Below are positions 1 through 62,916 of a DNA stretch of 62,916 bases, in pieces. The position numbers and the translations under genes are program-made. The notes below the pieces were generated by a model. That model was given only the letters and a program-made list of their open reading frames with translations. It did not search any database and had not been told where the DNA came from. The stretch covers positions 1 through 62,916 of the forward strand of contig NZ_CALUYL010000019.1 of the NCBI RefSeq assembly GCF_944324995.1, given 5' to 3'. The first letter of the stretch is position 1; each line of letters starts with the position of its first letter. The DNA is from an uncultured Mailhella sp. GTDB lineage: Bacteria; Desulfobacterota; Desulfovibrionia; Desulfovibrionales; Desulfovibrionaceae.

Positions 1-89
1 GCGTCCTGGATATTGGATTCCGTGAGCTGAGCGCGGCCGCTGAGATTGCGGAACACGCCGGAGAGTCGGTCTGTCAGGCTTTCAAACAT
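1..89 (-). CDS. ffh: Signal recognition particle protein Ffh, N-terminal fragment
   Basis: Only the first 29 or so codons are in the window; the gene runs off the left edge. The reading begins MFESLTDRLSGVF and continues with a helical stretch ending LTESNIQDA, which is the usual opening of the Ffh N domain (the four-helix bundle before the GTPase domain). Ffh is the GTPase that binds 4.5S RNA and signal peptides and brings ribosomes to the membrane through FtsY. An AGGAAA ribosome-binding site lies 7-8 bases before the ATG. The gene is divergent from selB. The fragment is short, so the call rests on the start motif alone. Confidence 0.8.
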   Translation of the reverse strand, partial: MFESLTDRLSGVFRNLSGRAQLTESNIQD

Positions 90-279
90 CGTTTTTCCTG
101 TTCTTATGACTTGGAACTAAGAACCGTTACGCAACTTTTTCCTGCAAGTCAAGTCAAACATGTTCCGCGCGCGGAAGATGCGCGTTGAGCGTTCCGCCGG
201 GGCGTCTTGCCTCTTGCTCTCCCCGGCCGCGGCGGGTATTCTTGTCTCCCCCTCGGGAAACAGAAATTCAGGAGATGTC

Positions 280-2196
280 ATGTCTGTCATCATGGGAACC
301 GCCGGTCATATCGACCACGGAAAGACGTCGCTCATCAGGGCGCTTACGGGAATAGACTGCGACCGTCTCGGCGAGGAAAAGCGCCGCGGCATCACCATTG
401 AACTGGGTTTTGCCTACGCCGATCTTCCCGGCGGAGAACGCATGGGCATTGTGGACATGCCCGGTCACGAACGCTTCGTGCGCACCATGGTGGCCGGGGC
501 CTCCGGCATCGACTTCGTGCTGCTGGTCATCTCCGCCGACGAGGGCGTCATGCCGCAGACCCGCGAGCATCTGGAAATCTGCACGCTGCTCGGCGTGCGT
601 CACGGCATCGTGGCCCTCACCAAGACAGACATGGTGGACGAAGAAATGCGGGAACTCGCCATGGAGGACATCCGCGACTTCCTCAAGGGCACCTTTCTGG
701 AAGGCGCGCCCATCTTCCCTGTCTCTTCCGTGACCGGCGAAGGCCTCGACGCGCTGCGCGCCGCCATCGTGGAGGAAAGCCGCCGTCAGCCCCGCCGCCG
801 TTCCGACCTGTTCCGTCTGCCCGTGGACCGCGTGTTCTCGCTCAAGGGGCACGGCACCGTGGTCACCGGCACGCTGGTTTCCGGCTCCGCCGCCTGCGGC
901 GACGAAGTGGAACTTCTGCCCAGCGGCCGCCGTTCGCACATCCGCAGCATTCAGAGCCACGGGCAGGGGCAGGAAAAGGCCGAGGCCGGGCACCGCATTT
1001 CCCTGAATCTGCACGGCCTCTCCGTGGAGGACGTCAGCCGCGGCGACGTGGTGACACACGTGGGCACCATGAAGAACTCCAGACGCTGGATCGTGGAGCT
1101 GACCTGTCTCAAATCCTCGCCCCGCGGACTGCGCCATCGCGGCGAGATTCATTTCCATCACAGCGCCCGCGAGCTTGCCGCCCGCCTCTACTTCTACGAT
1201 CGCGACCGTCTGGAACCGGGCGACACCGCGCTGGTCGAAGTGCATTTTTCCGAACCCGTGGCCGGCATCTTCGGCGACCGCTGCATCGTGCGCGCCTTTT
1301 CTCCGCTGCGCACCGTGGCCGGCGGCTCCATCCTCTATCCTCTGGATACCGCGCCGCGCCGCAGTCACATCGACGCCGCCATGCAGGCGAGGCTTCTCTC
1401 GCTGCCGGACGCCGACGATCAGACGCGCATCGGCGTGCAGCTGGAACTTGCCGGACGCTTCGGCGCAACGCTTGCGGATCTTTCCATCCTGACCGACCTC
1501 AGCAGAAAGTCGCTGGAAAAGCATCTGCAGGCCATGTCCGGCAAGGGCAGCGCCCTGTGCTGGGACAAGGACGCGAAGTGCTGGATTTCCTCGCTGTGGC
1601 TGGACAAGCTCCTGGATCGCGCGCTCGCCGCCACGCGGGCCTTCCACGAGAAGAATCCGCTGGAACACGGCATGGCCAAGGGCGTCATTCTTGCGGGCAT
1701 GGGCGCGGGCGTTCCGCCCAAGCTCGCGCACTTTGCGCTTGAGCGGCTCATCCGTTCCGGCCGCCTCGCGGTCGAAGGCGAACTGCTCAGACTCCCGGAA
1801 CACAAGGTTTCGCTGGCCGACGATCAGCAGGCGCTCAAGGAAGCCCTGCTCAAGGCGCATCTCGACTCGCCGCTCATGCCGCCCAATCACACGGAACTCT
1901 TCGCCGAACTCGGCATCACCGCGCGTCAGGCGCAGCCCATATTCAAGATTCTGGTCTCCGAAGGCGCGCTGGTGAAGATTAAGGAAGATCTCTACTACCT
2001 TTCCTCCGTGATGGACGACCTGCGGGAAAAGGTGAAACAGTTCCTGCTGGAACACGGCGAAATCACGCCCGGCGATTTTCGCGACATTTCGGGCATTTCG
2101 CGCAAGAACGGCATAGCGCTGCTCGAACACTTCGACAAGGAGCAGCTCACCATGCGCGTGGGCGACAAGCGCGTGCTGCGCGGCAGGAGCGCCTAG
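280..2196 (+). CDS. selB: Selenocysteine-specific translation elongation factor SelB
   Basis: 638-residue GTPase that delivers selenocysteyl-tRNA to UGA codons preceded by a SECIS hairpin. The G1 loop (GHIDHGKT, residues 9-16), the DMPGH G3 motif and the TKTD G4 motif are all present near the N-terminus, followed by EF-Tu-like beta-barrel domains and a C-terminal half made of repeated winged-helix domains that read the SECIS hairpin; length is normal for SelB. The ATG at 280 was chosen over an upstream in-frame ATG because it has an AGGAG site seven bases before it and starts right at the G domain. The exonuclease gene follows after one base. A tRNA-Sec lies at 47.4 kb, so both parts of UGA recoding are in this window. 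Confidence 0.96.
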
Positions 2197-2197
2197 C

Positions 2198-2719
2198 ATG
2201 GCCTGCGTGGTGGCTCTGGACTTTGAAACGTCCGACAAATACGCCGACAGCGCCTGCGCTCTGGGCATGTCCCGCATCGAGGGCGGTCGGGTGACGGACA
2301 ACTGGTACAGCCTCATCCGCCCGCCGCGTTCCACGGTGTACTTTACCGAAATTCACGGGCTCACCTGGGACATGCTCAAGAATCAGCGCACCTTCCCCGA
2401 ACTGTGGCCGGAAATCTCCGCCTTTCTGCGAAACGCGCGTCTGCTTGTGGCGCACAACGCCACCTTCGACAGGCGCGTGCTTTTCGGCTGCTGCCGGTCC
2501 TTCGGACTGGATGCGCCGAACATTCCCTTCGCCTGCACGGTGAAGGGCTCGCGGCGGGGTTTGCATCTTCCGCACCATCGCCTGAACGACGTGTGCGCCT
2601 ACCTCGGCCTGGAGCTGGATCATCACAACGCGGCTTCCGACGCCATGGCTGCGGCCAACATCTATCTGCATCTGCGCTCGCTCGGCATGACGGACGAGGA
2701 GATGATGCTGAAAGGATAA
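2198..2719 (+). CDS. DEDDh 3'-5' exonuclease (DnaQ/RNase T-like)
   Basis: 173-residue single-domain exonuclease. Motif ExoI is DFET near residues 8-11, ExoII is the AHNATFDRR stretch near residues 85-93, and ExoIII has the H-N-A-A-S-D arrangement (catalytic His and Asp) near residues 145-150. These make a full DEDDh metal site. The start overlaps the selB end with a one-base gap, so translation is probably coupled. No polymerase or polymerase-binding domain is attached, so this is a stand-alone proofreading, repair or RNA-trimming nuclease rather than clear Pol III epsilon. The substrate cannot be told from sequence. Confidence 0.85.
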   Translation: MACVVALDFETSDKYADSACALGMSRIEGGRVTDNWYSLIRPPRSTVYFTEIHGLTWDMLKNQRTFPELWPEISAFLRNARLLVAHNATFDRRVLFGCCRSFGLDAPNIPFACTVKGSRRGLHLPHHRLNDVCAYLGLELDHHNAASDAMAAANIYLHLRSLGMTDEEMMLKG

Positions 2720-2735
2720 ATACCGGCTTCGCGTC

Positions 2736-2764
2736 TTGTCCGCGGAAGCCCGACGGGCTATACT
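2736..2764 (+). promoter_or_regulatory. Sigma-70 type promoter for the Yip1 gene
   Basis: TTGTCC and TATACT separated by exactly 17 bases, 30 bases before the start at 2794. Confidence 0.6.
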
Positions 2765-2793
2765 GACGCCAGCAAATCTGTTGTGAGGTTGTC

Positions 2794-3858
2794 ATGATTA
2801 TCGAATGTCCTTCCTGCCGCTTCAGGCGCGACGTGCCCACGGCTTCCATCCGGCCCGGAAAGAAATACAAGGTGACCTGTCCGCGCTGCTCCGCCGTGTT
2901 CCATTTCTCTCTGCCGGAAGAGGAAACGCCCGCGCAGACCGAGCCGCAAAACGCCGCCGCGCCGCAGCCTTCCGAAGCCCCCGCCGCCGAACAGAAACCC
3001 GCGGTGCCTCATCTTTCCACGGAGCAGGAAGGCGACGATCCGCTTCCTCCCGGAGCGCAGATTCCGCAGTTCAACCGCGAGGAGCCCGCGCCTGAAAAGA
3101 AGGAAGAGGAAAAGCCCGAGGAAAAGACCCCCGAGCCGCACAAGAGCGCCGGACTCTGGGAACGCTGGCAGAGCATGCGCGAACACGTGCGCCAGTACGA
3201 CGAAGGACAGGAGGAATCCGCCTCCCGCAACGACGGCCGCCCCGACGGCGCGCCCTGGGAAAGCCCGGAATACTACGGCTTCTGGGGCAGCTTTTCCCGC
3301 ACGCTGCTCGGCGTTCTCTTTCATGCGCCGGACTTCTTCCGGCATGTGCGCTGCAACTTTTCGGTGATCCGGCCCATCCTCTTCTACGTGCTGCTGAGCC
3401 TCTTCCAGATGCTCGCATCGCGCCTGTGGTCCATGAAGGCCCTGCGGGAACTCACCGCCACGGCCACGGATCCGCAGACTCTGGCCATGGCCGAAACGCT
3501 CATGAAGACCATGAACCTGCCGCTCATGCTGCTCGTGACGCCGTTCTTCTCCATTTTTCAGGCGGTGATTCTGGCCGGTCTCTATCATCTGATGATACGC
3601 ATGGTGCAGCCGGACAGGGCGGACTTCTCCACCACCCTGCGCGTGGTGTGCTACAGCGCCGCGCCGCTCGTACTGTGCATCGTGCCCATGGTGGGCAGCC
3701 TCATTGCGTCCATCTGGTTCGTGGCCGCGGCCTTCATCGGCTGCAAGTTCGCCCTGAATCTTTCCTGGATGCGAACCCTGCTTGCGCTGCTGCCCCTGTA
3801 CATTCTGGAATTCGCCCTGGTCTCGCAGATTCCCGCCTTCATGGCGGGCGCGGCCTGA
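2794..3858 (+). CDS. Zinc-ribbon and Yip1-domain membrane protein
   Basis: 354 residues in three parts. Residues 1-36 are an MJ0042-type zinc ribbon with cysteines 5, 8, 29 and 32 (CPSC...CPRC). Residues of about 45-130 are a low-complexity linker rich in Pro, Glu and Ala. From about residue 160 the protein becomes hydrophobic with roughly five membrane segments of the Yip1 type. Zinc-ribbon/Yip1 proteins of this layout are frequent in Desulfovibrio relatives; their role is not established. The gene has its own promoter and a strong terminator, so it is a monocistronic unit. Domain assignment is firm, function is open. Confidence 0.8.
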   Translation: MIIECPSCRFRRDVPTASIRPGKKYKVTCPRCSAVFHFSLPEEETPAQTEPQNAAAPQPSEAPAAEQKPAVPHLSTEQEGDDPLPPGAQIPQFNREEPAPEKKEEEKPEEKTPEPHKSAGLWERWQSMREHVRQYDEGQEESASRNDGRPDGAPWESPEYYGFWGSFSRTLLGVLFHAPDFFRHVRCNFSVIRPILFYVLLSLFQMLASRLWSMKALRELTATATDPQTLAMAETLMKTMNLPLMLLVTPFFSIFQAVILAGLYHLMIRMVQPDRADFSTTLRVVCYSAAPLVLCIVPMVGSLIASIWFVAAAFIGCKFALNLSWMRTLLALLPLYILEFALVSQIPAFMAGAA

Positions 3859-4218
3859 TTCTCCCTCACCGAAACGTTTCCCGACGACGTCGGGCGTCAG
3901 GGGTTCCGCCGATTTCGACGGAACCCTTTTTTGCTGCCGGATTTCCGCAGAACGCGCCGGCCTTTGCCGAAGCCGAGCCCCTCAGCCTTCCCCGACAACC
4001 TCCCCGCATCCCCGAGCACCTCGGCAAATCTCTCACCCCAGACCATGCGCCGCCCTCAGAACTCCGCCTCCCCGATCAGCCCCCCTGTTCCGCCGAATCG
4101 GCCACACTTCCCCGACGAGCGACGGCCCCCGCACGCCGGAAAACGCCTTCCCCGGTCAAGGCTCCTGACCACGCGACGCGTTTGCCCTGCCCGGCAAACA
4201 ACGCCGGACGCGTCCTTC
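3859..4218. other. Intergenic region: terminator plus C-rich low-complexity DNA
   Basis: After the terminator at 3901-3932 this stretch is rich in CCCCG and CTCC runs, with no start/RBS pair and no recognisable protein similarity in any frame. I see nothing functional between the terminator and the promoter at 4219. Confidence 0.5.
3901..3932 (+). terminator. Rho-independent terminator
   Basis: GGGTTCCG stem, with CG pairs after a one-base mismatch, closing on CGGAACCC and followed by six T. It ends the Yip1 gene. Confidence 0.9.
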
Positions 4219-4247
4219 TTGACTATATGAAGATAAGCGGATATATT
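4219..4247 (+). promoter_or_regulatory. Promoter of the arsR-type/ahcY operon
   Basis: TTGACT and TATATT with a 17-base spacer, inside a sudden AT-rich island. Between the -10 box and the start codon lie two copies of TTGATA seven bases apart, flanked by ATAT-rich dyad arms (4240-4278). These are a reasonable operator for the ArsR-type regulator encoded next. Confidence 0.75.
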
Positions 4248-4287
4248 ACATTGATAAAACTTGATATTTGTTATATTTCAGAAGGTT

Positions 4288-5226
4288 ATGAAAGTTCTCC
4301 GGTATCTCAAAGCCCTTTCGGATGAAACCCGCCTGCGTCTGGCGCTGGTTCTTTTCCACTACGAGCTGTCCGTGAACGAGCTGGTGTCGCTTCTCAACAT
4401 GGGGCAGTCGCGCATTTCGCGACACCTCAAGATTCTCACGGAAGCGGGCCTGCTCCAGTCGCGTCGCGACGGCCTGTGGGTCTTTTACTCCGCCGAGCCG
4501 GAGGGACCGGGGCACGATTTTCTGAGCAGCGTCGTTGCCTTCGCGCAGGACGACGAGGCCTGCCGCGCCGATCTCGACATGGCTTCGCGCATCATTGAGG
4601 AACGCGCCCTGAAAACACGGCAGTTCTTCAACGAAATCGCCGACGACTGGGACGAAATGAACCGCGAGATCCTCGGCGACTTTTCCCTGCCGGACGTGAT
4701 TCTGCGCGCCGTGCCGGAGAACTGCGGCGTGGCCGCCGACCTCGGCTGCGGCACGGGCGAGGTGCTGGAGCATCTGCGCGGAAGCTGCCGGGAACTCATC
4801 GGCGTGGACGATTCTCCGCGCATGCTGGAACTGGCCCGCCGCCGCTTCGGCGACAACATGAACGGCATTTCCCTGCGCATCGGCGAACTCGACTATCTGC
4901 CCCTGCGCGACGGCGAAGCGGATTTCATCTGCATCAATCTTGTGCTGCATCATCTTTCTCGTCCGTCCACCTCGCTGGGAGAAATCGCCCGGGTGCTCCA
5001 TCCCGGCGGGCTCGTGCTGGTCACCGATTTCGATCAGCACACGCAGGAGTCCATGCGCACCATGTACGGCGACCGCTGGCTCGGCTTCTCTCTCGACGAA
5101 CTTTCTTCCGCGCTGACCAGAACGGGGCTCTCCATTGTGGACTACCGCCGTCAGCCGGTGAAAAAAAATCTGGCGCTTCATCTCATTCTGGCCCGCAAGC
5201 CTGCGGCGTCCTCCGCCGCGCTGTAA
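4288..5226 (+). CDS. ArsR-type regulator fused to a SAM-dependent methyltransferase
   Basis: 312 residues. The first 75 form an ArsR winged helix (LKALSDETRLRLALVL opening, then NMGQSRISRHLKILTEAGL as the recognition helix). The second half is a class I methyltransferase with the SAM-binding loop DLGCGTGE at residues 151-158. No metal-binding ELCV-type cysteines are seen in the helix. The ATG at 4288 is preferred because homology starts there; the AGAAGG site is rather close. It sits 28 bases before ahcY, a linkage known for this fusion family, which suggests that it senses SAM or S-adenosylhomocysteine and controls ahcY. That sensing role is inference. Confidence 0.82.
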   Translation: MKVLRYLKALSDETRLRLALVLFHYELSVNELVSLLNMGQSRISRHLKILTEAGLLQSRRDGLWVFYSAEPEGPGHDFLSSVVAFAQDDEACRADLDMASRIIEERALKTRQFFNEIADDWDEMNREILGDFSLPDVILRAVPENCGVAADLGCGTGEVLEHLRGSCRELIGVDDSPRMLELARRRFGDNMNGISLRIGELDYLPLRDGEADFICINLVLHHLSRPSTSLGEIARVLHPGGLVLVTDFDQHTQESMRTMYGDRWLGFSLDELSSALTRTGLSIVDYRRQPVKKNLALHLILARKPAASSAAL

Positions 5227-5254
5227 TCTTTTCTAACCCTTCCACGGAGCAATC

Positions 5255-6679
5255 ATGTCCGCCAAGAATCTCGATCTGTCCCTGGACTACAAAATCGCCG
5301 ACATCAACCTTGCCGACTTCGGCAAGAAGGAAATCCAGCTCTCCGAGCGCGAAATGCCCGGCCTCATGGAGCTCATCCGCCGCTACGGCGACAAAAAGCC
5401 CCTCAAGGGCCTGAAAATCAGCGGCTCTTTGCACATGACCATTCAGACGGCCATGCTCATCCGCACGCTCTACGAGCTCGGCGCAGACATCCGCTGGGCT
5501 TCCTGCAACATCTTCTCCACCCAGGATCACGCCGCCGCGGCCATCGCCGAACAGGGCATGGCCAAGGTGTTCGCCTGGAAGGGCGAATCTCTGGAAGACT
5601 ACTGGTGGTGCACCGAAATGGCCCTCACCTGGCCCGACGGCTCCGGCCCCGACCTCATCGTGGACGACGGCGGCGACGCCACCCTGCTCATCCACAAGGG
5701 CGTGGAAGCGGAGAACGATCCTTCCGTGCTGAACCGCGAGCCTTCCTGCAAGGAAGAAGCCATCATCATGGAGCGCATCGCCCTCTCCCTCACCAATGAT
5801 CCCTACCGCTGGCACCGCGTGGCCGCCGCCGTCCGCGGCGTGTCCGAAGAAACCACCACCGGCGTGCATCGCCTCTATCAGATGGAAAAGGAAGGCAAGC
5901 TGCTCTTCCCCGCCATCAACGTGAACGACTCCGTCACCAAGTCCAAGTTCGACAACCTCTACGGCTGCCGCGAATCCCTGGCCGACGGCATCAAGCGCGC
6001 CACCGACGTCATGGTGGCCGGCAAGGTCGTGGTGATCTGCGGCTTCGGCGACGTGGGCAAGGGCTGCGCCGCCTCCATGCGCGGCTTCGGCGCCCGCGTG
6101 CTCGTCACGGAAATCGACCCCATCTGCGCCCTTCAGGCCGCCATGGAAGGCTATCAGGTGGTCACCATGGAAGACGCCCTGCCCTACGGCGACATCTACG
6201 TCACCTGCACCGGCAACTGCGACGTCATCACCGGCGAACACATGATGGGCATGAAGGATGAAGCCATCGTGTGCAACATCGGTCACTTCGACAGCGAAAT
6301 TCAGATGTCCTGGCTCGAATCCAATCCCGAATGCCGCAAGATGGAAATCAAGCCGCAGGTGGACAAGTGGTTCCTGCCTTCCGGCCGTTCCATCATCGTA
6401 CTGGCCGAAGGCCGCCTCGTGAACCTCGGCTGCGCCACCGGCCACGCGAGCTTCGTGATGTCCAATTCCTTCACCAATCAGGTGCTCGCCCAGATGGATC
6501 TTGCCGCCAACAAGCACGAAGTGCGCGTCTATACCCTGCCCAAGAAGCTCGACGAAGAAGTGGCGAGACTCCACCTCGACCGCCTCGGCGTGAAGCTCTC
6601 CAAACTCACCCAGAAGCAGGCCGACTACATCGGCGTTCCCGTGGACGGCCCCTTCAAGAACGACATGTACCGCTACTAA
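5255..6679 (+). CDS. ahcY: Adenosylhomocysteinase
   Basis: 474 residues, normal length. It hydrolyses S-adenosylhomocysteine, the inhibitory product of methyltransferases, to adenosine and homocysteine using a bound NAD. Visible hallmarks are the catalytic [15 protein letters not shown]-type segment, the NAD-binding GFGDVGKG loop, and the C-terminal [11 protein letters not shown] ending with the conserved Lys-Tyr region. The ATG has a GGAG site. It is the second gene of the operon started by the ArsR-methyltransferase and ends at a bidirectional terminator. Confidence 0.97.
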
Positions 6680-6731
6680 GCCTCGCCGCGCTTCCGCCTT
6701 CCGGGCGGAGCGCAGAGGCAGTCAAAAAAAA

Positions 6732-6762
6732 ACGGGCTTCCGACGAGGAGGCCCGTTTTTTT
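6732..6762. terminator. Bidirectional rho-independent terminator
   Basis: ACGGGC...GCCCGT hairpin with a run of T after it and a run of A before it, placed between the convergent ahcY and pyridoxal kinase genes. Confidence 0.9.
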
Positions 6763-6794
6763 ATCATTGCTGGCGATGAAACATGCGCGGATGT

Positions 6795-7661
6795 TCAGAA
6801 TTCCGTGTAGCTGCCGCCGGTGAAGGGCATGCGCAGGGAAGGGAGCGTGCGTTCAAGCAGCACGCCGTCGCGGTGCGGCGTGTCGTAGCCGTAGGTGGCC
6901 TGAATGCCGAGGTACACGAAGTGCACGGCACGATCCACGGCCACGGGAAGGGAATCGCCGAGCAGCAGGCTCCCCGTGAGCACGCTGGCAAAGGCGTCGC
7001 CGGTGCCGGGGTAGAAGGCGTTGAGATGCGGCACCTCCACCTGCCAAAACCGCCGCCCGTCAAAGGCCACGGTGGACGTGTTCGCCGCGCAGGACGCGGG
7101 CGCGCTCGTGATGACCACGCCCGAAGGCCCCATGTCCGCCAGCGCGCAGAGCTGATCGCGCAGGCCGTCGCGGCTGATGTCGGGCCGGAAGTCTTCGCCC
7201 AGAAGGAAGGCCGCTTCCGTGAGATTGGGCGTGATGACGTCGGCCCGGCGCACGAGTCTGCGCATGGCCTCCACCATTTCCGGCGTCTGCGTGGGATCGA
7301 GCGCGCCGTTGTCGCCGAGCACGGGATCCACCACGGCAAGGCCGCCCGGCGCGCGGAATTCCCGGATGCAGCGCTCGGCGAGCCCCGACTGATCCGGACT
7401 GCCGAGAAAGCCGGAATACACCGCATCGAACTTGAGGCCGAGGCGCGCCCAGTGATCCATCATGGGGCCCATCTGGTCGGTCAGATCAAGGAAGGTGAAG
7501 TCGTCCACGCCCGAAGTCTGCGAAGAGAGCACGGCCGTCGGCAGAGGGCAGACCTGAATGCCCATGGTGGCCAGAATGGGAATGGCCACGGTGAGAGACG
7601 CCCGGCCGAAGCCGGAAAGATCGTGTATGGCCGCAACGCGGAGAACGGGAACTCCCTGCAT
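6795..7661 (-). CDS. pdxY: Pyridoxal/pyridoxamine kinase (PfkB/ribokinase fold)
   Basis: 288 residues. It phosphorylates the 5' hydroxyl of pyridoxal or pyridoxamine in the vitamin B6 salvage pathway. The N-terminal HDLSGFGRASLTVAIP stretch, the VDPVLGDNG segment and the C-terminal GTGDAFASVLTG anion hole with the catalytic Asp are typical of the PdxK/PdxY branch rather than ThiD. The start at 7661 follows an AAAGGAG site; an upstream in-frame Met lacks one. It stands alone. PdxY versus PdxK cannot be settled by eye. Confidence 0.82.
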   Translation of the reverse strand: MQGVPVLRVAAIHDLSGFGRASLTVAIPILATMGIQVCPLPTAVLSSQTSGVDDFTFLDLTDQMGPMMDHWARLGLKFDAVYSGFLGSPDQSGLAERCIREFRAPGGLAVVDPVLGDNGALDPTQTPEMVEAMRRLVRRADVITPNLTEAAFLLGEDFRPDISRDGLRDQLCALADMGPSGVVITSAPASCAANTSTVAFDGRRFWQVEVPHLNAFYPGTGDAFASVLTGSLLLGDSLPVAVDRAVHFVYLGIQATYGYDTPHRDGVLLERTLPSLRMPFTGGSYTEF

Positions 7662-7891
7662 GACTGCTCCTTTACCGCCGAGGCGGCAGAACTTGTGAGG
7701 GGAGTCTAAGCGCAACTACCCGTTTTGTCACCAACATTTCCCCGCCTCAGGCCGGAGCCCCGGCAGGAAAGCGCGACTTTTCCCCGAAACGCGCGTTTTA
7801 ATGCTTGCCCGGAAACGGCTCTCGGCTTACACATAGAGCTTGCCGCGCCCCTTTCGGGGGGAGGCTTTCGTCGCGCCCTGAACCGTCCGAC

Positions 7892-7920
7892 TTGACGGGG
7901 GAAGAAAGGCGCGTTATACC
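7892..7920 (+). promoter_or_regulatory. Promoter of the rpmH operon
   Basis: TTGACG and TATACC with a 17-base spacer, about 35 bases before the rpmH start. Confidence 0.75.
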
Positions 7921-7955
7921 TGCAAGTTCCAATCTCAGTAAGGAGACCGCGCGTC

Positions 7956-8090
7956 ATGAAAAGAACGTATCAGCCCAGCAAGATCAGCAGAAAGCGTACT
8001 CACGGCTTCCGCGCCCGCATGAGCACCCCCAACGGTCGTGCCGTCATCAGCCGCCGTCGTGCCAAGGGCCGCAAGACTCTGTCCGCCTAA
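7956..8090 (+). CDS. rpmH: 50S ribosomal protein L34
   Basis: 44 codons reading [18 protein letters not shown] and on to the basic end [12 protein letters not shown], the full L34 sequence. An AAGGAG site precedes the ATG. It is the first gene of the classical rpmH-rnpA-yidD-yidC-jag cluster. No dnaA is adjacent on its upstream side, where a pyridoxal kinase gene lies instead. Confidence 0.97.
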
Positions 8091-8223
8091 GCAAGCGATG
8101 CGCTTCCCGGATCTCTTCCCTCAGGAAAGTTCCGGGCAGACCATGCAAATGTTTCGGGCGCGGCGTTTCGCCACGCCCACATTTTGCGTTTAACTCTGCT
8201 CAAGCGCAGCATGGATTCCTTCC

Positions 8224-8619
8224 ATGTCACTGACCTGGCCCAGAGAACGACGCATCACCCGCAGGGCGGAATACACCGCCTGCTACAACGGGGGAGAGCG
8301 TCTGTTCACAAAATACTTCGTTGTGTTCGCCCGTAGCTCCGGCACGTCCGGAGCCGGGCGTCTCGGGCTTGCTGTCACAAAAAAATGCGGCAACGCCGTG
8401 GCGAGGAACCGCATCAAGCGCGTTCTTCGCGCCTTCTTCCGCCTGCATCAGGATGAAATGCCCCCCATGGACATTGTCGTCACGCCCAAAAAGCATCTGC
8501 GTGCCGACAAGTTCGGTCTCGGCCTCGCGGAAGCCGAACTTCTGCCTCTGCTCGCCGAACTCTCTTCAGCGTCGGCCGCAAGCGTCGACGTTCCCACGCC
8601 CTCGGGAGATCCGGCATGA
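8224..8619 (+). CDS. rnpA: Ribonuclease P protein component
   Basis: 131 residues. This is the protein cofactor of RNase P, which with the M1 RNA removes tRNA 5' leaders. The RNR signature is seen as [21 protein letters not shown], and the N-terminal [12 protein letters not shown] region fits. The C-terminal 30 residues are a variable Ser/Ala/Pro-rich tail. Its end overlaps yidD by four bases, so the genes are translationally coupled. Confidence 0.96.
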
Positions 8620-8891
8620 CTCTCGCCCAGCGGCTTCTCATTCTGCCCATCCGGTTCTACAAGCGATGCATCTCGCCGCTGTATCCTCCCTGCTGCCGCT
8701 TCTATCCCTCCTGTTCCACCTACGCCATCCAGGCCATTGAAATGCACGGCCCCGTCAAGGGCCTCTGGCTGGCCGTAAGGCGCATCCTGCGCTGCCATCC
8801 CGGCAACCCGGGCGGCTTCGATCCTGTGCCCCCCCTCTCAAACGATCATCCCTCTGCGCCCGACGCAGACTCTCAGGAACGTCATGGATAA
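8616..8891 (+). CDS. yidD: Membrane protein insertion efficiency factor YidD
   Basis: 91 residues. The conserved core [25 protein letters not shown] followed by [15 protein letters not shown] is complete; the cysteines and the amphipathic N-terminal helix are as in the family. YidD assists YidC-dependent insertion at the inner membrane. It overlaps rnpA and yidC at its two ends. Confidence 0.96.
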
Positions 8892-10482
8892 CCGTCGCCT
8901 CATCATCTCCGTCGTCATCTGCATTGTCCTGCTTTTCGGCTGGCAGGCCTTTTCCTCCTACATGGGCTGGATTCCTGAACCCGCTCAGCCCACGGCCGAA
9001 GAACAGGCCGCTGCCCAGGCTCCGGCTCCCGCGCCCGCCGCTCCCGTGGTTCCCGTGGCCAAGTTCGTGCCTTCCGAAGGCCGCGAAGTCCGCGTGAACA
9101 CCCCCCTGTACGAGGCCGTCTTCCATTCCGGCGGCGGCGTGCTCCAGTCGTTCCGGCTGAAGACCTACAAGGCCACCATCGATCCCGACTCCCCGCTGTT
9201 CAACATGGTTTCCCCCGCCGCCGCCACGGTGGCTCCCATGGGTCTGCTCGTCAACGGTCAGCCCTCCTGGAACATGGGTCAGTGGAGCTTTGACGGTTCC
9301 GACGTCAATCTTGAAAGCGGCGACGCCACCCTCACCTTCGTGGGCGAGCTGAACGGCGTGCGCATCAACCGCGCCATCACCTTCCACGCCGACACCTATC
9401 TCATGGATGAAAAGGTGACCCTCACCGCCGCAGAAAACGCTCCCGCCACCCGCGTGTCCTACAACCTGGGCGCCACGGACTTCAGCGGCAAGAGCACCTA
9501 CGACACCATGAGCATGGCCTGGGATCTCAAGGGCTCCCTCAAGCGCGACACCGACGTGGACGACCTCACCAAGGAAGGCGTGATGAGCTCCGGAGAAATC
9601 TACTGGGCCGGCGTGATGACCAACTATTTCCTTTCCGCCGTGCTGCCCGAAATGGGTCAGAACAGCGTGTTCAAGGGCCGCATCACCGACGGAGGCGTCT
9701 GGCGCGCCGCCGTGGAACTGCAGGACGTGAACCTCGTCGCCGGTCAGCCTTCCGAGCTCAAGACCTCCTGGTGGATCGGCCCCAAGAGCCGCGATCTGCT
9801 CGACGCCGCCCCCAACAAGCTGAAGTCCTCCATCGACATGGGCATCTTCACCTTCCTCGCCGTGCCCCTGCTCAAGCTGCTCACCATCTTTGAAGAATTC
9901 CTCGGCAACTGGGGCTTCGCCATCATTCTGCTGACCATTCTCATCAAGATCGTGTTCTGGCCTCTCTCCCGCAAGAGCTTCAAGTCCATGGAGCAGATGA
10001 AGAGACTCCAGCCCATGATGAAGCAGCTGCAGGAGAAGTACAAGAACGACAAGGAAGCCCTCAGCCGCGAAATGATGCAGCTCTACAAGACCTACGGCGT
10101 CAACCCCATGGGCGGCTGCCTTCCCATTCTCATTCAGCTGCCCGTGTTCATCGCCCTCTATCAGGCCCTGCTCAACTGCATCGAACTGCGTCACGCCTCC
10201 TTCATCACCTACCTGCCCGGCACCGACATCTTCTGGCTCGCCGACCTGTCCGTGAAGGATCCGCTCTACATCACGCCGCTCGTCATGGGCGCCACCATGT
10301 TCCTGCAGCAGTGGCTCAGCCCCGCCATGGGCGATCCGCAGCAGCGCAAGATCATGCTCATCATGCCCGTGGTGTTCACGGTCATGTTCATCAACTTCCC
10401 CTCCGGTCTGGTGCTGTACTGGCTCTGCAACAACATTCTGTCCATCATCCAGCAGTCCTGGACCCTGCACAAAACCAAGTAG
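8884..10482 (+). CDS. yidC: Membrane protein insertase YidC
   Basis: 532 residues, the Gram-negative long form. An N-terminal membrane anchor (residues 6-25), a Pro/Ala-rich linker, a large periplasmic beta domain (about 70-310) and the C-terminal five-helix 60KD_IMP core (about 330-525) with the [15 protein letters not shown] and [23 protein letters not shown] segments are visible. It inserts membrane proteins alone or with SecYEG. It overlaps yidD by eight bases and is followed by jag after 12 bases. Confidence 0.97.
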
Positions 10483-10494
10483 CAGGGGAAAGAT

Positions 10495-11553
10495 ATGAGC
10501 GAATCCAAAGAATTCCTTGGCAAAACACTGGATGCGGCCATCGCGGAGGCGTGCTCCTACTACGATGTGCCCAGAGAAAAACTGGAAATAGAAATCATTG
10601 AAGACGCAAAAACGGGCATCTTCGGCATCGTAGGCGCCCGCAAGGCAAAAATACGCGCCCGCCTGGCAACGCTCCCCGACTTCATGCAGGGATCGTCCGC
10701 CCAGGAAAAATCCGAACGCCAGGAAGGCCGCCGCCGCGGACGCAACGAACGCCGCCGCGAAAAGACCGACGCTTCGGACGCTCAGAAAGAAGAACAAAAA
10801 GAACGCAAGGAAAAACGCCAGGACGCGGAACGGGAAAATCAGGAAGAAAAATCCGAACGCGTGCTGCCCGCCATACGCACGGCAGGCGTGCCCGCCCTGA
10901 CTCAGGCCGACACCGACGCCGGCGTCGAAGCCGACGCGCAGGACAAGGCCGAAGACGCGGAAGACGCTCCCCGCTCCCGCCGTTCCCGCCAGAGCCGCGG
11001 CGCCCGCAAGGAATCCGCGCAGAAGAGCGAAGAGAACGACGGCCTGGAAAGCTCCCTGCCCCGCGTTCCCCTGGCCGAACTGGATCAGGAACGCCTCACG
11101 GAAGTCACGAAGAACATCGTCAGCCGCCTGGTGGCCCCCATTCTGGACATGGCTCCGGAAAACGTGGACCTCTCGGTGGACATCGGCGAAGACCGCGTTC
11201 AGATTTCCGTGAAGAGCGAAGACACGGGTCTGCTCATCGGCCGCGACGGACAGAACCTCGCCGCCGTGCAGTATCTCGCCTCCCGCATGATCACGCGCGC
11301 CATCGGCTCGCAGGTGCGTCTGCAGGTCGATGCCGGCGACTATCACGTCCGCCAGGACTCCCGCCTGCAGGAACTCGCCCTCGCCCTCGCCGAAAAGGTG
11401 AAGGCCACCGGCAAGGTGCAGACCACCCGTCCGCTCAGCGCCTATCAGCGAAGAGTCATCCATCTGGCCCTTCAGGACGATCCCGACGTGCAGACGCGCA
11501 GTTCCGGCGAAGGGGCGCTCAAACACGTTGTCATCCTGCGCCGCAAGGACTAA
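10495..11553 (+). CDS. jag: Jag/KhpB RNA-binding protein (Jag_N, KH, R3H)
   Basis: 352 residues. Residues 1-55 form the Jag_N domain (GKTLDAAIAEACSYYDVPREKLEIEI...). Residues of about 70-185 are a strongly charged Arg/Glu/Lys linker, longer than usual. The KH domain follows, with the loop LLIGRDGQNLAAVQYLASR, and the R3H domain near the end has the signature PLSAYQRRVIHLALQ. Jag/KhpB proteins bind RNA and affect cell elongation; in this cluster the gene is almost always next to yidC. A terminator follows at once. Confidence 0.93.
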   Translation: MSESKEFLGKTLDAAIAEACSYYDVPREKLEIEIIEDAKTGIFGIVGARKAKIRARLATLPDFMQGSSAQEKSERQEGRRRGRNERRREKTDASDAQKEEQKERKEKRQDAERENQEEKSERVLPAIRTAGVPALTQADTDAGVEADAQDKAEDAEDAPRSRRSRQSRGARKESAQKSEENDGLESSLPRVPLAELDQERLTEVTKNIVSRLVAPILDMAPENVDLSVDIGEDRVQISVKSEDTGLLIGRDGQNLAAVQYLASRMITRAIGSQVRLQVDAGDYHVRQDSRLQELALALAEKVKATGKVQTTRPLSAYQRRVIHLALQDDPDVQTRSSGEGALKHVVILRRKD

Positions 11554-11560
11554 CATGATG

Positions 11561-11593
11561 CGCCCGGCAGACAACGAGTTTGCCGGGCGCTTT
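11561..11593 (+). terminator. Terminator of the rpmH-jag operon
   Basis: CGCCCGGCA...TGCCGGGCG hairpin followed by a weak CTTT tract. Confidence 0.7.
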
Positions 11594-11718
11594 CGTACCC
11601 CCCTTCCGCTCCGGTTCACGCGCTCCGGGGCGGCCACGCTCCAACGCCGCGCGCCTTTTCCCGACAGCACGCCGCATCGTTCTCCGCACGGGAAAGCACT
11701 CTTAAAAAGGAGTTTCTG

Positions 11719-12375
11719 ATGAACAAGCCAAGCATCGGCCTTGCCCCCGAAGGGGCGCCCATCATCGGCCTGCTGACGGTCCTTTCCCTCTGCTCCGCCA
11801 TTCTGGACTGGTGGCCCGTCACGATTGCGGCCCTTATCCTGCTGTGGTTTTCCGTCCATTTCTTCCGCGATCCCGAACGTGTGGTGCCGCAGGAGGAAAA
11901 CATCGCCGTGAGCCCTGCCGACGGTCGCGTCGTCCGCATGGAATCCCGCGTGGATCCCATGAGCGGCGAAAGCAGACTGTGCATCTCCATCTTCATGAAC
12001 ATCTTCAGCGTACACGTGAACCGCGTTCCCGTCGGCGGAACCGTCACCGCCATACGCTATCTGCCCGGCAAGTTCTTCAACGCCGCGCTGGACAAGGCTT
12101 CCACCGACAACGAGCAGTGCCTCTGGCAGATGCGCGACGACAACGGCGACTCCTGGACCTTCGTGCAGATCGCCGGACTCATCGCCCGCCGCATCGTGCC
12201 CCACGCCGAACAGGGCGATTCCTTCAAAAGAGGACAGCGTTTCGGCATGATACGTTTCGGTTCCCGCGTTGACGTCTATCTGCCCGCCGACTATACTTCT
12301 GCAGTTTCCATCGGCGAAAACGTCTTTGCCGGTCAGACTGTTCTGGCCAAGAAGTCCGCTTCCGAAGAAGCGTAA
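11719..12375 (+). CDS. psd: Phosphatidylserine decarboxylase proenzyme, short form
   Basis: 218 residues, typical of the short PSD-A form. It decarboxylates phosphatidylserine to phosphatidylethanolamine and is self-cleaved at a Gly-Ser pair to make a pyruvoyl group; here the site is the RFGSRVDVYLP segment near residue 180. The conserved FHRDP-like FFRDPERVVP, SPADGRV and MNIFSVHVNRVPV motifs are present, and an N-terminal membrane segment precedes them. An AAAAAGGAG site leads the ATG. The pssA gene follows 11 bases later, so precursor synthesis and decarboxylation are co-expressed. Confidence 0.95.
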   Translation: MNKPSIGLAPEGAPIIGLLTVLSLCSAILDWWPVTIAALILLWFSVHFFRDPERVVPQEENIAVSPADGRVVRMESRVDPMSGESRLCISIFMNIFSVHVNRVPVGGTVTAIRYLPGKFFNAALDKASTDNEQCLWQMRDDNGDSWTFVQIAGLIARRIVPHAEQGDSFKRGQRFGMIRFGSRVDVYLPADYTSAVSIGENVFAGQTVLAKKSASEEA

Positions 12376-12386
12376 GAGAGGCTCTC

Positions 12387-13187
12387 ATGCGCGATCCCAA
12401 CAAGCCCGTTCCCCGCGGCGTCTATATTCTGCCCAATCTGTTCACCACGGCCAGCCTCTTTGCCGGCTTCTTCAGCATCATTCTCGCATTCAAGGATCAG
12501 TTCGACCTCGCGGCCTGGGCCATTCTCGTGGGCGCCGCCATGGACGGACTCGACGGCAAGGTGGCGCGACTCACCGGCACGGCCAGCCAGTTCGGCATCG
12601 AATACGACTCCCTCGCCGACGACGTGACCTTCGGCGTGGCACCCGGTCTGCTTGCCTACGCCTGGCAGCTGCACAACTTCGGCCGTCTCGGCCTCGCCGT
12701 GGCCTTCCTGTTCTGCGGCTGCGCCGCCCTGCGCCTGGCCCGCTTCAACGTGGGCGTGTCCACCACGTCCAAGCGCTTCTTCGTGGGACTGCCCAGCCCC
12801 GCCTGCGCCTGCGTCATGGCCACGTTCGTGCTGTTCATGCCCTACTATCCCGACTTTCTCATGCCCGTCCTGCCCGGGCTGACGCTGATTCTCTCCGTCA
12901 TTGTGCCGCTGCTCATGGTGAGCCGCGTGCGCTATTTTTCCTTCAAGGAATTCGGCTTCATCAAGGCCCATCCCTTCCAGACCATGGTCGCCACGCTCAT
13001 CGTGCTCAGCATGGTGTTCTCGCTGCCGCGCCTGTTCTGCTTCCTCATTCTCATAGGCTACGTCATTTCCGGCCCGGCCTACACCTACATTCTGCGCCGC
13101 AGAGGCCGTCAGCTTGATCCCGAAGCCGCGGACGCCGCCAGGGCCGCAGCCAAGGCCGAAACGGCTTCCGAAAAGGCCGCAGAATAG
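12387..13187 (+). CDS. pssA: CDP-diacylglycerol-serine O-phosphatidyltransferase
   Basis: 266 residues. The CDP-alcohol phosphatidyltransferase signature D-x2-D-G-x2-A-R-x8-G-x3-D-x3-D is complete in the AAMDGLDGKVARL...FGIEYDSLADD stretch. Several membrane segments follow, and the C-terminus is an Ala/Lys-rich cytoplasmic tail. It makes phosphatidylserine at the inner membrane from CDP-diacylglycerol, the substrate of the upstream Psd. Confidence 0.95.
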   Translation: MRDPNKPVPRGVYILPNLFTTASLFAGFFSIILAFKDQFDLAAWAILVGAAMDGLDGKVARLTGTASQFGIEYDSLADDVTFGVAPGLLAYAWQLHNFGRLGLAVAFLFCGCAALRLARFNVGVSTTSKRFFVGLPSPACACVMATFVLFMPYYPDFLMPVLPGLTLILSVIVPLLMVSRVRYFSFKEFGFIKAHPFQTMVATLIVLSMVFSLPRLFCFLILIGYVISGPAYTYILRRRGRQLDPEAADAARAAAKAETASEKAAE

Positions 13188-13208
13188 CCTTTGCATGTTT
13201 TGCTGCCG

Positions 13209-13246
13209 AAAAGGCCGTCGCTTCCAGAGCGACGGCCTTTTCTTTT
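13209..13246 (+). terminator. Rho-independent terminator after pssA
   Basis: AAGGCCGTCGCT...AGCGACGGCCTT stem followed by TTCTTTT. Confidence 0.9.
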
Positions 13247-13515
13247 GCCGGCAAAGCGCCTGCGCGCCGGGCGAAGCGCTCCAATCCCTCGCACGCGCCG
13301 AACGTGCACTCCCCTCCGCCGTTTTCCTTTTCCACCTCCGCCTCTCCACGCCCCGGCTTCGCGCCGAGCAGCTTCCGCCTGTGCGCCCTGCACAGAAGCA
13401 ACGCCTTTGTGTTACGTTATCTTACAATTCTGCCAAAGTGTTGCACCATCTTGTTGAGCACGCGCCTTTTCCGCTATACTGCGTCTGCAATCAACCTCAT
13501 GTCACAGAAGGTATT
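13247..13515. other. Intergenic region upstream of the MBL gene
   Basis: Cys/Pro-coding-looking C-rich sequence with no convincing gene, then the promoter at 13451-13480. Confidence 0.4.
13451..13480 (+). promoter_or_regulatory. Probable promoter of the Tat-exported MBL gene
   Basis: TTGTTG and TATACT with an 18-base spacer, about 35 bases before the ATG at 13516. Confidence 0.5.
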
Positions 13516-14484
13516 ATGAACAATATTTCTCGTCGCCGTTTTCTGGCCCTGAGCTGCTGCGCGGCCGGAGCCTCCCTTTTTCCCGCCCTTGTCTCCCCGG
13601 CGCAGGCCGCAACGCTCAGCACGGCCGAAGTCAACCGTCTCTTCCAGAAGCTCGGAGCCGAAAAGAAGGCTCCCAAGGAACTGGACGCATGGATTCATGA
13701 CCCCGCCGCCCAGAAAATCGCTCCCTATCAGGCTTTCGACAACGTCTGGCAGGTAGGCATCGCCTGGGTGTCCTCCTGGGCCGTCAAAACCAGCGACGGC
13801 TGGGTGCTCATCGACACCACGCACGAGCCCTTTGTGGATTTTCTCATCGAGAATCTCCGCACCGTGGGCATTGCTCATGAGGACGTCAAACTGGTGCTCA
13901 TGACGCACGGGCATTTCGATCACGTGGGCGGCTACTACCGTCTTAAGCCGCTGCTGAAAAACGCCCGCTTCGTCATGACGGAACGCGGCTGGAACGAAGC
14001 CTTCCGCTACGCAGGCGAAAGCAGGGGAACTCCCAAGGAATGGAAGATGCTCGAAGAAAAGGACGTCGTGGCCAAGGACGGCGATCAGCTGCGCTGCGGC
14101 GACAGCGTGTTCACCGTGCTTGAAACGCCGGGACACACCTGGGGCACGGCTTCGTACATGTACGACGTGCGCCGGGGCGACAAGAGCTACAAGGCCGTCA
14201 CCGTGGGCGGACAGGGGCTGAACGCCATTGAAGGGCCCGACCAGGTCCGAGCCTACATCAAAAGCATGGAACGCCTCGGTCAGCCTTCACTGAACATTGA
14301 AGTGGACCTCGCGGCCCATCCCTTCTCCTCCGGGCTTGCGGATCTCATTCCCGCGCTGCGCAGCCTGAAGCCTTCCGATCCTCATCCTCTCGTCAACCGC
14401 GCCGCCTACCTGAATCGCCTGAAGAAGCTCAACGAGGGAGCCGCCGCCCGGCTGAAGCAGGAACTGGCCAAGGCCGGAGCCTGA
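13516..14484 (+). CDS. Tat-exported metallo-beta-lactamase-fold hydrolase, B3-like
   Basis: 322 residues. The first 34 form a twin-arginine signal (SRRRFLAL, hydrophobic stretch, then AQA-A). The mature part is an MBL fold: LMTHGHFDHVGG gives the HxHxDH zinc motif, TPGHTWGTASY gives the third His, and a DLAAHPF segment near residue 275 matches the last zinc His of subclass B3. Start at 13516 follows an AGAAGG site. The B3-like pattern and export resemble subclass B3 beta-lactamases, but many such proteins are lactonases or unknown hydrolases, so resistance should not be assumed. It is a single-gene unit. Confidence 0.75.
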   Translation: MNNISRRRFLALSCCAAGASLFPALVSPAQAATLSTAEVNRLFQKLGAEKKAPKELDAWIHDPAAQKIAPYQAFDNVWQVGIAWVSSWAVKTSDGWVLIDTTHEPFVDFLIENLRTVGIAHEDVKLVLMTHGHFDHVGGYYRLKPLLKNARFVMTERGWNEAFRYAGESRGTPKEWKMLEEKDVVAKDGDQLRCGDSVFTVLETPGHTWGTASYMYDVRRGDKSYKAVTVGGQGLNAIEGPDQVRAYIKSMERLGQPSLNIEVDLAAHPFSSGLADLIPALRSLKPSDPHPLVNRAAYLNRLKKLNEGAAARLKQELAKAGA

Positions 14485-14574
14485 GCGCCGAAGCCGCGTT
14501 TTCCCTTCCCGCCCCCCGCCGTCAGAGACTCCGCGCCCGGGGCACAATCGCCGAAAACAGCTCAGCCTGCAAGA

Positions 14575-14612
14575 AAAGGGCCCCGTCCTGCACAGAACGG
14601 AGCCCTTTTTCT
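14575..14612 (+). terminator. Rho-independent terminator after the MBL gene
   Basis: GGGCCCCGTCCTG...CAGAACGGAGCCC stem with a few mismatches, then five T. Confidence 0.85.
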
Positions 14613-14764
14613 GCATGAACAACATGTTCTGCGCCGGACGTCCAATCCCGGCAAATCATCTCTCTTCTTTCGTGCCGTCAGGAGAATTTCCGCCGCACTC
14701 TTTCTGCAACCACACCTAAAAATCTTTGCGAGCAAATGCCGCGGACTATGACCGCTCGACGGTT

Positions 14765-15778
14765 CTACCGATAATTTTCCAGCAGAAACATGGGCTTGAT
14801 GGCCACCACCTCGTCGTATTCCGTCTGGTTGACCTTCACGTCCGAATTCAGCGAACGAAGCACGGCCTTCATATCCTCATACGCTTCGGGAATGGTTTCG
14901 GAACGGCCTTCGCGTATGGAGCGCATCATGCGCGTCAGCGTGGCCGGATGCGCGTAGCGGGCGGGCAGCGGGAAGTCGGGATAGTCGCGCAGGTAGGCAT
15001 CCAGATCGGCCCGGGCGCTGTCCAGCGCGGCCGCAATGGCGCGACTGTTGTTGCGCGCCGTGGGCAGCACGTGAGCGCTGGCAAAAAAGAACAGCGCGGC
15101 AAGACCGATGAGCGTCACGTACATGCCGTAATCGCCCGACCCGGTCAGCCACGTGTAGGCGCCGTAGACGGACGCCGCGAGCGCCAGGCAGAAAATGGCG
15201 AGCGCCACCCACTTGTGCGCGGGATTGGTGAGCTGATCCACGCGTCTGGCCTTGCTCGCCGCGGCAAGCCGCGTGGTCAGATCGGGGCGCTTTTCAAGAA
15301 ATTCCCGGGCCTGGCGCAGCTCATTGAGGCTTTTCTCCGCCGCGGGAGAAAGATGCTTCACATATCTGGCCTCTTCCGCGGCCCTGGCCTCGGCGAGCTT
15401 TCGGGCCGCCGCCTCGGACATGGTCTTGATGTGCGGAAAGCGATGCTGAATCTCCGCAAGCATCATGTCCACATGGCTTTCATGCTTGAAGGTACACTGC
15501 ACATGCTCCCCGTTGTCGTATTCCACCACAAGATAGGGAATGGAGCCGAAGATGCCCTTGCCGGTGAAGCCGCCCTTGCTCATGGCCACGCGCTTGTAGG
15601 CGCGCTGAATGTTGGACGCGGGAATGTAGAAGCGGCGCTCCATGAAAATACTGTTCAGGTACAGCGCCTTCTGCCCGACGCCGCAGGGACCGAAGACAAG
15701 GCAGGACTTTCTATCCTCCTTCAAATCCTTGTCGTTCAGCCCTGCGCTGCCGAGTCTGGCCGGTTTGAAATACAGCAT
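14765..15778 (-). CDS. Membrane protein of unknown function
   Basis: 337 residues that I do not recognise. The first 115 residues look like a compact mixed beta domain (CLVFGPCGVGQKALYLNSIFMERRFYIP and SIPYLVVEYDNGEHVQCTFKHE), possibly a PH-like fold. A coiled-coil-like Ala/Arg/Glu helix follows (about 120-180), then two membrane segments at about 189-208 and 219-235 and a 100-residue cytoplasmic helix-rich tail. ATG at 15778 is chosen because it has GGGAG before it; a GTG lies one codon upstream. It converges with the MBL gene and is not in an operon. Confidence 0.65.
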   Translation of the reverse strand: MLYFKPARLGSAGLNDKDLKEDRKSCLVFGPCGVGQKALYLNSIFMERRFYIPASNIQRAYKRVAMSKGGFTGKGIFGSIPYLVVEYDNGEHVQCTFKHESHVDMMLAEIQHRFPHIKTMSEAAARKLAEARAAEEARYVKHLSPAAEKSLNELRQAREFLEKRPDLTTRLAAASKARRVDQLTNPAHKWVALAIFCLALAASVYGAYTWLTGSGDYGMYVTLIGLAALFFFASAHVLPTARNNSRAIAAALDSARADLDAYLRDYPDFPLPARYAHPATLTRMMRSIREGRSETIPEAYEDMKAVLRSLNSDVKVNQTEYDEVVAIKPMFLLENYR

Positions 15779-15827
15779 CACAACTCCCGGAGAGATGAAG
15801 TTTGGTTCATGCGCCAGGCGCAGAACA

Positions 15828-15862
15828 AAGAAAAAGGGGGCCGTCTCTGCGGACGGCCCCCT
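15828..15862 (-). terminator. Terminator of cstA
   Basis: GGGGGCCGTC...GACGGCCCCC hairpin; on the minus strand it is followed by TTTTTCTTT. Confidence 0.85.
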
Positions 15863-15980
15863 CGCACTCTGAAACAGAGGGATCTGGAGCGCCTCGGCGT
15901 TCCGTCACTGCATGTTCAAAAGAAGGCAGCAGCCTCTTTCAGAAGTTTTTCCGCGCCGCCTTTGAAAAGCGGCCGCAGCG

Positions 15981-17426
15981 TTACGCGTGCCTGCGGGTGG
16001 CGCGCAGGAACAGGCTGAGGAACAGCGCGGCCACGACCACGCCGATCACATAGGCCACGGCGGTGGGCAGCTTCACCACAAGGCCGAGGCATTCGGGGGC
16101 CATGCAGAAGTAGGTGCTCGACACGGCGCTCATGAAGGTGGCGGGCACGGCGGTGATCCAGTAGTTCTTCTTGTTCAGGAAGAGGTACATGGAGGCGGCC
16201 CAGAGCACGATCATGGCCAGGGTCTGGTTGGTCCAGCTGAAGTAGCGCCACACGATGGTGTAGTCGAGCTGGCTGATGAGCGCGCCCGCGCCGAGCAGCG
16301 GCACGCAGAAGAGGAGACGGTTCTTGTAGCTGGTCTGGGAGACCTTGAACCAGTCGGCCAGCACCAGACGGGCGGAACGGAAGGCCGTGTCGCCGGAGGT
16401 GATGGGGCAGGCGATGACGCCGACCATGGCAAGGCCGATGCCTATGCCGCCCATGGTCTTGCTGCACACGTCGTAGATGGCGGCGGACTGACCGGCGCCG
16501 AGGCTGGCGAGCAGACCGGTGGTCTGACCGTTGGTGACTTCATAGATGGTGCAGCCGGCGGCGGCCCAGATGAGGGCGATGATGCCTTCGCACACCATGG
16601 CGCCGTAGAACACGAAGCGGCCCTGATGTTCACTCTTCATGCAGCGGGCCATGAGGGGCGACTGCGTGGCGTGGAAGCCGGAAATGGCGCCGCAGGCCAC
16701 GGTGATGAACATGAAGGCCCAGATGGGCGTGCCCTTGGGATGCATGTTGGTGAAGTGATCCCAGAGTTCGGGAATCTGATAGGCGGGATTGATCACAATG
16801 CCGGCGCCCACGCCCACGGCCATGATGATGAGGCAGATGCCGAAGACGGGATAGATCTTGCCGATGATCTTGTCGATGGAAATGAAGGTGGCGATGAAGT
16901 AGTACACCAGCACCACGGTCAGCCAGAAGGAAGCGTTCAGCAGAATGCCGGAAGCGCCGGCTTCGCTGCACAGCTTGACGATGAGGCCGGCGGGACCAAC
17001 GGCGAACACGGTGCCGACCATGACGAGCAGCACCACGGAGAAGACGCGCATGACGGTCTTCATGGTGGAGCCGAGGTAGATGCCGGTGATTTCGGAGACC
17101 GAAGCGCCGTTGTTTCGCTCACTGGTCATGCCGGAGAAGAAGTCGTGGACGCCGCCGGCGAAGATGGTGCCGAAGGTGATCCACAGGAACACCACGGGGC
17201 CCCAGAGCGCGCCCTGCAGCGCGCCGAAGATGGGTCCGAGACCGGCGATGTTCAGCAGCTGAATGAGGAACAGCTTCCACTGGGGAAGCACCACATAGTC
17301 AACGCCGTCGTTGATGACGACGGCGGGAGTTTCCCGGTCGTCCGGACCAAAGGTGTTCTCTACCATCTTGCCGTAGGTAAAGTAGCCTATGATCAGAAGA
17401 GCCAGGCACAGAAAGAAACTAACCAT
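15981..17426 (-). CDS. cstA: Carbon starvation protein CstA family transporter
   Basis: 481 residues with about 13 membrane segments. The family signatures are clear: the N-terminal GYFTYGKMVENTFGPDDRETPA, the LLNIAGLGPIFGALQGALWGP stretch, and GGVHDFFSGMTSERN. This is the short type (about 480 residues) rather than the 700-residue E. coli form. CstA and BtsT proteins import pyruvate or peptides; pyruvate uptake would suit a pyruvate- and lactate-using anaerobe. It is a monocistronic gene with its own promoter and terminator. Confidence 0.9.
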   Translation of the reverse strand: MVSFFLCLALLIIGYFTYGKMVENTFGPDDRETPAVVINDGVDYVVLPQWKLFLIQLLNIAGLGPIFGALQGALWGPVVFLWITFGTIFAGGVHDFFSGMTSERNNGASVSEITGIYLGSTMKTVMRVFSVVLLVMVGTVFAVGPAGLIVKLCSEAGASGILLNASFWLTVVLVYYFIATFISIDKIIGKIYPVFGICLIIMAVGVGAGIVINPAYQIPELWDHFTNMHPKGTPIWAFMFITVACGAISGFHATQSPLMARCMKSEHQGRFVFYGAMVCEGIIALIWAAAGCTIYEVTNGQTTGLLASLGAGQSAAIYDVCSKTMGGIGIGLAMVGVIACPITSGDTAFRSARLVLADWFKVSQTSYKNRLLFCVPLLGAGALISQLDYTIVWRYFSWTNQTLAMIVLWAASMYLFLNKKNYWITAVPATFMSAVSSTYFCMAPECLGLVVKLPTAVAYVIGVVVAALFLSLFLRATRRHA

Positions 17427-17861
17427 ACAAACAACCTCTCAAGTGTCGGCGTCCTCTCCATGCATCCCTCATGCAGGGAAGGCGCCGAAGATTCTAGAAG
17501 GCAAGTATTCCACTTGACAAATTTATGCAAGGCGATACATTGACCGACCCTTGAGCTTTTTGAGAAAAAAAGCTCTAATCGGGCCATATCACATATCTTT
17601 ATTTAATATGTTTTTTTGAAGGCCGTCGTCCGGGCACAAGACGTTCTTCCGAATCCTCCGCACAGGCCGAAAATCGCGCTGCGGCGTCGTTGGCTCGCCT
17701 TGAAGCACAACAAACACGCGCGCCCGGCCCGATGCAGAAAGACGATTCGCGTCCGAGACGCCTTTTGCGCCGAACGCCGGACAAGAGCCCCTCCCTTCCT
17801 TTCGGGCCTGAAAAGGCCGCGCCCGACCGAAGGCCTCCTTCTGCCGACAAAAAATTCAGCC
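17427..17861. other. Intergenic region between cstA and the GNAT gene
   Basis: It holds the cstA promoter (17491-17520, minus), a GAGCTTTTT...AAAAAGCTC hairpin at 17552-17577 and, on the plus strand, a TTGACA at 17514 with TACATT 16 bases on that has no gene behind it. No protein-coding gene is apparent. Confidence 0.45.
17491..17520 (-). promoter_or_regulatory. Probable cstA promoter
   Basis: Reading the minus strand, TTGTCA and TAGAAT with an 18-base spacer, about 65 bases before the start codon. Confidence 0.45.
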
Positions 17862-18347
17862 TCAACGGAAGGTCAGACGCATCTGATACCAGGAAACGTC
17901 GCCGTGCGTGGACGAGGAAAGTCCTTCGTTCTCAAAGCCGAGCGAGGCGTAATAGGGCACGAGCCTCTCCTTGCAGGTAAGCACCACGCCGAGCTTTCCC
18001 CGCTTCCGCGACTCTTCCGTCAAATGACGCACCAGCATGGCGGCATAGCCCCTTCTGCGATACTCGGGCAGCGTGTTGAGTCCGAAAATCATCTGCCAGC
18101 GGCCATCCGGCCTGTGCAGCGAGGCGTCCGCGTACATTTCATCGCGCAGATCGGCTTCGTCCGTGGCCATGCCGTCGATGAACGACGCCAGACGCCCGTC
18201 CTCAAAAAGCAGCCAGAAGCAGTCGGCATACGCCGCCAGACGCTCCCGGAATTCCTCCTCCGTGGCTGCCTCACTGGCAGGGAAGCAGCGCCTTTCCACC
18301 TCGGCCACGGCCGCAAGATCGGCCAGGGTCGCATTTCTTATGAGCAT
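17862..18347 (-). CDS. GNAT family N-acetyltransferase
   Basis: 161 residues, a single GNAT domain. The opening MLIRNATLADLAAVAEVERRCFP is typical, and the acetyl-CoA motif A is seen in LPEYRRRGYAAMLVRHL (the RxxGxA loop); the C-terminal YYASLGFENEG is motif B. The start at 18347 is fixed by GGAGG six bases upstream. It lies 70 bases downstream of the radical SAM gene in the same direction and may share its transcript. The substrate is unknown. Confidence 0.88.
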   Translation of the reverse strand: MLIRNATLADLAAVAEVERRCFPASEAATEEEFRERLAAYADCFWLLFEDGRLASFIDGMATDEADLRDEMYADASLHRPDGRWQMIFGLNTLPEYRRRGYAAMLVRHLTEESRKRGKLGVVLTCKERLVPYYASLGFENEGLSSSTHGDVSWYQMRLTFR

Positions 18348-18417
18348 GAATCCTCCGGCATCGCCGCAGAAGCCCGCCTGTTTCCCAAAAGGACACGGGC
18401 CTGAGGCGCGGGCTCCG

Positions 18418-19464
18418 CTACTGCGCGCAGGGAGCCTCGAAACGTTTGGCGCACGAAACGCAGGCGGACGGCGGATCCGCCGTCTGCACCGCGGCGCGGA
18501 ACTCCGCATACCCGGGCTTTGTCCATATGGCAAGCGGACTCTCTTCCAGCACGTTGCCGAACACCGTGCGGTTCGGCTGAGGCTCGCGAAGCGGCACGTT
18601 GAGATACACGCAGGGAGAAATATATCCTTCCGCGTCCACGTAAAGGGTCTTGTGCGCCCGTTCGCGACAAAAAGGCGCAGGCTCCGGCGCAGGGAGCGAC
18701 GCATAAAAATCCCGTCCCGCGGCGCGCACCTTCGCGCCCACGTCCTCCAGCACCGCGCGGGCGGCCTCTATCTTCTCCCGCTCATGAGGCGCAAAGGCCT
18801 CCTTCGCCATGTCCGGCGAGGGAATGTAATCCATGGTGCTGATGACGGCCGCATGCACGCCCCACTCGTCCATGAGCTGCGGCAGGTTCCGCACCGCATC
18901 CACATTGGAGGCCAGCATGAGATAGGCCAGATGAATTTCCAGATGCACGGCGTTTCTCTTCCGCCGCGCCTGCTGAAGCAGACGCACCGCTTCCTTCACG
19001 CGGGAAAAGGGCACGGCCGCCCGAGCGCCGTTGCTGGCTTCGTCCGTGCCGACCAGGGAAAAGGCCACGATGTCCATGCCGCTCGCCACAATGCGCTCCG
19101 CCAGATCCTCGGTCATGCCGAGCCCGTAGGTCGTGGTGGACACCGCGCATCCGGCCCTTCTGGCCAGCTCCGCAAAATCCATGAAGTGCGGGTTCAGAAA
19201 AGGCTCGCCCCAGCCCTGAAGATGCACGCGCCCGGTCTTGACCATGACCGGCCAGAGCGCCGCAAAGGTCTCGGGCTTCATGTGCCGACTCTTCCACACG
19301 TCGGCGCGCGTGGTGTGCGGGCAGTAGGTGCATTTGCCCGTGCAGCAGGAAGTCACTTCCACCTGCAGGCATTCCAGCGCCCGGGGCTGAAACATCTCCC
19401 GAAATTCCTGGAGGAATCCGGGCGCGCGAAACTGCGCGAAAAGCCGTTCGACGTCAGAAGTCAT
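18418..19464 (-). CDS. Radical SAM protein with SPASM-type C-terminus
   Basis: 348 residues. The CxxxCxxC iron-sulfur motif is at Cys41, Cys45 and Cys48 (CTGKCTYC), followed by a GWGEP motif in strand 2. The C-terminal half has a SPASM/twitch-like set of cysteines: CRERAHKTLYVDAEGYISPC, then CVSCAKRFEAPC near the end. SPASM enzymes act on peptides, proteins or sugars. ATG at 19464 has a GGAG site, in preference to a TTG five codons upstream. It stands between an 885-residue acyltransferase-TraB fusion upstream and a GNAT downstream, all minus strand. The substrate is unknown. Confidence 0.85.
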   Translation of the reverse strand: MTSDVERLFAQFRAPGFLQEFREMFQPRALECLQVEVTSCCTGKCTYCPHTTRADVWKSRHMKPETFAALWPVMVKTGRVHLQGWGEPFLNPHFMDFAELARRAGCAVSTTTYGLGMTEDLAERIVASGMDIVAFSLVGTDEASNGARAAVPFSRVKEAVRLLQQARRKRNAVHLEIHLAYLMLASNVDAVRNLPQLMDEWGVHAAVISTMDYIPSPDMAKEAFAPHEREKIEAARAVLEDVGAKVRAAGRDFYASLPAPEPAPFCRERAHKTLYVDAEGYISPCVYLNVPLREPQPNRTVFGNVLEESPLAIWTKPGYAEFRAAVQTADPPSACVSCAKRFEAPCAQ

Positions 19465-19557
19465 GCCGTTTCTCCCCAAAAGGCGTTTTGTTTTGGAACA
19501 CCGGCCGCCGGAAACGCCGTTTTTTCGTCTCCGCGCCGCGAAAATCCGCTCGAACTT

Positions 19558-22215
19558 TTAGACCATCCAGCTCGTTTCCAGATGCGGCATGGCCTCGAAG
19601 GCTCCCCACTTCTTCTTGAAGAAGGCAATGCCTCCGTCTATGCCGAGGCCCAGATTCAGCACGCTCTGCCCCCGGCGCACGGCTTCGTCGGCCAGCGCCT
19701 GCACCAGCGCGTCGCTCACGCCCGGAGGACAGTCGTCCTGCCGGAAGGCGAACATGTAGAACGCCGTGCTGAGCGCGCTGTAATCGCCCACGGCCAGCGC
19801 CAGCAGCCTTCCCGACGCCGACCGCGCACCGAAGAGCACGGCCTCGGGCGACGCCTTCACGTACGCCCCCACTTTGCCGAAAATATGCCTCGTGCCCGGA
19901 GCGAGCGTGCGCACCTTGAGATAGTGATCCACGAGCGCGTCGTGTTCCGGCCCCCACTCTTCCACGCCCACCACAGCCTCGCGCCGCGCGCGGTTCAGCA
20001 TGTTGCGCAGCTTCTGCCCCGGAGCGTGCGGCACGTTCACGCACCACCAGGCGTCGCGCTCCACCACGGCCTTGTCCGGCGCACACGCCGGAACCACGGG
20101 AGCCAGCACCGTGATGCGCCGCAGATTCGGCATGGCCAGCGCACAGGCCACGGCGCTCTCCAGCCTGTCCGCGTAGGCCGCGCTGTGCAGGCCGCAGGAG
20201 GCGAGCTCGTCCTGCGCAGGGAAGGCCACCAGCGTGCAGCTGTCGGCCGTGGTCCAGGCGGCAAAGCCCTCGCAGGAGCGCAGCGTGCGGCCGGAAACCG
20301 CGCGCACGTAGGCGGGAATCTGTTCCGGCACGACGGCCCGCGCGCCGAGATCGGCGAGCGCCCTGCCCGAAGACGGGCCGCGGGAGGAAGATCGCGCAGC
20401 ATGACCGGAAGGCTCGTTGCGCAGCGCGGAGGAGCGAATGTTTTCCGGAGCCTTTTCCCACGTAGGCGCATCGGGATTGCCGGGCAGCACCACGGAATCG
20501 TCGCGCCGTATCCAGGCGGAAAAGCGATGCTTCCACGTGGGCAGCACGCGCGTCACGGTAAAGCCGTCTTCGGCGAGCATGTGCCGCAGATTGATCATGT
20601 GGGCGGAACCCACGAATACCGCCGTTCCGCCCCGCTCGATGTACGGCCGCATGCGCTCGCGGAAGCGCTGATCGCGCACGCTGATGATGGTGCCCGTGCG
20701 CGTGGGAAATTCGGCGCTCGTGCCCATCATGCCCATGAGATCGCCCGCCAGATACCGCGAACGATTGCTCTTCATGAGCTTCGGCCAGAAGGAGCACTCC
20801 TTCATGAACTTCACGATGCGCGTCATGGGCGCCGACTCCAGCGAGGCTATCTGCTCGGCGAGACTCTCCATGCCCATGACCGACTTGCCCATGTCGAGCG
20901 CAATGTTCCACACTTCGAGATCCACGGAATTCGTCCAGCCGTTGCGTTCGAGATACGACGTCCAGAGCGAGAAGAACGCGTACCACTGGCGGCTTTCGGC
21001 CAGCACCTGACGCACGTCGATGCTGCGTTCCTGCTGTGCGCCCACAAGCCTTGCCCAGAAGCCCTCGGGACCGTACACCATGCGCTCAAGGCGACGCACG
21101 TCCTCTTCCGAAAGAAACTGCGCCACGCGCGGGGCGTCCGGCTCCGGGGAACGGCCGATGCGCGCCACCTCGTCCATGCTGTCCGAGTCGATGGGGCCTT
21201 CCAGAAGCACGGTGTCCACGTTTTCAAAAAGACGACGCAGCGAATGCTCGAAGGAATAGCAGAAAAAGTGCGCCGAGCCGCCTATCCACGACGTGCGTCC
21301 GTTCTTGTCGAGACGCCAGAGCATGGCGCACGGCCGCTGCTCGGGCAGAGAATCGAAGAACTTCCAGCGCGACATCTCGTAGTTGCCCGACGACGTGCCT
21401 ATGCTGATGGCAAGGTACGCCGCCATGTCGAAAAATCCGCCCGCTCCCGAAGATTCCTGCCACACCGCGAGCTCGTAGGGCGCACTCTGCACCCCGCCCC
21501 ATTTTTTCTTGAAGCGGGTGATGCCCTCGTTCACGCCGAGACCGAGCAGCACGGTCTGCTTGTCTTCCGCCCGGGCGCGCTCCAGCATTTCGGCAAAAAG
21601 CAGATCGGGCGCATGAGGCACGTAATGCGTTTTGGAATGCGCGCCGAGCACGTAGCTCACATGATGCGGCAGGGAATAGTCCATGAGCAGACAGGCCGCA
21701 AGCTGCCCCTCGGCGTCCCAGGCGTTCAGAAGGCGCAGATCCGCCGGGCCCTGAAGCGCGGCGGCCGTGCCCGAATACAGCTGACGGATGCGCGGCGGCA
21801 GCGGCATGCGTCCCATGAACTCCGCCCAGAGCCGACGATGCTCCGGCGTGAACTCGCGCGTTTCGTCCACTAAAAGGCGTTCGCGGGCGTGCCGCACCGG
21901 GCCGCGAAGTTTGGACGGCACCGGAGACGACGCATCCAGCGTGTAGTACACGTCCCGATCCTCCACATGACTTTCCAGCCGCTCCGGCATCTGGGGCGCA
22001 ATGGCAAAGCAGTCGGAAGGCTTCACCTTGCGGACGGCTTCATCCAGCGCGGATTCAAAGCGACTTACGGAAAACTCCCCTTCCTGCGGATAACCTATGG
22101 CCATGAGCCAGTCGTCGGCCGTCACGAAAATGAAGCTGTCCAGCTCGAAAGAGCGACCTGCCGAAATGGCCTCCAGAAGACGCCGGGAATGCTCGGGAAC
22201 AATGACTGCGGACAT
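19558..22215 (-). CDS. Acyltransferase-TraB/GumN-acyltransferase fusion protein
   Basis: 885 residues in three parts. Residues 1-255 resemble a GNAT/FemAB-like acyltransferase ending in LLGLGVNEGITRFKKKWGG (223-241). Residues of about 290-560 carry TraB/GumN marks: WIGGSAHFF (310-318), VLLEGPID (336-343), MGMESLAEQI (447-456) and TAVFVGSAHMINL (531-543). After an Ala/Ser-rich linker (about 600-625), residues 630-885 are a second acyltransferase ending in LNLGLGIDGGIAFFKKKWGAF (853-873), nearly a copy of the first motif. Start 22215 follows AAGGAGT. No signal peptide is seen. TraB domains are linked to peptide or pheromone handling; the function of this fusion is not known to me. Confidence 0.75.
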   Translation of the reverse strand: MSAVIVPEHSRRLLEAISAGRSFELDSFIFVTADDWLMAIGYPQEGEFSVSRFESALDEAVRKVKPSDCFAIAPQMPERLESHVEDRDVYYTLDASSPVPSKLRGPVRHARERLLVDETREFTPEHRRLWAEFMGRMPLPPRIRQLYSGTAAALQGPADLRLLNAWDAEGQLAACLLMDYSLPHHVSYVLGAHSKTHYVPHAPDLLFAEMLERARAEDKQTVLLGLGVNEGITRFKKKWGGVQSAPYELAVWQESSGAGGFFDMAAYLAISIGTSSGNYEMSRWKFFDSLPEQRPCAMLWRLDKNGRTSWIGGSAHFFCYSFEHSLRRLFENVDTVLLEGPIDSDSMDEVARIGRSPEPDAPRVAQFLSEEDVRRLERMVYGPEGFWARLVGAQQERSIDVRQVLAESRQWYAFFSLWTSYLERNGWTNSVDLEVWNIALDMGKSVMGMESLAEQIASLESAPMTRIVKFMKECSFWPKLMKSNRSRYLAGDLMGMMGTSAEFPTRTGTIISVRDQRFRERMRPYIERGGTAVFVGSAHMINLRHMLAEDGFTVTRVLPTWKHRFSAWIRRDDSVVLPGNPDAPTWEKAPENIRSSALRNEPSGHAARSSSRGPSSGRALADLGARAVVPEQIPAYVRAVSGRTLRSCEGFAAWTTADSCTLVAFPAQDELASCGLHSAAYADRLESAVACALAMPNLRRITVLAPVVPACAPDKAVVERDAWWCVNVPHAPGQKLRNMLNRARREAVVGVEEWGPEHDALVDHYLKVRTLAPGTRHIFGKVGAYVKASPEAVLFGARSASGRLLALAVGDYSALSTAFYMFAFRQDDCPPGVSDALVQALADEAVRRGQSVLNLGLGIDGGIAFFKKKWGAFEAMPHLETSWMV

Positions 22216-22571
22216 GGAAGACTCCTTGGGCACGCTTGTGACGAATATGCCATATCCCCGTTTGCCGGTAAAGCGGCTCCGCGCAACGCCGCAGCGATTC
22301 ATTATTGTTTCACCGCGCCATGCTTCGCACGCCCGCCTTCGGCATCCTGGCATGAGGCCGGGCGCATTCAGTCTTTTCCGGGAGCCGCGCGACGCCTCCG
22401 AGCTCCGCCGCCTTTTCCGTTTTCACGCCTCAGCAGCGAAACAATTCCGTACCTTATCTAATTTGTTGAACAACTTGCCTTTTTCCTGCGGAAGCCTACA
22501 TTGTACCGGTACGGCGAGGCCTGCGCTTTCGGGCGCGGCCCTTCTCATTTCCGATAAAAAGCGAGGCTCGC
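22216..22571. other. Divergent intergenic region
   Basis: Carries the ribosome-binding site of the fusion gene and, on the plus strand, TTGCCT (22475) with TACATT (22497) at a 16-base spacing as a possible promoter of the polyphosphate gene. No gene seen. Confidence 0.4.
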
Positions 22572-24077
22572 ATGTTTGAAAACGTTGTTCTCGGCAGACG
22601 CTGCAGCGACAAGGACTTCCGGACGCAGGCCCCCGAACTGCGCATGAAGCTCTTTGACGCGCAGCGGCAGTGCATCGACCGCAAGATTCCCCTGCTCGTC
22701 ATCGTCGACGGCGTCAACGGCGCAGGGCGCGGAGCCGTCATCAACCTGCTGTCGGAGTGGATGGACAGCAAGCACGTTCACAACCACGTGTTCTGGATGG
22801 AAACCGACGAAGAGCGCGAACGCCCGCTCGACTGGCGCTTCTGGCGTCGGCTGCCGGCGGCAGGCTCCACCGGCGTGTTCTTCGGCGGCTGGTACGGCCT
22901 TGAGCTGCGCCGTTTCTGCACAAAGGACATGAGCGAAGCGGAATTCACCGCCCACATGCATCACTGCCGCGGTCTGGAGGAAAGTCTGGCCGCGTCGGGC
23001 ATGGCCATCGTCAAGATCTGGCTGCATCTGGACAAAAAGGAGCACGACGAACGACTCAAGAAGCGGCTGGCGCACAAGGAGCTGCTCCACTTCACGCCCT
23101 ACGACAAGAAGGTTTCCGAAAACTACGACGGTCTGGCCGAAGCCGCCTCGCGCGCCATCACCCTGACCGACCGGGCCTTCGCGCCCTGGACCATCGTGGA
23201 CGCCGCGGACGCGAACTATCGCAACCTTGCCGTGGCCCGCGCCGTGATCGCCGCCGTGGAGCGCACCGTCGCCGAACAGGACGCCAGGGCCGCGCGCCTG
23301 AAGAATCAGAACGACGCGGAACAGGAAAACGTGGTCTCCACGCTGGACGCCATCGACCTGAGCGCCAAAGCCGATCCCGACGCCTACAAAAAGGAACTGG
23401 CCGACCTGCAGCAGGAACTGCACGAACTCACCTATCACGCCTGGCGCCGGGGGATTTCCAGCACGCTCGTCTTCGAGGGCTGGGACGCGGCCGGCAAGGG
23501 CGGATGCATCCGCCGCCTCATGGACGGCATCGACGCCCGCATCAGCCGCGCGATTCCCATCGGCGTGCCCACGGACGAAGAGCTGGCGCATCACTATCTG
23601 TGGCGCTTCTGGAGGCACGTGCCCCGCGCCGGATTCATCACCGTGTACGACCGTTCGTGGTACGGCCGCGTGCTCGTGGAGCGGGTGGAGAAGCTCACGC
23701 CCCGCGAAGACTGGAGCCGCGCCTTTGCGGAAATCAATCTCTTCGAGGAGCAGCTCACAAACGGCAACAACGTGCTGATGAAGTTCTGGCTGCACATTTC
23801 CCCCGAGGAACAGCTGCGCCGTTTCAGGGAGCGGGAAGTCACCCCGTGGAAACAGTACAAGATCACGCCCGACGACTGGCGCAATCGGGAAAAGTGGCCC
23901 GAATACGTGCGCGCCGCGGATGAAATGTTCCTGCGCACCAGCACGGAGTATGCGCCCTGGCGCATCGTGGCCGCCGAAGACAAAAAGCACGCCCGTCTCA
24001 CCGTGCTGCGCGCCTATCGCGACGCGCTGAAAAAGGCGCTCAAAAAATCCGACGGCAAAAAGCACGGCAAAAAATAA
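22572..24077 (+). CDS. pap: Polyphosphate:AMP phosphotransferase (double PPK2)
   Basis: 501 residues made of two PPK2 domains, the layout of the class II PPK2 enzymes that transfer phosphate from polyphosphate to AMP. The C-terminal domain has an intact Walker A, EGWDAAGKGG (about residue 302), a DRSWYGRVLVERVE lid/Walker B region and the KFWLHIS stretch. The N-terminal domain has a changed loop, DGVNGAGRG, and reads GGWYGLELRRF where the other has DRSWYGRVLVER, so it is probably catalytically weak or structural, as known for this family. The start has only a weak upstream purine run. It is not linked to ppk1 or ppx here. Confidence 0.9.
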   Translation: MFENVVLGRRCSDKDFRTQAPELRMKLFDAQRQCIDRKIPLLVIVDGVNGAGRGAVINLLSEWMDSKHVHNHVFWMETDEERERPLDWRFWRRLPAAGSTGVFFGGWYGLELRRFCTKDMSEAEFTAHMHHCRGLEESLAASGMAIVKIWLHLDKKEHDERLKKRLAHKELLHFTPYDKKVSENYDGLAEAASRAITLTDRAFAPWTIVDAADANYRNLAVARAVIAAVERTVAEQDARAARLKNQNDAEQENVVSTLDAIDLSAKADPDAYKKELADLQQELHELTYHAWRRGISSTLVFEGWDAAGKGGCIRRLMDGIDARISRAIPIGVPTDEELAHHYLWRFWRHVPRAGFITVYDRSWYGRVLVERVEKLTPREDWSRAFAEINLFEEQLTNGNNVLMKFWLHISPEEQLRRFREREVTPWKQYKITPDDWRNREKWPEYVRAADEMFLRTSTEYAPWRIVAAEDKKHARLTVLRAYRDALKKALKKSDGKKHGKK

Positions 24078-24239
24078 TGCCGGCAGTCCGCATCCGGCGA
24101 AAACGCCTGCGGCACAGGGAATTAGCCGGACTTTTCATTTTAACTCCCCATTTTGTTTGCGCTTTTTCTTGCTTCCCCCTGCAATAACAGGTAAGGTGCG
24201 GAGAACGCGCAAGTTTCTGTGAACTTCAAAGGAGGCAAC

Positions 24240-25427
24240 ATGCCTGAAATCTCTCGTGAAAAAAGCCAGTTACTGGATGAAGTCAATAATCTTTCCGCCC
24301 AGATGAAGGAAATTGCCTCCGCCATTTTCGCCGAACCCGAACTGGGCTATCAGGAATTCAAGTCTTCCGCCCGTCTTGCCGATTTTCTTGAATCCAACGG
24401 CTTCAAGGTGGAACGCAATCTGCTCGACATGCCCACGGCCTTCCATGCCGTGTACGGCTCCGGCGAAGGCCCGCAGGTGGCCTTCCTCGCCGAATTCGAC
24501 GCCCTGCCCGGGCTCGGCCACGCCTGCGGACACAACCTCTTCGGCACGGCGGCCTGCGCCGCCGGCATAGCGCTGGCCCGCCATCTTCCCGCAGGAACCG
24601 TTCACGTGTTCGGCACGCCCGCCGAAGAAGGCAACGTGCGGGACGCCGGCGGCAAGGTGCCCATGGCCGACGCGGGCCTCTTCGATCACATGGACGCCGT
24701 CATTGCCGCCCACGCCGAAGGCCGCACCATTCTCAAGCAGCAGCTCATTTCCCGCGCCAACCTGGAAATGGACTTCAAGGGCAAGGCCGCTCACGCCGCC
24801 GGTGCGCCTGAAAAGGGCATCAACGCCATGGACGCCGCCGCGCTTGCCGTCATGGGCATCAACAGCCTGCGCCAGCACATGACTCCCGACGTGCGCATTC
24901 ACGGCCTGCTCACCGACACCGGCACCTCCATCAACACCATTCCCGAATTCGCCCGCCTGCGCTACGGCGTGCGCGCCCGCAAGCCCGAAACCCTCGACAA
25001 CGCCATTGAACGCGTGGTCAACTGCGCCCGCTGCTGCGCCATGGCCCTCGGCTGCCAGTTCTCCTACCGCCATTCCGCGCATCCCTACTACACCATGCGC
25101 CACAACATGCCCCTGCTGCACGCCTTTGCCTCCAACCTCGATCTGCTCGGGGAAAGCTACATCGACGAAGTGTCCAGCAGCTACTCCACCGACATGGGCA
25201 ACGTCAGCTTCAAGGCGCCGTCCATCCATCCCTACATCTCCATCGGGGGCGCGCACCTCGTCGGACACACCCCCGCCTTTGCCGAAGCCTGCAACGGAGA
25301 AGGCGGCTTCAAGGGCATGCTTCTTGCGGCCCGCTCGATGTGCCTCACCGGCTACGACGTGCTCACCAACGAAGCGCTGCGCAAAGAGGTCCGTCAGGCC
25401 TTTGAAAACCTTGACGATCTTAACTAA
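24240..25427 (+). CDS. M20 family amidohydrolase, AbgB/aminobenzoyl-glutamate hydrolase-like
   Basis: 395 residues. Metal ligands and neighbours visible: AFLAEFDALPGLGHACGHNLFG (Asp, Cys-Gly-His), FGTPAEEGN (Glu-Glu), AAHAEG (His) and a small dimerisation domain with KGKAAHAAGAPEKGINAMDA. This is the amidohydrolase/AbgB branch that cleaves N-acyl or p-aminobenzoyl amino acids. ATG at 24240 has a full AAAGGAGG site. The AbgT transporter gene follows 110 bases on, so the pair likely imports and hydrolyses an aminoacyl-benzoate or acylated dipeptide. The exact substrate is not determined. Confidence 0.88.
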   Translation: MPEISREKSQLLDEVNNLSAQMKEIASAIFAEPELGYQEFKSSARLADFLESNGFKVERNLLDMPTAFHAVYGSGEGPQVAFLAEFDALPGLGHACGHNLFGTAACAAGIALARHLPAGTVHVFGTPAEEGNVRDAGGKVPMADAGLFDHMDAVIAAHAEGRTILKQQLISRANLEMDFKGKAAHAAGAPEKGINAMDAAALAVMGINSLRQHMTPDVRIHGLLTDTGTSINTIPEFARLRYGVRARKPETLDNAIERVVNCARCCAMALGCQFSYRHSAHPYYTMRHNMPLLHAFASNLDLLGESYIDEVSSSYSTDMGNVSFKAPSIHPYISIGGAHLVGHTPAFAEACNGEGGFKGMLLAARSMCLTGYDVLTNEALRKEVRQAFENLDDLN

Positions 25428-25452
25428 TACCCCTATCCAGTAATTCCCCCGT

Positions 25453-25486
25453 GCATCACGGCGCGGACGCCTCCGCGCCGTGATGC
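25453..25486. repeat. Perfect 15-bp stem-loop between the hydrolase and abgT
   Basis: GCATCACGGCGCGGA, a four-base loop, and its exact complement. No T-run follows, so it is more likely an mRNA-stabilising or Rho-linked hairpin than an intrinsic terminator. Confidence 0.7.
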
Positions 25487-25537
25487 TGCGTATAAAGGCC
25501 ATCACCCATCCGCAACACGCCCAAGGAGCTTGAGCCA

Positions 25538-27052
25538 ATGGCTAAAGAACAGATTGAAAACCTCTCCGGCGTTCTCGGCTTCATCGAACGAGCCGGCAAC
25601 AGACTGCCGCATCCCGTCACCATATTTCTGATCCTCACGCTGGTCGTCATGGTGCTTTCCTACCTGCTGCAGGGCATCACCATGGTGGATCCCAAAGGCA
25701 AAACCCTGGTCGTGCAGAGCCTCGCCTCCGTGGACGGCCTGACCTGGTTCCTCAAGAACTGCGTGGACAACTTCGTCCGCTTCAAGCCCCTGGGCCTCGT
25801 GCTCGTCATGATGCTCGGCCTCGGCGTGGCCGAAGAAGTCGGCCTGCTCTCCGCCGTGCTGCGCGCCACCATTCTCAGCGCTCCCCGCAGCATGGTGACC
25901 GCCATCATCGCCTTCTGCGGCGTCATGGGCAACATGGCCTCCAGCGCGGCCTTCGTGGTGGTGCCGCCCCTCGGCGCCATGATCTTCAAGGGCCTCGGCC
26001 GCAATCCGCTGGCCGGTCTCGCCACGGGCTTTGCCGGCTGCGCCGCCGGCCTCAACGCCAACCTGCTGGTCGTGGGCACCGACGTGGGCCTTGCCGCCAT
26101 CACCCAGCAGGCCGCTCAGATCATCGATCCCAACTTCACCGTGCATCCCGCCGTCAACTGGTACTTCATGTCGGCTTCCACCTTCATCGTGACGGCCGTC
26201 ATCGTCTTCCTTACGGAAAAATTCGTCGAACCCCGTCTCGAAGGCGTGGCCATGCACGATGGCGCGCTGGGCAGCGAAGACATGACCGTCAGCCCCGAAG
26301 AACGCCGCGGTCTGCGCGCCGCCCTCATCGGCGGCATCGTCTACATCTGCCTCATTCTGCTCACCGTGGTGCCCGAACACGGCATTCTGCGCAATCCCAA
26401 GACGTTCAGCATCGTCCCCTCCCCCTTCCTCGACTCCCTCGTGCCCATCCTGCTGGTTTTCTTCCTCGCCGTGTCCATCCCCTACGGCGTGAGCACCAAG
26501 GTCATCCGCAACGACAAGGACGTGGTCCGCTTCATGGGCAAGGCCATGAAGGAATTCTCCTCCTTCATCGTGCTCTGCTTCGCGGCCGGTCAGTTCGTTT
26601 CCAGCTTCGCCTACACGCATCTGGACATGTATCTGTCCATTCAGGGCGCGGCCTTCCTCAACAACACCGGCTTCTCCGGCATTCCGCTCGTGGTGAGCTT
26701 CCTCATTCTCACCGCCTGCATCAACTTCTTCATCGGCAGCGCCATGGCCAAGTGGGCCCTGCTCGCCCCCATCTTCGTGCCCATGCTCATGCAGACGCAG
26801 CTCTCGCCCTACTTCGTGCAGGCCGCCTACCGCGTGGCCGACTCCACCACCAACGCCATCTCTCCGCTTGAACCCTTCATGGCCTTCATCATCGGCGTGG
26901 CGCAGAAGTACGCCAAAAACGTAGGCCTCGGCACCATCATCTCGCTCATGCTTCCCTACGCGCTCGGCATCCTGTTCTTCTGGGGCCTCTTCCTCATCTT
27001 CTGGATGGAAATGGATCTGCCCCTCGGCCCCGGCGCTCCCGTTTTCCTGTAG
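25538..27052 (+). CDS. abgT: AbgT family transporter
   Basis: 504 residues with a dozen or so hydrophobic segments. The opening GVLGFIERAGNRLPHPVTIFLILTLVVMVLS, the GVMGNMASSAAFVVVPPLGAMIF loop and the C-terminal NAISPLEPFMAFIIGVAQKYAKNVGLGTIISLMLPY are diagnostic of AbgT. Known members import p-aminobenzoyl-glutamate or export sulfonamide antimetabolites. The hydrolase gene just upstream supports an import role. An AAGGAG site precedes the ATG. Confidence 0.93.
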   Translation: MAKEQIENLSGVLGFIERAGNRLPHPVTIFLILTLVVMVLSYLLQGITMVDPKGKTLVVQSLASVDGLTWFLKNCVDNFVRFKPLGLVLVMMLGLGVAEEVGLLSAVLRATILSAPRSMVTAIIAFCGVMGNMASSAAFVVVPPLGAMIFKGLGRNPLAGLATGFAGCAAGLNANLLVVGTDVGLAAITQQAAQIIDPNFTVHPAVNWYFMSASTFIVTAVIVFLTEKFVEPRLEGVAMHDGALGSEDMTVSPEERRGLRAALIGGIVYICLILLTVVPEHGILRNPKTFSIVPSPFLDSLVPILLVFFLAVSIPYGVSTKVIRNDKDVVRFMGKAMKEFSSFIVLCFAAGQFVSSFAYTHLDMYLSIQGAAFLNNTGFSGIPLVVSFLILTACINFFIGSAMAKWALLAPIFVPMLMQTQLSPYFVQAAYRVADSTTNAISPLEPFMAFIIGVAQKYAKNVGLGTIISLMLPYALGILFFWGLFLIFWMEMDLPLGPGAPVFL

Positions 27053-27062
27053 ATCACCCCTT

Positions 27063-27106
27063 CCCTCCTTTGCGGATAACGTTGTACGATCGTCCGCGAA
27101 GGAGGG
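27063..27106. repeat. Stem-loop after abgT
   Basis: CCCTCCTT-GCGGA pairs with TCCGC-AAGGAGGG around a 16-base loop. No T-run follows. It may end abgT mRNA or belong to the leader of the phosphoribosyltransferase gene. Confidence 0.6.
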
Positions 27107-27199
27107 ATTCGCATGTTCGCCGTCCGGCGCAGAACCGCGTTCCCGCCGACGGCTCCCGCGTTTCCGACACGTTTCGTCAAAATCAACTCAGGAGGCCAT

Positions 27200-27778
27200 G
27201 TGAAATACTTCGACTTTGAAATCATGGGACTCAAGCGCAAGCTTCCCTTCGTCCAGATCGGAGAAAATCTTGCTCTTGCCAGCTTCGTCGTACTTTCCGA
27301 CACCGAACTCATCCAGACCGTCGCCCCCGAGCTCATGAAGCGTCTGCCCGAGGTGGACGTGCTCATGACCGCCGAAGCCAAGGGCATCTGCCTCACCTAC
27401 GAAATCAGCCGCCTCATGGGCATGAAGGACTTCGTGGTGGCCCGCAAGAGCCGCAAGCCCTACATGCAGAACCCCATTTCCCACTCCGTCTTCTCCGTGA
27501 CCACCCAGAAGGAACAGACCCTCTGGCTCGACGGCTGCGAAGCCGATAAAATCCGCGGCAAGCGCGTGGCGCTCATCGACGACGTCATCGCCACCGGCGA
27601 ATCCATCGAAGCCATCGAATCCCTGGCCCGCACCGCCGGCGCCGAGGTGGTGGCCCGCGCCGCCATTCTGGCCGAACTGCAGTCCGTCCACCGCAAGGAC
27701 ATCATTTATCTCAAGGAACACTACGTCTTCCGTCCCAATCCCGACGGTACCTACACCCCCATCGACAAGCTCGACTAG
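27200..27778 (+). CDS. Purine-type phosphoribosyltransferase
   Basis: 192 residues. The PRPP-binding motif VALIDDVIATGES is complete, and the SRLMGMKDFVVARKSRKPYMQNPISHSV region matches the adenine/xanthine phosphoribosyltransferase class. It would join PRPP with a free purine base. The start is GTG at 27200, chosen because AGGAGG ends five bases before it and homology begins there; the overlapping ATG would read straight into a stop codon. It follows abgT by about 150 bases with a stem-loop between. Base specificity (adenine, xanthine or guanine) is not clear. Confidence 0.82.
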   Translation: MKYFDFEIMGLKRKLPFVQIGENLALASFVVLSDTELIQTVAPELMKRLPEVDVLMTAEAKGICLTYEISRLMGMKDFVVARKSRKPYMQNPISHSVFSVTTQKEQTLWLDGCEADKIRGKRVALIDDVIATGESIEAIESLARTAGAEVVARAAILAELQSVHRKDIIYLKEHYVFRPNPDGTYTPIDKLD

Positions 27779-27792
27779 CGTTCTCTCTTTCG

Positions 27793-27853
27793 ACGGCCGC
27801 CCGCAGCGCGGACAACCTGCACAGCTTTTCCGTCCGCCTCTCCGGGCGGCCGT
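27793..27853. repeat. Long interrupted stem-loop after the phosphoribosyltransferase gene
   Basis: An 11-bp perfect outer stem (ACGGCCGCCCG with CGGGCGGCCGT) and an inner 6-bp stem (GCGGAC with GTCCGC) on the same axis, about 15 bases after the stop codon. No T-run follows. Confidence 0.7.
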
Positions 27854-28035
27854 CCGGCAACAACTCCCCTTTCCCGCCTCGCAGGGCGGTCGTCGCAACG
27901 CTCCGCCCGGCTTCCTGAAACGCCGACTTCCGCACCTGCACCCTCGCGCTCCCTTTCGAGTTCCGAAAGCGGACGCACTCTTCACGCTTACGCTATGTTT
28001 TGAATAATATCCAATAATTCAAGGAGATTATCAAC

Positions 28036-29307
28036 ATGGATACGGAGATATCCTCCACCTTCCCCATGGTCAGGGACGTTCCCTACATGGGCGTCATCTG
28101 GGTTGTTCACGAGGCATCGAAACTCGGCTTCTGGAACGGAAATCCCGACTGGTGCAACCTCGGTCAGGGACAGCCCGAAGTCGGCGACATGCCCGGCGCG
28201 CCAGAACGCATCAATCACATCGACATTGATCCCGCCGATCACGCCTACGGCCCGGTGGGCGGCACCGGCGAAGTGCGCGAAGCCATTGCCGACATGGTCA
28301 ACAGAACCTATCGCCGCGGCAAGTCGAAGTACACGGCGGACAACGTCAGCTTCGCAAGCGGCGGCCGTCTGGCCCTCACCCGCCTCTACACCATTCTGGC
28401 CGACGGCGCGCGCATAGCCTACAAGAATCCCGACTACACCGCCTACGAGGACTATCTCTACAGCCTCCGCAACCGCTGCGTGCTGCTTCCCATCCGCGCC
28501 AGGGAGGAAGACGCCTTCTCCATTCCCGCAGAAACGCTGGAAAGCTTCATTCATCAGGAACGCGCCGACGTCTTTGTGTTTTCCAATCCCTGCAACCCCA
28601 CGGGCGAAATCATTTCCGGCGAAACCCTGGACAGCTACGTGGCCACGGCCCGCAGGGAAAACTGCCTCATCGGCAGCGACGAATTCTATTCCCACTTCAT
28701 CTACAATCCCGACGGCTCTCCCGCGTCCGGCCCCGTTTCCGCGGCGGAATTCGTGGAAGACGTGGACAAGGATCCCGTCGTCATTTTCGACGGCCTCACC
28801 AAGAGTCACCGCTATCCCGGCTGGCGCGCCGGCTGGGCCGTGGGCCCGAAGCACATCATTGAAATGCTGAACCGTGCGGCCAGCGCCGTGGACGGCGGCC
28901 CTTCCATGCTCTCCCAGCGCGCCACCCTCGCGGCCCTCGAACCTTCCCGCGTGGAGCAGGAAACCACCGCCCTGCGCGCCGAATTCGCCTACAAGCGCAA
29001 GCTCATGCTCGACGGCCTCGCCGAACTCGGCATCCGCCCGGCGGCCGAGCCCCGCGGCACCTTCTACGTGTGGGCCTGCATCCGCGACCTGCCCGCACCC
29101 CTCAACGACGCCGACGCCTTCTTCCACGCCTGCCTCGCCCGCAAGGTCATGACCGTGCCCGGCCGCTTCTTCGACGTGCGCCCCTACCGGACCCGTCCCG
29201 CCGAAGAACCCTACCGCTCCTGGGTGCGCTTCTCCTACGGCCCCTCCCGCGACGTGGTAAAAACAGGCATCGAACGCATCGCTGCGCTCATCCGCGAGCA
29301 TCGCTGA
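28036..29307 (+). CDS. PLP-dependent aminotransferase, class I/II
   Basis: 423 residues, fold type I. The cofactor-binding features are the NPCNPTGEIIS stretch, SDEFYSHF with the Asp that binds the pyridine nitrogen, and GLTKSHRYPGWRAGW with the Schiff-base Lys and phosphate-binding Arg. An AAGGAG site precedes the ATG. It stands alone between an AT-rich short promoter region and a hairpin. Substrate is not evident; it lies outside known branched-chain or aspartate groups as far as I can read. Confidence 0.88.
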   Translation: MDTEISSTFPMVRDVPYMGVIWVVHEASKLGFWNGNPDWCNLGQGQPEVGDMPGAPERINHIDIDPADHAYGPVGGTGEVREAIADMVNRTYRRGKSKYTADNVSFASGGRLALTRLYTILADGARIAYKNPDYTAYEDYLYSLRNRCVLLPIRAREEDAFSIPAETLESFIHQERADVFVFSNPCNPTGEIISGETLDSYVATARRENCLIGSDEFYSHFIYNPDGSPASGPVSAAEFVEDVDKDPVVIFDGLTKSHRYPGWRAGWAVGPKHIIEMLNRAASAVDGGPSMLSQRATLAALEPSRVEQETTALRAEFAYKRKLMLDGLAELGIRPAAEPRGTFYVWACIRDLPAPLNDADAFFHACLARKVMTVPGRFFDVRPYRTRPAEEPYRSWVRFSYGPSRDVVKTGIERIAALIREHR

Positions 29308-29356
29308 TCAGGCGCGGACCTGACAGCCGTCAGACACCGCAGAAAGCAAAGCGCGC

Positions 29357-29390
29357 CGCCGCGCTCGGGAACATGCTCCCGGGCGCGGCG
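29357..29390. repeat. Stem-loop after the aminotransferase gene
   Basis: CGCCGCGC-CGGGA pairs with TCCCG-GCGCGGCG. It has no T-tract, like the hairpins after abgT and the phosphoribosyltransferase. Confidence 0.6.
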
Positions 29391-29538
29391 ACGCTTCCCG
29401 TGTCCGCAAAAAAGCTGTGCAGCAGCTTCTGAAATTCCCCTGAAGCCGCGCCGAAGGCGCGGCCGACGCGGGGACTCGCCTTTCCGCGACGCCGCAACAT
29501 TCAGAAACACGCCGCACTTTCGCTCCGGCCCGCGCCGC

Positions 29539-29567
29539 TTGACGCCCTCCGCCTCAAAAGGTTACTT
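29539..29567 (+). promoter_or_regulatory. Candidate promoter of the queuosine-precursor transporter
   Basis: TTGACG and TTACTT at a 17-base spacing, giving a leader of about 50 bases. Confidence 0.4.
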
Positions 29568-29590
29568 CCGGCGTCGGCCCTTTCCTTCAA

Positions 29591-29623
29591 CCGTGTGCTT
29601 GAAAACCACGTAAAAAACAAGTC
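29591..29623 (+). promoter_or_regulatory. Possible preQ1-I-like riboswitch/leader pseudoknot
   Basis: A short stem (CGTG 29592-29595 with CACG 29607-29610) is followed by TAAAAAAC and then CAAG, which can pair with CTTG in the loop. A small hairpin plus an A-rich tail folding into a pseudoknot is the preQ1 class I plan, and the gene behind it carries queuosine precursors. There is no separate Shine-Dalgarno, which fits a switch that hides the ribosome site. The first stem is only four pairs, so this is a suggestion. Confidence 0.35.
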
Positions 29624-30304
29624 ATGAAAGCTACCGTCTCCCTCTCGTTCATGCTGCTCGGCGTCGTGTTCTGCGCCTGTCTCGTTGCCTCCAATCTTCT
29701 GGAAACCAAAATCCTCCAGTTCGGCCCCGTCACCATCACCGCCGGATTCCTGGTCTTTCCCATCTCCTACATCATCAACGACTGCATTGCCGAAGTCTGG
29801 GGCTTCCGCAAGGCGCGGCTCATCATCTGGCTGGGCTTTGCCGTCAACTTCGCCATGGTCGCCCTGTTTCAGCTGGCCGTGGCCCTGCCCGCCGCCCCCT
29901 TCTGGGAAGGCGACGCCGCCTTCCGCTTCATCTTCGGTCTGGCGCCGCGCATCGCCGCCGCCAGCCTCGCCGCCTTTCTTCTCGGCTCCTTTCTCAACGC
30001 CTACGTCATGAGCCGCATGAAAATCGCCAGCCGCGGCAAACACTTTTCCGCCCGCGCCGTGCTCTCCACCCTCGCGGGAGAAAGCGCGGACTCGCTCATC
30101 TTCTTTCCTCTGGCCTTCGGCGGTCTCGTGCCCGTTCAGGAACTTATCAAGATGATGGCCATTCAGATCTTCGCCAAAACGGCGTATGAAATCGTCGTGC
30201 TGCCGGTCACCATCCGCGTGGTGAACTTCCTCAAGAAGATCGAAGAATCGGACGCCTACGACACGGATATTTCCTACAATATTCTGAAGATCCGGGAACT
30301 GTAG
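29624..30304 (+). CDS. yhhQ: Queuosine precursor transporter (YhhQ/VUT family)
   Basis: 226 residues, about six membrane segments. The VASNLLETKILQFGPVTITAGFLVFPISYIINDCIAEVWGFRKAR segment is the YhhQ signature, and GESADSLIFFPLAF is the second conserved patch. The family imports preQ0 or preQ1 for tRNA queuosine. The start at 29624 has no classical ribosome-binding site, see the leader element. Confidence 0.9.
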   Translation: MKATVSLSFMLLGVVFCACLVASNLLETKILQFGPVTITAGFLVFPISYIINDCIAEVWGFRKARLIIWLGFAVNFAMVALFQLAVALPAAPFWEGDAAFRFIFGLAPRIAAASLAAFLLGSFLNAYVMSRMKIASRGKHFSARAVLSTLAGESADSLIFFPLAFGGLVPVQELIKMMAIQIFAKTAYEIVVLPVTIRVVNFLKKIEESDAYDTDISYNILKIREL

Positions 30305-30756
30305 TCCTTCCGCCCCGCTCCCCCGACAGGTCCCGTCCCGGAAAGCGGCCTCCGCCCGCTCTCAGGGTCATTCCCGCCGTCACTTCTGCCGCATGTCGCT
30401 CCGCATCCGCCTCCGCGCCGTCCGGTGCGTCAGATCCGCTTCGCAACGCAGCCTGCCGGTTCCTGAAAAAATTCTTCCCGGAACGCCATGCCGGATCCGT
30501 TCGGCAATCCATATTTCATTTGATTATTGGTCCCATACCATTTATTAATTATGGACACCGGGCATCATCATCTTCACAACGTACACTGATTCCCGCTTCA
30601 TACCTGCCAAGATCGATATACAGAACCCGCAGCATGTTGCCGAACAGGCAGTCGGAGATTCCGAACACATCGCATTGCCGTACTTTCATGTCCAAAGGAG
30701 CAGTCCGTACCGCTCGAAGCGTCTTTTTCACCGTTTCTTGTCTTCAGGAGGTTTCC
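30305..30756. other. Intergenic region upstream of the GlcG-like gene
   Basis: GC-rich at first, then an AT-rich patch near 30510-30560 with TTGGTC (30527) and TATGGA (30550) at a 17-base spacing as a weak promoter candidate. I found no sigma-54 GG-N10-GC match here and no gene. Confidence 0.4.
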
Positions 30757-31173
30757 ATGGTCGATGTCACTCTGTATCACAGCATCCGCAACATTCTGAA
30801 CAGCCTCGACGAACTCGCGGCAGACGGAGCGCCCGTCTGCCTGGCCATCATGCACAACGATGGGGCGCTGGCCGCGCTGCTCCGCATGCCGGGAGTTCCC
30901 GGCCGCATCGAACACATGGCCAAGGGCAAAGCCTATACCTCGGTCAAAATGGGATGCACCACCTCGGCTCTTCATGACCGACTGGTCCGGGAAAACATCA
31001 CGCTGGCCGACTTCATGGATCCGGGCATGACCTCCATGCCCGGCGGCGTGCCTCTGATCGACAAAGAAGGCGGCATCCTGCTCGGCATAGGCGTGAGCGG
31101 ACGCACGGCGGCGGAAGACGAAGTGCTGGCGCTTCGTATCCGCGACATGCTGCAGAATGATCTGAACAAGTAA
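30757..31173 (+). CDS. GlcG/HbpS family heme-binding-like protein
   Basis: 138 residues. The conserved KGKAYTSVKMGCTTSALHDR stretch and the MPGGVPLIDKEGGILLGIGVSGRTAAEDEVLA strand-loop are GlcG/HbpS hallmarks; the fold is shared with the PduO C-terminal domain. Members bind heme or cobalamin-related ligands or accompany glycolate and diol pathways. The ATG at 30757 has a full CAGGAGG site. It converges on the sigma-54 activator gene and marks the left end of the sulfonate island, but no sign of co-regulation with it was found. Confidence 0.82.
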   Translation: MVDVTLYHSIRNILNSLDELAADGAPVCLAIMHNDGALAALLRMPGVPGRIEHMAKGKAYTSVKMGCTTSALHDRLVRENITLADFMDPGMTSMPGGVPLIDKEGGILLGIGVSGRTAAEDEVLALRIRDMLQNDLNK

Positions 31174-31204
31174 TCCGCAGCGCCCTGATCCGCATGAAAT
31201 TGTC

Positions 31205-31241
31205 CTTCGCGACCGTGTTTTCTCAAAGCACGGTCGCGAAG
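31205..31241. terminator. 13-bp perfect hairpin after the GlcG-like gene
   Basis: CTTCGCGACCGTG and CACGGTCGCGAAG around an 11-base loop. There is no good T-tract on either strand, so termination is likely but not certain. Confidence 0.5.
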
Positions 31242-31404
31242 CGTCTCTAACCCGTGCAAAGCCGTTTTCCCTTCGGGAAAAACAGGCGCAGGCTTCTGGC
31301 CTGTGTCGAATACTCATCGAACATTCTCAAAAAATTACCGATTCTGGCAGGCAGGACATCGACGGGGCGCGCTGCGTCTTCACGCCGCCTCACCGAAAAA
31401 ATTC

Positions 31405-31438
31405 ATAAAAAAAGACGACGGGACATGCTCCGTCGTCA
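31405..31438 (-). terminator. Terminator of the sigma-54 activator gene
   Basis: GACGACGG...CCGTCGTC hairpin followed by seven T on the minus strand. Confidence 0.9.
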
Positions 31439-31508
31439 TATATTCATGGCCCCCGCTCCGCCGGTATGCCGACGGCGCAAGCTGCGCTCCTGCCGAAGGG
31501 TGAAAAGC

Positions 31509-32933
31509 TCAGCTGAACTTGACGCCTCTTTTCTCCAGTTCCTTCACCTTGCGGAATATCGTGCTCCTGTCCACGTTAAGTTCCTTTGCGATATTCGCAA
31601 TGCTGCCGTACTTGTGCATGGCGGCCTGAAGAACAATGCCCTCCATCTCCTTCATGATTTCCTTATAGCTGCGCCCGTCGAAGTTGACGGCAGGCTGCGC
31701 TCCGCCTTCCTGTCTTCTGCCCGCGGCCAGCGAATTTCCCAGCGGCAGCTGCGAAGGATGAATGACGCCGTCCGAACAGGTGACGGCAATCCCCTGCACC
31801 ATGTTTTTGAGCTCCCGCACATTGCCCGGCCAGGGATAGTTCTGCAGAGCTTTTTCCGCTTCAGGAGAAAATTCCAGTTTGCGTCCGTACTTGTGCGCAA
31901 AAAAATCCAAAAAGAAATGCGCCATGGGAAGAATGTCGTCCCTGCGATCCCTCAGCGGAGGAATGGTCAGCACGGCAATCTTCAGACGATAATACAGATC
32001 ACTTCGGAATTCACCGTTGGCAATGGCCTTTTCCAAATCCTTGTTGGTGGCCGCAATAATGCGCACGTCCAGTCTCTTCGGCGTGGTGGCGCCGACTCTC
32101 AAGACCTCGCCGTCCTGCAGAAAACGCAGAAGACGCGTCTGCATGGCTATGGGCAGTTCACCTATTTCGTCAAGAAACATGGTGCCGTTGTTGGCTGCCT
32201 CTATGAGCCCCACCTTGCCGTTTCTGTTTGCGCCGGAAAACGTTCCCCCCACATAACCGAACAGTTCCGTTTCAATGAGCTGAGGAGAAATGCTGCCGCA
32301 GTCCACCTTGATGAACGCGTTTTCGGCCCGACCGCTCTCGGTATGAATTCTTCGGGCCAGCACATCCTTGCCCACCCCGGTTTCTCCCAAAATCAGTACG
32401 GGAGCATCCGTCTTGGCAATAACGCTCACCTTGTTTCTCAACCGGGTCATGACAGAACTCTGCACGATTTCCGGCATCTGGGTAAAGGCCGAATTCTGCG
32501 GGGAGTTGCTGAGCTTGGAAAACACATCCAGCAGCTCCTTCTGAAACAGCAGCCGACTCTGAAGCTCCTGGAGAGAACTCTCGTCCCGAAGCAACGTCAC
32601 ACAGAAAACGACATTATGATGACTGTCGAAAATGGGATGCCCTTCAAGCACCAGTCTGCGCCCATTGGACAACGTCTGCACACGGGTCACCATTTTTCCC
32701 GTGCGGAAGACTTCAGGATTCAGAACTACATCAAATACGCCCTTGCTGGTAAATTCATGAACATCATGTCCTATCATGCTGTCATGCTGCACGCCGGTCA
32801 TGCTTTCATGCATGGCATTCAGGAACAGCACCTTACCCTGCGCATCAGTGACGCAAACACCGTCACTGAACACATCCAGGACCTGAGCAAGATAATCTCT
32901 CAGCATAGTAAGTTCATTAATATCAGACGTCAT
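31509..32933 (-). CDS. Sigma-54-dependent transcriptional activator (PAS-AAA-Fis)
   Basis: 474 residues. A PAS domain (about 10-115) is the likely ligand or signal sensor. The AAA+ sigma-54 interaction module (about 155-390) has Walker A GETGVGKD (183-190), Walker B GTMFLDE (250-256) and, in place of GAFTGA, GTFSGA (230-235). A Fis-type helix-turn-helix lies at 443-465 (SIANIAKELNVDRSTIFRKVKELE). No receiver domain is present. Its own promoter at 33249-33277 is sigma-70 type. Three operons nearby start at sigma-54 promoters with shared dyads, so this protein is the obvious activator of isethionate use; that assignment is inference. Confidence 0.92.
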   Translation of the reverse strand: MTSDINELTMLRDYLAQVLDVFSDGVCVTDAQGKVLFLNAMHESMTGVQHDSMIGHDVHEFTSKGVFDVVLNPEVFRTGKMVTRVQTLSNGRRLVLEGHPIFDSHHNVVFCVTLLRDESSLQELQSRLLFQKELLDVFSKLSNSPQNSAFTQMPEIVQSSVMTRLRNKVSVIAKTDAPVLILGETGVGKDVLARRIHTESGRAENAFIKVDCGSISPQLIETELFGYVGGTFSGANRNGKVGLIEAANNGTMFLDEIGELPIAMQTRLLRFLQDGEVLRVGATTPKRLDVRIIAATNKDLEKAIANGEFRSDLYYRLKIAVLTIPPLRDRRDDILPMAHFFLDFFAHKYGRKLEFSPEAEKALQNYPWPGNVRELKNMVQGIAVTCSDGVIHPSQLPLGNSLAAGRRQEGGAQPAVNFDGRSYKEIMKEMEGIVLQAAMHKYGSIANIAKELNVDRSTIFRKVKELEKRGVKFS

Positions 32934-33248
32934 ACCAGCACCTGAATGTAGTTCATTGTGACTTCACCCTGATCTTTTTACCAGCAACAACTCTTGATAA
33001 ATCCACATTTATAATTACACAAACAAACATATAATAACTTTTATTAATTCAATTTATATATAATACGTTATCAATATATTAAAAAAGTATTAATAATATA
33101 ATTAAATATAAATAAAATACATTAATTATGAATATTTTATATAATACGCATCCGCAAAAACAATATTCAATATATGAATATGCTCAACATGCGATTCCCG
33201 CAAAATAAAATGAAAAACTTTCCTACAGTTTCAAAAATTATTTCAGTT

Positions 33249-33277
33249 ATGATAGGACACTTGATTTTTTGAGTCAA
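33249..33277 (-). promoter_or_regulatory. Sigma-70 promoter of the sigma-54 activator gene
   Basis: On the minus strand TTGACT and TATCAT with a 17-base spacer. It implies a 300-base AT-rich leader before the start at 32933. Confidence 0.65.
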
Positions 33278-33532
33278 ATTTTTCTTTTTTTATTGAATTT
33301 TTTTCTATTACTTGTATTTAATATCAAAACAAAAAAAACATAAGCATTCCATTTCTTATCATATAATAGCATGACATCTCAGAAAAGTTTAAAAAAAAAC
33401 AAAAAACTTTAATAATTGAAACACATTTACATAATTGTAAAACATTTTAAAAAAATATATATCTCATACATGATGACAAGACATTATTTCAATACATGGA
33501 AATACATGTCGAACATTAAAAGCCGAAAAGTA

Positions 33533-33568
33533 ATCGGCACATGTCGAAAAAATACGACATATGCCGAT
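33533..33568. repeat. Long inverted repeat, operator-like
   Basis: ATCGGCACATGTCG and CGACATATGCCGAT face each other across AAAAAATA, a 14-base arm with one mismatch. It lies just downstream of the dctM terminator in the AT-rich block and has no T-tract after it. Confidence 0.7.
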
Positions 33569-33676
33569 CTGCAAAAACGACGCAACTGCATCGTGCTGCG
33601 CCGCCGATTTCAGAGGCCAACGCACGACTTTCAGGCATGGCACGAAAAATTAGCAGACGCAACTGTGTTACATAAA

Positions 33677-33710
33677 AGACAGCCCGGAACATTGTGATGT
33701 TCCGGGCTGC
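33677..33710 (-). terminator. Terminator of the dctPQM operon
   Basis: AGCCCGGAACAT...ATGTTCCGGGCT stem; the minus strand continues with CTTTT. Confidence 0.85.
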
Positions 33711-33732
33711 GAAAAGGTTCAGAAAAGTTCAG

Positions 33733-35034
33733 CTAGACGCCGTATCCGAGGAAGCGGGGAAGCCATGTGGCAATGCCGGGGAAGAAGGTTATGAGAAGCA
33801 CGCAGATGGTAAGCGTTCCCACATAGGGCAGAACGGCCACGGCGTTTCTTTCCACGGAAATGCCCGCTATTCGTGAAGAGACGAAGATGTTTACGCCCAG
33901 AGGCGGCGTCAGCAGAGCCGTTTCATTGGTAAGAACCAGAATGATGCCGAAGTGGATGGGATCGATTCCAAGCTGCACAATGACGGGAAGGAGCACCGGC
34001 ACCAGAATGATCAGGGTGGACAGCGTCTCCATGAACATGCCGAGGATATAGAGAACCACGATGATCAGCAGCAGCACGACGGTCGGGTTGCTGGTGAAGT
34101 CGAAGATCAGCTGGGCAAGCTTCTGAGGAGCCTGTTCATAGGTAAGGATCTTGCCGAACAGCGTGGAGGAACCGACAATGATGAGCACCGCGCCGCAGGT
34201 CATGACGCCTTCGATGAGGGCGAGATAAATATGACGGGGCTTGAGGGAGCGGTTGATCACGAAGCCGACGAACAGCGAGTAGGCAATGGCCACCACGGAG
34301 GCTTCAACGGGCGTGGCATAGCCGGAGTAGATGGAGCCCAGAATGATGACGGGAGTCATCAGGGCAAAGGTACTCTTTCCGCAGGTGCGGCAGAATACCT
34401 TGAAATTGAAGGGTTCGGGGTTGTCGTCGCCCTTGAAGCCCTTGCGGCGGGCGATGATGTACGCCGTAGTCATCATGGACATGGCCACGAGGAAGCCGGG
34501 AATAAAGCCGGCGGTGAACATGGCCGTCACGGAAAGGTTGCCCAGAATGGCGTAGATGATCATGGGGTTGGACGGCGGAATCATGATGCCGATGGTGCCG
34601 CCGGACGAAGCGGCTGCGGCTGCGTAGTCCTTGGAATAGCCGCATCTGACCATGGCGGGAACCATGATGGTGCCCACGGCGGCCACGGTGCCCGGGCCGG
34701 AACCGGAAATGGCGGCAAAGAACGTGCAGGCAAGAATGGTGGTGATGCCGAGTCCGCCGTACATGCGGCCGACCAGCATTTTCGCCACGTTGATAATTTG
34801 TTGTGTTATGTTCCCGTACTCCATGAGCGCGCCGGCGACAACGAAGCAGGGAATGGCCAACAGCGTGAAGATGTTGATGCCTTCAAAAAGCGAGTTGTGA
34901 ATGACGGAAAGCGGAAGCATGCTGTCGCCCAGAAGCAGGGCCGCCGAAGAGGCGATAATGAGCGACATGAAGATGGGCAGCCCCATAAGGAGCATGAGGA
35001 ACAGGGTGCAGAGTGCAATTTCCAGCGTAGACAT
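33733..35034 (-). CDS. dctM: TRAP transporter large permease DctM (isethionate-type)
   Basis: 433 residues, about 12 membrane segments, the ion-coupled translocation subunit of a tripartite ATP-independent periplasmic transporter. Family marks are MLLMGLPIFMSLIIASSAALLLGD near the start, the GSGPGTVAAVGTIMVPAM loop and SGGTIGIMIPPSNPMIIYAI. It begins in an overlap with the dctQ stop (TGATG), so coupling is tight. With DctP and DctQ and their sigma-54 promoter it is the best candidate for isethionate uptake. Confidence 0.95.
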   Translation of the reverse strand: MSTLEIALCTLFLMLLMGLPIFMSLIIASSAALLLGDSMLPLSVIHNSLFEGINIFTLLAIPCFVVAGALMEYGNITQQIINVAKMLVGRMYGGLGITTILACTFFAAISGSGPGTVAAVGTIMVPAMVRCGYSKDYAAAAASSGGTIGIMIPPSNPMIIYAILGNLSVTAMFTAGFIPGFLVAMSMMTTAYIIARRKGFKGDDNPEPFNFKVFCRTCGKSTFALMTPVIILGSIYSGYATPVEASVVAIAYSLFVGFVINRSLKPRHIYLALIEGVMTCGAVLIIVGSSTLFGKILTYEQAPQKLAQLIFDFTSNPTVVLLLIIVVLYILGMFMETLSTLIILVPVLLPVIVQLGIDPIHFGIILVLTNETALLTPPLGVNIFVSSRIAGISVERNAVAVLPYVGTLTICVLLITFFPGIATWLPRFLGYGV

Positions 35035-35540
35035 CAGACATCCTCCTCAAAGCGGACGAGACCGTTCAACGTTCCGTTCTTCCAGCGGATGTAGTAGTCT
35101 GCCACGATGCGCCAGGCCACAAGCACGAAGCTGAAGGGAATGATGGATTCCACCCAGGCCTTGGCAAATCCCATGGTGGGAGAAATTTCGGGAAATTCAA
35201 AGCCTTCTTCGATGACAGGGAGGCTGCTGAATGCAATGAAAATAAGAAAGCAGACCCAGATGATGTCGCCGATCACACGGAAGAACATGCGCGCCTTGTC
35301 GCCCATCCACAGGAACTGGGCAGTAACGCGTACGTGGGCTCCGCGCTTGGCAACCAGCGCCGCTCCCAGAAACACCGACCAGAGAAAGGTGTAGCGGGAA
35401 AGTTCCTCGGTCCAGGCGATGGACGTTCCCAGAGTCATTCTGGCTGCAACCTGCGCCATGAGACACAGAATCATGGCGCTCAACATGATGCAGCACAGCC
35501 CTTCCTCAAAATAGTCATAGACTTTTTTCAGTATGCTCAT
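35034..35540 (-). CDS. dctQ: TRAP transporter small permease DctQ
   Basis: 168 residues with four membrane helices, and the RMTLGTSIAWTEELSRYTFLWSVFLGAALVAKRGAHVRV stretch typical of DctQ small subunits. It joins DctM in the membrane part of the transporter. The stop overlaps the dctM start by one base, and the start lies 87 bases after dctP. Confidence 0.93.
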   Translation of the reverse strand: MSILKKVYDYFEEGLCCIMLSAMILCLMAQVAARMTLGTSIAWTEELSRYTFLWSVFLGAALVAKRGAHVRVTAQFLWMGDKARMFFRVIGDIIWVCFLIFIAFSSLPVIEEGFEFPEISPTMGFAKAWVESIIPFSFVLVAWRIVADYYIRWKNGTLNGLVRFEEDV

Positions 35541-35627
35541 CGTAGTTCCGTCAAAGCTGAAAAATGCACATAAAATCAGGAAACTTTCGGAAGGGAAGCC
35601 CGAGAGCCCCCCTTCCGGGGAAATCCG

Positions 35628-36629
35628 TTACTTGGCCGAGATGATGGCCACGGCTTCATCCACAAGGGCCTTTCCGCCGACGGAATCGTAGAGCTGGGGC
35701 CACACGGAGCGGGCGGCTTCGATCCACTTGGGCTCATCGGTCAGCTGATTCACGACCATGCCGTGATCGATGCATTCCTGACGGGCAATGGAATCCTGTT
35801 CTTCAGACCACTGCCATTCATAAGCGACGGCTTCCTTGACGGCCTTGTTCACGAGTTCCTTGGTCTGAGGATCAAGTTTGCGATACCATCTTTCGCTGGC
35901 AAGGAACGGTCCGACCCAGTACAGGTAGTGAACTTCCGTCACATACTTCTGAACTTCCCAGAACTTCTGGTCGCGGTTGATGGTGTGGGGGTTTTCCTGA
36001 CCGTCCACAACGCCCTGCTGCAGGCCGTTGAAGGTTTCGGACCAGGCAAGAGGATGCGGTTCCACGCCCCAGGCGCGGAAGGTTTCAAGCTGAAGCGTCA
36101 CGCCGGGCACACGGATCTTCAGGCCCTTGAGATCGTCCAGCTTGGTGATGGGATGCTTGGAGTTGGTAATGTGACGATAACCGCCGATGAGCCAGCCGAG
36201 AGGACGGGTGCGGCTTTCCTTGACGATGATGTCGGTCAGCTTGTTCATGAAGGCTTCATTGGAAAGCAGCTTCTTGGCATCTTCGGGCGTGGGGAACATA
36301 TAAGGCATGTAAAGAACACCGGCAGAAGGAGCAGCAGGCGTGAAGTTGCCGCAGGCAGTAACGGTAATGTCGAGTTCGCCGTCGCGGCACTGCTTGACGT
36401 TGGCCTGCTCGTCGCCGAGGGAGCCGCCGTAGAACGTCTGCACCTTGATGGCGCCGTTGGATTCACGTTCAATAATTTCCTTGAACTTCTCCAGTGCCGT
36501 TACATGATGGCTTCCCTGCGGATTGGCCGTAGCCACGCGAATATTCATCTTCTTGTATTCGACAGCCTCGCCCGTGCTCACCATCCCAAGCAGGGCCAGC
36601 ACAGTCAGTCCGCAAATCAAACCTTTCAT
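35628..36629 (-). CDS. dctP: TRAP transporter periplasmic solute-binding protein DctP
   Basis: 333 residues. A signal peptide covers the first 22 or so (MKGLICGLTVLALLGMVSTGEA). The mature protein is a DctP fold with the central helix region GLKIRVPGVTLQLETFRAWGVEPHPLAWSETFNGLQQGVVDGQENP; the Arg in KIRVP normally binds the acid group of the ligand. The ATG at 36629 follows GGAGGAGG; an in-frame ATG five codons earlier would lie upstream of that site. First gene of dctPQM, preceded by a sigma-54 promoter and GTGCA-type dyads shared with islA, hence the proposed ligand isethionate. Confidence 0.93.
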   Translation of the reverse strand: MKGLICGLTVLALLGMVSTGEAVEYKKMNIRVATANPQGSHHVTALEKFKEIIERESNGAIKVQTFYGGSLGDEQANVKQCRDGELDITVTACGNFTPAAPSAGVLYMPYMFPTPEDAKKLLSNEAFMNKLTDIIVKESRTRPLGWLIGGYRHITNSKHPITKLDDLKGLKIRVPGVTLQLETFRAWGVEPHPLAWSETFNGLQQGVVDGQENPHTINRDQKFWEVQKYVTEVHYLYWVGPFLASERWYRKLDPQTKELVNKAVKEAVAYEWQWSEEQDSIARQECIDHGMVVNQLTDEPKWIEAARSVWPQLYDSVGGKALVDEAVAIISAK

Positions 36630-36858
36630 AAACTCCTCCTCCATTAATTTGTTATAGAATTTACACTTCTATAATAGCATCACAAGCATGACAACCTGTG
36701 AATATCCCTGACGCGAGGGCAATGGAAAAACAACTATGCTTTCTGATGGAAAATCACGAAAACTCATTGAAACATTCTGTTCATACCCGGCACAGGTCAT
36801 ACCCCGTTGCAAAGACATGTATGAATTTTTCACAAATTTTCGGATTCTTCTTTATCTC

Positions 36859-36875
36859 TGCAAAAACCGTACCAA
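36859..36875 (-). promoter_or_regulatory. Sigma-54 promoter of dctPQM
   Basis: On the minus strand TTGGTACGGTTTTTGCA: GG and GC exactly 10 bases apart, one mismatch to TTGGCACG-N4-TTGCA. Transcription would start near 36847, about 220 bases before dctP. Confidence 0.8.
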
Positions 36876-37034
36876 CATTTTACAGGCAAGGCCTTTCCAG
36901 CGGCTTTTTCGTCAACTTCTTTAAACTTATTATATTCTTCACATTTACACATTATTGTTGACAATTTCCCCCTCCCGAACTTGGGCGTGCAACACGCCTT
37001 TTTCCCCGAAAAACGCTCCTTCTGCACGGCTATT

Positions 37035-37050
37035 TGTGTAAAAATACAAT
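37035..37050. promoter_or_regulatory. Degenerate copy of the activator dyad
   Basis: GTGTA-AAAA-TACAA, the same frame as GTGCA-N4-TGCAC with symmetrical C to T changes. Centre about 170 bases upstream of the dctP sigma-54 promoter. Confidence 0.5.
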
Positions 37051-37121
37051 ATTGAGCTTTTTTGCACATATCAAAAATATAAATCAACCCATTGTTTTTA
37101 TTCTATATATAATTTTTTAGT

Positions 37122-37135
37122 GTGCATTTTTGCAC
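37122..37135. promoter_or_regulatory. Activator dyad GTGCA-TTTT-TGCAC
   Basis: Perfect inverted repeat, about 250 bases upstream of the dctP sigma-54 promoter, identical in plan to the site at 39793-39806 before islA. Confidence 0.65.
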
Positions 37136-37459
37136 TACACGTTTCCGTAAGGCGGAAAATGTGCACTTTTTCCCCTGAAAATGCGCTTTTCCGGTTTCTC
37201 ATCGGCAACATATTATTTTTTCTACAAAAATACGTACTGAAACGCATGCGGTTTCACCAGAGGCAGAGGGCCTCGCCTTCACGAAATCGCAGACGAACCG
37301 GGAACCGTTCCCCCCTCCGGTTGAACCGGCCCCCTTCATGTGCAATACATCACAAATCATCTCCGACACCCGCCTCCGCTTTCCGAAACAACCGCCGACC
37401 AGGGGCTTTCCTTACACAATCGCCCTACTGTGCATTTCAAGCGGCCGCGCCTCTCTCGA

Positions 37460-37511
37460 TAAAACAAGACCGGCGGTCACAACGTTCTCAATGACGTCAT
37501 GACCGCCGGTC
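37460..37511 (-). terminator. Terminator of the DUF4125-usp-amidohydrolase operon
   Basis: TGACCGCCGGTC and GACCGGCGGTCA, a 12-bp perfect stem with a long loop; TTGTTTT follows on the minus strand. Confidence 0.75.
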
Positions 37512-37542
37512 GCCACAGACTGACAGGACGGAAGATGCGCTA

Positions 37543-38391
37543 TCAGGCCAGCTTTATATTAAGGAGACGTTCGGCGTTCTTATAGAAAAACTTTTCCTTG
37601 TGTTCCTGAGAGAAGTTGAAGCGTTCCAGATCCTGAATGGCCTGCTTCATGTTGTAGCAGGGCCAGGCGGAACCGTAGAGAATGCGCTCGCCGTCGAGCC
37701 ACTTCATGGCTTCGCCGAACATCTGGTTGCCGGGAGCCGTGGGGTTCAGCATGTAGATGTCGGGCAGCAGCCACACGTTCTTGTTGGTGATGGCCACCTG
37801 GAAGATCATGGGAATCCACGGATAGCAGCCGTGGGCAACGACGATCTGCAGATTCGGGAAGTCGTTGGCCACATGCTGCACGGCGCTGGGATCGGAATAT
37901 TCCAGCGTGCCCTGGAAGAAGCTCATGGTCAGCACCATGGGAATGCCGGCCTTTTCGCAACGCGCGTAAAGAGGATAAAGCACGTTGGCGTCGGCCTTTC
38001 TGGGCGGCATGGCATAGGCGGGTTCCATGGCAACACCCTTGATGCCGCCTTCGATGCAGCGCTCAAGCTCGTCCATGGTGGCGGAAACGCCGCGGGTAAT
38101 GTCGAGGCTGCCGAAAGGAATGATCTTGTCGGGAAACTCGCGCGCCATGGCCAGGATATCGTCATTGGGAACGGAAGCGGCATCATTGGGCACCTGTCTT
38201 CCTATGATGACGCCCTTGGAAATGCCCGCGTCCGCCATTTCCTTCCAGAACAGGTCCAGATCCTTCTTGCGCGCGGCTTCGCTGGGAATGCCGTGATACT
38301 TCTGAGGGGCAGATTCGTTGCAGATGGGGCTGAAAATGCCGAGATTCTTGAATCCCTTGTAGGGAGGACGAAGACGAAAATCGAATATCAT
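37543..38391 (-). CDS. Amidohydrolase-2-like protein with a lost HxH metal motif
   Basis: 282 residues with the barrel pattern of the amidohydrolase-2 (ACMSD-like) family: IDFxxxP start, GVAMEPAYA, LQIVVAHGCYPWIPMI with a His near residue 187, and the end LYGSAWP plus NAERLLNI. The normal N-terminal D-x-H-x-H metal site reads DFRLRPP (Arg6 and Arg8), and the late GSD Asp reads GSA. A metal-dependent decarboxylase or hydrolase therefore seems unlikely; a binding or altered activity is possible. Last gene of the minus-strand operon with DUF4125 and Usp, 48 bases after usp. Confidence 0.8.
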   Translation of the reverse strand: MIFDFRLRPPYKGFKNLGIFSPICNESAPQKYHGIPSEAARKKDLDLFWKEMADAGISKGVIIGRQVPNDAASVPNDDILAMAREFPDKIIPFGSLDITRGVSATMDELERCIEGGIKGVAMEPAYAMPPRKADANVLYPLYARCEKAGIPMVLTMSFFQGTLEYSDPSAVQHVANDFPNLQIVVAHGCYPWIPMIFQVAITNKNVWLLPDIYMLNPTAPGNQMFGEAMKWLDGERILYGSAWPCYNMKQAIQDLERFNFSQEHKEKFFYKNAERLLNIKLA

Positions 38392-38439
38392 GGAACTTTC
38401 TCCGATATGGAACAGTAAAAATTGCGGTATCAGAAACGG

Positions 38440-38910
38440 CTAGAAATCTTCTTCAGGCGAACATTCGAGGCTGAGATCATTGGGAATGATCATGACGGGC
38501 ACACGGCTTCTGTTTATGAGACGGGCGGACGTCTTGCCGGAAAAGTTGAACAGACCGTGGGTATTGAGGCTGCCCATGATGACGAGATCGGCGCACTTTT
38601 TATCCACCAGTTCGTTGATGGCCTCATCAATCCGGCCGGTCAGCACCAGCGGGGAACAGGGCAGATCGGAGAAGTATTTGGCCGCAAACTCACGCACATG
38701 CTTTTCCGTTTCGCTGCGGCTGTCTTCCGCAACCTTCTTGAGCTTGTCGTAGCCGGAGCCGTAGTTGGAAAAACTGCCGACAGGAGGAAGCACATGGACA
38801 AGAATAATTTTCGCCCCGGTCAGTTCGGCCATTTCGCGGCAGTACGAAACAATATCCTCGTTGTTCTCGGTCAGATCGATGCAGCAGGCTATGGTAGAAA
38901 ATGAGCTCAT
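38440..38910 (-). CDS. Universal stress protein (UspA family)
   Basis: 156 residues. The ATP-binding type motif appears as DLVIMGSLNTHGLFNFSGKTSARLINRSRVPVMIIP (G-x2-G-x9-G-S/T like arrangement altered: GSLNTHG, then SGKTSARL). The N-terminal TIACCIDLTENNEDIVSYCREMAELTGAKIILVHVLPP is the usual first half. The ATG at 38910 lies 10 bases after AAAGGAG; an ATG three codons earlier is too close to that site. It is the middle gene of the operon, 24 bases after the DUF4125 gene. Its link to sulfonate use is unknown. Confidence 0.88.
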   Translation of the reverse strand: MSSFSTIACCIDLTENNEDIVSYCREMAELTGAKIILVHVLPPVGSFSNYGSGYDKLKKVAEDSRSETEKHVREFAAKYFSDLPCSPLVLTGRIDEAINELVDKKCADLVIMGSLNTHGLFNFSGKTSARLINRSRVPVMIIPNDLSLECSPEEDF

Positions 38911-38934
38911 GATTGGCATACTCCTTTGTTTGGC

Positions 38935-39495
38935 CTACCGCTTTGCGGCCAGCCTGTTTTCATACTCGGCCAAGGAGCCCTCGCCGAGCGTGGACCACAG
39001 ATAGTCGTAGCGCTCCAGAACAGGATTTCTGGACTCCTCGCGGGCCTTTTTCAGCTCTCCGGCATACAGTTCCAGCGTGCGGTCAGACAGCGTCTCCAGC
39101 TCGCAACGCATATATTTACGGAAAAAGGTGTGATCGCCCACCGTTATCGCATGAGGATACCGCTCGGCGGCCTCAATGAGAAACTCGAGTTCCATGTCGG
39201 CAATCGCATCCAGAAAAGGACTCTCGGAAAGAGGAGGAATGCGGTCGTCCATGCGGGCGTATTTCTCGATCATGACATTGCGTCCCGCCTCTTCGGCCTC
39301 GCGCAGATCCTGAAGATACGATTCAAGCGTAGCCTTGTCATGAGTGCAGTGGTTCATGCGACGCATGAGGCGGAAGGACTGCGGACGGGTCTGGCAGGGA
39401 CTGGTGCCGCCTTCATTGGGAGTGGCGAGGAACATGTTCAGTTCCCGTTCGACGATTTCCTTAATAAGACTTTCCTTTTCTTCTTCGATAACCAT
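38935..39495 (-). CDS. DUF4125 family protein
   Basis: 186 residues, all helical in appearance and rich in Glu and Arg. The core MFLATPNEGGTSPCQTRPQSFRLMRRMNH, then SYLQDLREAEEAGRNVMIEKYARMDDRIPPL, matches what I know as DUF4125. The family has no established function. ATG at 39495 follows AAGGA; an in-frame start seven codons upstream has no site. First gene of the operon behind a sigma-54 promoter, and so expected to be expressed together with islA. It might be a cofactor or accessory protein, but the sequence gives no catalytic clue. Confidence 0.78.
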   Translation of the reverse strand: MVIEEEKESLIKEIVERELNMFLATPNEGGTSPCQTRPQSFRLMRRMNHCTHDKATLESYLQDLREAEEAGRNVMIEKYARMDDRIPPLSESPFLDAIADMELEFLIEAAERYPHAITVGDHTFFRKYMRCELETLSDRTLELYAGELKKAREESRNPVLERYDYLWSTLGEGSLAEYENRLAAKR

Positions 39496-39635
39496 AAAAA
39501 AGTCCTTCAAAAACAATTTCCGGGCGCAAGGTGCAGGGACGGCCCGATCTTCTGCCTTCGGCCCACAAGCTCCGGCATCGGATCATTCGTCCGGCGCGCC
39601 GTCATAAGGAAAAAATCTTTCCCTTCCTAAATATA

Positions 39636-39652
39636 TGCAAAAAACATGCCAT
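39636..39652 (-). promoter_or_regulatory. Sigma-54 promoter of the DUF4125-usp-amidohydrolase operon
   Basis: Minus strand ATGGCATGTTTTTTGCA: GG and GC are 10 bases apart, and all but one or two positions match TTGGCACG-N4-TTGCA. About 140 bases before the DUF4125 start. Confidence 0.8.
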
Positions 39653-39792
39653 CTTTTCAGCGGTTTTGCCCCCATCCATGCGCAGGTCAGGCACCGTCCT
39701 TTTTCCTCTAACAGCGCGAATTTAAAAAATGAATTTTTTTATCTCCTGCCGGCGGTCCGCCTCTTCGGCAGCACCCCGGAAAAGCCTTGTTG

Positions 39793-39806
39793 TGCAAAAA
39801 TGCACG
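39793..39806. promoter_or_regulatory. Activator dyad GTGCA-AAAA-TGCAC
   Basis: Perfect inverted repeat centred 148 bases from the minus-strand sigma-54 promoter and about 180 bases from the islA promoter, so it could serve both. Confidence 0.65.
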
Positions 39807-39885
39807 ATAAAGGCTTCCTTTCCTGATTTTGTGTTTTTTTACTCATTTTAAAATACAAATAAAAACAGTATATTGAATATAAAAG

Positions 39886-39899
39886 TCGCAAAAATGCAC
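39886..39899. promoter_or_regulatory. Activator dyad, second copy before islA
   Basis: TCGCA-AAAA-TGCAC, one arm changed at its first two bases, centred 93 bases after the first copy and about 85 bases upstream of the islA sigma-54 promoter. Confidence 0.55.
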
Positions 39900-39975
39900 A
39901 CTGTTTTTCGCAAACAAATCAGAAACAAAAACCTCGAAAAATAGAAATTATCAATAAAAACAACAAGATAATTTT

Positions 39976-39992
39976 TTGGCACGATTCATGCA
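39976..39992 (+). promoter_or_regulatory. Sigma-54 promoter of islA
   Basis: TTGGCACGATTCATGCA: perfect -24 element TTGGCACG and a -12 GC at the exact 10-base distance. Transcription would start near 40003; a GAAAGGCG hairpin at 40014-40032 sits at the 5' end of the message, followed by TTTGGAGGA as ribosome site. Confidence 0.88.
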
Positions 39993-40056
39993 TAGTGAGA
40001 GGCAAGCAAACACGAAAGGCGCGACGCCTTTCAAACATACAATTTTGGAGGATACC

Positions 40057-42531
40057 ATGTCCCAGTGCTGCGCTTGCCTTTCTCCCCAGGAAGAACGCCT
40101 CAACAGCAAGACGGTCAACCGCAAGGGACGCGAACGCGTCTACAAGATTCTCGACCGCATTCAGTTCACCGTTCCCCACGTGGACGTCGAACGCGCCAAG
40201 TACTTCACTGAATCCATGAAGACCACCGAGGGCGAACTGCTCACCCTCCGCTGGGCCAAGGCTCTGAAGAACGTCGCGGAAAAGATCACCGTCTACATCA
40301 CCCCCGATCAGCTTCTTGCCGGCCGCGTCGGTCAGCTCGGCCGCTACGGCATTCTGTATCCTGAAATCGACGGCGACTTCTACCGTGAAGTGCTGGCCGA
40401 CCTTGATCATCGTGAAAAGAGCCCCTTCATCATTTCTCCCGAAGACAAGCGCATCGTCATGGAAGAGATTGCGCCCTACTGGGAAGGAAAGACCTATCAT
40501 GAACATCTGAACAAGGTCATTCCCGCAGAAATCCGCGAAGTGACCTACGACGACGAACGCGGCCTGAAGTCCAAGTTCATCGTTTCCGAAACTTCCTCCT
40601 ATCGTTCCGCCCTTCAGTGGGTGCCGGACTATGAAAAGGTCATCAAGCGCGGCTTCATCGACATTCAGAACGAAGCCAAGGAACGCCTGAGCAAGCTCGA
40701 CCTCACCAACTCCGTGGATCTGTGGGAAAAGAAGCCCTTCTACGAAGCCATGATCATCGTGTGCGACGCCATCATGATCTGGGCTCATCGTCATGTGGAA
40801 CTGGCCCGCAGCCTGGCCGCCACCGAAGCCGATCCCAAGCGCAAGGCCGAACTGCTTGAAATCGCCGAAATCTGCGAACGCGTTCCCGCCTACCCCGCCC
40901 GCACCTTCCGCGAAGCCGTGCAGTGCCAGTGGTTCGTGCAGATGTTCTCCCGCATTGAACAGAAGGCCAGCGCCATCATCTCCAACGGTCGTATGGACCA
41001 GTACTTCTATCCTTACTACAAGAAGGACATCGAAGAAGGCCGCATCACCCGCGAACAGGCCAAGGAACTTCTGGAATGCATGTGGGTCGACATGGCGCAG
41101 TTCATCGACCTGTACATCAACCCCACCGGCAACGAATTCCAGGAAGGCTACGCTCACTGGGAAGCCGTGACCATCGGCGGACAGACCCCCGACGGCGAAG
41201 ACGCCACCAACGATCTGTCCTACCTGTTCCTGGAATCCAAGAGAGAATTCCCGCTGAACTACCCCGACCTGGCCACCCGCATCCATGCCCGCACGCCTGA
41301 GCGCTTCATGTACGAAATCGCCCTTACCATCAAGGACGGTTCCGGCTTCCCCAAGCTCATCAACGACGAAGAAGTCGTGTTCCTGAACACCGTCAAGGGC
41401 GTTCCGGTCAATGAAGCTCTGGACTACGCCATCTCCGGCTGCACCGAAACCCGTCATCCCAACCGCGACACCTACACCTCCGGCTGCGTGTACATCAACT
41501 TCGGCGCCGCCCTCGAAATGCTGCTCTACAACGGCCGCATGCTGCACTACGGCGACGAGCTGCTCGGTCTGGAAACCGGCGATCCCTGCGAATTCAAGAC
41601 CTGGGAAGAATTCTACGAAGCCTACAAGAAGCAGCACATCAACCTGCTGCACAAGGCCTTCCAGCAGCAGCACATCGTTGACTGCCTGCGTCCCCAGCAC
41701 TTCGCCGCTCCGCTCTCTTCCGTGCTCCACAACCTCTGCATGGAAAACGCCCTCGATCTGCACACCCAGAAGATCCCCGGCGGCGTGGACTTCTCCTACT
41801 TTGAATTCCTCGGCTACGGCACCGTCACCGACTCCCTGGCCGCCATCAAGAAGCTCGTCTTTGAAGAAAAGAAGCTTACCATGAAGGAACTGCTGGAAGC
41901 CCTGAAGGCCGACTTCGTGGGTTACGAACCCATCCAGCAGATGCTGAAGAGCGCTCCCGCCTACGGCAACAACGATCCCTATGCCGACAGCATCGCCAAG
42001 GACATCGACAGATTCACCCAGGTCGAAGCTGAAAAGAGCAGCCGTGAACGCGGCATCCATGTGGACGTGCGCTATGTGCCCATCACCTCCCATGTGCCCT
42101 TCGGCAAGATCATCGGCGCCACGCCCAACGGCCGCAAGGCCGGCACCGCTCTGTCCGACGGTTCCTCCGCCTCTCACGGCGCCGACCATCAGGGCCCGAC
42201 CGGCGACCTGCTCTCCAACTTCCATTCCAAGAACTACGGCATGATCAACCGTGCGTCCCGCCTCCTGAACATCAAGCTTTCGCCCAAGGCCGTGGCCGGT
42301 GAGGAAGGCACCCACAAGATCATGAACCTCATCCGCACCTGGTGCGACCTGAAGCTGTGGCATCTGCAGTTCAACATCATCAACCGCGCCACGCTTGAAG
42401 CCGCCCAGAAGGATCCCAGCAACTACCGCAACCTGATCGTCCGCGTCGCCGGCTACAGCGCCTTCTTCTGCGACATGTCCCGCGACCTGCAGAACGACGT
42501 CATCGAACGTACCGAACACTCCGAAGTGTAG
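40057..42531 (+). CDS. islA: Isethionate sulfite-lyase (glycyl radical enzyme)
   Basis: 824 residues. It cleaves the C-S bond of isethionate to give sulfite and acetaldehyde, by a glycyl/thiyl radical chain in the anaerobic cytoplasm. The radical Gly799 is in RVAGYSA, the thiyl Cys462 and the acid Glu464 in SGCTET, and Arg183, Gln187 and Arg672 occupy the sulfonate pocket. Each is exactly six less than the Bilophila wadsworthia IslA numbers as I recall them (805, 468, 470, 189, 193, 678), and the total length is also six shorter, so orthology rather than a choline, glycerol or DHPS lyase is supported. The start has TTTGGAGGAT. It is followed by a strong terminator, then by its activase gene. 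Confidence 0.95.
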
Positions 42532-42550
42532 TCTGATGGAGTAAAACAGC

Positions 42551-42577
42551 CTGCCGGGGAGGGGTTCCTCCCCGGCA
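42551..42577. repeat. Stem-loop at the end of islA
   Basis: TGCCGGGGAGG and CCTCCCCGGCA, an 11-bp stem 20 bases after the stop codon. It may protect the islA mRNA 3' end. Confidence 0.7.
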
Positions 42578-42579
42578 AC

Positions 42580-42609
42580 ACGCAGGAGCTTTATCCTGCG
42601 TTTTTTTTC
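42580..42609 (+). terminator. Intrinsic terminator between islA and islB
   Basis: ACGCAGGA...TCCTGCGT stem and eight T. Most transcripts should stop here; see findings. Confidence 0.9.
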
Positions 42610-42674
42610 TGCGCCCGCGCTGTGTTCGTACAGCTTCTGTTTTCCTTCGGAGACAAAACAGATATTCCCGCCGC

Positions 42675-42700
42675 GCATTCCGGCTCCGGCGTCGGAATGC
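42675..42700. repeat. Stem-loop in the islB leader
   Basis: GCATTCCG and CGGAATGC around a 10-base loop, about 75 bases before islB. Role unknown. Confidence 0.5.
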
Positions 42701-42772
42701 AGCCGTCCCGGCACAGTGTGAACATTCTCTTTTCCGCCACCCTCAGTCTCCCAACTTCGCCAGGAGAACGTC

Positions 42773-43681
42773 ATGCAGGACAGCAAACAAAAAGGAATAA
42801 TCTTCAACATCCAGAAGTTCAGCGTTCATGACGGTGCGGGCATACGTACCATCGTATTCTTCAAGGGCTGCCCCCTGCGCTGCCGCTGGTGCAGCAATCC
42901 CGAATCCCAGCTTTTTACTCCTGAGCGGGCCTTCAACCCCACCAGATGTCTGACGGCCGCCGTCTGCGGTCGCTGCTCCAGAGCCTGCCCCACGGGAGCC
43001 ATCACCGTCGTCGACGGCATGAACTGCTACAACCGGGCCCTGTGCACCTCCTGCGGAGCCTGCGTAAACGCCTGTCCTTCCGGCGCCCAGTCCTTCTACG
43101 GATATGAAACCACGGTGGAAGAGGTCATCAAAAAGGTGGAAGAGGACGACGTGTTCTACACGAGATCCGGCGGAGGTCTCACGCTCTCCGGCGGCGAAGC
43201 CCTGGCTCAGCCCGAATTTGCGCTCGCCATGCTGCGGGAAGCCAAATATCACAGACTCTCCACCGCCATCGAAACCTGCGGCTGCTATCCGACCGAAGTG
43301 CTGGACGAAGCCTGTCACTATCTCGATCAGCTTATTTTCGACGTAAAATCTCTGGACGACGAAAAGCACAAGAAGTTCACCGGCAGCAGCAACAAGCAGA
43401 TTCTCCAGAACATCCAGCATGTCTTTGAACATTTCCCCTCTCTGCCCATTCTGATCCGCACCCCCGTCATTCCCGGCTTCAATGATACGGAAGAGGAAAT
43501 CATGGCCATCCGCCGCATGATTCCTCTGCGTCCCAACATCAAATACGAAGCGCTCACCTATCACCGCATGGGTCAGCCCAAGTACGGCTATCTGGGACGC
43601 CCGTATCTTCTCGAAGGCGCCAAGGCCGACGAAGCCTTCATGAAAGAGCTTCGGGCCAAACTGGACGCCTATCAGGGATAA
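42773..43681 (+). CDS. islB: IslA-activating enzyme (radical SAM glycyl-radical activase)
   Basis: 302 residues. It uses SAM and a 4Fe-4S cluster to abstract hydrogen from Gly799 of IslA. The SAM cluster CxxxCxxC is Cys33, Cys37 and Cys40 (CPLRCRWC). A clostridial-type insert of two ferredoxin-like clusters follows (Cys59-65-68-72 and Cys85-91-94-97-101), and the GGGLTLSGGEALAQPEF motif binds SAM. An AGGAG site precedes the ATG. It lies 240 bases behind islA, past a terminator, so it should be made in far smaller amounts than IslA. Confidence 0.94.
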   Translation: MQDSKQKGIIFNIQKFSVHDGAGIRTIVFFKGCPLRCRWCSNPESQLFTPERAFNPTRCLTAAVCGRCSRACPTGAITVVDGMNCYNRALCTSCGACVNACPSGAQSFYGYETTVEEVIKKVEEDDVFYTRSGGGLTLSGGEALAQPEFALAMLREAKYHRLSTAIETCGCYPTEVLDEACHYLDQLIFDVKSLDDEKHKKFTGSSNKQILQNIQHVFEHFPSLPILIRTPVIPGFNDTEEEIMAIRRMIPLRPNIKYEALTYHRMGQPKYGYLGRPYLLEGAKADEAFMKELRAKLDAYQG

Positions 43682-43735
43682 CGGCCTTCTTAAGCTTCAA
43701 CATTAATAAAAACCCTGGAAAGAGAGAGGCATATC

Positions 43736-44587
43736 ATGCTGGTTTCGTTTATCGGTCTCGGCAATATGGGAGCTCCGCTGGCAAAGAACATCATGGCGGC
43801 AGGCGAGTCGCTCATGGTGTACGGACGCACGCCGCAACGGCTCGAACCTTTCCGTGAGGCAGGCGCCCAGGTAGCCGCCGAAATATCGGATCTCGCGGTC
43901 TGCGACGTTCTCTGCACCTGCCTTCCGCTGCCCGAGCACGTTGCCGGAACGGTGCTCGGAGAAAACGGCCTTTATGCCCATATGAAAGCCGGCTCCGTCC
44001 ATGTGGAATTCAGCACCATCGACCCCGGAACCGCCGGAAAGCTGGCGGCCGCAGCCGCCGAGAAGGGCATAGCCTACGTGCAGGCCACGGTAGGCAAAAC
44101 CCCGCAGATGGCCGCACACTGCCAGGAACCCCTGTTCATCGGCGGCGACCGCAAGGCCGTTGAACGACTCATGCCTCTGTTCTCGAAAATAGGACAGCCC
44201 CGGGATGTGGGAACGGTGGACGCCTCCTGTGCGGTAAAACTGCTGAGCAATCTTGTGGGCATGACCAACCTCGCCGTTCTGGCCGAAGGCATGCGCATCG
44301 GCCGTCTGGCCGGCATGGATCCCAAGCTGCTCGTGGAACTGCTTCAGGACACCGGAGCCCGCAGTTTCCAGCTGGATGTGCGCGGCCCGTGGATTGCGGA
44401 AGGAGACTACGCGGCCCGCTTCGGCGTGGATCTGGCGCTCAAGGACGTGAAGCTCGGCTGCGCCATGGCCAAAAACTGGGGCTATGAGCCCAGGCTCATG
44501 GAACAGGCCTGCCGCTATTACACGGAGGCAAGCAGTCAGGGTCTGGGAGACAAGGACTGCTGCGCCGTCTTTGAGATCACGAAATAA
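43736..44587 (+). CDS. Beta-hydroxyacid dehydrogenase, YihU-like
   Basis: 283 residues. The N-terminal Rossmann fold has GLGNMG (7-12); the helical C-terminal domain carries the catalytic Lys168 in CAVKLLSNLVG. The substrate motif FSTIDPGTA (92-100) is family-typical. Where most family members have PVSGG, this one reads VGKTPQMA (119-126), close to the VGRTSANA of sulfolactaldehyde reductase YihU as I recall it. In an islA operon it may reduce sulfoacetaldehyde to isethionate or another sulfo-aldehyde; this is inference. It starts 54 bases after islB with a purine-rich site. Confidence 0.85.
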   Translation: MLVSFIGLGNMGAPLAKNIMAAGESLMVYGRTPQRLEPFREAGAQVAAEISDLAVCDVLCTCLPLPEHVAGTVLGENGLYAHMKAGSVHVEFSTIDPGTAGKLAAAAAEKGIAYVQATVGKTPQMAAHCQEPLFIGGDRKAVERLMPLFSKIGQPRDVGTVDASCAVKLLSNLVGMTNLAVLAEGMRIGRLAGMDPKLLVELLQDTGARSFQLDVRGPWIAEGDYAARFGVDLALKDVKLGCAMAKNWGYEPRLMEQACRYYTEASSQGLGDKDCCAVFEITK

Positions 44588-44597
44588 TCGGAGATGA

Positions 44598-44645
44598 AGA
44601 GCCTCCGCCGCGATCAGCGCATCGCGACGGAGGCTCTTTGCAAGA
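44598..44645 (+). terminator. Hairpin/attenuator before the TauE/SafE gene
   Basis: AGAGCCTCCG(C)CGCGAT...ATCGCG(A)CGGAGGCTCT with only TTTG afterwards, so termination may be partial. Confidence 0.55.
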
Positions 44646-44666
44646 GCTTTTTCCAAGGAGGCTCCC

Positions 44667-45401
44667 TTGAGTTTTCTTATGGTGGCCATCGGATGGTTTC
44701 TCGGAGGCATAGCCGGAGGCGTAACGGGCATCGGCGGAGCCATGATCGCCATTCCCATCATGATGATTTCCCTGTCCACGGAAAACTCCATTCTCATCTC
44801 CTGCCTCATATGCATATTCGCCTCCACGCAGCTGGCCCTGAACTACCGCCACGCCTGCCGGTGGAGCGACATCAAATATCTGATTCTCGGAGCCGCTCCG
44901 GGGTGCTTCCTCGGTGTTCTTCTGCTGCGTTCCGCTTCCATGGCCGTGCTTCAGCTTGTTCTGTGCATCGTGCTCTTCGCGTTCGTGTTCATGCAGTCGT
45001 GCAGGACTATCTGCCGCTACAGGCTTCCCGATTCCGTCTTCACGGGCATAGCCACCGGCGTCATCTGCGGAGCGGTCAACGCCTCCGTGGCCATGGTCGG
45101 AGCGCCTCTGGGAATCTACGCTCTGCTGAAGCACTGGTCGCCGGACAGATCACGGGGAAACATCAACGTATTTCTGATGTTCCCCAATTACGGAAGCGTA
45201 TTTTTTCAGGCTCTGTCGGGATTTTATACCGTACCGATCCTGAAGCTGGCGGCCGCCGGCGTCATCAGCTGCTACGTGGGAACGAAAATCGGCGTGTATC
45301 TCGGGCAGAAAATCGATCAGGAAATGTTCCGCAAGCTGATCCTTCTCATCCTCATCATGATTGCCGTCATCCTGCTGATCCGGGCCTGCCGTTCCTTCTG
45401 A
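44667..45401 (+). CDS. TauE/SafE family sulfite/sulfonate exporter-like permease
   Basis: 244 residues with about eight membrane segments. The duplicated GGVTGIGGAMIAIPIMM and GAVNASVAMVGAPLGIYALL motifs mark the TauE/SafE fold. Members move sulfite, sulfoacetate or related anions. The best start is TTG at 44667, five to six bases after AAGGAGG; an ATG four codons later has no such site. Following islA-islB it may export surplus sulfite or a sulfonate side product. Confidence 0.87.
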   Translation: MSFLMVAIGWFLGGIAGGVTGIGGAMIAIPIMMISLSTENSILISCLICIFASTQLALNYRHACRWSDIKYLILGAAPGCFLGVLLLRSASMAVLQLVLCIVLFAFVFMQSCRTICRYRLPDSVFTGIATGVICGAVNASVAMVGAPLGIYALLKHWSPDRSRGNINVFLMFPNYGSVFFQALSGFYTVPILKLAAAGVISCYVGTKIGVYLGQKIDQEMFRKLILLILIMIAVILLIRACRSF

Positions 45402-45441
45402 TATTTTCCGGCCGAACACTTCGGACGAAGTGCAGAGCCGT

Positions 45442-45490
45442 CCCGTGCATCGGAATGCCGTTTTTCCTCTGGACGGCACCGATGCACGGG
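45442..45490. repeat. Long stem-loop between the exporter and MBL genes
   Basis: CCCGTGCATCG and CGATGCACGGG enclose an inner TGCCGT/ACGGCA pair. No T-tract. Confidence 0.6.
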
Positions 45491-45588
45491 AAACTCATCC
45501 TTCCCGGCTCCATGCACGGCTCTCCCGATGGACAGCGCCTGCGGCGCGGCTTACTGTCGAAACGCAAGCCCGCAACAAGGAGTCCGAC

Positions 45589-46383
45589 ATGCACATCGTC
45601 ACGCTTCTGGAAAACACCGCGTCCGACGAAAGTCTCATCGCCGAGCACGGTCTGAGCCTCTACATCGAAACGGAAAGGCACCGCATCCTCTTCGACACAG
45701 GACAGACGGACGCCTTTGCCCGCAACGCCGAACGTCTGGGCGTGGATCTGCGCCTTGTGGACATGGCCGTCGTGTCCCACGGGCACTACGATCACACCGG
45801 AGGTCTGGCCCGCTTCCTCGCCGTGAACGATCACGCGCCCGTCTATGTGCATCGCCGTGCCTTTGAACGCCACCTCGCCGCAGACGGCCGGGAAATAGGC
45901 ATGGATCCCTCGCTGGCCGGCAATCCCCGCATCGTGCCGACGGACGACGTGCTGTCTCTGGACGACGACATGCGGCTGTGCTCCTGCAACGAAGAAGCGC
46001 GGCCCTTTCCCTCGTACAGTCAGGATCTGCTCATGGTGCGCAACGGGCATCCCGAGCCCGACGACTTCACGCACGAGCAGTATCTCTGCCTCCGGGAACG
46101 CGGACGACTCGTGGTCATCAGCGGCTGTTCCCACAAGGGCATACTGAACATCGTGCAATGGCTGCGGCCCGACGTGCTCGTGGGCGGATTCCACTTCAGG
46201 TCGCTGAAGCCCGATCAGCAGGGCCGCGCAACGCTCGATTTCGCCGCCCGGCATCTGGCGGCGTTTCCGACCGAGTATTACACCTGCCACTGCACGGGGC
46301 GAGGCCCGTTTGACTATCTGAAACAGACGCTCGGCGACAGGCTCCATTACCTTGCCTGCGGCTCGCGCATCTCGCTTCCCTGA
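45589..46383 (+). CDS. MBL-fold hydrolase, dihydropterin-phosphate-synthase-like group
   Basis: 264 residues. The motif VSHGHYDHTGGL gives the HxHxDH zinc site, and ISGCSHKGILNIV and TCHCTG give the later ligands. This form (FDTGQTDAFARNAERLGVDL...) is the group that includes proteins annotated as 7,8-dihydropterin-6-yl-methyl-aminobenzene phosphate synthase; it is usually of unknown role. ATG at 45589 follows AAGGAG. It lies 190 bases after the TauE/SafE gene beyond a long stem-loop; whether it belongs to the isl operon is not certain. Confidence 0.85.
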   Translation: MHIVTLLENTASDESLIAEHGLSLYIETERHRILFDTGQTDAFARNAERLGVDLRLVDMAVVSHGHYDHTGGLARFLAVNDHAPVYVHRRAFERHLAADGREIGMDPSLAGNPRIVPTDDVLSLDDDMRLCSCNEEARPFPSYSQDLLMVRNGHPEPDDFTHEQYLCLRERGRLVVISGCSHKGILNIVQWLRPDVLVGGFHFRSLKPDQQGRATLDFAARHLAAFPTEYYTCHCTGRGPFDYLKQTLGDRLHYLACGSRISLP

Positions 46384-46445
46384 CAAGGAGCAGCCGTCCG
46401 GGGAAATCAAGCCCGGCCCCCTCTGCCCGGCCGCAGAGACGACGA

Positions 46446-46478
46446 AAGAGGCCCCGGCGCAAGCCCCGGGCCTCTTTT
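46446..46478. terminator. Bidirectional terminator
   Basis: AAAGAGGCCCCGGC...GCCCCGGGCCTCTTTT between convergent genes. Confidence 0.8.
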
Positions 46479-46642
46479 CATCAAAACATATCCGTCCCGC
46501 GGATGCGCCGTTCCTTGGACGCGAACCGCCGGAGCATTTAACACAGAAGCCCGCCGCCTTTCACGGCAGCGGGCCCGGACGGCGTCGGCAAAAAAACGTT
46601 TCCTTCCCTGCGGGACAAGGACGGCAGCGCGGGGAGAGACGC

Positions 46643-47251
46643 CTAGCTCAGCAGGTGCATCCTGGAATCCCGCTCGGAAATCTTCCTGACCGGCTTTGCA
46701 GGAACGCCGAGGGCCAGCCATCCGGCGGGAATGTCGTGCGTGACCACGCTGCCTGCGCCCACGACCGCGCCCTTTCCTATGGTCACTCCGTCGATGACGG
46801 CAACATTGGCCGCCAGCCAGACGTCGTCTTCAATATGAATTTCTCCCGCGAACTCCGACGTGGACACGTGGCCGTCAGGATAGGTCATGCGTATGCGTTC
46901 ATCCGCAATGAGGGGATGGTTGGAACAAAGAAGGCTGACGTTGGGCCCGAACATCACATTGTTGCCGATGACGACTTTCCCGTCGTCAAAGATGAGCAGA
47001 TTGAAGTTCGCGAAAAAGTTGTCGCCGATGAACGTGTGGCAGCCGTAATTAAACTGGATGGGCCCCTGAAAGTAATAATTGCTGCCGATGCTTCCTATGA
47101 ATTTTCGTATGAGCGGCAGCCTTTCAGGATCATATTCATCCATGGCGTTGAACTTCCGGCACAGCTCGTGCGCCACATGCTTGATGTCCTTGAGTTCCCG
47201 ACATCTCGCATCAAAAAGCCTTCCTGCAAAAATCTTTTCTTCTTCCGTCAT
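46643..47251 (-). CDS. Maltose/galactoside O-acetyltransferase family protein
   Basis: 202 residues, a left-handed beta-helix acyltransferase. The N-terminal MTEEEKIFAGRLFDAR...FNAMDEYDPERLPLIRKFIGSIG is the Mac subdomain; hexapeptide repeats follow from IGDNFFANFNLLIFDD to IGKGAVVGAGSVVTHDIPAGWLALGVPAKPVRKI, and LCSNHPL carries the catalytic His. A GAGAGG site precedes the ATG. It likely acetylates a sugar alcohol or glycoside with acetyl-CoA. It is a single gene between a terminator and tRNA-Sec. Confidence 0.9.
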   Translation of the reverse strand: MTEEEKIFAGRLFDARCRELKDIKHVAHELCRKFNAMDEYDPERLPLIRKFIGSIGSNYYFQGPIQFNYGCHTFIGDNFFANFNLLIFDDGKVVIGNNVMFGPNVSLLCSNHPLIADERIRMTYPDGHVSTSEFAGEIHIEDDVWLAANVAVIDGVTIGKGAVVGAGSVVTHDIPAGWLALGVPAKPVRKISERDSRMHLLS

Positions 47252-47424
47252 AGTCGCCTCTCATCCGGCATGATCCAGAAAAACGCCGCCCGCGAGCTGC
47301 CCGACGCTGCCGCCGCATGCCGCCCACTTCGGCAAAGAAACGCCATAAGAGCGCGCAAGGCAGCGCAGAAAAAGGAAAGCCCCACGAAGCCGTTGAAGCT
47401 TCATGAGGCTTTATGCGCGTCTTT

Positions 47425-47518
47425 TGGCGGAAGCGTATAGGAGTCGAACCTACCTCAGACCTCTCAGCCTGACACTGGTTTTGAAGACCAGGCGCAACAC
47501 CGGTTACGAGACGCCTCC
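47425..47518 (-). tRNA. selC: tRNA-Sec (anticodon TCA)
   Basis: 94 bases. The eight-pair acceptor stem GGAGGCGT/ACGCTTCC with discriminator G and encoded CCA (47425-47427 on the opposite strand), a long variable arm, the GGTTCGACTCC T-arm and the anticodon loop CTTCAAA with TCA (complement at 47482-47484) identify selenocysteine tRNA. It pairs in function with SelB at the left end of the window. Confidence 0.96.
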
Positions 47519-47525
47519 GCCAGCG

Positions 47526-47554
47526 AACATAAAAAAAACGACACCTTGCGTCAA
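47526..47554 (-). promoter_or_regulatory. Promoter of tRNA-Sec
   Basis: TTGACG and TATGTT on the minus strand with a 17-base spacer, just upstream of the tRNA 5' end. Confidence 0.65.
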
Positions 47555-47583
47555 GCTCGGAAATTTTCTTTTCCCTCAGCGCC

Positions 47584-47612
47584 TTGCATTAAGGGGCAAG
47601 AAGCCTTATTGT
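47584..47612 (+). promoter_or_regulatory. Promoter of the BI-1 gene
   Basis: TTGCAT and TATTGT with a 17-base spacer, 65 bases before the start. Confidence 0.5.
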
Positions 47613-47676
47613 TATCCTGAATTCGCAGAATTATTGCGGCAAACCTCGCCATTTACCCCTTCGGGAGGAAACATTC

Positions 47677-48384
47677 ATGAATAACACGTCTCGCGACCAG
47701 GTGCAGAGCTACGGACGCTCCAGCGTTGCCGTTTACATGCAGCAGGTCTATCTCTGGATGACGGCGGCTCTCGGCGTCACTGCGCTCGCCGCCGTGTTCA
47801 CGGCCTCCAACATGGCCATCATGCAGTTTCTGTTCACCAACACCATCATGATGATTCTGCTCATGGTGGCCGTCATCGGTCTTTCCATGTTCATCACCGC
47901 CAGAATGCACGTGCTCTCCGCAGGCACGGCCACCGGCCTGTTCCTGCTGTATTCCGTGCTCATGGGCGTGTTCCTCGGCCCGGTGCTTCTGGTGTACACC
48001 GGCTCTTCCGTGGCTCAGGCCTTCATCGTCACCGCGGGCATGTTCGGCGGCATGAGCGTGTTCGGCATGGTCACCAAGCGTGATCTTTCCGGCATGGGCA
48101 GCTTCATGATCATGGGCCTGTGGGGCATCCTGCTCGCCAGCCTCGTGAACGCCTTCATCGGCAACTCCGCCGTTGACCTCACCATCAGCGTGCTCGGCGT
48201 CATCATCTTCACCGGCCTCACCGCCTACGATACGCAGAAGCTCCGCATGATGGGCGAAAGCGCTCCCGTGGACGACAGCCTTGCCATGCGCCGCGGCGCG
48301 CTGCTCGGCGCGCTCACCCTGTACCTCGACTTCATCAACATGTTCCTCATGCTGCTCCGCCTTCTCGGCAACCGCAACAGCTGA
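47677..48384 (+). CDS. Bax inhibitor-1/YccA family inner-membrane protein
   Basis: 235 residues with seven membrane segments. The C-terminal GVIIFTGLTAYDTQKLRMMGE and TLYLDFINMFLMLLRLLG motifs, with the conserved Asp residues of the pH-sensing/calcium-leak site, identify the family. Bacterial members such as YccA modulate FtsH or form ion leaks. GGGAGGAAA precedes the ATG. Monocistronic with a terminator. Confidence 0.93.
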   Translation: MNNTSRDQVQSYGRSSVAVYMQQVYLWMTAALGVTALAAVFTASNMAIMQFLFTNTIMMILLMVAVIGLSMFITARMHVLSAGTATGLFLLYSVLMGVFLGPVLLVYTGSSVAQAFIVTAGMFGGMSVFGMVTKRDLSGMGSFMIMGLWGILLASLVNAFIGNSAVDLTISVLGVIIFTGLTAYDTQKLRMMGESAPVDDSLAMRRGALLGALTLYLDFINMFLMLLRLLGNRNS

Positions 48385-48391
48385 CGCTTAT

Positions 48392-48428
48392 GGAAGGCCG
48401 CGGCTGAACGTCGCGGCCTTCCTCTTCC
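48392..48428 (+). terminator. Terminator of the BI-1 gene
   Basis: GGAAGGCCGCG...CGCGGCCTTCC stem followed by TCTTCCCTCTTTT. Confidence 0.7.
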
Positions 48429-48501
48429 CTCTTTTCTCAGGCCGGCTTTTCGCCGGCCGTTCGCATGTACGCCATCCATTGACCGCAACGGGGCTTCCGA
48501 C

Positions 48502-48852
48502 ATGAAACGCGTGCGCATCACCGTTCTGAAAACCACCTTCGACGAACCCCTTGCCAGAGAATACGGCGTCGAAGGCCTCGGCCCCTGCCCCATGCTCAAG
48601 GCCGGACAGGTCTTTTACGCCGACTACGCCAAGCCCGCGCACTTCTGCGATGAAGCGTGGAAGGCCGTCTATCAGTACGTGTTCGCGCTGGCCCACGGCA
48701 CGGGCGACGAACTCTTCTACTACGGCGACTGGATAAAAACGCCGGGCGTGGCCATCGTGAGCTGCAACGACGGTCTGCGCCCCGTCATCTTCAAGCTGGA
48801 ACGCACGGACGAAGAGGCCGTCATCGACTACACGCCCGTCCGGCACGAATAA
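48502..48852 (+). CDS. Small conserved protein, TIGR04076-like
   Basis: 116 residues. It opens with RVRITVLKTTFDEPLAREYGV and has GLGPCPMLKAGQVFYADYAKPAHFCDEAWKAVYQYVFALAHG and a late VAIVSCNDGLRPVIFKLER strand, the pattern known as TIGR04076, a family of unknown function. It is 15 bases before lpxK in the same direction. Confidence 0.75.
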   Translation: MKRVRITVLKTTFDEPLAREYGVEGLGPCPMLKAGQVFYADYAKPAHFCDEAWKAVYQYVFALAHGTGDELFYYGDWIKTPGVAIVSCNDGLRPVIFKLERTDEEAVIDYTPVRHE

Positions 48853-48867
48853 CCCGCATACCGACGG

Positions 48868-50037
48868 ATGCCTGCCCACGGAATCCGTCTGGGCTTGAAC
48901 GTCTTTCCGCCCGGTGCCGCCATGGCAGAACGCCACCCCCTGCAAAACATTCTCGCGCCGATTCTGCTGCCCCTCTCCCTGCTCTACGGCTTCGGGGGCA
49001 GCCTCCGCCGCCGCATGACGCGCCGCGGACTGCTCCGTCAGTGGAAACCGCCCCGGCCCTGCGCCTCCGTGGGAAACATTTCCTGGGGCGGCACGGGCAA
49101 AACGCCGGTCACGGACTGGCTGCTCGATCACGCCTCGCGTCACAGCCTTCGCGCCGCCGTGCTCACGCGCGGCTACGGCGCGCATCCCTCGTCTCTGCCC
49201 CTGCGGGCGGCCCCCGGCGTGCCCCCTGCCGAATGCGGCGACGAACCGCTCATGCTGGCCACGCGCCATCCCGACGCCGTGATCATGGTCGATCCCGACC
49301 GCAACCGCGCGGGAGAGCGCGTGGAATCCGAATTCTCTCCCGACTTCTACCTGCTCGACGACGGCTTTCAGCACCTCTCCACGGGGCGCGATCTCGATCT
49401 CGTGCTCCTCGACAAGGACGACGTGCGCCTCACCCCCGCTCCGGGCCGCCCCCCCTCCAACTGGAACCGCGTCATTCCCGCGGGAAGCTGGCGCGAACCG
49501 GAATCCGGCCTGCGCGACGCCGGAGCCTATCTCATCAAGGCCGAACCGGAAGAGTGGCCGGAACTTGTTCCGGCGCTGAAACAGCGCCTCCGGCAGTATC
49601 CCCGCCCGGTCTTCGCCTTCCGCATGGAGCCTGCGGGTCTTCGCCCCCTGAACGCGGACGCCGCGCCGCTTTCCGACGCGTCCGCCGTGCCCGGAGCCTA
49701 CGTCTTTGCCTGCGGCATCGGCGATCCTTCCCAGGCTCTGCACACGGTTTCCGCCTTTCTCGGCAAAAGCCCGGAACGCATGCTGACCTTCCCCGATCAC
49801 CACGACTTTTCCGGGGAAAAATCCCGTCTTGAAGCCCTGCGCCTGCCCGTCGTCTGCACCGCCAAGGACGCCGTCAAACTGCGTCCGCTGGGGCTTTCCG
49901 TTCCCTGCTTTTCGCTGGAAGTCTCGGCCCGGTTCTTCGCCTCCCTGAGCGCCGACGCGCTGACCGGCGACTGCGCCGCGCCCGGGCCGGATTTTGAAAC
50001 CTGGTGGAGCGCCTGGCTGCGCAAACACCTCGGCTGA
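48868..50037 (+). CDS. lpxK: Tetraacyldisaccharide 4'-kinase (lipid A)
   Basis: 389 residues (371 from a second ATG at 48922). It phosphorylates the 4' position of the lipid A disaccharide at the inner membrane. The N-terminal membrane segment, then the Walker A-like SVGNISWGGTGKTPVT (near residue 70), LTRGYG and LLDDGFQHLSTGRDLDLVLLD are diagnostic. Neither ATG has a strong ribosome site, so the start is uncertain. It shows that the cell makes lipopolysaccharide. Confidence 0.92.
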   Translation: MPAHGIRLGLNVFPPGAAMAERHPLQNILAPILLPLSLLYGFGGSLRRRMTRRGLLRQWKPPRPCASVGNISWGGTGKTPVTDWLLDHASRHSLRAAVLTRGYGAHPSSLPLRAAPGVPPAECGDEPLMLATRHPDAVIMVDPDRNRAGERVESEFSPDFYLLDDGFQHLSTGRDLDLVLLDKDDVRLTPAPGRPPSNWNRVIPAGSWREPESGLRDAGAYLIKAEPEEWPELVPALKQRLRQYPRPVFAFRMEPAGLRPLNADAAPLSDASAVPGAYVFACGIGDPSQALHTVSAFLGKSPERMLTFPDHHDFSGEKSRLEALRLPVVCTAKDAVKLRPLGLSVPCFSLEVSARFFASLSADALTGDCAAPGPDFETWWSAWLRKHLG

Positions 50038-50093
50038 ACGCGCCCTTTTGCGGCGCATCATTGCGGCATTCCTGAAATGCCTCTGGAAATATC

Positions 50094-53000
50094 ATGAAAA
50101 AACAAGAAGATTTCGACGAACAGCTCTTGTTCGACATTCTCGAAAAAGCCGGACGCCCCCTGCGTCTCGACGACATTCTCCGCATCGGAGCCTTTTCCCG
50201 CAAGCTCAAGCGGGACATTCTGGAAGCCCTGCACGATCTGGCCCGCAACGGCGAGATCGTCCGTCTGGAAGGCGGAAGCTGGGTCATGGCCGACGCGCTC
50301 AAACGACGCCGCGGCATTCTTGCCACACAGCGTTCCGGCGCGGCCTTCGTGACGCCCGAAGACGCCGAGGCCCGCTCCGGACAGGACATCTACATTGCGC
50401 CCGACGACGTGGGCGACGCCTGGAACGGCGATCTGGTGGACGTCATGCTGCTGCCCCGCAAGCGCGGAGCCTTCAAAAAGCAGGAAGGACGGGTCATCGC
50501 CGTGGTGCGCCGCGGTCAGACCGACGTGGTGGCGCGCGTGCTGCGCAGGGGAAAGACCGAAGGCACGGCACTCTGTCGTCCTGCGGATTCGCGCCTGACC
50601 TTCGACGTGCTGGCCGACGTGTCCGCGCTGGAAAAGACGCCCGAGGAAGGCGAACTGCTCCGCGTGAGCATCGCGGACAAGCTGGAAGAGCACGGCGAAC
50701 GACATCTCTGGTCGGGGCGGGCCGTGGCCGATCTCGGCATGGAAAACGACGCCGCGGTGCAGGAGCGCTTCACCAAGCTGAACAACGGCATTCCCACGGA
50801 ATTTCCCGACAACGTGGTGGCCGAAGCGGAAGCGGCGGCCGCCGCGCCGTGGAGCGACAAGGCATCTCTTGAAGATCTGCGCGGGGAAATGCTGGTCACC
50901 ATCGACGGCGAGGACGCCCGCGACTTCGACGATGCCGTGTGCGCCTGCCGCACGGCGGAGGGCTGGCGTCTTCTCGTGGCCATTGCGGACGTCTCCCACT
51001 ACGTGCGCCCGAGAACGGCGCTGGACAAGGAAGCGCGCGACCGCGGCAACTCGTACTATTTTCCCATGTCCGTGGAGCCCATGCTGCCGGAATCGCTGTG
51101 CAACGGCGTGTGCAGTCTGCGTCCAAACGAGGAGCGCCGCTGCATGGCAGTGGACATGCGCCTCGACGAAAACGGCAATCTGACGGATTCCCGTTTCTGC
51201 AACGGCCTCATGATTTCCCGCGCCCGCCTGACCTACCGCGAAGTACAGGCCGCGCTGGACGATCCGCAGGGTGAAGCCGCCGCAAGCATCGAGCGCCGGG
51301 CCCCCGGCGTGACCGCCATGCTCCGGGAGGCCGCGGAACTTGCCGCCGTGCTCATGGAGCGGCGTCACCGTCAGGGCGGACTGGACTTCGACATTCCCGA
51401 AGCGGAGTTCGTGGTGGAAGAAAAGAACGGCGTTTCCTGCGTGACGGGCATCCGCAACAGGGAGCGGCTGTTCAGTCACCGGCTCATCGAAGCCTTCATG
51501 GTGCGCGCCAACGAGGCCGTGGCGGAATTTCTCACCCGTAAGAACGCGCCTCTGCTCTACCGCGTACACCCCGCGCCCGGCCCGGACAGGCTGGAGGAAC
51601 TCTATCACACCCTGCGCGCCACCGACGCCGATCTGCCCCTGCCGAAGGCGGCCAAGGCCACGGTTCCCGGCTGGCTCACCCATGTGCTGGATGCGGCCGC
51701 AGGCACGGATCAGGCCTTCGTGGTGAGCCGCCTTGCCCTGCGCTCCATGATGCAGGCCCGCTACTCGCCCGAGGAAGACGGGCACTTCGGCCTCGGCTCG
51801 GCGTGCTACTGTCATTTCACCTCGCCCATACGGCGCTACGCCGACCTTGTGAACCACCGCGCCTTGCGCTATGTTCTCGGCCTCGATACGGGCGGCCCCC
51901 TGCCCGCGGGACACAAGCTGCTGGAAACCGCCGAACAGTGCAACAGCCGCGAACGCGTCGCCACCGACGCCGAGCGGGAAATCGACAGGCGCATGGGCTG
52001 CCTGCTGCTGACGGGCCGCACGGGCGAAACGTTTGCAGGCGTCATCAGCGGCGTCATGAATTTCGGCTTTTTCGTGGAGCTCGACGGCATGCCGGTGGAA
52101 GGCATGGTGCGGGTGGAGACGCTGGGCCGGGACTACTACATATTTGATGAGGAAAGGCAGGAGCTGCGCGGCGAGCACAGCGGCGAAGCGTTCCGCCTCG
52201 GACAGAAAGTGACCGTGAAACTGACCGGCGTACACGTCGGCCGACTGGAGATAGACTTGGAATATCAGAAAGATGAAGAAGGACGCCGTCCGTTCCGTCG
52301 CCGTGACGGAAACGCGTCCCGCAAGGACCGCTTTGAAGACAGGGATGGCCGGGAACACCGTTCCGGCCGCCGCGCCTTTGCCGACAGAAAGGGCTTCCGC
52401 CCGCGCCGCGACGACGAGGAACTGAAGCGTCAGCGCCGCTACGCCTCCGACTCCTGGGACGAAGAGAGCCCGCGCGAAGAATCCTTCCGCGAACGCGCCC
52501 CCCGCAAGCCCTGGAACAGGGATCGCCGCCGCGAAAACGGAGACGACGAACGCGATTTTCGCGCCGGACGCAAGCCGTTCGGCAGAAAGCCTTCGTTCCG
52601 CAGGGACGAGGATCGCTTTGCCGACGGCGAGCAGCACGGCGAACGCCGCTTCGACGGACGCCGTGAAGAACGCCCCTTCCGCGACGAGGAACGTTCGTTC
52701 CGCCGCGGCGATGAGGAACGCCGTTCCTTCCGTCCCCGCCGCCGCTTCCACGAGGAAGGGGAAGAGCGGGAAGAAGGCCGCTTCTTCCGCTCTGGACGGG
52801 GCGAAGACGAACACGGTCGCAGAAGCGGACGCTTCGACAAGCCCTTCGACCGCGCGCGTCGTCCCTTCCCGAAGCGCCGCGACCGCGACGACGAAGAACG
52901 CTCCTTCCATGAAGACCGCCGTTCCTTCCGTTCCCGTGACGACGAGAACCGGGAACGCCGCTTCGACGGTCGCCGCGAAGAGCGCGGATTCCGCGATCAC

Positions 53001-53129
53001 AGCTTCCGTCCCGGCAAGGGCCGCGCTCACCGCGATCATGACGGCTTCCACGGCGCGCCCGACGACTTTTTCGCCATCAAAACGGAGCCGGAAGCGCCGA
53101 CGCATCGTTTCGGTCGCCGCAAAAAGTAG
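50094..53129 (+). CDS. rnr: Ribonuclease R with a long charged C-terminal tail
   Basis: 1011 residues. A winged helix (1-70), cold-shock domains (about 70-220), the RNB catalytic domain (about 255-600; DGEDARDFDDAVCA supplies the metal Asp residues) and an S1 domain ending near 725 form normal RNase R, a 3'-5' exoribonuclease for structured RNA. The last 285 residues are almost only Arg, Glu, Asp, Phe, Ser and Gly, with a repeated RRFDGRREER (two copies) and many FR/SFRR units; this is much longer than the usual basic tail. The reading frame is continuous and its base composition matches the rest. Confidence 0.94.
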   Translation: MKKQEDFDEQLLFDILEKAGRPLRLDDILRIGAFSRKLKRDILEALHDLARNGEIVRLEGGSWVMADALKRRRGILATQRSGAAFVTPEDAEARSGQDIYIAPDDVGDAWNGDLVDVMLLPRKRGAFKKQEGRVIAVVRRGQTDVVARVLRRGKTEGTALCRPADSRLTFDVLADVSALEKTPEEGELLRVSIADKLEEHGERHLWSGRAVADLGMENDAAVQERFTKLNNGIPTEFPDNVVAEAEAAAAAPWSDKASLEDLRGEMLVTIDGEDARDFDDAVCACRTAEGWRLLVAIADVSHYVRPRTALDKEARDRGNSYYFPMSVEPMLPESLCNGVCSLRPNEERRCMAVDMRLDENGNLTDSRFCNGLMISRARLTYREVQAALDDPQGEAAASIERRAPGVTAMLREAAELAAVLMERRHRQGGLDFDIPEAEFVVEEKNGVSCVTGIRNRERLFSHRLIEAFMVRANEAVAEFLTRKNAPLLYRVHPAPGPDRLEELYHTLRATDADLPLPKAAKATVPGWLTHVLDAAAGTDQAFVVSRLALRSMMQARYSPEEDGHFGLGSACYCHFTSPIRRYADLVNHRALRYVLGLDTGGPLPAGHKLLETAEQCNSRERVATDAEREIDRRMGCLLLTGRTGETFAGVISGVMNFGFFVELDGMPVEGMVRVETLGRDYYIFDEERQELRGEHSGEAFRLGQKVTVKLTGVHVGRLEIDLEYQKDEEGRRPFRRRDGNASRKDRFEDRDGREHRSGRRAFADRKGFRPRRDDEELKRQRRYASDSWDEESPREESFRERAPRKPWNRDRRRENGDDERDFRAGRKPFGRKPSFRRDEDRFADGEQHGERRFDGRREERPFRDEERSFRRGDEERRSFRPRRRFHEEGEEREEGRFFRSGRGEDEHGRRSGRFDKPFDRARRPFPKRRDRDDEERSFHEDRRSFRSRDDENRERRFDGRREERGFRDHSFRPGKGRAHRDHDGFHGAPDDFFAIKTEPEAPTHRFGRRKK

Positions 53130-53163
53130 CTGCGGCGGCATGCCGATCTCGCATCCGGCATCT

Positions 53164-53198
53164 CCAGACCCGGGAAAGACGTGCTTTCCCGGGTCTGG
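53164..53198 (+). terminator. Hairpin after rnr
   Basis: CCAGACCCGGGAAAG and CTTTCCCGGGTCTGG, a 15-bp perfect stem with no T-tract. Confidence 0.55.
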
Positions 53199-53214
53199 AC
53201 TCGCATTCAAATAC

Positions 53215-53243
53215 TTGACAACATTTGCCGCTCCAGATAAAAA
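53215..53243 (+). promoter_or_regulatory. Promoter of rpoZ-dnaJ
   Basis: TTGACA and TAAAAA with a 17-base spacer, about 115 bases before rpoZ. Confidence 0.6.
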
Positions 53244-53356
53244 AAATGGTTCGGCATCATGCCGCAAGTCGTATTTTCCCTGCGCCTTCCGGCGCGGGTC
53301 ATCACCTGTTTCTGATATCACCCGGATCGCCCGGATAAACTTTCTGGAGGCATTTC

Positions 53357-53593
53357 ATGGCCCGTATTACCGTTGAAGATTGCCAGCGCCGCGTAGACAA
53401 CCGTTTTCTTCTCGTGCAGATGGCCATCAAGCGTGTACGTCAGTTCCGCGAAGGCTACGAACCTCTGGTTGACAGCAAAAACAAGGAAGTCGTCACGGCC
53501 CTGCGCGAAATCGCCGCGGGCAAGGTGCTGCCTGAAGACAAGCGCTTCTACACCCCCGTGGAAGGCGAAACCACGCCCGATCTTGACGACTAA
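53357..53593 (+). CDS. rpoZ: RNA polymerase omega subunit
   Basis: 78 residues, ordinary length. [30 protein letters not shown] and [10 protein letters not shown] are the conserved omega core that chaperones the beta-prime subunit. GGAGG precedes the ATG. dnaJ follows 23 bases on. Confidence 0.95.
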
Positions 53594-53616
53594 GCCCTGT
53601 TGTACGGAACATTTTC

Positions 53617-54726
53617 ATGAGCAAGCGCGATTATTATGAAATTCTGGGCGTCTCCAGAGATGCTTCGGACGACGAGATAAAGCACGCCTACCGAAAGCTG
53701 GCGCTCAAGTATCATCCCGACCACAATCCGAACAATCCCGAGGCGGAACAGAAGTTCAAGGAAGCCGCGGAAGCCTACGACGTACTGCGCAATCCCGAGC
53801 GTCGCGCCAACTATGACCGCTTCGGCACCGCCGATCCCGGCATGGGCGGCTCCTCGTTCAACAGCGCCGAGGACATCTTCGCGCAGTTCGGCGACGTGTT
53901 CGGCGATCTGTTCGGCTTCGGCGGTTCCCGTTCCCGCGGGCCCCGTCCCCAGCAGGGCGATGATCTGCGCTACAACATGACCATCTCTTTCCGCGAAGCC
54001 GCCAAGGGCACGGAAAAGGCCATCAAGATTCCCCGCCACGTCACCTGCCCCGAGTGCAACGGCTCCGGCGCGGCCAAAGGCTCTTCGCGCGAAACCTGCA
54101 AAAAGTGCGGCGGTTCCGGTCAGGTGGCCATCCGTCAGGGCTTCATGCAGTTCGTGCAGCCCTGCCCCGCCTGCCACGGCCGCGGCTTCACCATTCCCAA
54201 GCCCTGCCCCAAGTGCAAGGGCGAAGGCATTGTGGAAACCGTGCGCGAACTGTCCGTGCGCATTCCCGCCGGCGTGTACGACGGCGCGCGCCTGCGCCTG
54301 CGCGGCGAAGGCGAAATGGGCGTCCACGGAGGCCCTCCCGGCGATCTTTACGTGGTGCTCCACGTGGAGGACGACGACGTCTTCGAGCGCGACGAACAGA
54401 ATCTCGTGTACACCGCCACCATCACCTTCCCGCAGGCGGCGCTCGGAACCCGCATCCAGATTCCCAGCCTGAACGAAGGGGAAACGCTCGATCTCGACAT
54501 TCCCAAGGGCACGCAGAACGGCAAGATTTTCCAGATCCGCGGCAAGGGTCTCAAATATCCCGGCGAAAAGCGCACGGGCGACCTTCTGGTGCGCGTGGTG
54601 GTGAAAACCCCCACCAAGCTCACCGCCGAACAGGAAAAGCTCCTCAGGGAATTTGAAAAGCTTACCGAAGAACAGAACAAGCCCGGCATTTTCGACAAGG
54701 TCAAAAAAGCCATGGGCATGGAATAA
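53617..54726 (+). CDS. dnaJ: Chaperone protein DnaJ
   Basis: 369 residues, type I. The J domain (1-68) has the HPD triad in YHPDHNPNN, a Gly/Phe-rich stretch (about 70-110) follows, then four zinc repeats [24 protein letters not shown] and CPKCKGEG (about 147-205) and the C-terminal substrate domain. It stimulates DnaK. dnaK and grpE are not next to it in this window. Confidence 0.96.
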
Positions 54727-54749
54727 TTCCGCTCTCAACCGGCTTTCAG

Positions 54750-54780
54750 AGGCCGCTTCCGCAAGGAAGCGGCCTTTTTT
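54750..54780 (+). terminator. Terminator of rpoZ-dnaJ
   Basis: AGGCCGCTTCC, GCAA loop, GGAAGCGGCCT and six T. Confidence 0.95.
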
Positions 54781-54882
54781 ACGCGCATCTTATCATACCC
54801 AACGGCGACGTTGCGCTCTAAAAAAGAAAAAAGGCCCGGTACGCATCGTCTGCGGCCAACGTCAACCACGAGCGCAACTCTC

Positions 54883-55485
54883 ATGATTCCCTTCACTTCC
54901 TTCGACGACTTCATGGACACCGCCCGCAGCTTCCACGGCGCGGCCACTCCCGGCATGATGCTTGCCGCCTTCATGACCGAACTTGCCCTGCATTCCATGG
55001 GCAGAACAAAGCACTTTCACGCCCTTTGCGAAACCGACCGCGACCTTCCCGACGCCGTTCAGCTGCTCACGCCCTGCACCGCGGGCAACGGACGCCTGCA
55101 CGTGCTCGATCTCGGACGCTTTGCCCTCACGCTCTTCCGCACGCCCGGCGGCAAAGGCGTGCGCGTGTACCTCGACCTCGTCAAAACGGCGGGCTGGCCC
55201 CACATCCGCCGCTGGGCCCTCCAGGAACCGATGGCCGACGAGCGCTCCCTCGTGCGGCTGGAGAGCGAAATACGCAAGGCCGGCATTGCCGTGCTCTCGA
55301 CATCCTCGGTGCAGGTGCGCGCCGCCTTCCTGCGCGAAACGCCCCCGGAACCCATGACCGCCTGCATAAGCTGCGGCGAACCGCACCCCGCCCGCATGGG
55401 CGCGCTCTGCCCGGCCTGCGCCGGACGCTCGCCCTACGAGCCGAAACTCCCCGCCGTGACGGCGCCAGGAAGCGAGTTCATCTGA
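54883..55485 (+). CDS. FmdE-like protein with altered metal motif
   Basis: 200 residues. The order fits FmdE (named for the formylmethanofuran dehydrogenase operon): a FHG-x4-PG opening, a TPCTAGNGRLHVLDLGRFALTLF middle, and a C-terminal zinc ribbon CISCGEP...CPACAG. The usual FHGHxCPG is FHGAATPG (residues 17-24), so one His and one Cys of the N-terminal metal site are gone. ATG at 54883 is where homology begins, with only a weak ribosome site. Function is unknown; FmdE proteins in sulfate reducers often accompany molybdenum enzymes. Confidence 0.75.
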   Translation: MIPFTSFDDFMDTARSFHGAATPGMMLAAFMTELALHSMGRTKHFHALCETDRDLPDAVQLLTPCTAGNGRLHVLDLGRFALTLFRTPGGKGVRVYLDLVKTAGWPHIRRWALQEPMADERSLVRLESEIRKAGIAVLSTSSVQVRAAFLRETPPEPMTACISCGEPHPARMGALCPACAGRSPYEPKLPAVTAPGSEFI

Positions 55486-55750
55486 ACCTCGCTGCGACCT
55501 CTCTTTTTTTCTCCTGATTTTCCTGAATATTTTTCTTTTCCATCACAAAAAAATCTTCCTGAGGTCACGGAACTAAATTGTTACAAAAGGCGTTGCAGGC
55601 TTGCCGCTCAGGAAAAAATTGTCTAAAAAATTCACATGGAGCTCGCGCATCCTGTTCCGAAAAACGTTTCCGGAACGTGCCGCCCATCTCCGTTTCTTCG
55701 GAAGCCGCAGTCTGGAAGGCGCAATTTCATGAGCTGAATCAGGAATCATC

Positions 55751-56746
55751 ATGCCCAGCCAACACCCGTTTTACGGCTTCCGCCGCATCCTTGCCCTCGC
55801 TGTCGCCTTCTGTCTGCTCTGCGCCTCCAGCGCGCTGGCCCGGCCCATCAACGCCAAAAGCGCCATTCTCATGGACGTGACCACCGGCCGCATTCTCTAC
55901 GAACAGCGCGCCGACATGAAGATTCCCCCGGCCTCGCTCACCAAGGTCATTTCCATGTACGTGGCCATGAACGCCATCAGCAGCCGCAAGGTCGATTATC
56001 ACGACAAGGTTAAAATCAGCGCCGCGGCCGCCCGCACCGGCGGTTCCCGCTTCGGCCTGCGGGCCGGAGAACGGGTGACGCTCGACAAGCTGTTCTACGG
56101 CATGGCCGTGGCTTCGGGCAACGACGCCAGCGTGGCCGTGGCCGAACACGTGGCGGGCTCCACCTCCGCCTTTGTTTCCCGAATGAACTCGCTGGCCAGA
56201 CGCCTGGGCATGAAAAACACCCGCTTCGTCAACGTGCACGGTCTGCCCGCCAAAGGGCAGATCACCACGGCGCGGGACATGCTCAAGCTTGCCAGAGCCT
56301 ATCAGGCTCACTATCCCAGAGCCCGAAAGTATCATCTTGCCCGCTCCGTCACGCACCGCGGCCGCACGGAACCCAACCACAACCCCCTCGTCGGCCACTA
56401 CGCCGGTCTCGACGGTCTGAAAACCGGCTGGGTCACCGCCGCAGGCTACAACATCATCGTCACGGCGCGCCAGCGCGGCCACAAGCTCATTGCCGTCATT
56501 CTCGGAGCGCCCAACACGGGCGTGCGCGCCGCAGAAGCACGCCGCCTGCTCAACGCCGGATTCGCCGCCGTGGCCAAAAAGAAAAGCACCGCCATCGCCG
56601 AGCTCGGCGTCTCGGCCAAGCAGGCCCGGCAGCTCAAAAAATCCACCAGCTATTCCCCGCCGCGCAAGGTGCAGAAAAAACGTCCTTCCCGGAAATCCGC
56701 CGCGGCCGCGCAGCGCCAGTCCGCGCGAAAGAAGACCTCCCGCTGA
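55751..56746 (+). CDS. dac: D-alanyl-D-alanine carboxypeptidase (S11)
   Basis: 331 residues. A signal peptide ends near residue 30 (SSALA). The active-site motifs are SLTK (Ser62), SGN (Ser122-Asn124) and LKTG. The enzyme trims the terminal D-Ala from peptidoglycan pentapeptides in the periplasm. The second (PBP5_C) domain is not evident; instead the last 60 residues are a Lys/Arg/Ser-rich tail (PPRKVQKKRPSRKSAAAAQRQ...). Confidence 0.92.
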   Translation: MPSQHPFYGFRRILALAVAFCLLCASSALARPINAKSAILMDVTTGRILYEQRADMKIPPASLTKVISMYVAMNAISSRKVDYHDKVKISAAAARTGGSRFGLRAGERVTLDKLFYGMAVASGNDASVAVAEHVAGSTSAFVSRMNSLARRLGMKNTRFVNVHGLPAKGQITTARDMLKLARAYQAHYPRARKYHLARSVTHRGRTEPNHNPLVGHYAGLDGLKTGWVTAAGYNIIVTARQRGHKLIAVILGAPNTGVRAAEARRLLNAGFAAVAKKKSTAIAELGVSAKQARQLKKSTSYSPPRKVQKKRPSRKSAAAAQRQSARKKTSR

Positions 56747-56800
56747 CCTTCTCCCGCCCGAAACGACCGCGCCCCGCATTTCCCCGCGCATGTTGCCAAA

Positions 56801-56833
56801 CACGCTCCGACAGTCCGCCGGAGCGTGTTTTTT
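56801..56833 (+). terminator. Terminator after the carboxypeptidase gene
   Basis: CACGCTCCG...CGGAGCGTG and six T. Confidence 0.9.
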
Positions 56834-57013
56834 GCGCTTCCGCCGTTACCGCGACGCCGACCACGCCGGGAACGAAACCGCATTCCCCGCCGTCGCCCCG
56901 GCCTCTCGCTCTGGAAACAGACGCCGCGCTCAAAAAATTCTGCTCCGAGCTCCCGCGCGTTTTCCCCTTTCTGTCACACTCGGCCCGACCGAACAGCACT
57001 TCTCAGCAGCGAC

Positions 57014-57054
57014 AAAAAAACGCGGAGCTCCGCAACGGAACTCCGCGTTTTTTT
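57014..57054 (-). terminator. Terminator of hemL (works both ways)
   Basis: ACGCGGAG(C)TCCG...CGGA(A)CTCCGCGT with A-run and T-run flanks. Confidence 0.9.
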
Positions 57055-57071
57055 GTTGAAGCGTCTGACGA

Positions 57072-58346
57072 CTAGAACTTCACGTTGCGGGCCGCGTCCA
57101 GCGCCCTGGCGAAATCCTCGTCGCTGTGCGCAAAGGAAAGCATGTTGGCTTCAAAGGCCGAAGGCGCCATGAAGATGCCCTGCTCGCGCATCTGCTTGTA
57201 GAAGGTCTCGAAAAGTTTCTGATCCGTGGTCTGCACGCTCGCAAAGTCCATGAGAGGCGCTTCCGTGAAATACACGGTGAACAGCGAGGCAATGTGCGGA
57301 ATCTGCACCGGCACGCCCTTCTCTCTGAGTATCTCCTGCAGTTCCTCCACGAACGCATGCACGCGACCTTCCAGAGCGCCGTAATCGGCGTGCTTGAGAA
57401 TGTTCAGCGTGGCCAGTCCGGCGGCCATGGCCAGCGGATTGCCCGACAGCGTGCCCGCCTGATACACTTCGCCCTCCGGCGCAATGTGACGCATGAGGTC
57501 GGCCCGTCCGCCGTAGGCTCCCACGGGCAGACCGCCGCCGATGATTTTGCCGAACGTGGTCAGATCGGGCATGATGTCGAAACGGCCCTGCGCGCCGCCG
57601 TAGGAAAGACGGAATCCGGTAATCACCTCGTCGAACACCAGCAGCGCGCCGTATTTCGAGCACAGTTCGCGCAGTCCACGCAGAAATCCCGGCTGAGGCA
57701 GGATCAGCCCCATGTTGCCCGCCACGGGCTCCACAAAGAGCGCCGCAATCTGATCGGGCCAGGCCTCGAAGAGCGCCTTCACCGCGCCCAGATCATTGTA
57801 GGGCGCAAGCAGTGTGTCGGCCACGGTGGCCGCCGGAACGCCCGGCGTGCCGGGAATCGAAAACGTGGCTACGCCGGATCCCGCGCTGGCCAGAAAAGCG
57901 TCGCCGTGACCGTGATAGCCGCCGATGAACTTGATCATCTTGTCGCGGCCGGTCACGCCGCGGGCCAGACGCAGCGCGCTCATGGTGGCTTCGGTGCCGG
58001 AATTCACCATGCGCACCATCTCCACGGAAGGCAGCGCCGAACACACTTCTTCGGCAAGGCGGACTTCATCCTCGCAGGGCGCGCCGTAGCTCGTGCCGCG
58101 CGCCGCGGCCTTGCAGATGGCTTCCGTCACGGCAGGATGCGCGTGCCCCACCAGCATGGGGCCCCAGGAGCCGAGAAAATCGATGACGTCGTCGCCGTCC
58201 GCCGTGGTCAGATGCGAACCTTTGGCGTCGGCAATGAACAGCGGGTCGGCATGAACGTTGCGGCACGCCCGCACGGGACTGTTTACCCCGCCGGGAATAA
58301 GCTCCTGGGCGTGGACGAAAAGATCATGGGAACGTTTGGTTTGCAT
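57072..58346 (-). CDS. hemL: Glutamate-1-semialdehyde 2,1-aminomutase
   Basis: 424 residues. It makes 5-aminolevulinate from glutamate-1-semialdehyde in the C5 route to tetrapyrroles. Marks are [11 protein letters not shown] at the N-terminus, [28 protein letters not shown] and the PLP Lys in [18 protein letters not shown]. It lies 12 bases after a siroheme-decarboxylase-type gene, so early and late heme steps are co-transcribed. Confidence 0.97.
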
Positions 58347-58358
58347 GGCTTGCTCCTG

Positions 58359-58844
58359 TTACTCTGACGGCTCCGCAAAGTACGTCATGGAAATCTTTTT
58401 CAGCTCTTTGAGGCTCTCCAGAATTTCGTATTGTTCCAGAGAGGTGGTGCGACGCAGCTCTTCGACCACGTCGAGACAGTCCTGTTCGCTCTTGCCGTGA
58501 ATCATGGTGTAAAACGTGTACGGCCACGCCGGATACGGGCTCGGACGATAGTAGCAGTGCGATATGCGCGGATGTTCCGCCGCCTTTCTGCCCACCTCGT
58601 CCACTTCGTCCGGGGAGACCATCCACGCCACCATGGCGTTATGCGTCCAGCCCGTGCGCTGATGCTTGATGCTCGCGCCGAAACGACGGATGGCGCCCGA
58701 CTCCTTGAGCCGGGACAAGAGCGCAATCACTTCCTCTTCCGTGGCGCCGACGGCGGCCGCCATATCCGCATAGGGAGTGAGCGAATCGGGTATGCTTTTC
58801 TGAGCGATGCGAAGAATGGCCTGTTCCTTTTCCGTAAATTCCAT
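58359..58844 (-). CDS. Siroheme decarboxylase subunit (AhbA/AhbB, Lrp-like)
   Basis: 161 residues. An Lrp/AsnC-type winged helix ([58 protein letters not shown]) is followed by the Ahb decarboxylase domain with HNAMVAWMV and [25 protein letters not shown]. In sulfate reducers AhbA and AhbB decarboxylate siroheme to didecarboxysiroheme in the alternative heme pathway. The start at 58844 is where homology begins. A and B subunits look alike and only one is in this window, so I do not choose between them. Confidence 0.88.
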
Positions 58845-59073
58845 GGCAAGCCCCGTTGTGGTGAAGAAATTCGACGGGAAGTATAGCCGCACCGCGCAGC
58901 GGAAGCAAGAGACGGCGCGCACATGGTCCGGCGAAGTCCGTGCTTTTGCGACGCAACGCCGCTCCGCCCTCCCGCACGCATGGGGAATCCCCCATGTCGG
59001 AGCTCGAAGCGCTGCTCGCCAGCTCCGCCCCGCCCGTGGGGGGGGGAACTTTTGCCGGCCCGAGGAACAGACG
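58845..59073. other. Intergenic region upstream of the ahb gene
   Basis: Holds the ahb-hemL promoter and otherwise nothing recognisable. Together with the lctP terminator it makes about 370 bases without a gene. Confidence 0.4.
58880..58908 (-). promoter_or_regulatory. Promoter of ahb-hemL
   Basis: TTGCTT and TATACT on the minus strand with a 17-base spacer, 36 bases before the start. Confidence 0.7.
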
Positions 59074-59114
59074 CAAAACGGGCGCAGACGGTCTTCCGAC
59101 CAGTCTGCGCCCGT
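59074..59114 (-). terminator. Terminator of the lactate permease gene
   Basis: ACGGGCGCAGAC and GTCTGCGCCCGT; TTTT follows on the minus strand. Confidence 0.75.
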
Positions 59115-59216
59115 CTGCGGAGTGCCCCGACAAGAGGCGGGAACCGCTCCGACCCCCCGAAGCGATTCCCGCATTGGTTTGCATGGACACTCTCCATGCA
59201 GATCCCGTCTTCCTTC

Positions 59217-60845
59217 TTACGGAAGCATCCAGCTCAGGAAGCCGGCCTGGCAGTAGGCCAGCACGCAGAGAATAAGCGTAAGCGCGATGCTGTGTCCCAG
59301 AGCGAAACGGAAAAGATTGCCTTCCTGGCCGACCATGTTGGTCGCCGAGGTGGCCACGCTGATGGACTGGGGAGAGATCATCTTGCCGGTCACGCCGCCC
59401 ACGGCGTTGGAGGCCACGGCCAGTTCAGGCGGAATGCCGACGGCGGTGGCGGTGGTGTGCTGCATGCTGCAGAACAGCGCGTTGGACGAAGTGTCGGAAC
59501 CGGTGAGGAACACGCCCAGCCAGCCGATGAGGGGAGCAAAGAAGGGGAAGAAGCTGCCGGTCTTGGTGAAGGCGAGGCCGAGGGTGGAGCTCATGCCGGC
59601 GTAGTTCATGAGGAAGGCCAGACCGAGCACGCTGGCGATGGTGAGAATGGGGAAGCGCAGCTGATGCAGGGTGGTGAAGAAGCACTTCACGGCCTTGGCG
59701 TAGGAATAGCCGGGCATGAGAGGCACGGCGATGAAGCCGGAAAGCAGGATGGCGGTACCGCCGGCGGACACCCAGCCGAAGGTGAACACGGCCGCGTAGG
59801 GAGATTCGGTGGCCACGATGGGAGCGGCGCGATTGACCATGCCGTCAAGCAGCGGCCAGGCGAAGCTGGGAGCGGAGATGCTGTTCAGGATGCTCTTGAA
59901 CTGAGGCAGGCCCCACAGGAAGACCATGACGGCCAGAATGAGATAGGGGCCCCAGGCGCGGAGCACGACCTTGCCGGAATAGCCGGGACCGTCGGTGCTG
60001 ATGGCGGGATCTTCGGCAAAACGGAAAATGGAGCTGGGCTTCCAGAAGCGGAGCAGCACGAGCAGACCCACGATGGTGGCGATGGCGGACATGATGTCGG
60101 GCAGGGTCGGTCCGTGATAGTTGGCGAACACGAACTGCGCGCCGGCAAAGCAGACGCCGGCCACGAGGATGGCGGGCAGAATTTCCATGGAGCGACGGAC
60201 GCCGCACATGACGATGCTCAGCCAGAACGGAATGATGATGGCAAGCAGGGGAAGCTGACGAGCCGCCACCTGGCTGATGAGGTTGGGATCCATGCCGGAC
60301 ACGCTGGCGGCGGTGAGCACGGGCGCGCCGATGGCGCCGAAGGCCACGGGAGCCGTGTTGGCGATGAGGCAGAGACCGGCGCCGTAGATGGGATTGAAGC
60401 CCAGACCGGCGAGCATGGCCGCGGTGATGGCCACGGGAGTGCCGAAGCCGGCGGTGCCTTCCAGGAAGGAGCCGAAGGCAAAGGCGATGAAGATGGTCTG
60501 CAGGCGACGGTCGGGCGTCACGCGGGCCAGAGAATCCTTGATGATTTCAAATTCACCGGATTCCACGGTCATGTTGTACACCCAGACCGCGGTGATCACG
60601 ATCCAGATGATGGGGAACAGACCGTTGGCAATGCCGAGTCCGACGGAGCTTATGGCCGTCACTATGGGCATGCGCCATATAAGAATGGCGATGACAAAAG
60701 CGGAAGCGAGTCCGGCCAGCGCAGCAATGTGTCCCTTGGCTCGTTTAATGGCCAGCATATAAAGCAGAATGACAAGCGGAATGGCCGCAATACATGCCGA
60801 AACTACTTCACTGACGACTGGATCATAGACTTGGGTCCACGCCAT
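59217..60845 (-). CDS. lctP: L-lactate permease
   Basis: 542 residues with 12 to 14 membrane helices. Family marks are AFAFGSFLEGTAGFGTPVAITAAMLAGLGFNP, NTAPVAFGAIGAPV and the C-terminal LTGSDTSSNALFCSMQHTTATAVGIPPELAVASNAVGGVTGKMISPQSI. It imports lactate, the common electron donor of Desulfovibrio relatives. GGGGGAA precedes the ATG. It is alone, with no lactate dehydrogenase genes next to it here. Confidence 0.95.
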   Translation of the reverse strand: MAWTQVYDPVVSEVVSACIAAIPLVILLYMLAIKRAKGHIAALAGLASAFVIAILIWRMPIVTAISSVGLGIANGLFPIIWIVITAVWVYNMTVESGEFEIIKDSLARVTPDRRLQTIFIAFAFGSFLEGTAGFGTPVAITAAMLAGLGFNPIYGAGLCLIANTAPVAFGAIGAPVLTAASVSGMDPNLISQVAARQLPLLAIIIPFWLSIVMCGVRRSMEILPAILVAGVCFAGAQFVFANYHGPTLPDIMSAIATIVGLLVLLRFWKPSSIFRFAEDPAISTDGPGYSGKVVLRAWGPYLILAVMVFLWGLPQFKSILNSISAPSFAWPLLDGMVNRAAPIVATESPYAAVFTFGWVSAGGTAILLSGFIAVPLMPGYSYAKAVKCFFTTLHQLRFPILTIASVLGLAFLMNYAGMSSTLGLAFTKTGSFFPFFAPLIGWLGVFLTGSDTSSNALFCSMQHTTATAVGIPPELAVASNAVGGVTGKMISPQSISVATSATNMVGQEGNLFRFALGHSIALTLILCVLAYCQAGFLSWMLP

Positions 60846-61122
60846 ACTATTCCCCCATGAATTAAAATGATCATCACAGCAGATGCTCTTTAAAAAAAGT
60901 ATCTGAATAAGCCTATGATGATAGGATTATAAAAAATAAAAAATCTTCGCAAGTATCCGGGACAAGCGTAAAAAGAAACAACATTTATTGAAATTTTAAT
61001 AACTTTTTTTCAGGAAAAATAAAATATATATCTTTATAACTTATTGTTATCATTTATATTTAAAAAATGTTTCACAAAAATGACCTTTTTGTGCGCTCCG
61101 GGGAGCGTTACTTTGAACGAAC
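60846..61122. promoter_or_regulatory. AT-rich control region of lctP
   Basis: On the minus strand a perfect TATAAT (60926-60931) has a TTGCGA 15 bases upstream. Directly after the -10 box lies a perfect dyad CCTAT-N4-ATAGG (60912-60925), well placed for a repressor. The rest is AT-rich with no gene. Confidence 0.5.
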
Positions 61123-62781
61123 ATGAAAAAATGTATCAGCACAAGCTGTTATCGACTGTTTGTTTGCTCAATCCTATATTGTGATTTATTTCTTTATACG
61201 ACGGTTCAACCACAGATTCTCATGCTGAACGACAAAATTATCAAAAAAAATTTTGTTTTCTCTGCGCGGACTGCCGTATTCTCCCCATTAAATCAGTGTG
61301 GAATTTCTTTTCTCCCCAAAACGACACAAAAATATTCGTCTTTTCTCCCGGGCGTTCACAAGCCCGAGCACTGAAGGCCTGCTCCCGGAAGTCTTGCAGC
61401 CGTCGAGCAATGAGGCCGTGCTCCCTATTTCCGTGCCGACATTCCCGGAGTCAGGATGTTGCAGCTACCAGCTTTGCAGCAAAAAATATTTCGGCGGGCG
61501 CTCGCGCCTTGGTACGGGCCGTCGGCATCCAAGAAACGGCAATCAGGAACAAAAATCTGGTATTGCAGGAAAGCTCTAAAATATGTTTCTCCGCCTCCGG
61601 CGGCCTGGCCCAGCAGTCCAGCCGCTTGCGCTGTGAAAGAGAGGCAAACGCCTGTTCTTACTTTCAGGGAGTCGCCTCCAATCGCCACGGGAACAACCCG
61701 CAACGAAGGGGCTTCCATTTCAGAGAAAAACACTCTCTGAACCGACGACAACGCCGCACAGCTGTTTGTCATCCGTCTTGCTGTGAGACTTTCCGAAAGA
61801 AAAATCTTTTCCCGGCCTCTGAGGCGTTTTCTTTGCCAGGGAAAGGAGTAGGGATGCTCCAGATTCAAAACAGTCGCCACACGGCTTCTGAACGCCTGAA
61901 CCGGAGAGATCTGAACGGGGGGCATGTCGCCTGCACACCGTTCTTCCGGGAAGGGGCAATAATGCGTCAGACTTCAAGGAGCCGGGGGCAAAAAAGCGCA
62001 TGACCTTTTCCATCCAGAGCCCGCGTCGTCCCCGGCTCCCTGCGTTCAACAAGTTTTGCCGAAGCGTCCGCTCCTCCGAACTTCTTCTCACTTTATCCGC
62101 ACAGCCTGCGGGGCGCTTCTGACAAACTTTTGGCACCGGCCCTGCTCTTCCGCAGTCCGCAATGCCTCAACGTGATGAGCTTTTGCAAAATCATGTCTAA
62201 GAAAGGCATTGGCCAACGCCTCAACAAAAAAATCAAAGAGAGCATCCCCCTAAACAGCGAGCCCTTCCTCGCCTGCCGATCCTCAACGTCAGGCGGCGGC
62301 ACTTCATCGCCGACGCTCCACTGCAACGGGGAAAAGAGAAAAAATATTTTTCGCCGAAGAAACAACAAACTGCAAAGCGTCAGGACTGCGCCTGCACGGC
62401 AATGCTGTTCTGACCGTCAAAGGCCTCAGCCGAACTCTGAAATCTTCGTCCGGCCGACTCCGCCGCTGCAATGTTTTTCTTTTGAAGGCCCTTCCGCCTG
62501 AAAAAAATGCAGCCCAGCTAGGCCGAGCAAGGCGCGAGCGGCAACAGGCATCTTTCCAAACAGGAAAGCCCGATGTCGCGGATGTCGTGGGAGGCCCCTC
62601 GATTTTTCTCTACAAACTTTCTCCCGCTGCCTGCCGCCGCGATAATTTTCCTTTTCAGTCGCTTCCCCTGTCGCGGGGCTCCTCGATCAGCCTCTGAAAC
62701 ATTTCTCCCGTCAGGCCCACCGCTGCGGAAATTTTCTTCGCTGCTCTCTTCCGCCGCCTGACCGTCCGAAGAAATTAAAAC
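61123..62781. other. About 1.7 kb without a convincing gene
   Basis: Several short open frames exist on both strands, the longest about 130-235 codons, but none has a good ribosome site with a protein that I can relate to any family, and the third-base G/C bias seen in every true gene here is weak. A 13-base sequence CAAGGCGCGAGCG at 62528 returns in inverted form at 61499. It may be non-coding spacer beside the rRNA operon, decayed gene remnants, or hold small RNAs. Confidence 0.45.
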
Positions 62782-62819
62782 AAAAAAAGGAAGGAACCCC
62801 GAAGCGGCGATTCCTTCCC
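62782..62819 (-). terminator. Second terminator downstream of the rRNA operon
   Basis: GGAAGGAA...TTCCTTCC followed by seven T on the minus strand. Confidence 0.85.
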
Positions 62820-62856
62820 TCTACATGCCTTCTGCAAGTGCAGGTCTTTAAACGAC

Positions 62857-62882
62857 GAAAGGCTCCTCTTCAGGAGCCTTTC
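62857..62882 (-). terminator. First terminator of the rRNA operon
   Basis: AAAGGCTCCT, loop, AGGAGCCTTT right after the 5S rRNA end. Confidence 0.85.
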
Positions 62883-62888
62883 TAAAGA

Positions 62889-62916
62889 TAACCTTGGCAT
62901 CGGCCTACTTTCCCAC
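62889..62916 (-). rRNA. rrf: 5S ribosomal RNA, 3' end
   Basis: The minus strand begins GTGGGAAAGTAGGCCGATGCC and ends about AAGGT, the usual 3' quarter of bacterial 5S rRNA (compare GAGAGTAGG...GCCAGGC in E. coli). The rest lies beyond the right edge. Two terminators follow. Confidence 0.85.

Follow-up and report, generated by a model that had tools for sequence, protein, structure and literature searches.

The window, by which we mean the whole stretch of 62,916 nucleotides analysed here, carries genes for a glycyl radical enzyme and its activase, a divergent operon, a TRAP transporter and a sigma-54 activator, together with three sigma-54 promoters and palindromic sites in the intergenic DNA (Table 1). 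The activator contains PAS (PF13426/PF00989), sigma-54 interaction (PF00158) and C-terminal helix-turn-helix (PF18024) domains, and its GAFTGA loop is the variant GTFSGA; FSG is found at this loop position in 57 of 61 related activators and FTG in four. The amidohydrolase has a 94% identical copy, in the same gene order, in genome G178.

Table 1. Genes, promoters and operator sites of the locus (window positions; PWM, operator matrix score).
Feature	Position	Strand	Evidence
PAS - sigma-54 AAA+ - HTH activator, proposed operator ligand	31509..32933	-	Pfam; tree; GTFSGA loop
DctM, TRAP transporter large membrane subunit	33733..35034	-	Pfam
DctQ, TRAP transporter small membrane subunit	35034..35540	-	Pfam
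DctP, TRAP transporter solute-binding protein	35628..36644	-	Pfam
Sigma-54 promoter of dctPQM	36859..36874	-	TGGTACGGTTTTTGCA; score 20.0 of 22
Operator before dctP	37032..37053	.	PWM 19.0, top score of window
Second dctP operator	37050..37071	.	PWM 13.5; 18 bases from first
Third dctP operator	37118..37139	.	exact dyad 37122-37135; PWM 16.5
Possible weak operator	37336..37357	.	TCATGTGCAATACATCACAAAT; PWM 12.0 alone
Amidohydrolase family protein, divergent operon	37543..38391	-	Pfam
Universal stress protein family, divergent operon	38440..38919	-	Pfam
DUF4125 protein, first gene of divergent operon	38935..39516	-	Pfam
Divergent sigma-54 promoter, DUF4125-Usp-amidohydrolase	39636..39651	-	TGGCATGTTTTTTGCA; score 21.0 of 22
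Distal operator before hpsG	39788..39809	.	core 39792-39805 GTGCAAAAATGCAC; leave-window-out PWM 17.7
Middle operator before hpsG, weak in window	39827..39848	.	GTGTTTTTTTACTCA; PWM 10.6
Proximal operator before hpsG	39882..39903	.	core 39886-39899; PWM 11.2
Sigma-54 promoter of hpsG	39977..39992	+	TGGCACGATTCATGCA; score 20.8 of 22
HpsG-type glycyl radical enzyme (predicted DHPS sulfite-lyase)	40057..42531	+	6LON best, 1630 bits
HpsH-type radical SAM activase	42773..43681	+	Pfam; adjoins hpsG in relatives

The preliminary description named the lyase IslA and read the locus as an isethionate system, and this naming does not hold. Among the structures compared, the lyase scored 1630 bits against 6LON, which we take to be Bilophila wadsworthia HpsG, versus 1236 bits against 5YMR and 1154 against 7KQ3, and neither of these IslA structures is its closest match. 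In a segment of roughly 100 residues it shows 89% identity to 6LON versus 59% and 56% to the IslA structures, and in that segment the orthologue from Bilophila faecipullorum reaches 98% identity to 6LON. No relevant paper on 6LON was found in the open-licence literature. The genome's own IslA-like gene lies on another contig (C38), in an operon with its own activator and TATGC-N6-GCATA operators. The lyase is HpsG-like, a predicted DHPS sulfite-lyase, which corrects the likely substrate from isethionate to DHPS. DHPS is a sulfonate derived from a plant sugar, and gut and rumen bacteria turn breakdown products of plant sulfoquinovose into hydrogen sulfide via DHPS respiration.

The dyads are real. 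With a matrix built from relatives and the window left out, the top seven matches in 62.9 kb all fall within two intergenic regions, and in an alignment of the same genus the dyads stand out from poorly conserved surrounding DNA. In that alignment, four of the five same-genus rows carry a site at the distal hpsG operator; at the middle one, three rows carry GTGTTTTTTTGCTCA and G184 has an exact dyad. Of the two exact GTGCA-N4-TGCAC copies reported previously, that at 37122-37135 is correctly placed, whereas the other, given as 39793-39806, lies one base away at 39792-39805. Of the two weaker copies, 37035-37050 is a real site, which contains an exact KTGY-W6-RCAM match (37036-37049) and corresponds to the window's best PWM score, and 39886-39899 matches the dyad with two mismatches. 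A spacing of about 86-93 bases had been given for the pairs; centre to centre, they measure 86 and 94. The second dctP site, the possible weak site and the middle hpsG site are absent from the preliminary description.

The most informative matrix positions are the TGC/GCA half-sites and not the A-tract, and the operator is better described as KTGY-W6-RCAM than as GTGCA-N4-TGCAC. The exact dyad occurs five times in the 2.9 Mb genome versus none for the reversed control, and only the two copies before dctP and hpsG have an A/T spacer. KTGY-W6-RCAM was found at eight places in the genome, three of them in the window, compared with three for its control. At up to two mismatches the window contains 25 dyad matches versus 33 expected. 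By number, then, the loose pattern is without significance, and counts of mismatched dyads were dropped as evidence; the dyads are notable for their exact, A/T-spaced form and for their location. Scanning the genome with TGTGCAAAAATGCACA and allowing three mismatches returned 14 matches versus eight for the control; four of the 14 lie in the window and the others were treated as noise. Of the KTGY-W6-RCAM matches in other genomes, 4/6 in G178, 2/2 in G182 and 0/5 in G193 are hps sites by position, and the consensus occurs 20 times in G038 (control 10; five at hps genes) and 14 times in G058 (control 16; six at hps genes). The consensus is thus not specific in every genome, and the 22-base matrix serves better.

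An unseeded palindrome search found TGCA-N4-TGCA before 21 of 30 hpsG orthologues, compared with a shuffle maximum of eight, and ranked it top among four-base words other than plain A/T runs. Plain A/T palindromes rank nearly as high as the dyad among four-base words and higher among five- and six-base words. In group C (27 mostly isl-type genes), TGCA-N4-TGCA precedes 11 genes and is tied by a G/C palindrome. The unseeded search alone is therefore no proof. Six of these 27 rows are isl genes of the window's genus inside an operon, so that the 700 bases upstream of them do not represent a promoter. The matrix was obtained by expectation maximisation seeded with the dyad. At a score of at least 12, an operator precedes the orthologous gene in 28 of the 29 other loci (shuffles 1.5), which are also those that trained the matrix. 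Beyond the training set it was found in 8/13, 10/27 and 11/37 more distant loci (shuffles 0.6, 0.5 and 1.4), the last being group D, in which the motif is retained only partly. Excluded were L123, L134 and L082 from group A (fewer than 400 bases upstream), L166 and L185 (fewer than 300 bases upstream) and the fragment L081 from group B, and group D loci with fewer than 400 bases or below 58% identity. A 653 kb scan at a score of at least 15 gave 80 matches, 48 of them before hpsG; the remaining 32 lie at the window's dctP, at a second copy of hpsG or immediately after hpsH. An operator between hpsH and dctP, and hence before dctP, is present in 10 of 11 relatives. As the preliminary description had led one to expect, strong sites in the loci of relatives sit at the lyase and dctP genes.

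Enhancer sites of sigma-54 promoters are palindromic, usually number two or more and lie roughly 80-200 bases upstream. A -24/-12 promoter scoring at least 17.5 of 22 was present in all 30 group A loci (mean of mononucleotide shuffles 1.6), and the dctPQM promoter aligns with TTGGCACGCTTTTTGCA in G185, of the same genus. Given the three sigma-54-like promoters in Table 1, the earlier statement that the dyads lie 85-270 bases upstream is borne out, as is the placing of the pair before the lyase between two divergent promoters. In the window, the centre of the proximal hpsG operator is 84 bases upstream of the -24 element, a placement common to relatives: the centre lies at 84-88 bases in 17/30 group A loci and at 74-76, one helical turn nearer, in 7/30, so that two preferred distances cover 24/30. 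Five of the 30 have no proximal site at threshold, and one locus (L029) has the promoter and no operator site; the group A loci are related and their counts are not independent. Among 80 sites in 42 loci (score at least 11, thinned to 12 bases apart), 72 fall 60-200 bases upstream of the -24 element.

The activator encoded at the locus is the obvious candidate ligand of the operators. It is linked in 29 of 43 genomes; in G073, hpsG and the dyad are present and an hps-type activator was not found. As the genome holds 25 matches to the activator, another one could bind the operators. In a tree calculated without the DVU2827 and IslR sequences themselves, hps-labelled and isl-labelled activators separate outside the window's genus: the window's activator groups with the hps-labelled ones, and 20 of 26 isl-labelled activators lie on a separate side, the other six being those of the window's genus, which group with the hps activators. 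In this genus, the base outside the core is A in 31/34 isl half-sites and G or T in 23/24 hps half-sites. A sister activator in the same bacteria seems to read a version of the word that differs by a single base. We lean towards the idea that the isethionate locus of the genus is controlled by a copy of the hps activator that arose by duplication and diverged, with operators insulated by one symmetric base outside TGC...GCA (G/T for hps, A for isl). If true, a natural specificity switch, legible in both protein and DNA, would keep two sulfonate circuits of one cell apart, and the pair would make it testable how duplicated enhancer-binding proteins diverge via one operator base.

We propose, with considerable confidence, that the dyads serve as upstream activating sequences of the locus' own sigma-54 activator, which would act on three promoters; the activator for the DHPS-respiration genes very probably binds at this dyad. 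That the dyad behaves as an enhancer of the linked activator, as suggested before, agrees with the conserved sites and their promoter-tied position, from which we infer binding. In this model, an activator dimer would recognise each KTGY-W6-RCAM palindrome through its C-terminal helix-turn-helix, and dimers on two or three adjacent sites could nucleate an AAA+ hexamer. The hexamer would then contact the sigma-54 polymerase from the preferred distances and open the promoters of hpsG(H), the DUF4125-Usp-amidohydrolase operon and dctPQM. The inducer is probably DHPS or its cleavage product, sensed through the PAS domain.

One might argue that the dyads bind another dimeric regulator of sulfonate or redox genes, of the Rex, CRP/FNR or TetR type, and that the sigma-54 activator binds elsewhere, since palindromes of 18-22 bases with an A/T-rich middle are common among many such regulators. 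We consider this unlikely: the position of the dyads is tied to the sigma-54 promoter, the strong matches in 653 kb are all at hps genes, the outer base differs between hps and isl sites of the window's genus as the activators do, and the consensus sequences of Rex (TTGTGA...) and FNR (TTGAT...) lack TGC/GCA half-sites. It is very improbable that the dyads reflect chance or composition, that is, A/T-rich intergenic DNA with palindromic A-tracts bending the promoter in an IHF-like manner. The lack of a two-mismatch excess and the frequent plain A/T palindromes before hpsG would fit such an origin, but the information sits in the half-sites, the dyads stand out in the same-genus alignment, and shuffles yield about 1.5 of 29 loci versus 28 observed.

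The previous reading, in which an isethionate (isl) regulator uses the dyad as its operator before islA, is scarcely credible in our view and was rejected. Isl-type activators and operators are related, TGCA-N4-TGCA also precedes part of the mostly isl-type group C, where the G/C palindrome does equally well, and growth on isethionate requires islR (PMC6386719); against this, the enzyme is 6LON-like and not IslA-like, and on C38 the IslA-like operon comes with an activator of its own and a different operator.

Our preferred reading, enhancer sites of the locus' own activator, yields an operator for DHPS respiration along with a candidate regulon, and the matrix can be used to find hps targets in Desulfovibrionaceae genomes. 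The following comparisons refer to the consulted sections of the cited articles. In Bilophila wadsworthia, the hpsGH cluster, which codes for an enzyme and activase of the same HpsG/HpsH type, shows strong expression when cells grow with DHPS (Hanson et al., 2021, PMC8397734), and a term search of that article returned neither a regulator nor an operator. In D. alaskensis G20, islR is likewise a predicted regulator gene in a sulfonate lyase cluster and is required for isethionate growth, but it belongs to an isl and not an hps system, and those sections give no description of its operator (Peck et al., 2019, PMC6386719). A further parallel is DVU2827 of Desulfovibrio vulgaris, for which activator sites were predicted before DVU2824 and its orthologues, with conserved sigma-54 promoters (Kazakov et al., 2015, PMC4641369). 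Both are one-component sigma-54 activators with an FSG loop (GAFSGA there, GTFSGA here), and both are linked to a glycyl-radical-enzyme operon that has a C4-dicarboxylate-type transporter and an amidohydrolase gene; the enzyme is annotated as pyruvate formate-lyase there and is HpsG-type here, and our activator falls in the hps group. The consulted text describes no binding test and gives the motif letters in a figure, so the earlier remark that no consensus had been described is right as to printed letters but overlooks the predicted sites. This kind of system is thus already known from DVU2827 and islR, whereas the hps operator and its spacing are new with respect to the open-licence literature, as are the grouping of the genus' isl activator with hps activators and the outer-base difference.

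The glycyl radical enzyme gene at 40057 was called islA in the preliminary description, a name that had to be given up: the encoded enzyme is closer to 6LON, which we take to be HpsG (1630 bits), than to 5YMR, presumably the isethionate lyase of D. vulgaris (1236 bits), or to the comparison structure 7KQ3, the isethionate lyase of B. wadsworthia (1154 bits), and the IslA-like gene of this genome is located on another contig, C38. Over a stretch of approximately 100 residues, the enzyme is 89% identical to 6LON, 59% to 5YMR and 56% to 7KQ3; in the same stretch, two proteins of Bilophila faecipullorum match 6LON and 7KQ3 at 98% and 100% identity, respectively. Because both bit scores and identities favour 6LON, the gene is likely hpsG and DHPS its likely sulfonate substrate, as judged by sequence comparison. 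The window enzyme shares 61% identity with the IslA-type protein of B. faecipullorum, and a passage of Hanson et al. (PMC8397734) gives 60.6% for HpsG and IslA of B. wadsworthia. The window's own genome encodes eight glycyl radical enzymes (contigs C1, C5, C7, C29, C38 and the window), and a sigma-54 activator match is located no more than about 7 kb from seven of them, which points to approximately one activator for each enzyme cluster.

Genes and predicted operator sites of the probable hps region in the window
Feature	Position	Strand	Remarks
Activator gene	31509-32933	-	PAS, sigma-54 AAA+ and HTH domains
Gap between activator gene and dctM	32934-33732		799 bases, 29% G+C; best matrix match weak (8.7)
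dctPQM	33733-36644	-	DctM, DctQ and DctP genes, adjoining activator gene
Sites before dctP	37032-37357		three to four
Exact dyad	37122-37135
Operon divergent from hpsG	37543-39516	-	DUF4125 protein, universal stress protein, amidohydrolase
Sites before hpsG	39788-39903		three
Exact dyad	39792-39805
Weaker dyad	39886-39899		two mismatches
hpsG	40057-42531	+	glycyl radical enzyme
hpsH	42773-43681	+	activase
Seven best matrix matches	37032, 39788, 37118, 37050, 37336, 39882, 39827		scores from 19.0 down to 10.6

A pattern search recovered both exact copies of GTGCA-N4-TGCAC described previously, the one before dctP exactly as placed and the one before hpsG one base off the earlier coordinate, as well as the weaker copy closest to hpsG. 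The exact dyad is rare: the genome (2.9 Mb) contains it five times and its reversed control not once, and an A/T spacer is restricted to the two window copies. The loose dyad (up to two mismatches) is not enriched in the window, with 25 matches versus 33 in shuffles.

Upstream regions of relatives were drawn from a named-genome scan (best 80 of 99) and 288 family genomes, and comprise group A (at least 79% identity; 30 loci including the window, 29 genomes), group B (66-75%; 13 loci, among which L158 also scores best against 6LON), group C (27 mostly isl-type lyases with less than 66% identity, from retrieved family genomes) and group D (37 other loci, largely belonging to other families and phyla). 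An unseeded gapped-palindrome search found TGCA-N4-TGCA in 21 of the 30 group A loci (shuffle maximum 8), and in 6/13 group B and 11/27 group C loci (shuffle maximum 5 each); the word was absent from the top words of the 37 group D loci. Plain A/T palindromes are likewise frequent in group A, and a G/C palindrome ties with TGCA-N4-TGCA in group C. A palindromic matrix, derived by EM seeded with the dyad, consists of K-T-G-Y half-sites around six A/T-rich central bases (KTGY-W6-RCAM). With the window excluded from training, the matrix placed its seven top matches in the 62.9 kb exclusively in the two intergenic regions, the eighth scoring 8.7. A site scoring at least 12 is present in 28 of the 29 other group A loci (shuffles 1.5), on which the matrix was itself trained, and outside the training set in 8/13 group B (0.6), 10/27 group C (0.5) and 11/37 group D loci (1.4); these counts, like the others given here, cover related genomes and are not independent trials.

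The sites are accompanied by a strong sigma-54 promoter in all 30 group A loci (mononucleotide shuffles 1.6) and in 12/13 group B loci. In group A (n=30), the distance from where the -24 element starts to the centre of the proximal site is 84-88 bases in 17 loci, 74-76 in seven and 82 in one, the site being sub-threshold in five; the two preferred positions are one helical turn apart. Among 42 group A and B loci, 72 of 80 sites (score at least 11, thinned) are 60-200 bases upstream, and none is found at 77-81 or 89-132 bases. Second sites in these groups are mostly located at 133-151 bases, and in the window's genus at 178-185 bases in five of six loci. In a same-genus alignment, sites and promoter stand out against poorly conserved DNA, and the window's weak middle site corresponds to an exact dyad in genome G184, which has no distal site.

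Across 39 loci (653 kb), 80 matrix matches score at least 15, with 48 of them up to 700 bases before hpsG. The other 32 comprise two before the window's dctP, two before a second hpsG of genome G178 and 28 that follow shortly after hpsH, 3.54-5.14 kb from the start of hpsG (hpsG of L082 is cut, and its matches were placed separately). Of the 11 loci in which dctP is present downstream, 10 carry a site of at least 13 between hpsH and dctP, the lone exception, without such a site, being B. faecipullorum (L084). Such sites are spaced 86 bases apart in the window and 87 in the same-genus locus L027; in L157, the genes past the site code, by eye, for an amidohydrolase and an MFS-like protein. As the activator gene follows dctPQM directly or one gene later in eight relatives, autoregulation is suggested there. 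In the window, the gap between activator gene and dctM may contain the activator's own promoter. G178 has two hpsG copies approximately 7 kb apart (L156), each with a dyad pair and a sigma-54 promoter, and an activator gene in between.

According to our own reading of the matches in 43 hpsG genomes, a matching activator is encoded on the same contig, about 1-10 kb away, in 29 (for G038, the activator nearer to hpsG ranks second among the matches) and on a different contig, the assembly being fragmented, in 11, and three (G073, G076, G048) have no activator or only an isl-type one. Among the 11, the G184 activator carries an hps-like HTH, and that of G185 (50%) may instead belong to the isl type of the genus. 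G073 retains the dyad (L037), yet no hps-type activator was found in it, which counts against strict co-occurrence. No match to the activator at 1e-120 occurs in any of eight genomes that lack a glycyl-radical match at 1e-200. G192, a single-contig genome (97% complete) from the window's species, has neither hpsG nor the hps activator; presence of the hps locus therefore seems to differ between members of this species. Of these activators G192 has only the isl-linked one (51%), and its four KTGY matches do not include a GTGCA dyad.

The isl operon of the window's genus begins at dctP, and its sigma-54 promoter reaches a score of 22.0 of 22. With one core mismatch allowed, dyads before it have an A just outside the core in 31/34 half-sites (six genomes, two of one species), and hps dyads a G or T in 23/24. 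The window's genome and G192 each have two copies of TATGC-N6-GCATA (controls 1 and 0), always at the isl promoter, where 3/4 copies are also found in G178, 2/4 in G190, 2/3 in G191 and 1/5 in G194 (controls 2, 1, 0 and 1). This putative operator lies approximately 3.2-3.7 kb upstream of islA (L138, L136, L140-L143). In a tree of 61 activators, hps-labelled proteins are separated from isl-labelled ones, with six exceptions: isl-labelled activators from the window's genus that are nested within the hps proteins, next to the hps activators of that genus, on a long branch (1.5). The labels are ours, and hps mostly denotes whichever protein of an hpsG genome matches the window activator best, which favours their grouping. 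Most hps-labelled proteins also adjoin hpsG. The isl activator of this genus is probably a duplicate of its hps activator, a reading kept short of certain because of the long branch.

The recognition helix reads D/N-R-S/T-S/T-x-F-R-K in nearly all C-termini shown, L056 and L053 being different, and FSG replaces FTG in the GAFTGA loop of 57/61 activators, a variant listed for DVU2827 in Table 1 of Kazakov 2015 (PMC4641369). The same source predicts DVU2827 sites before DVU2824 and its orthologues and regards action on an amidohydrolase gene as also probable; its text sections and passages print no motif letters for DVU2827. In passages of Peck et al. (PMC6386719), islR, a predicted regulator gene, is required for growth on isethionate. 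Since a sulfonate-lyase regulator with its operator is of a known kind and the literature searched contained no description of an hps operator, what looks new is the proposed hps operator, together with the spacing that it favours and the base switch between hps and isl sites.
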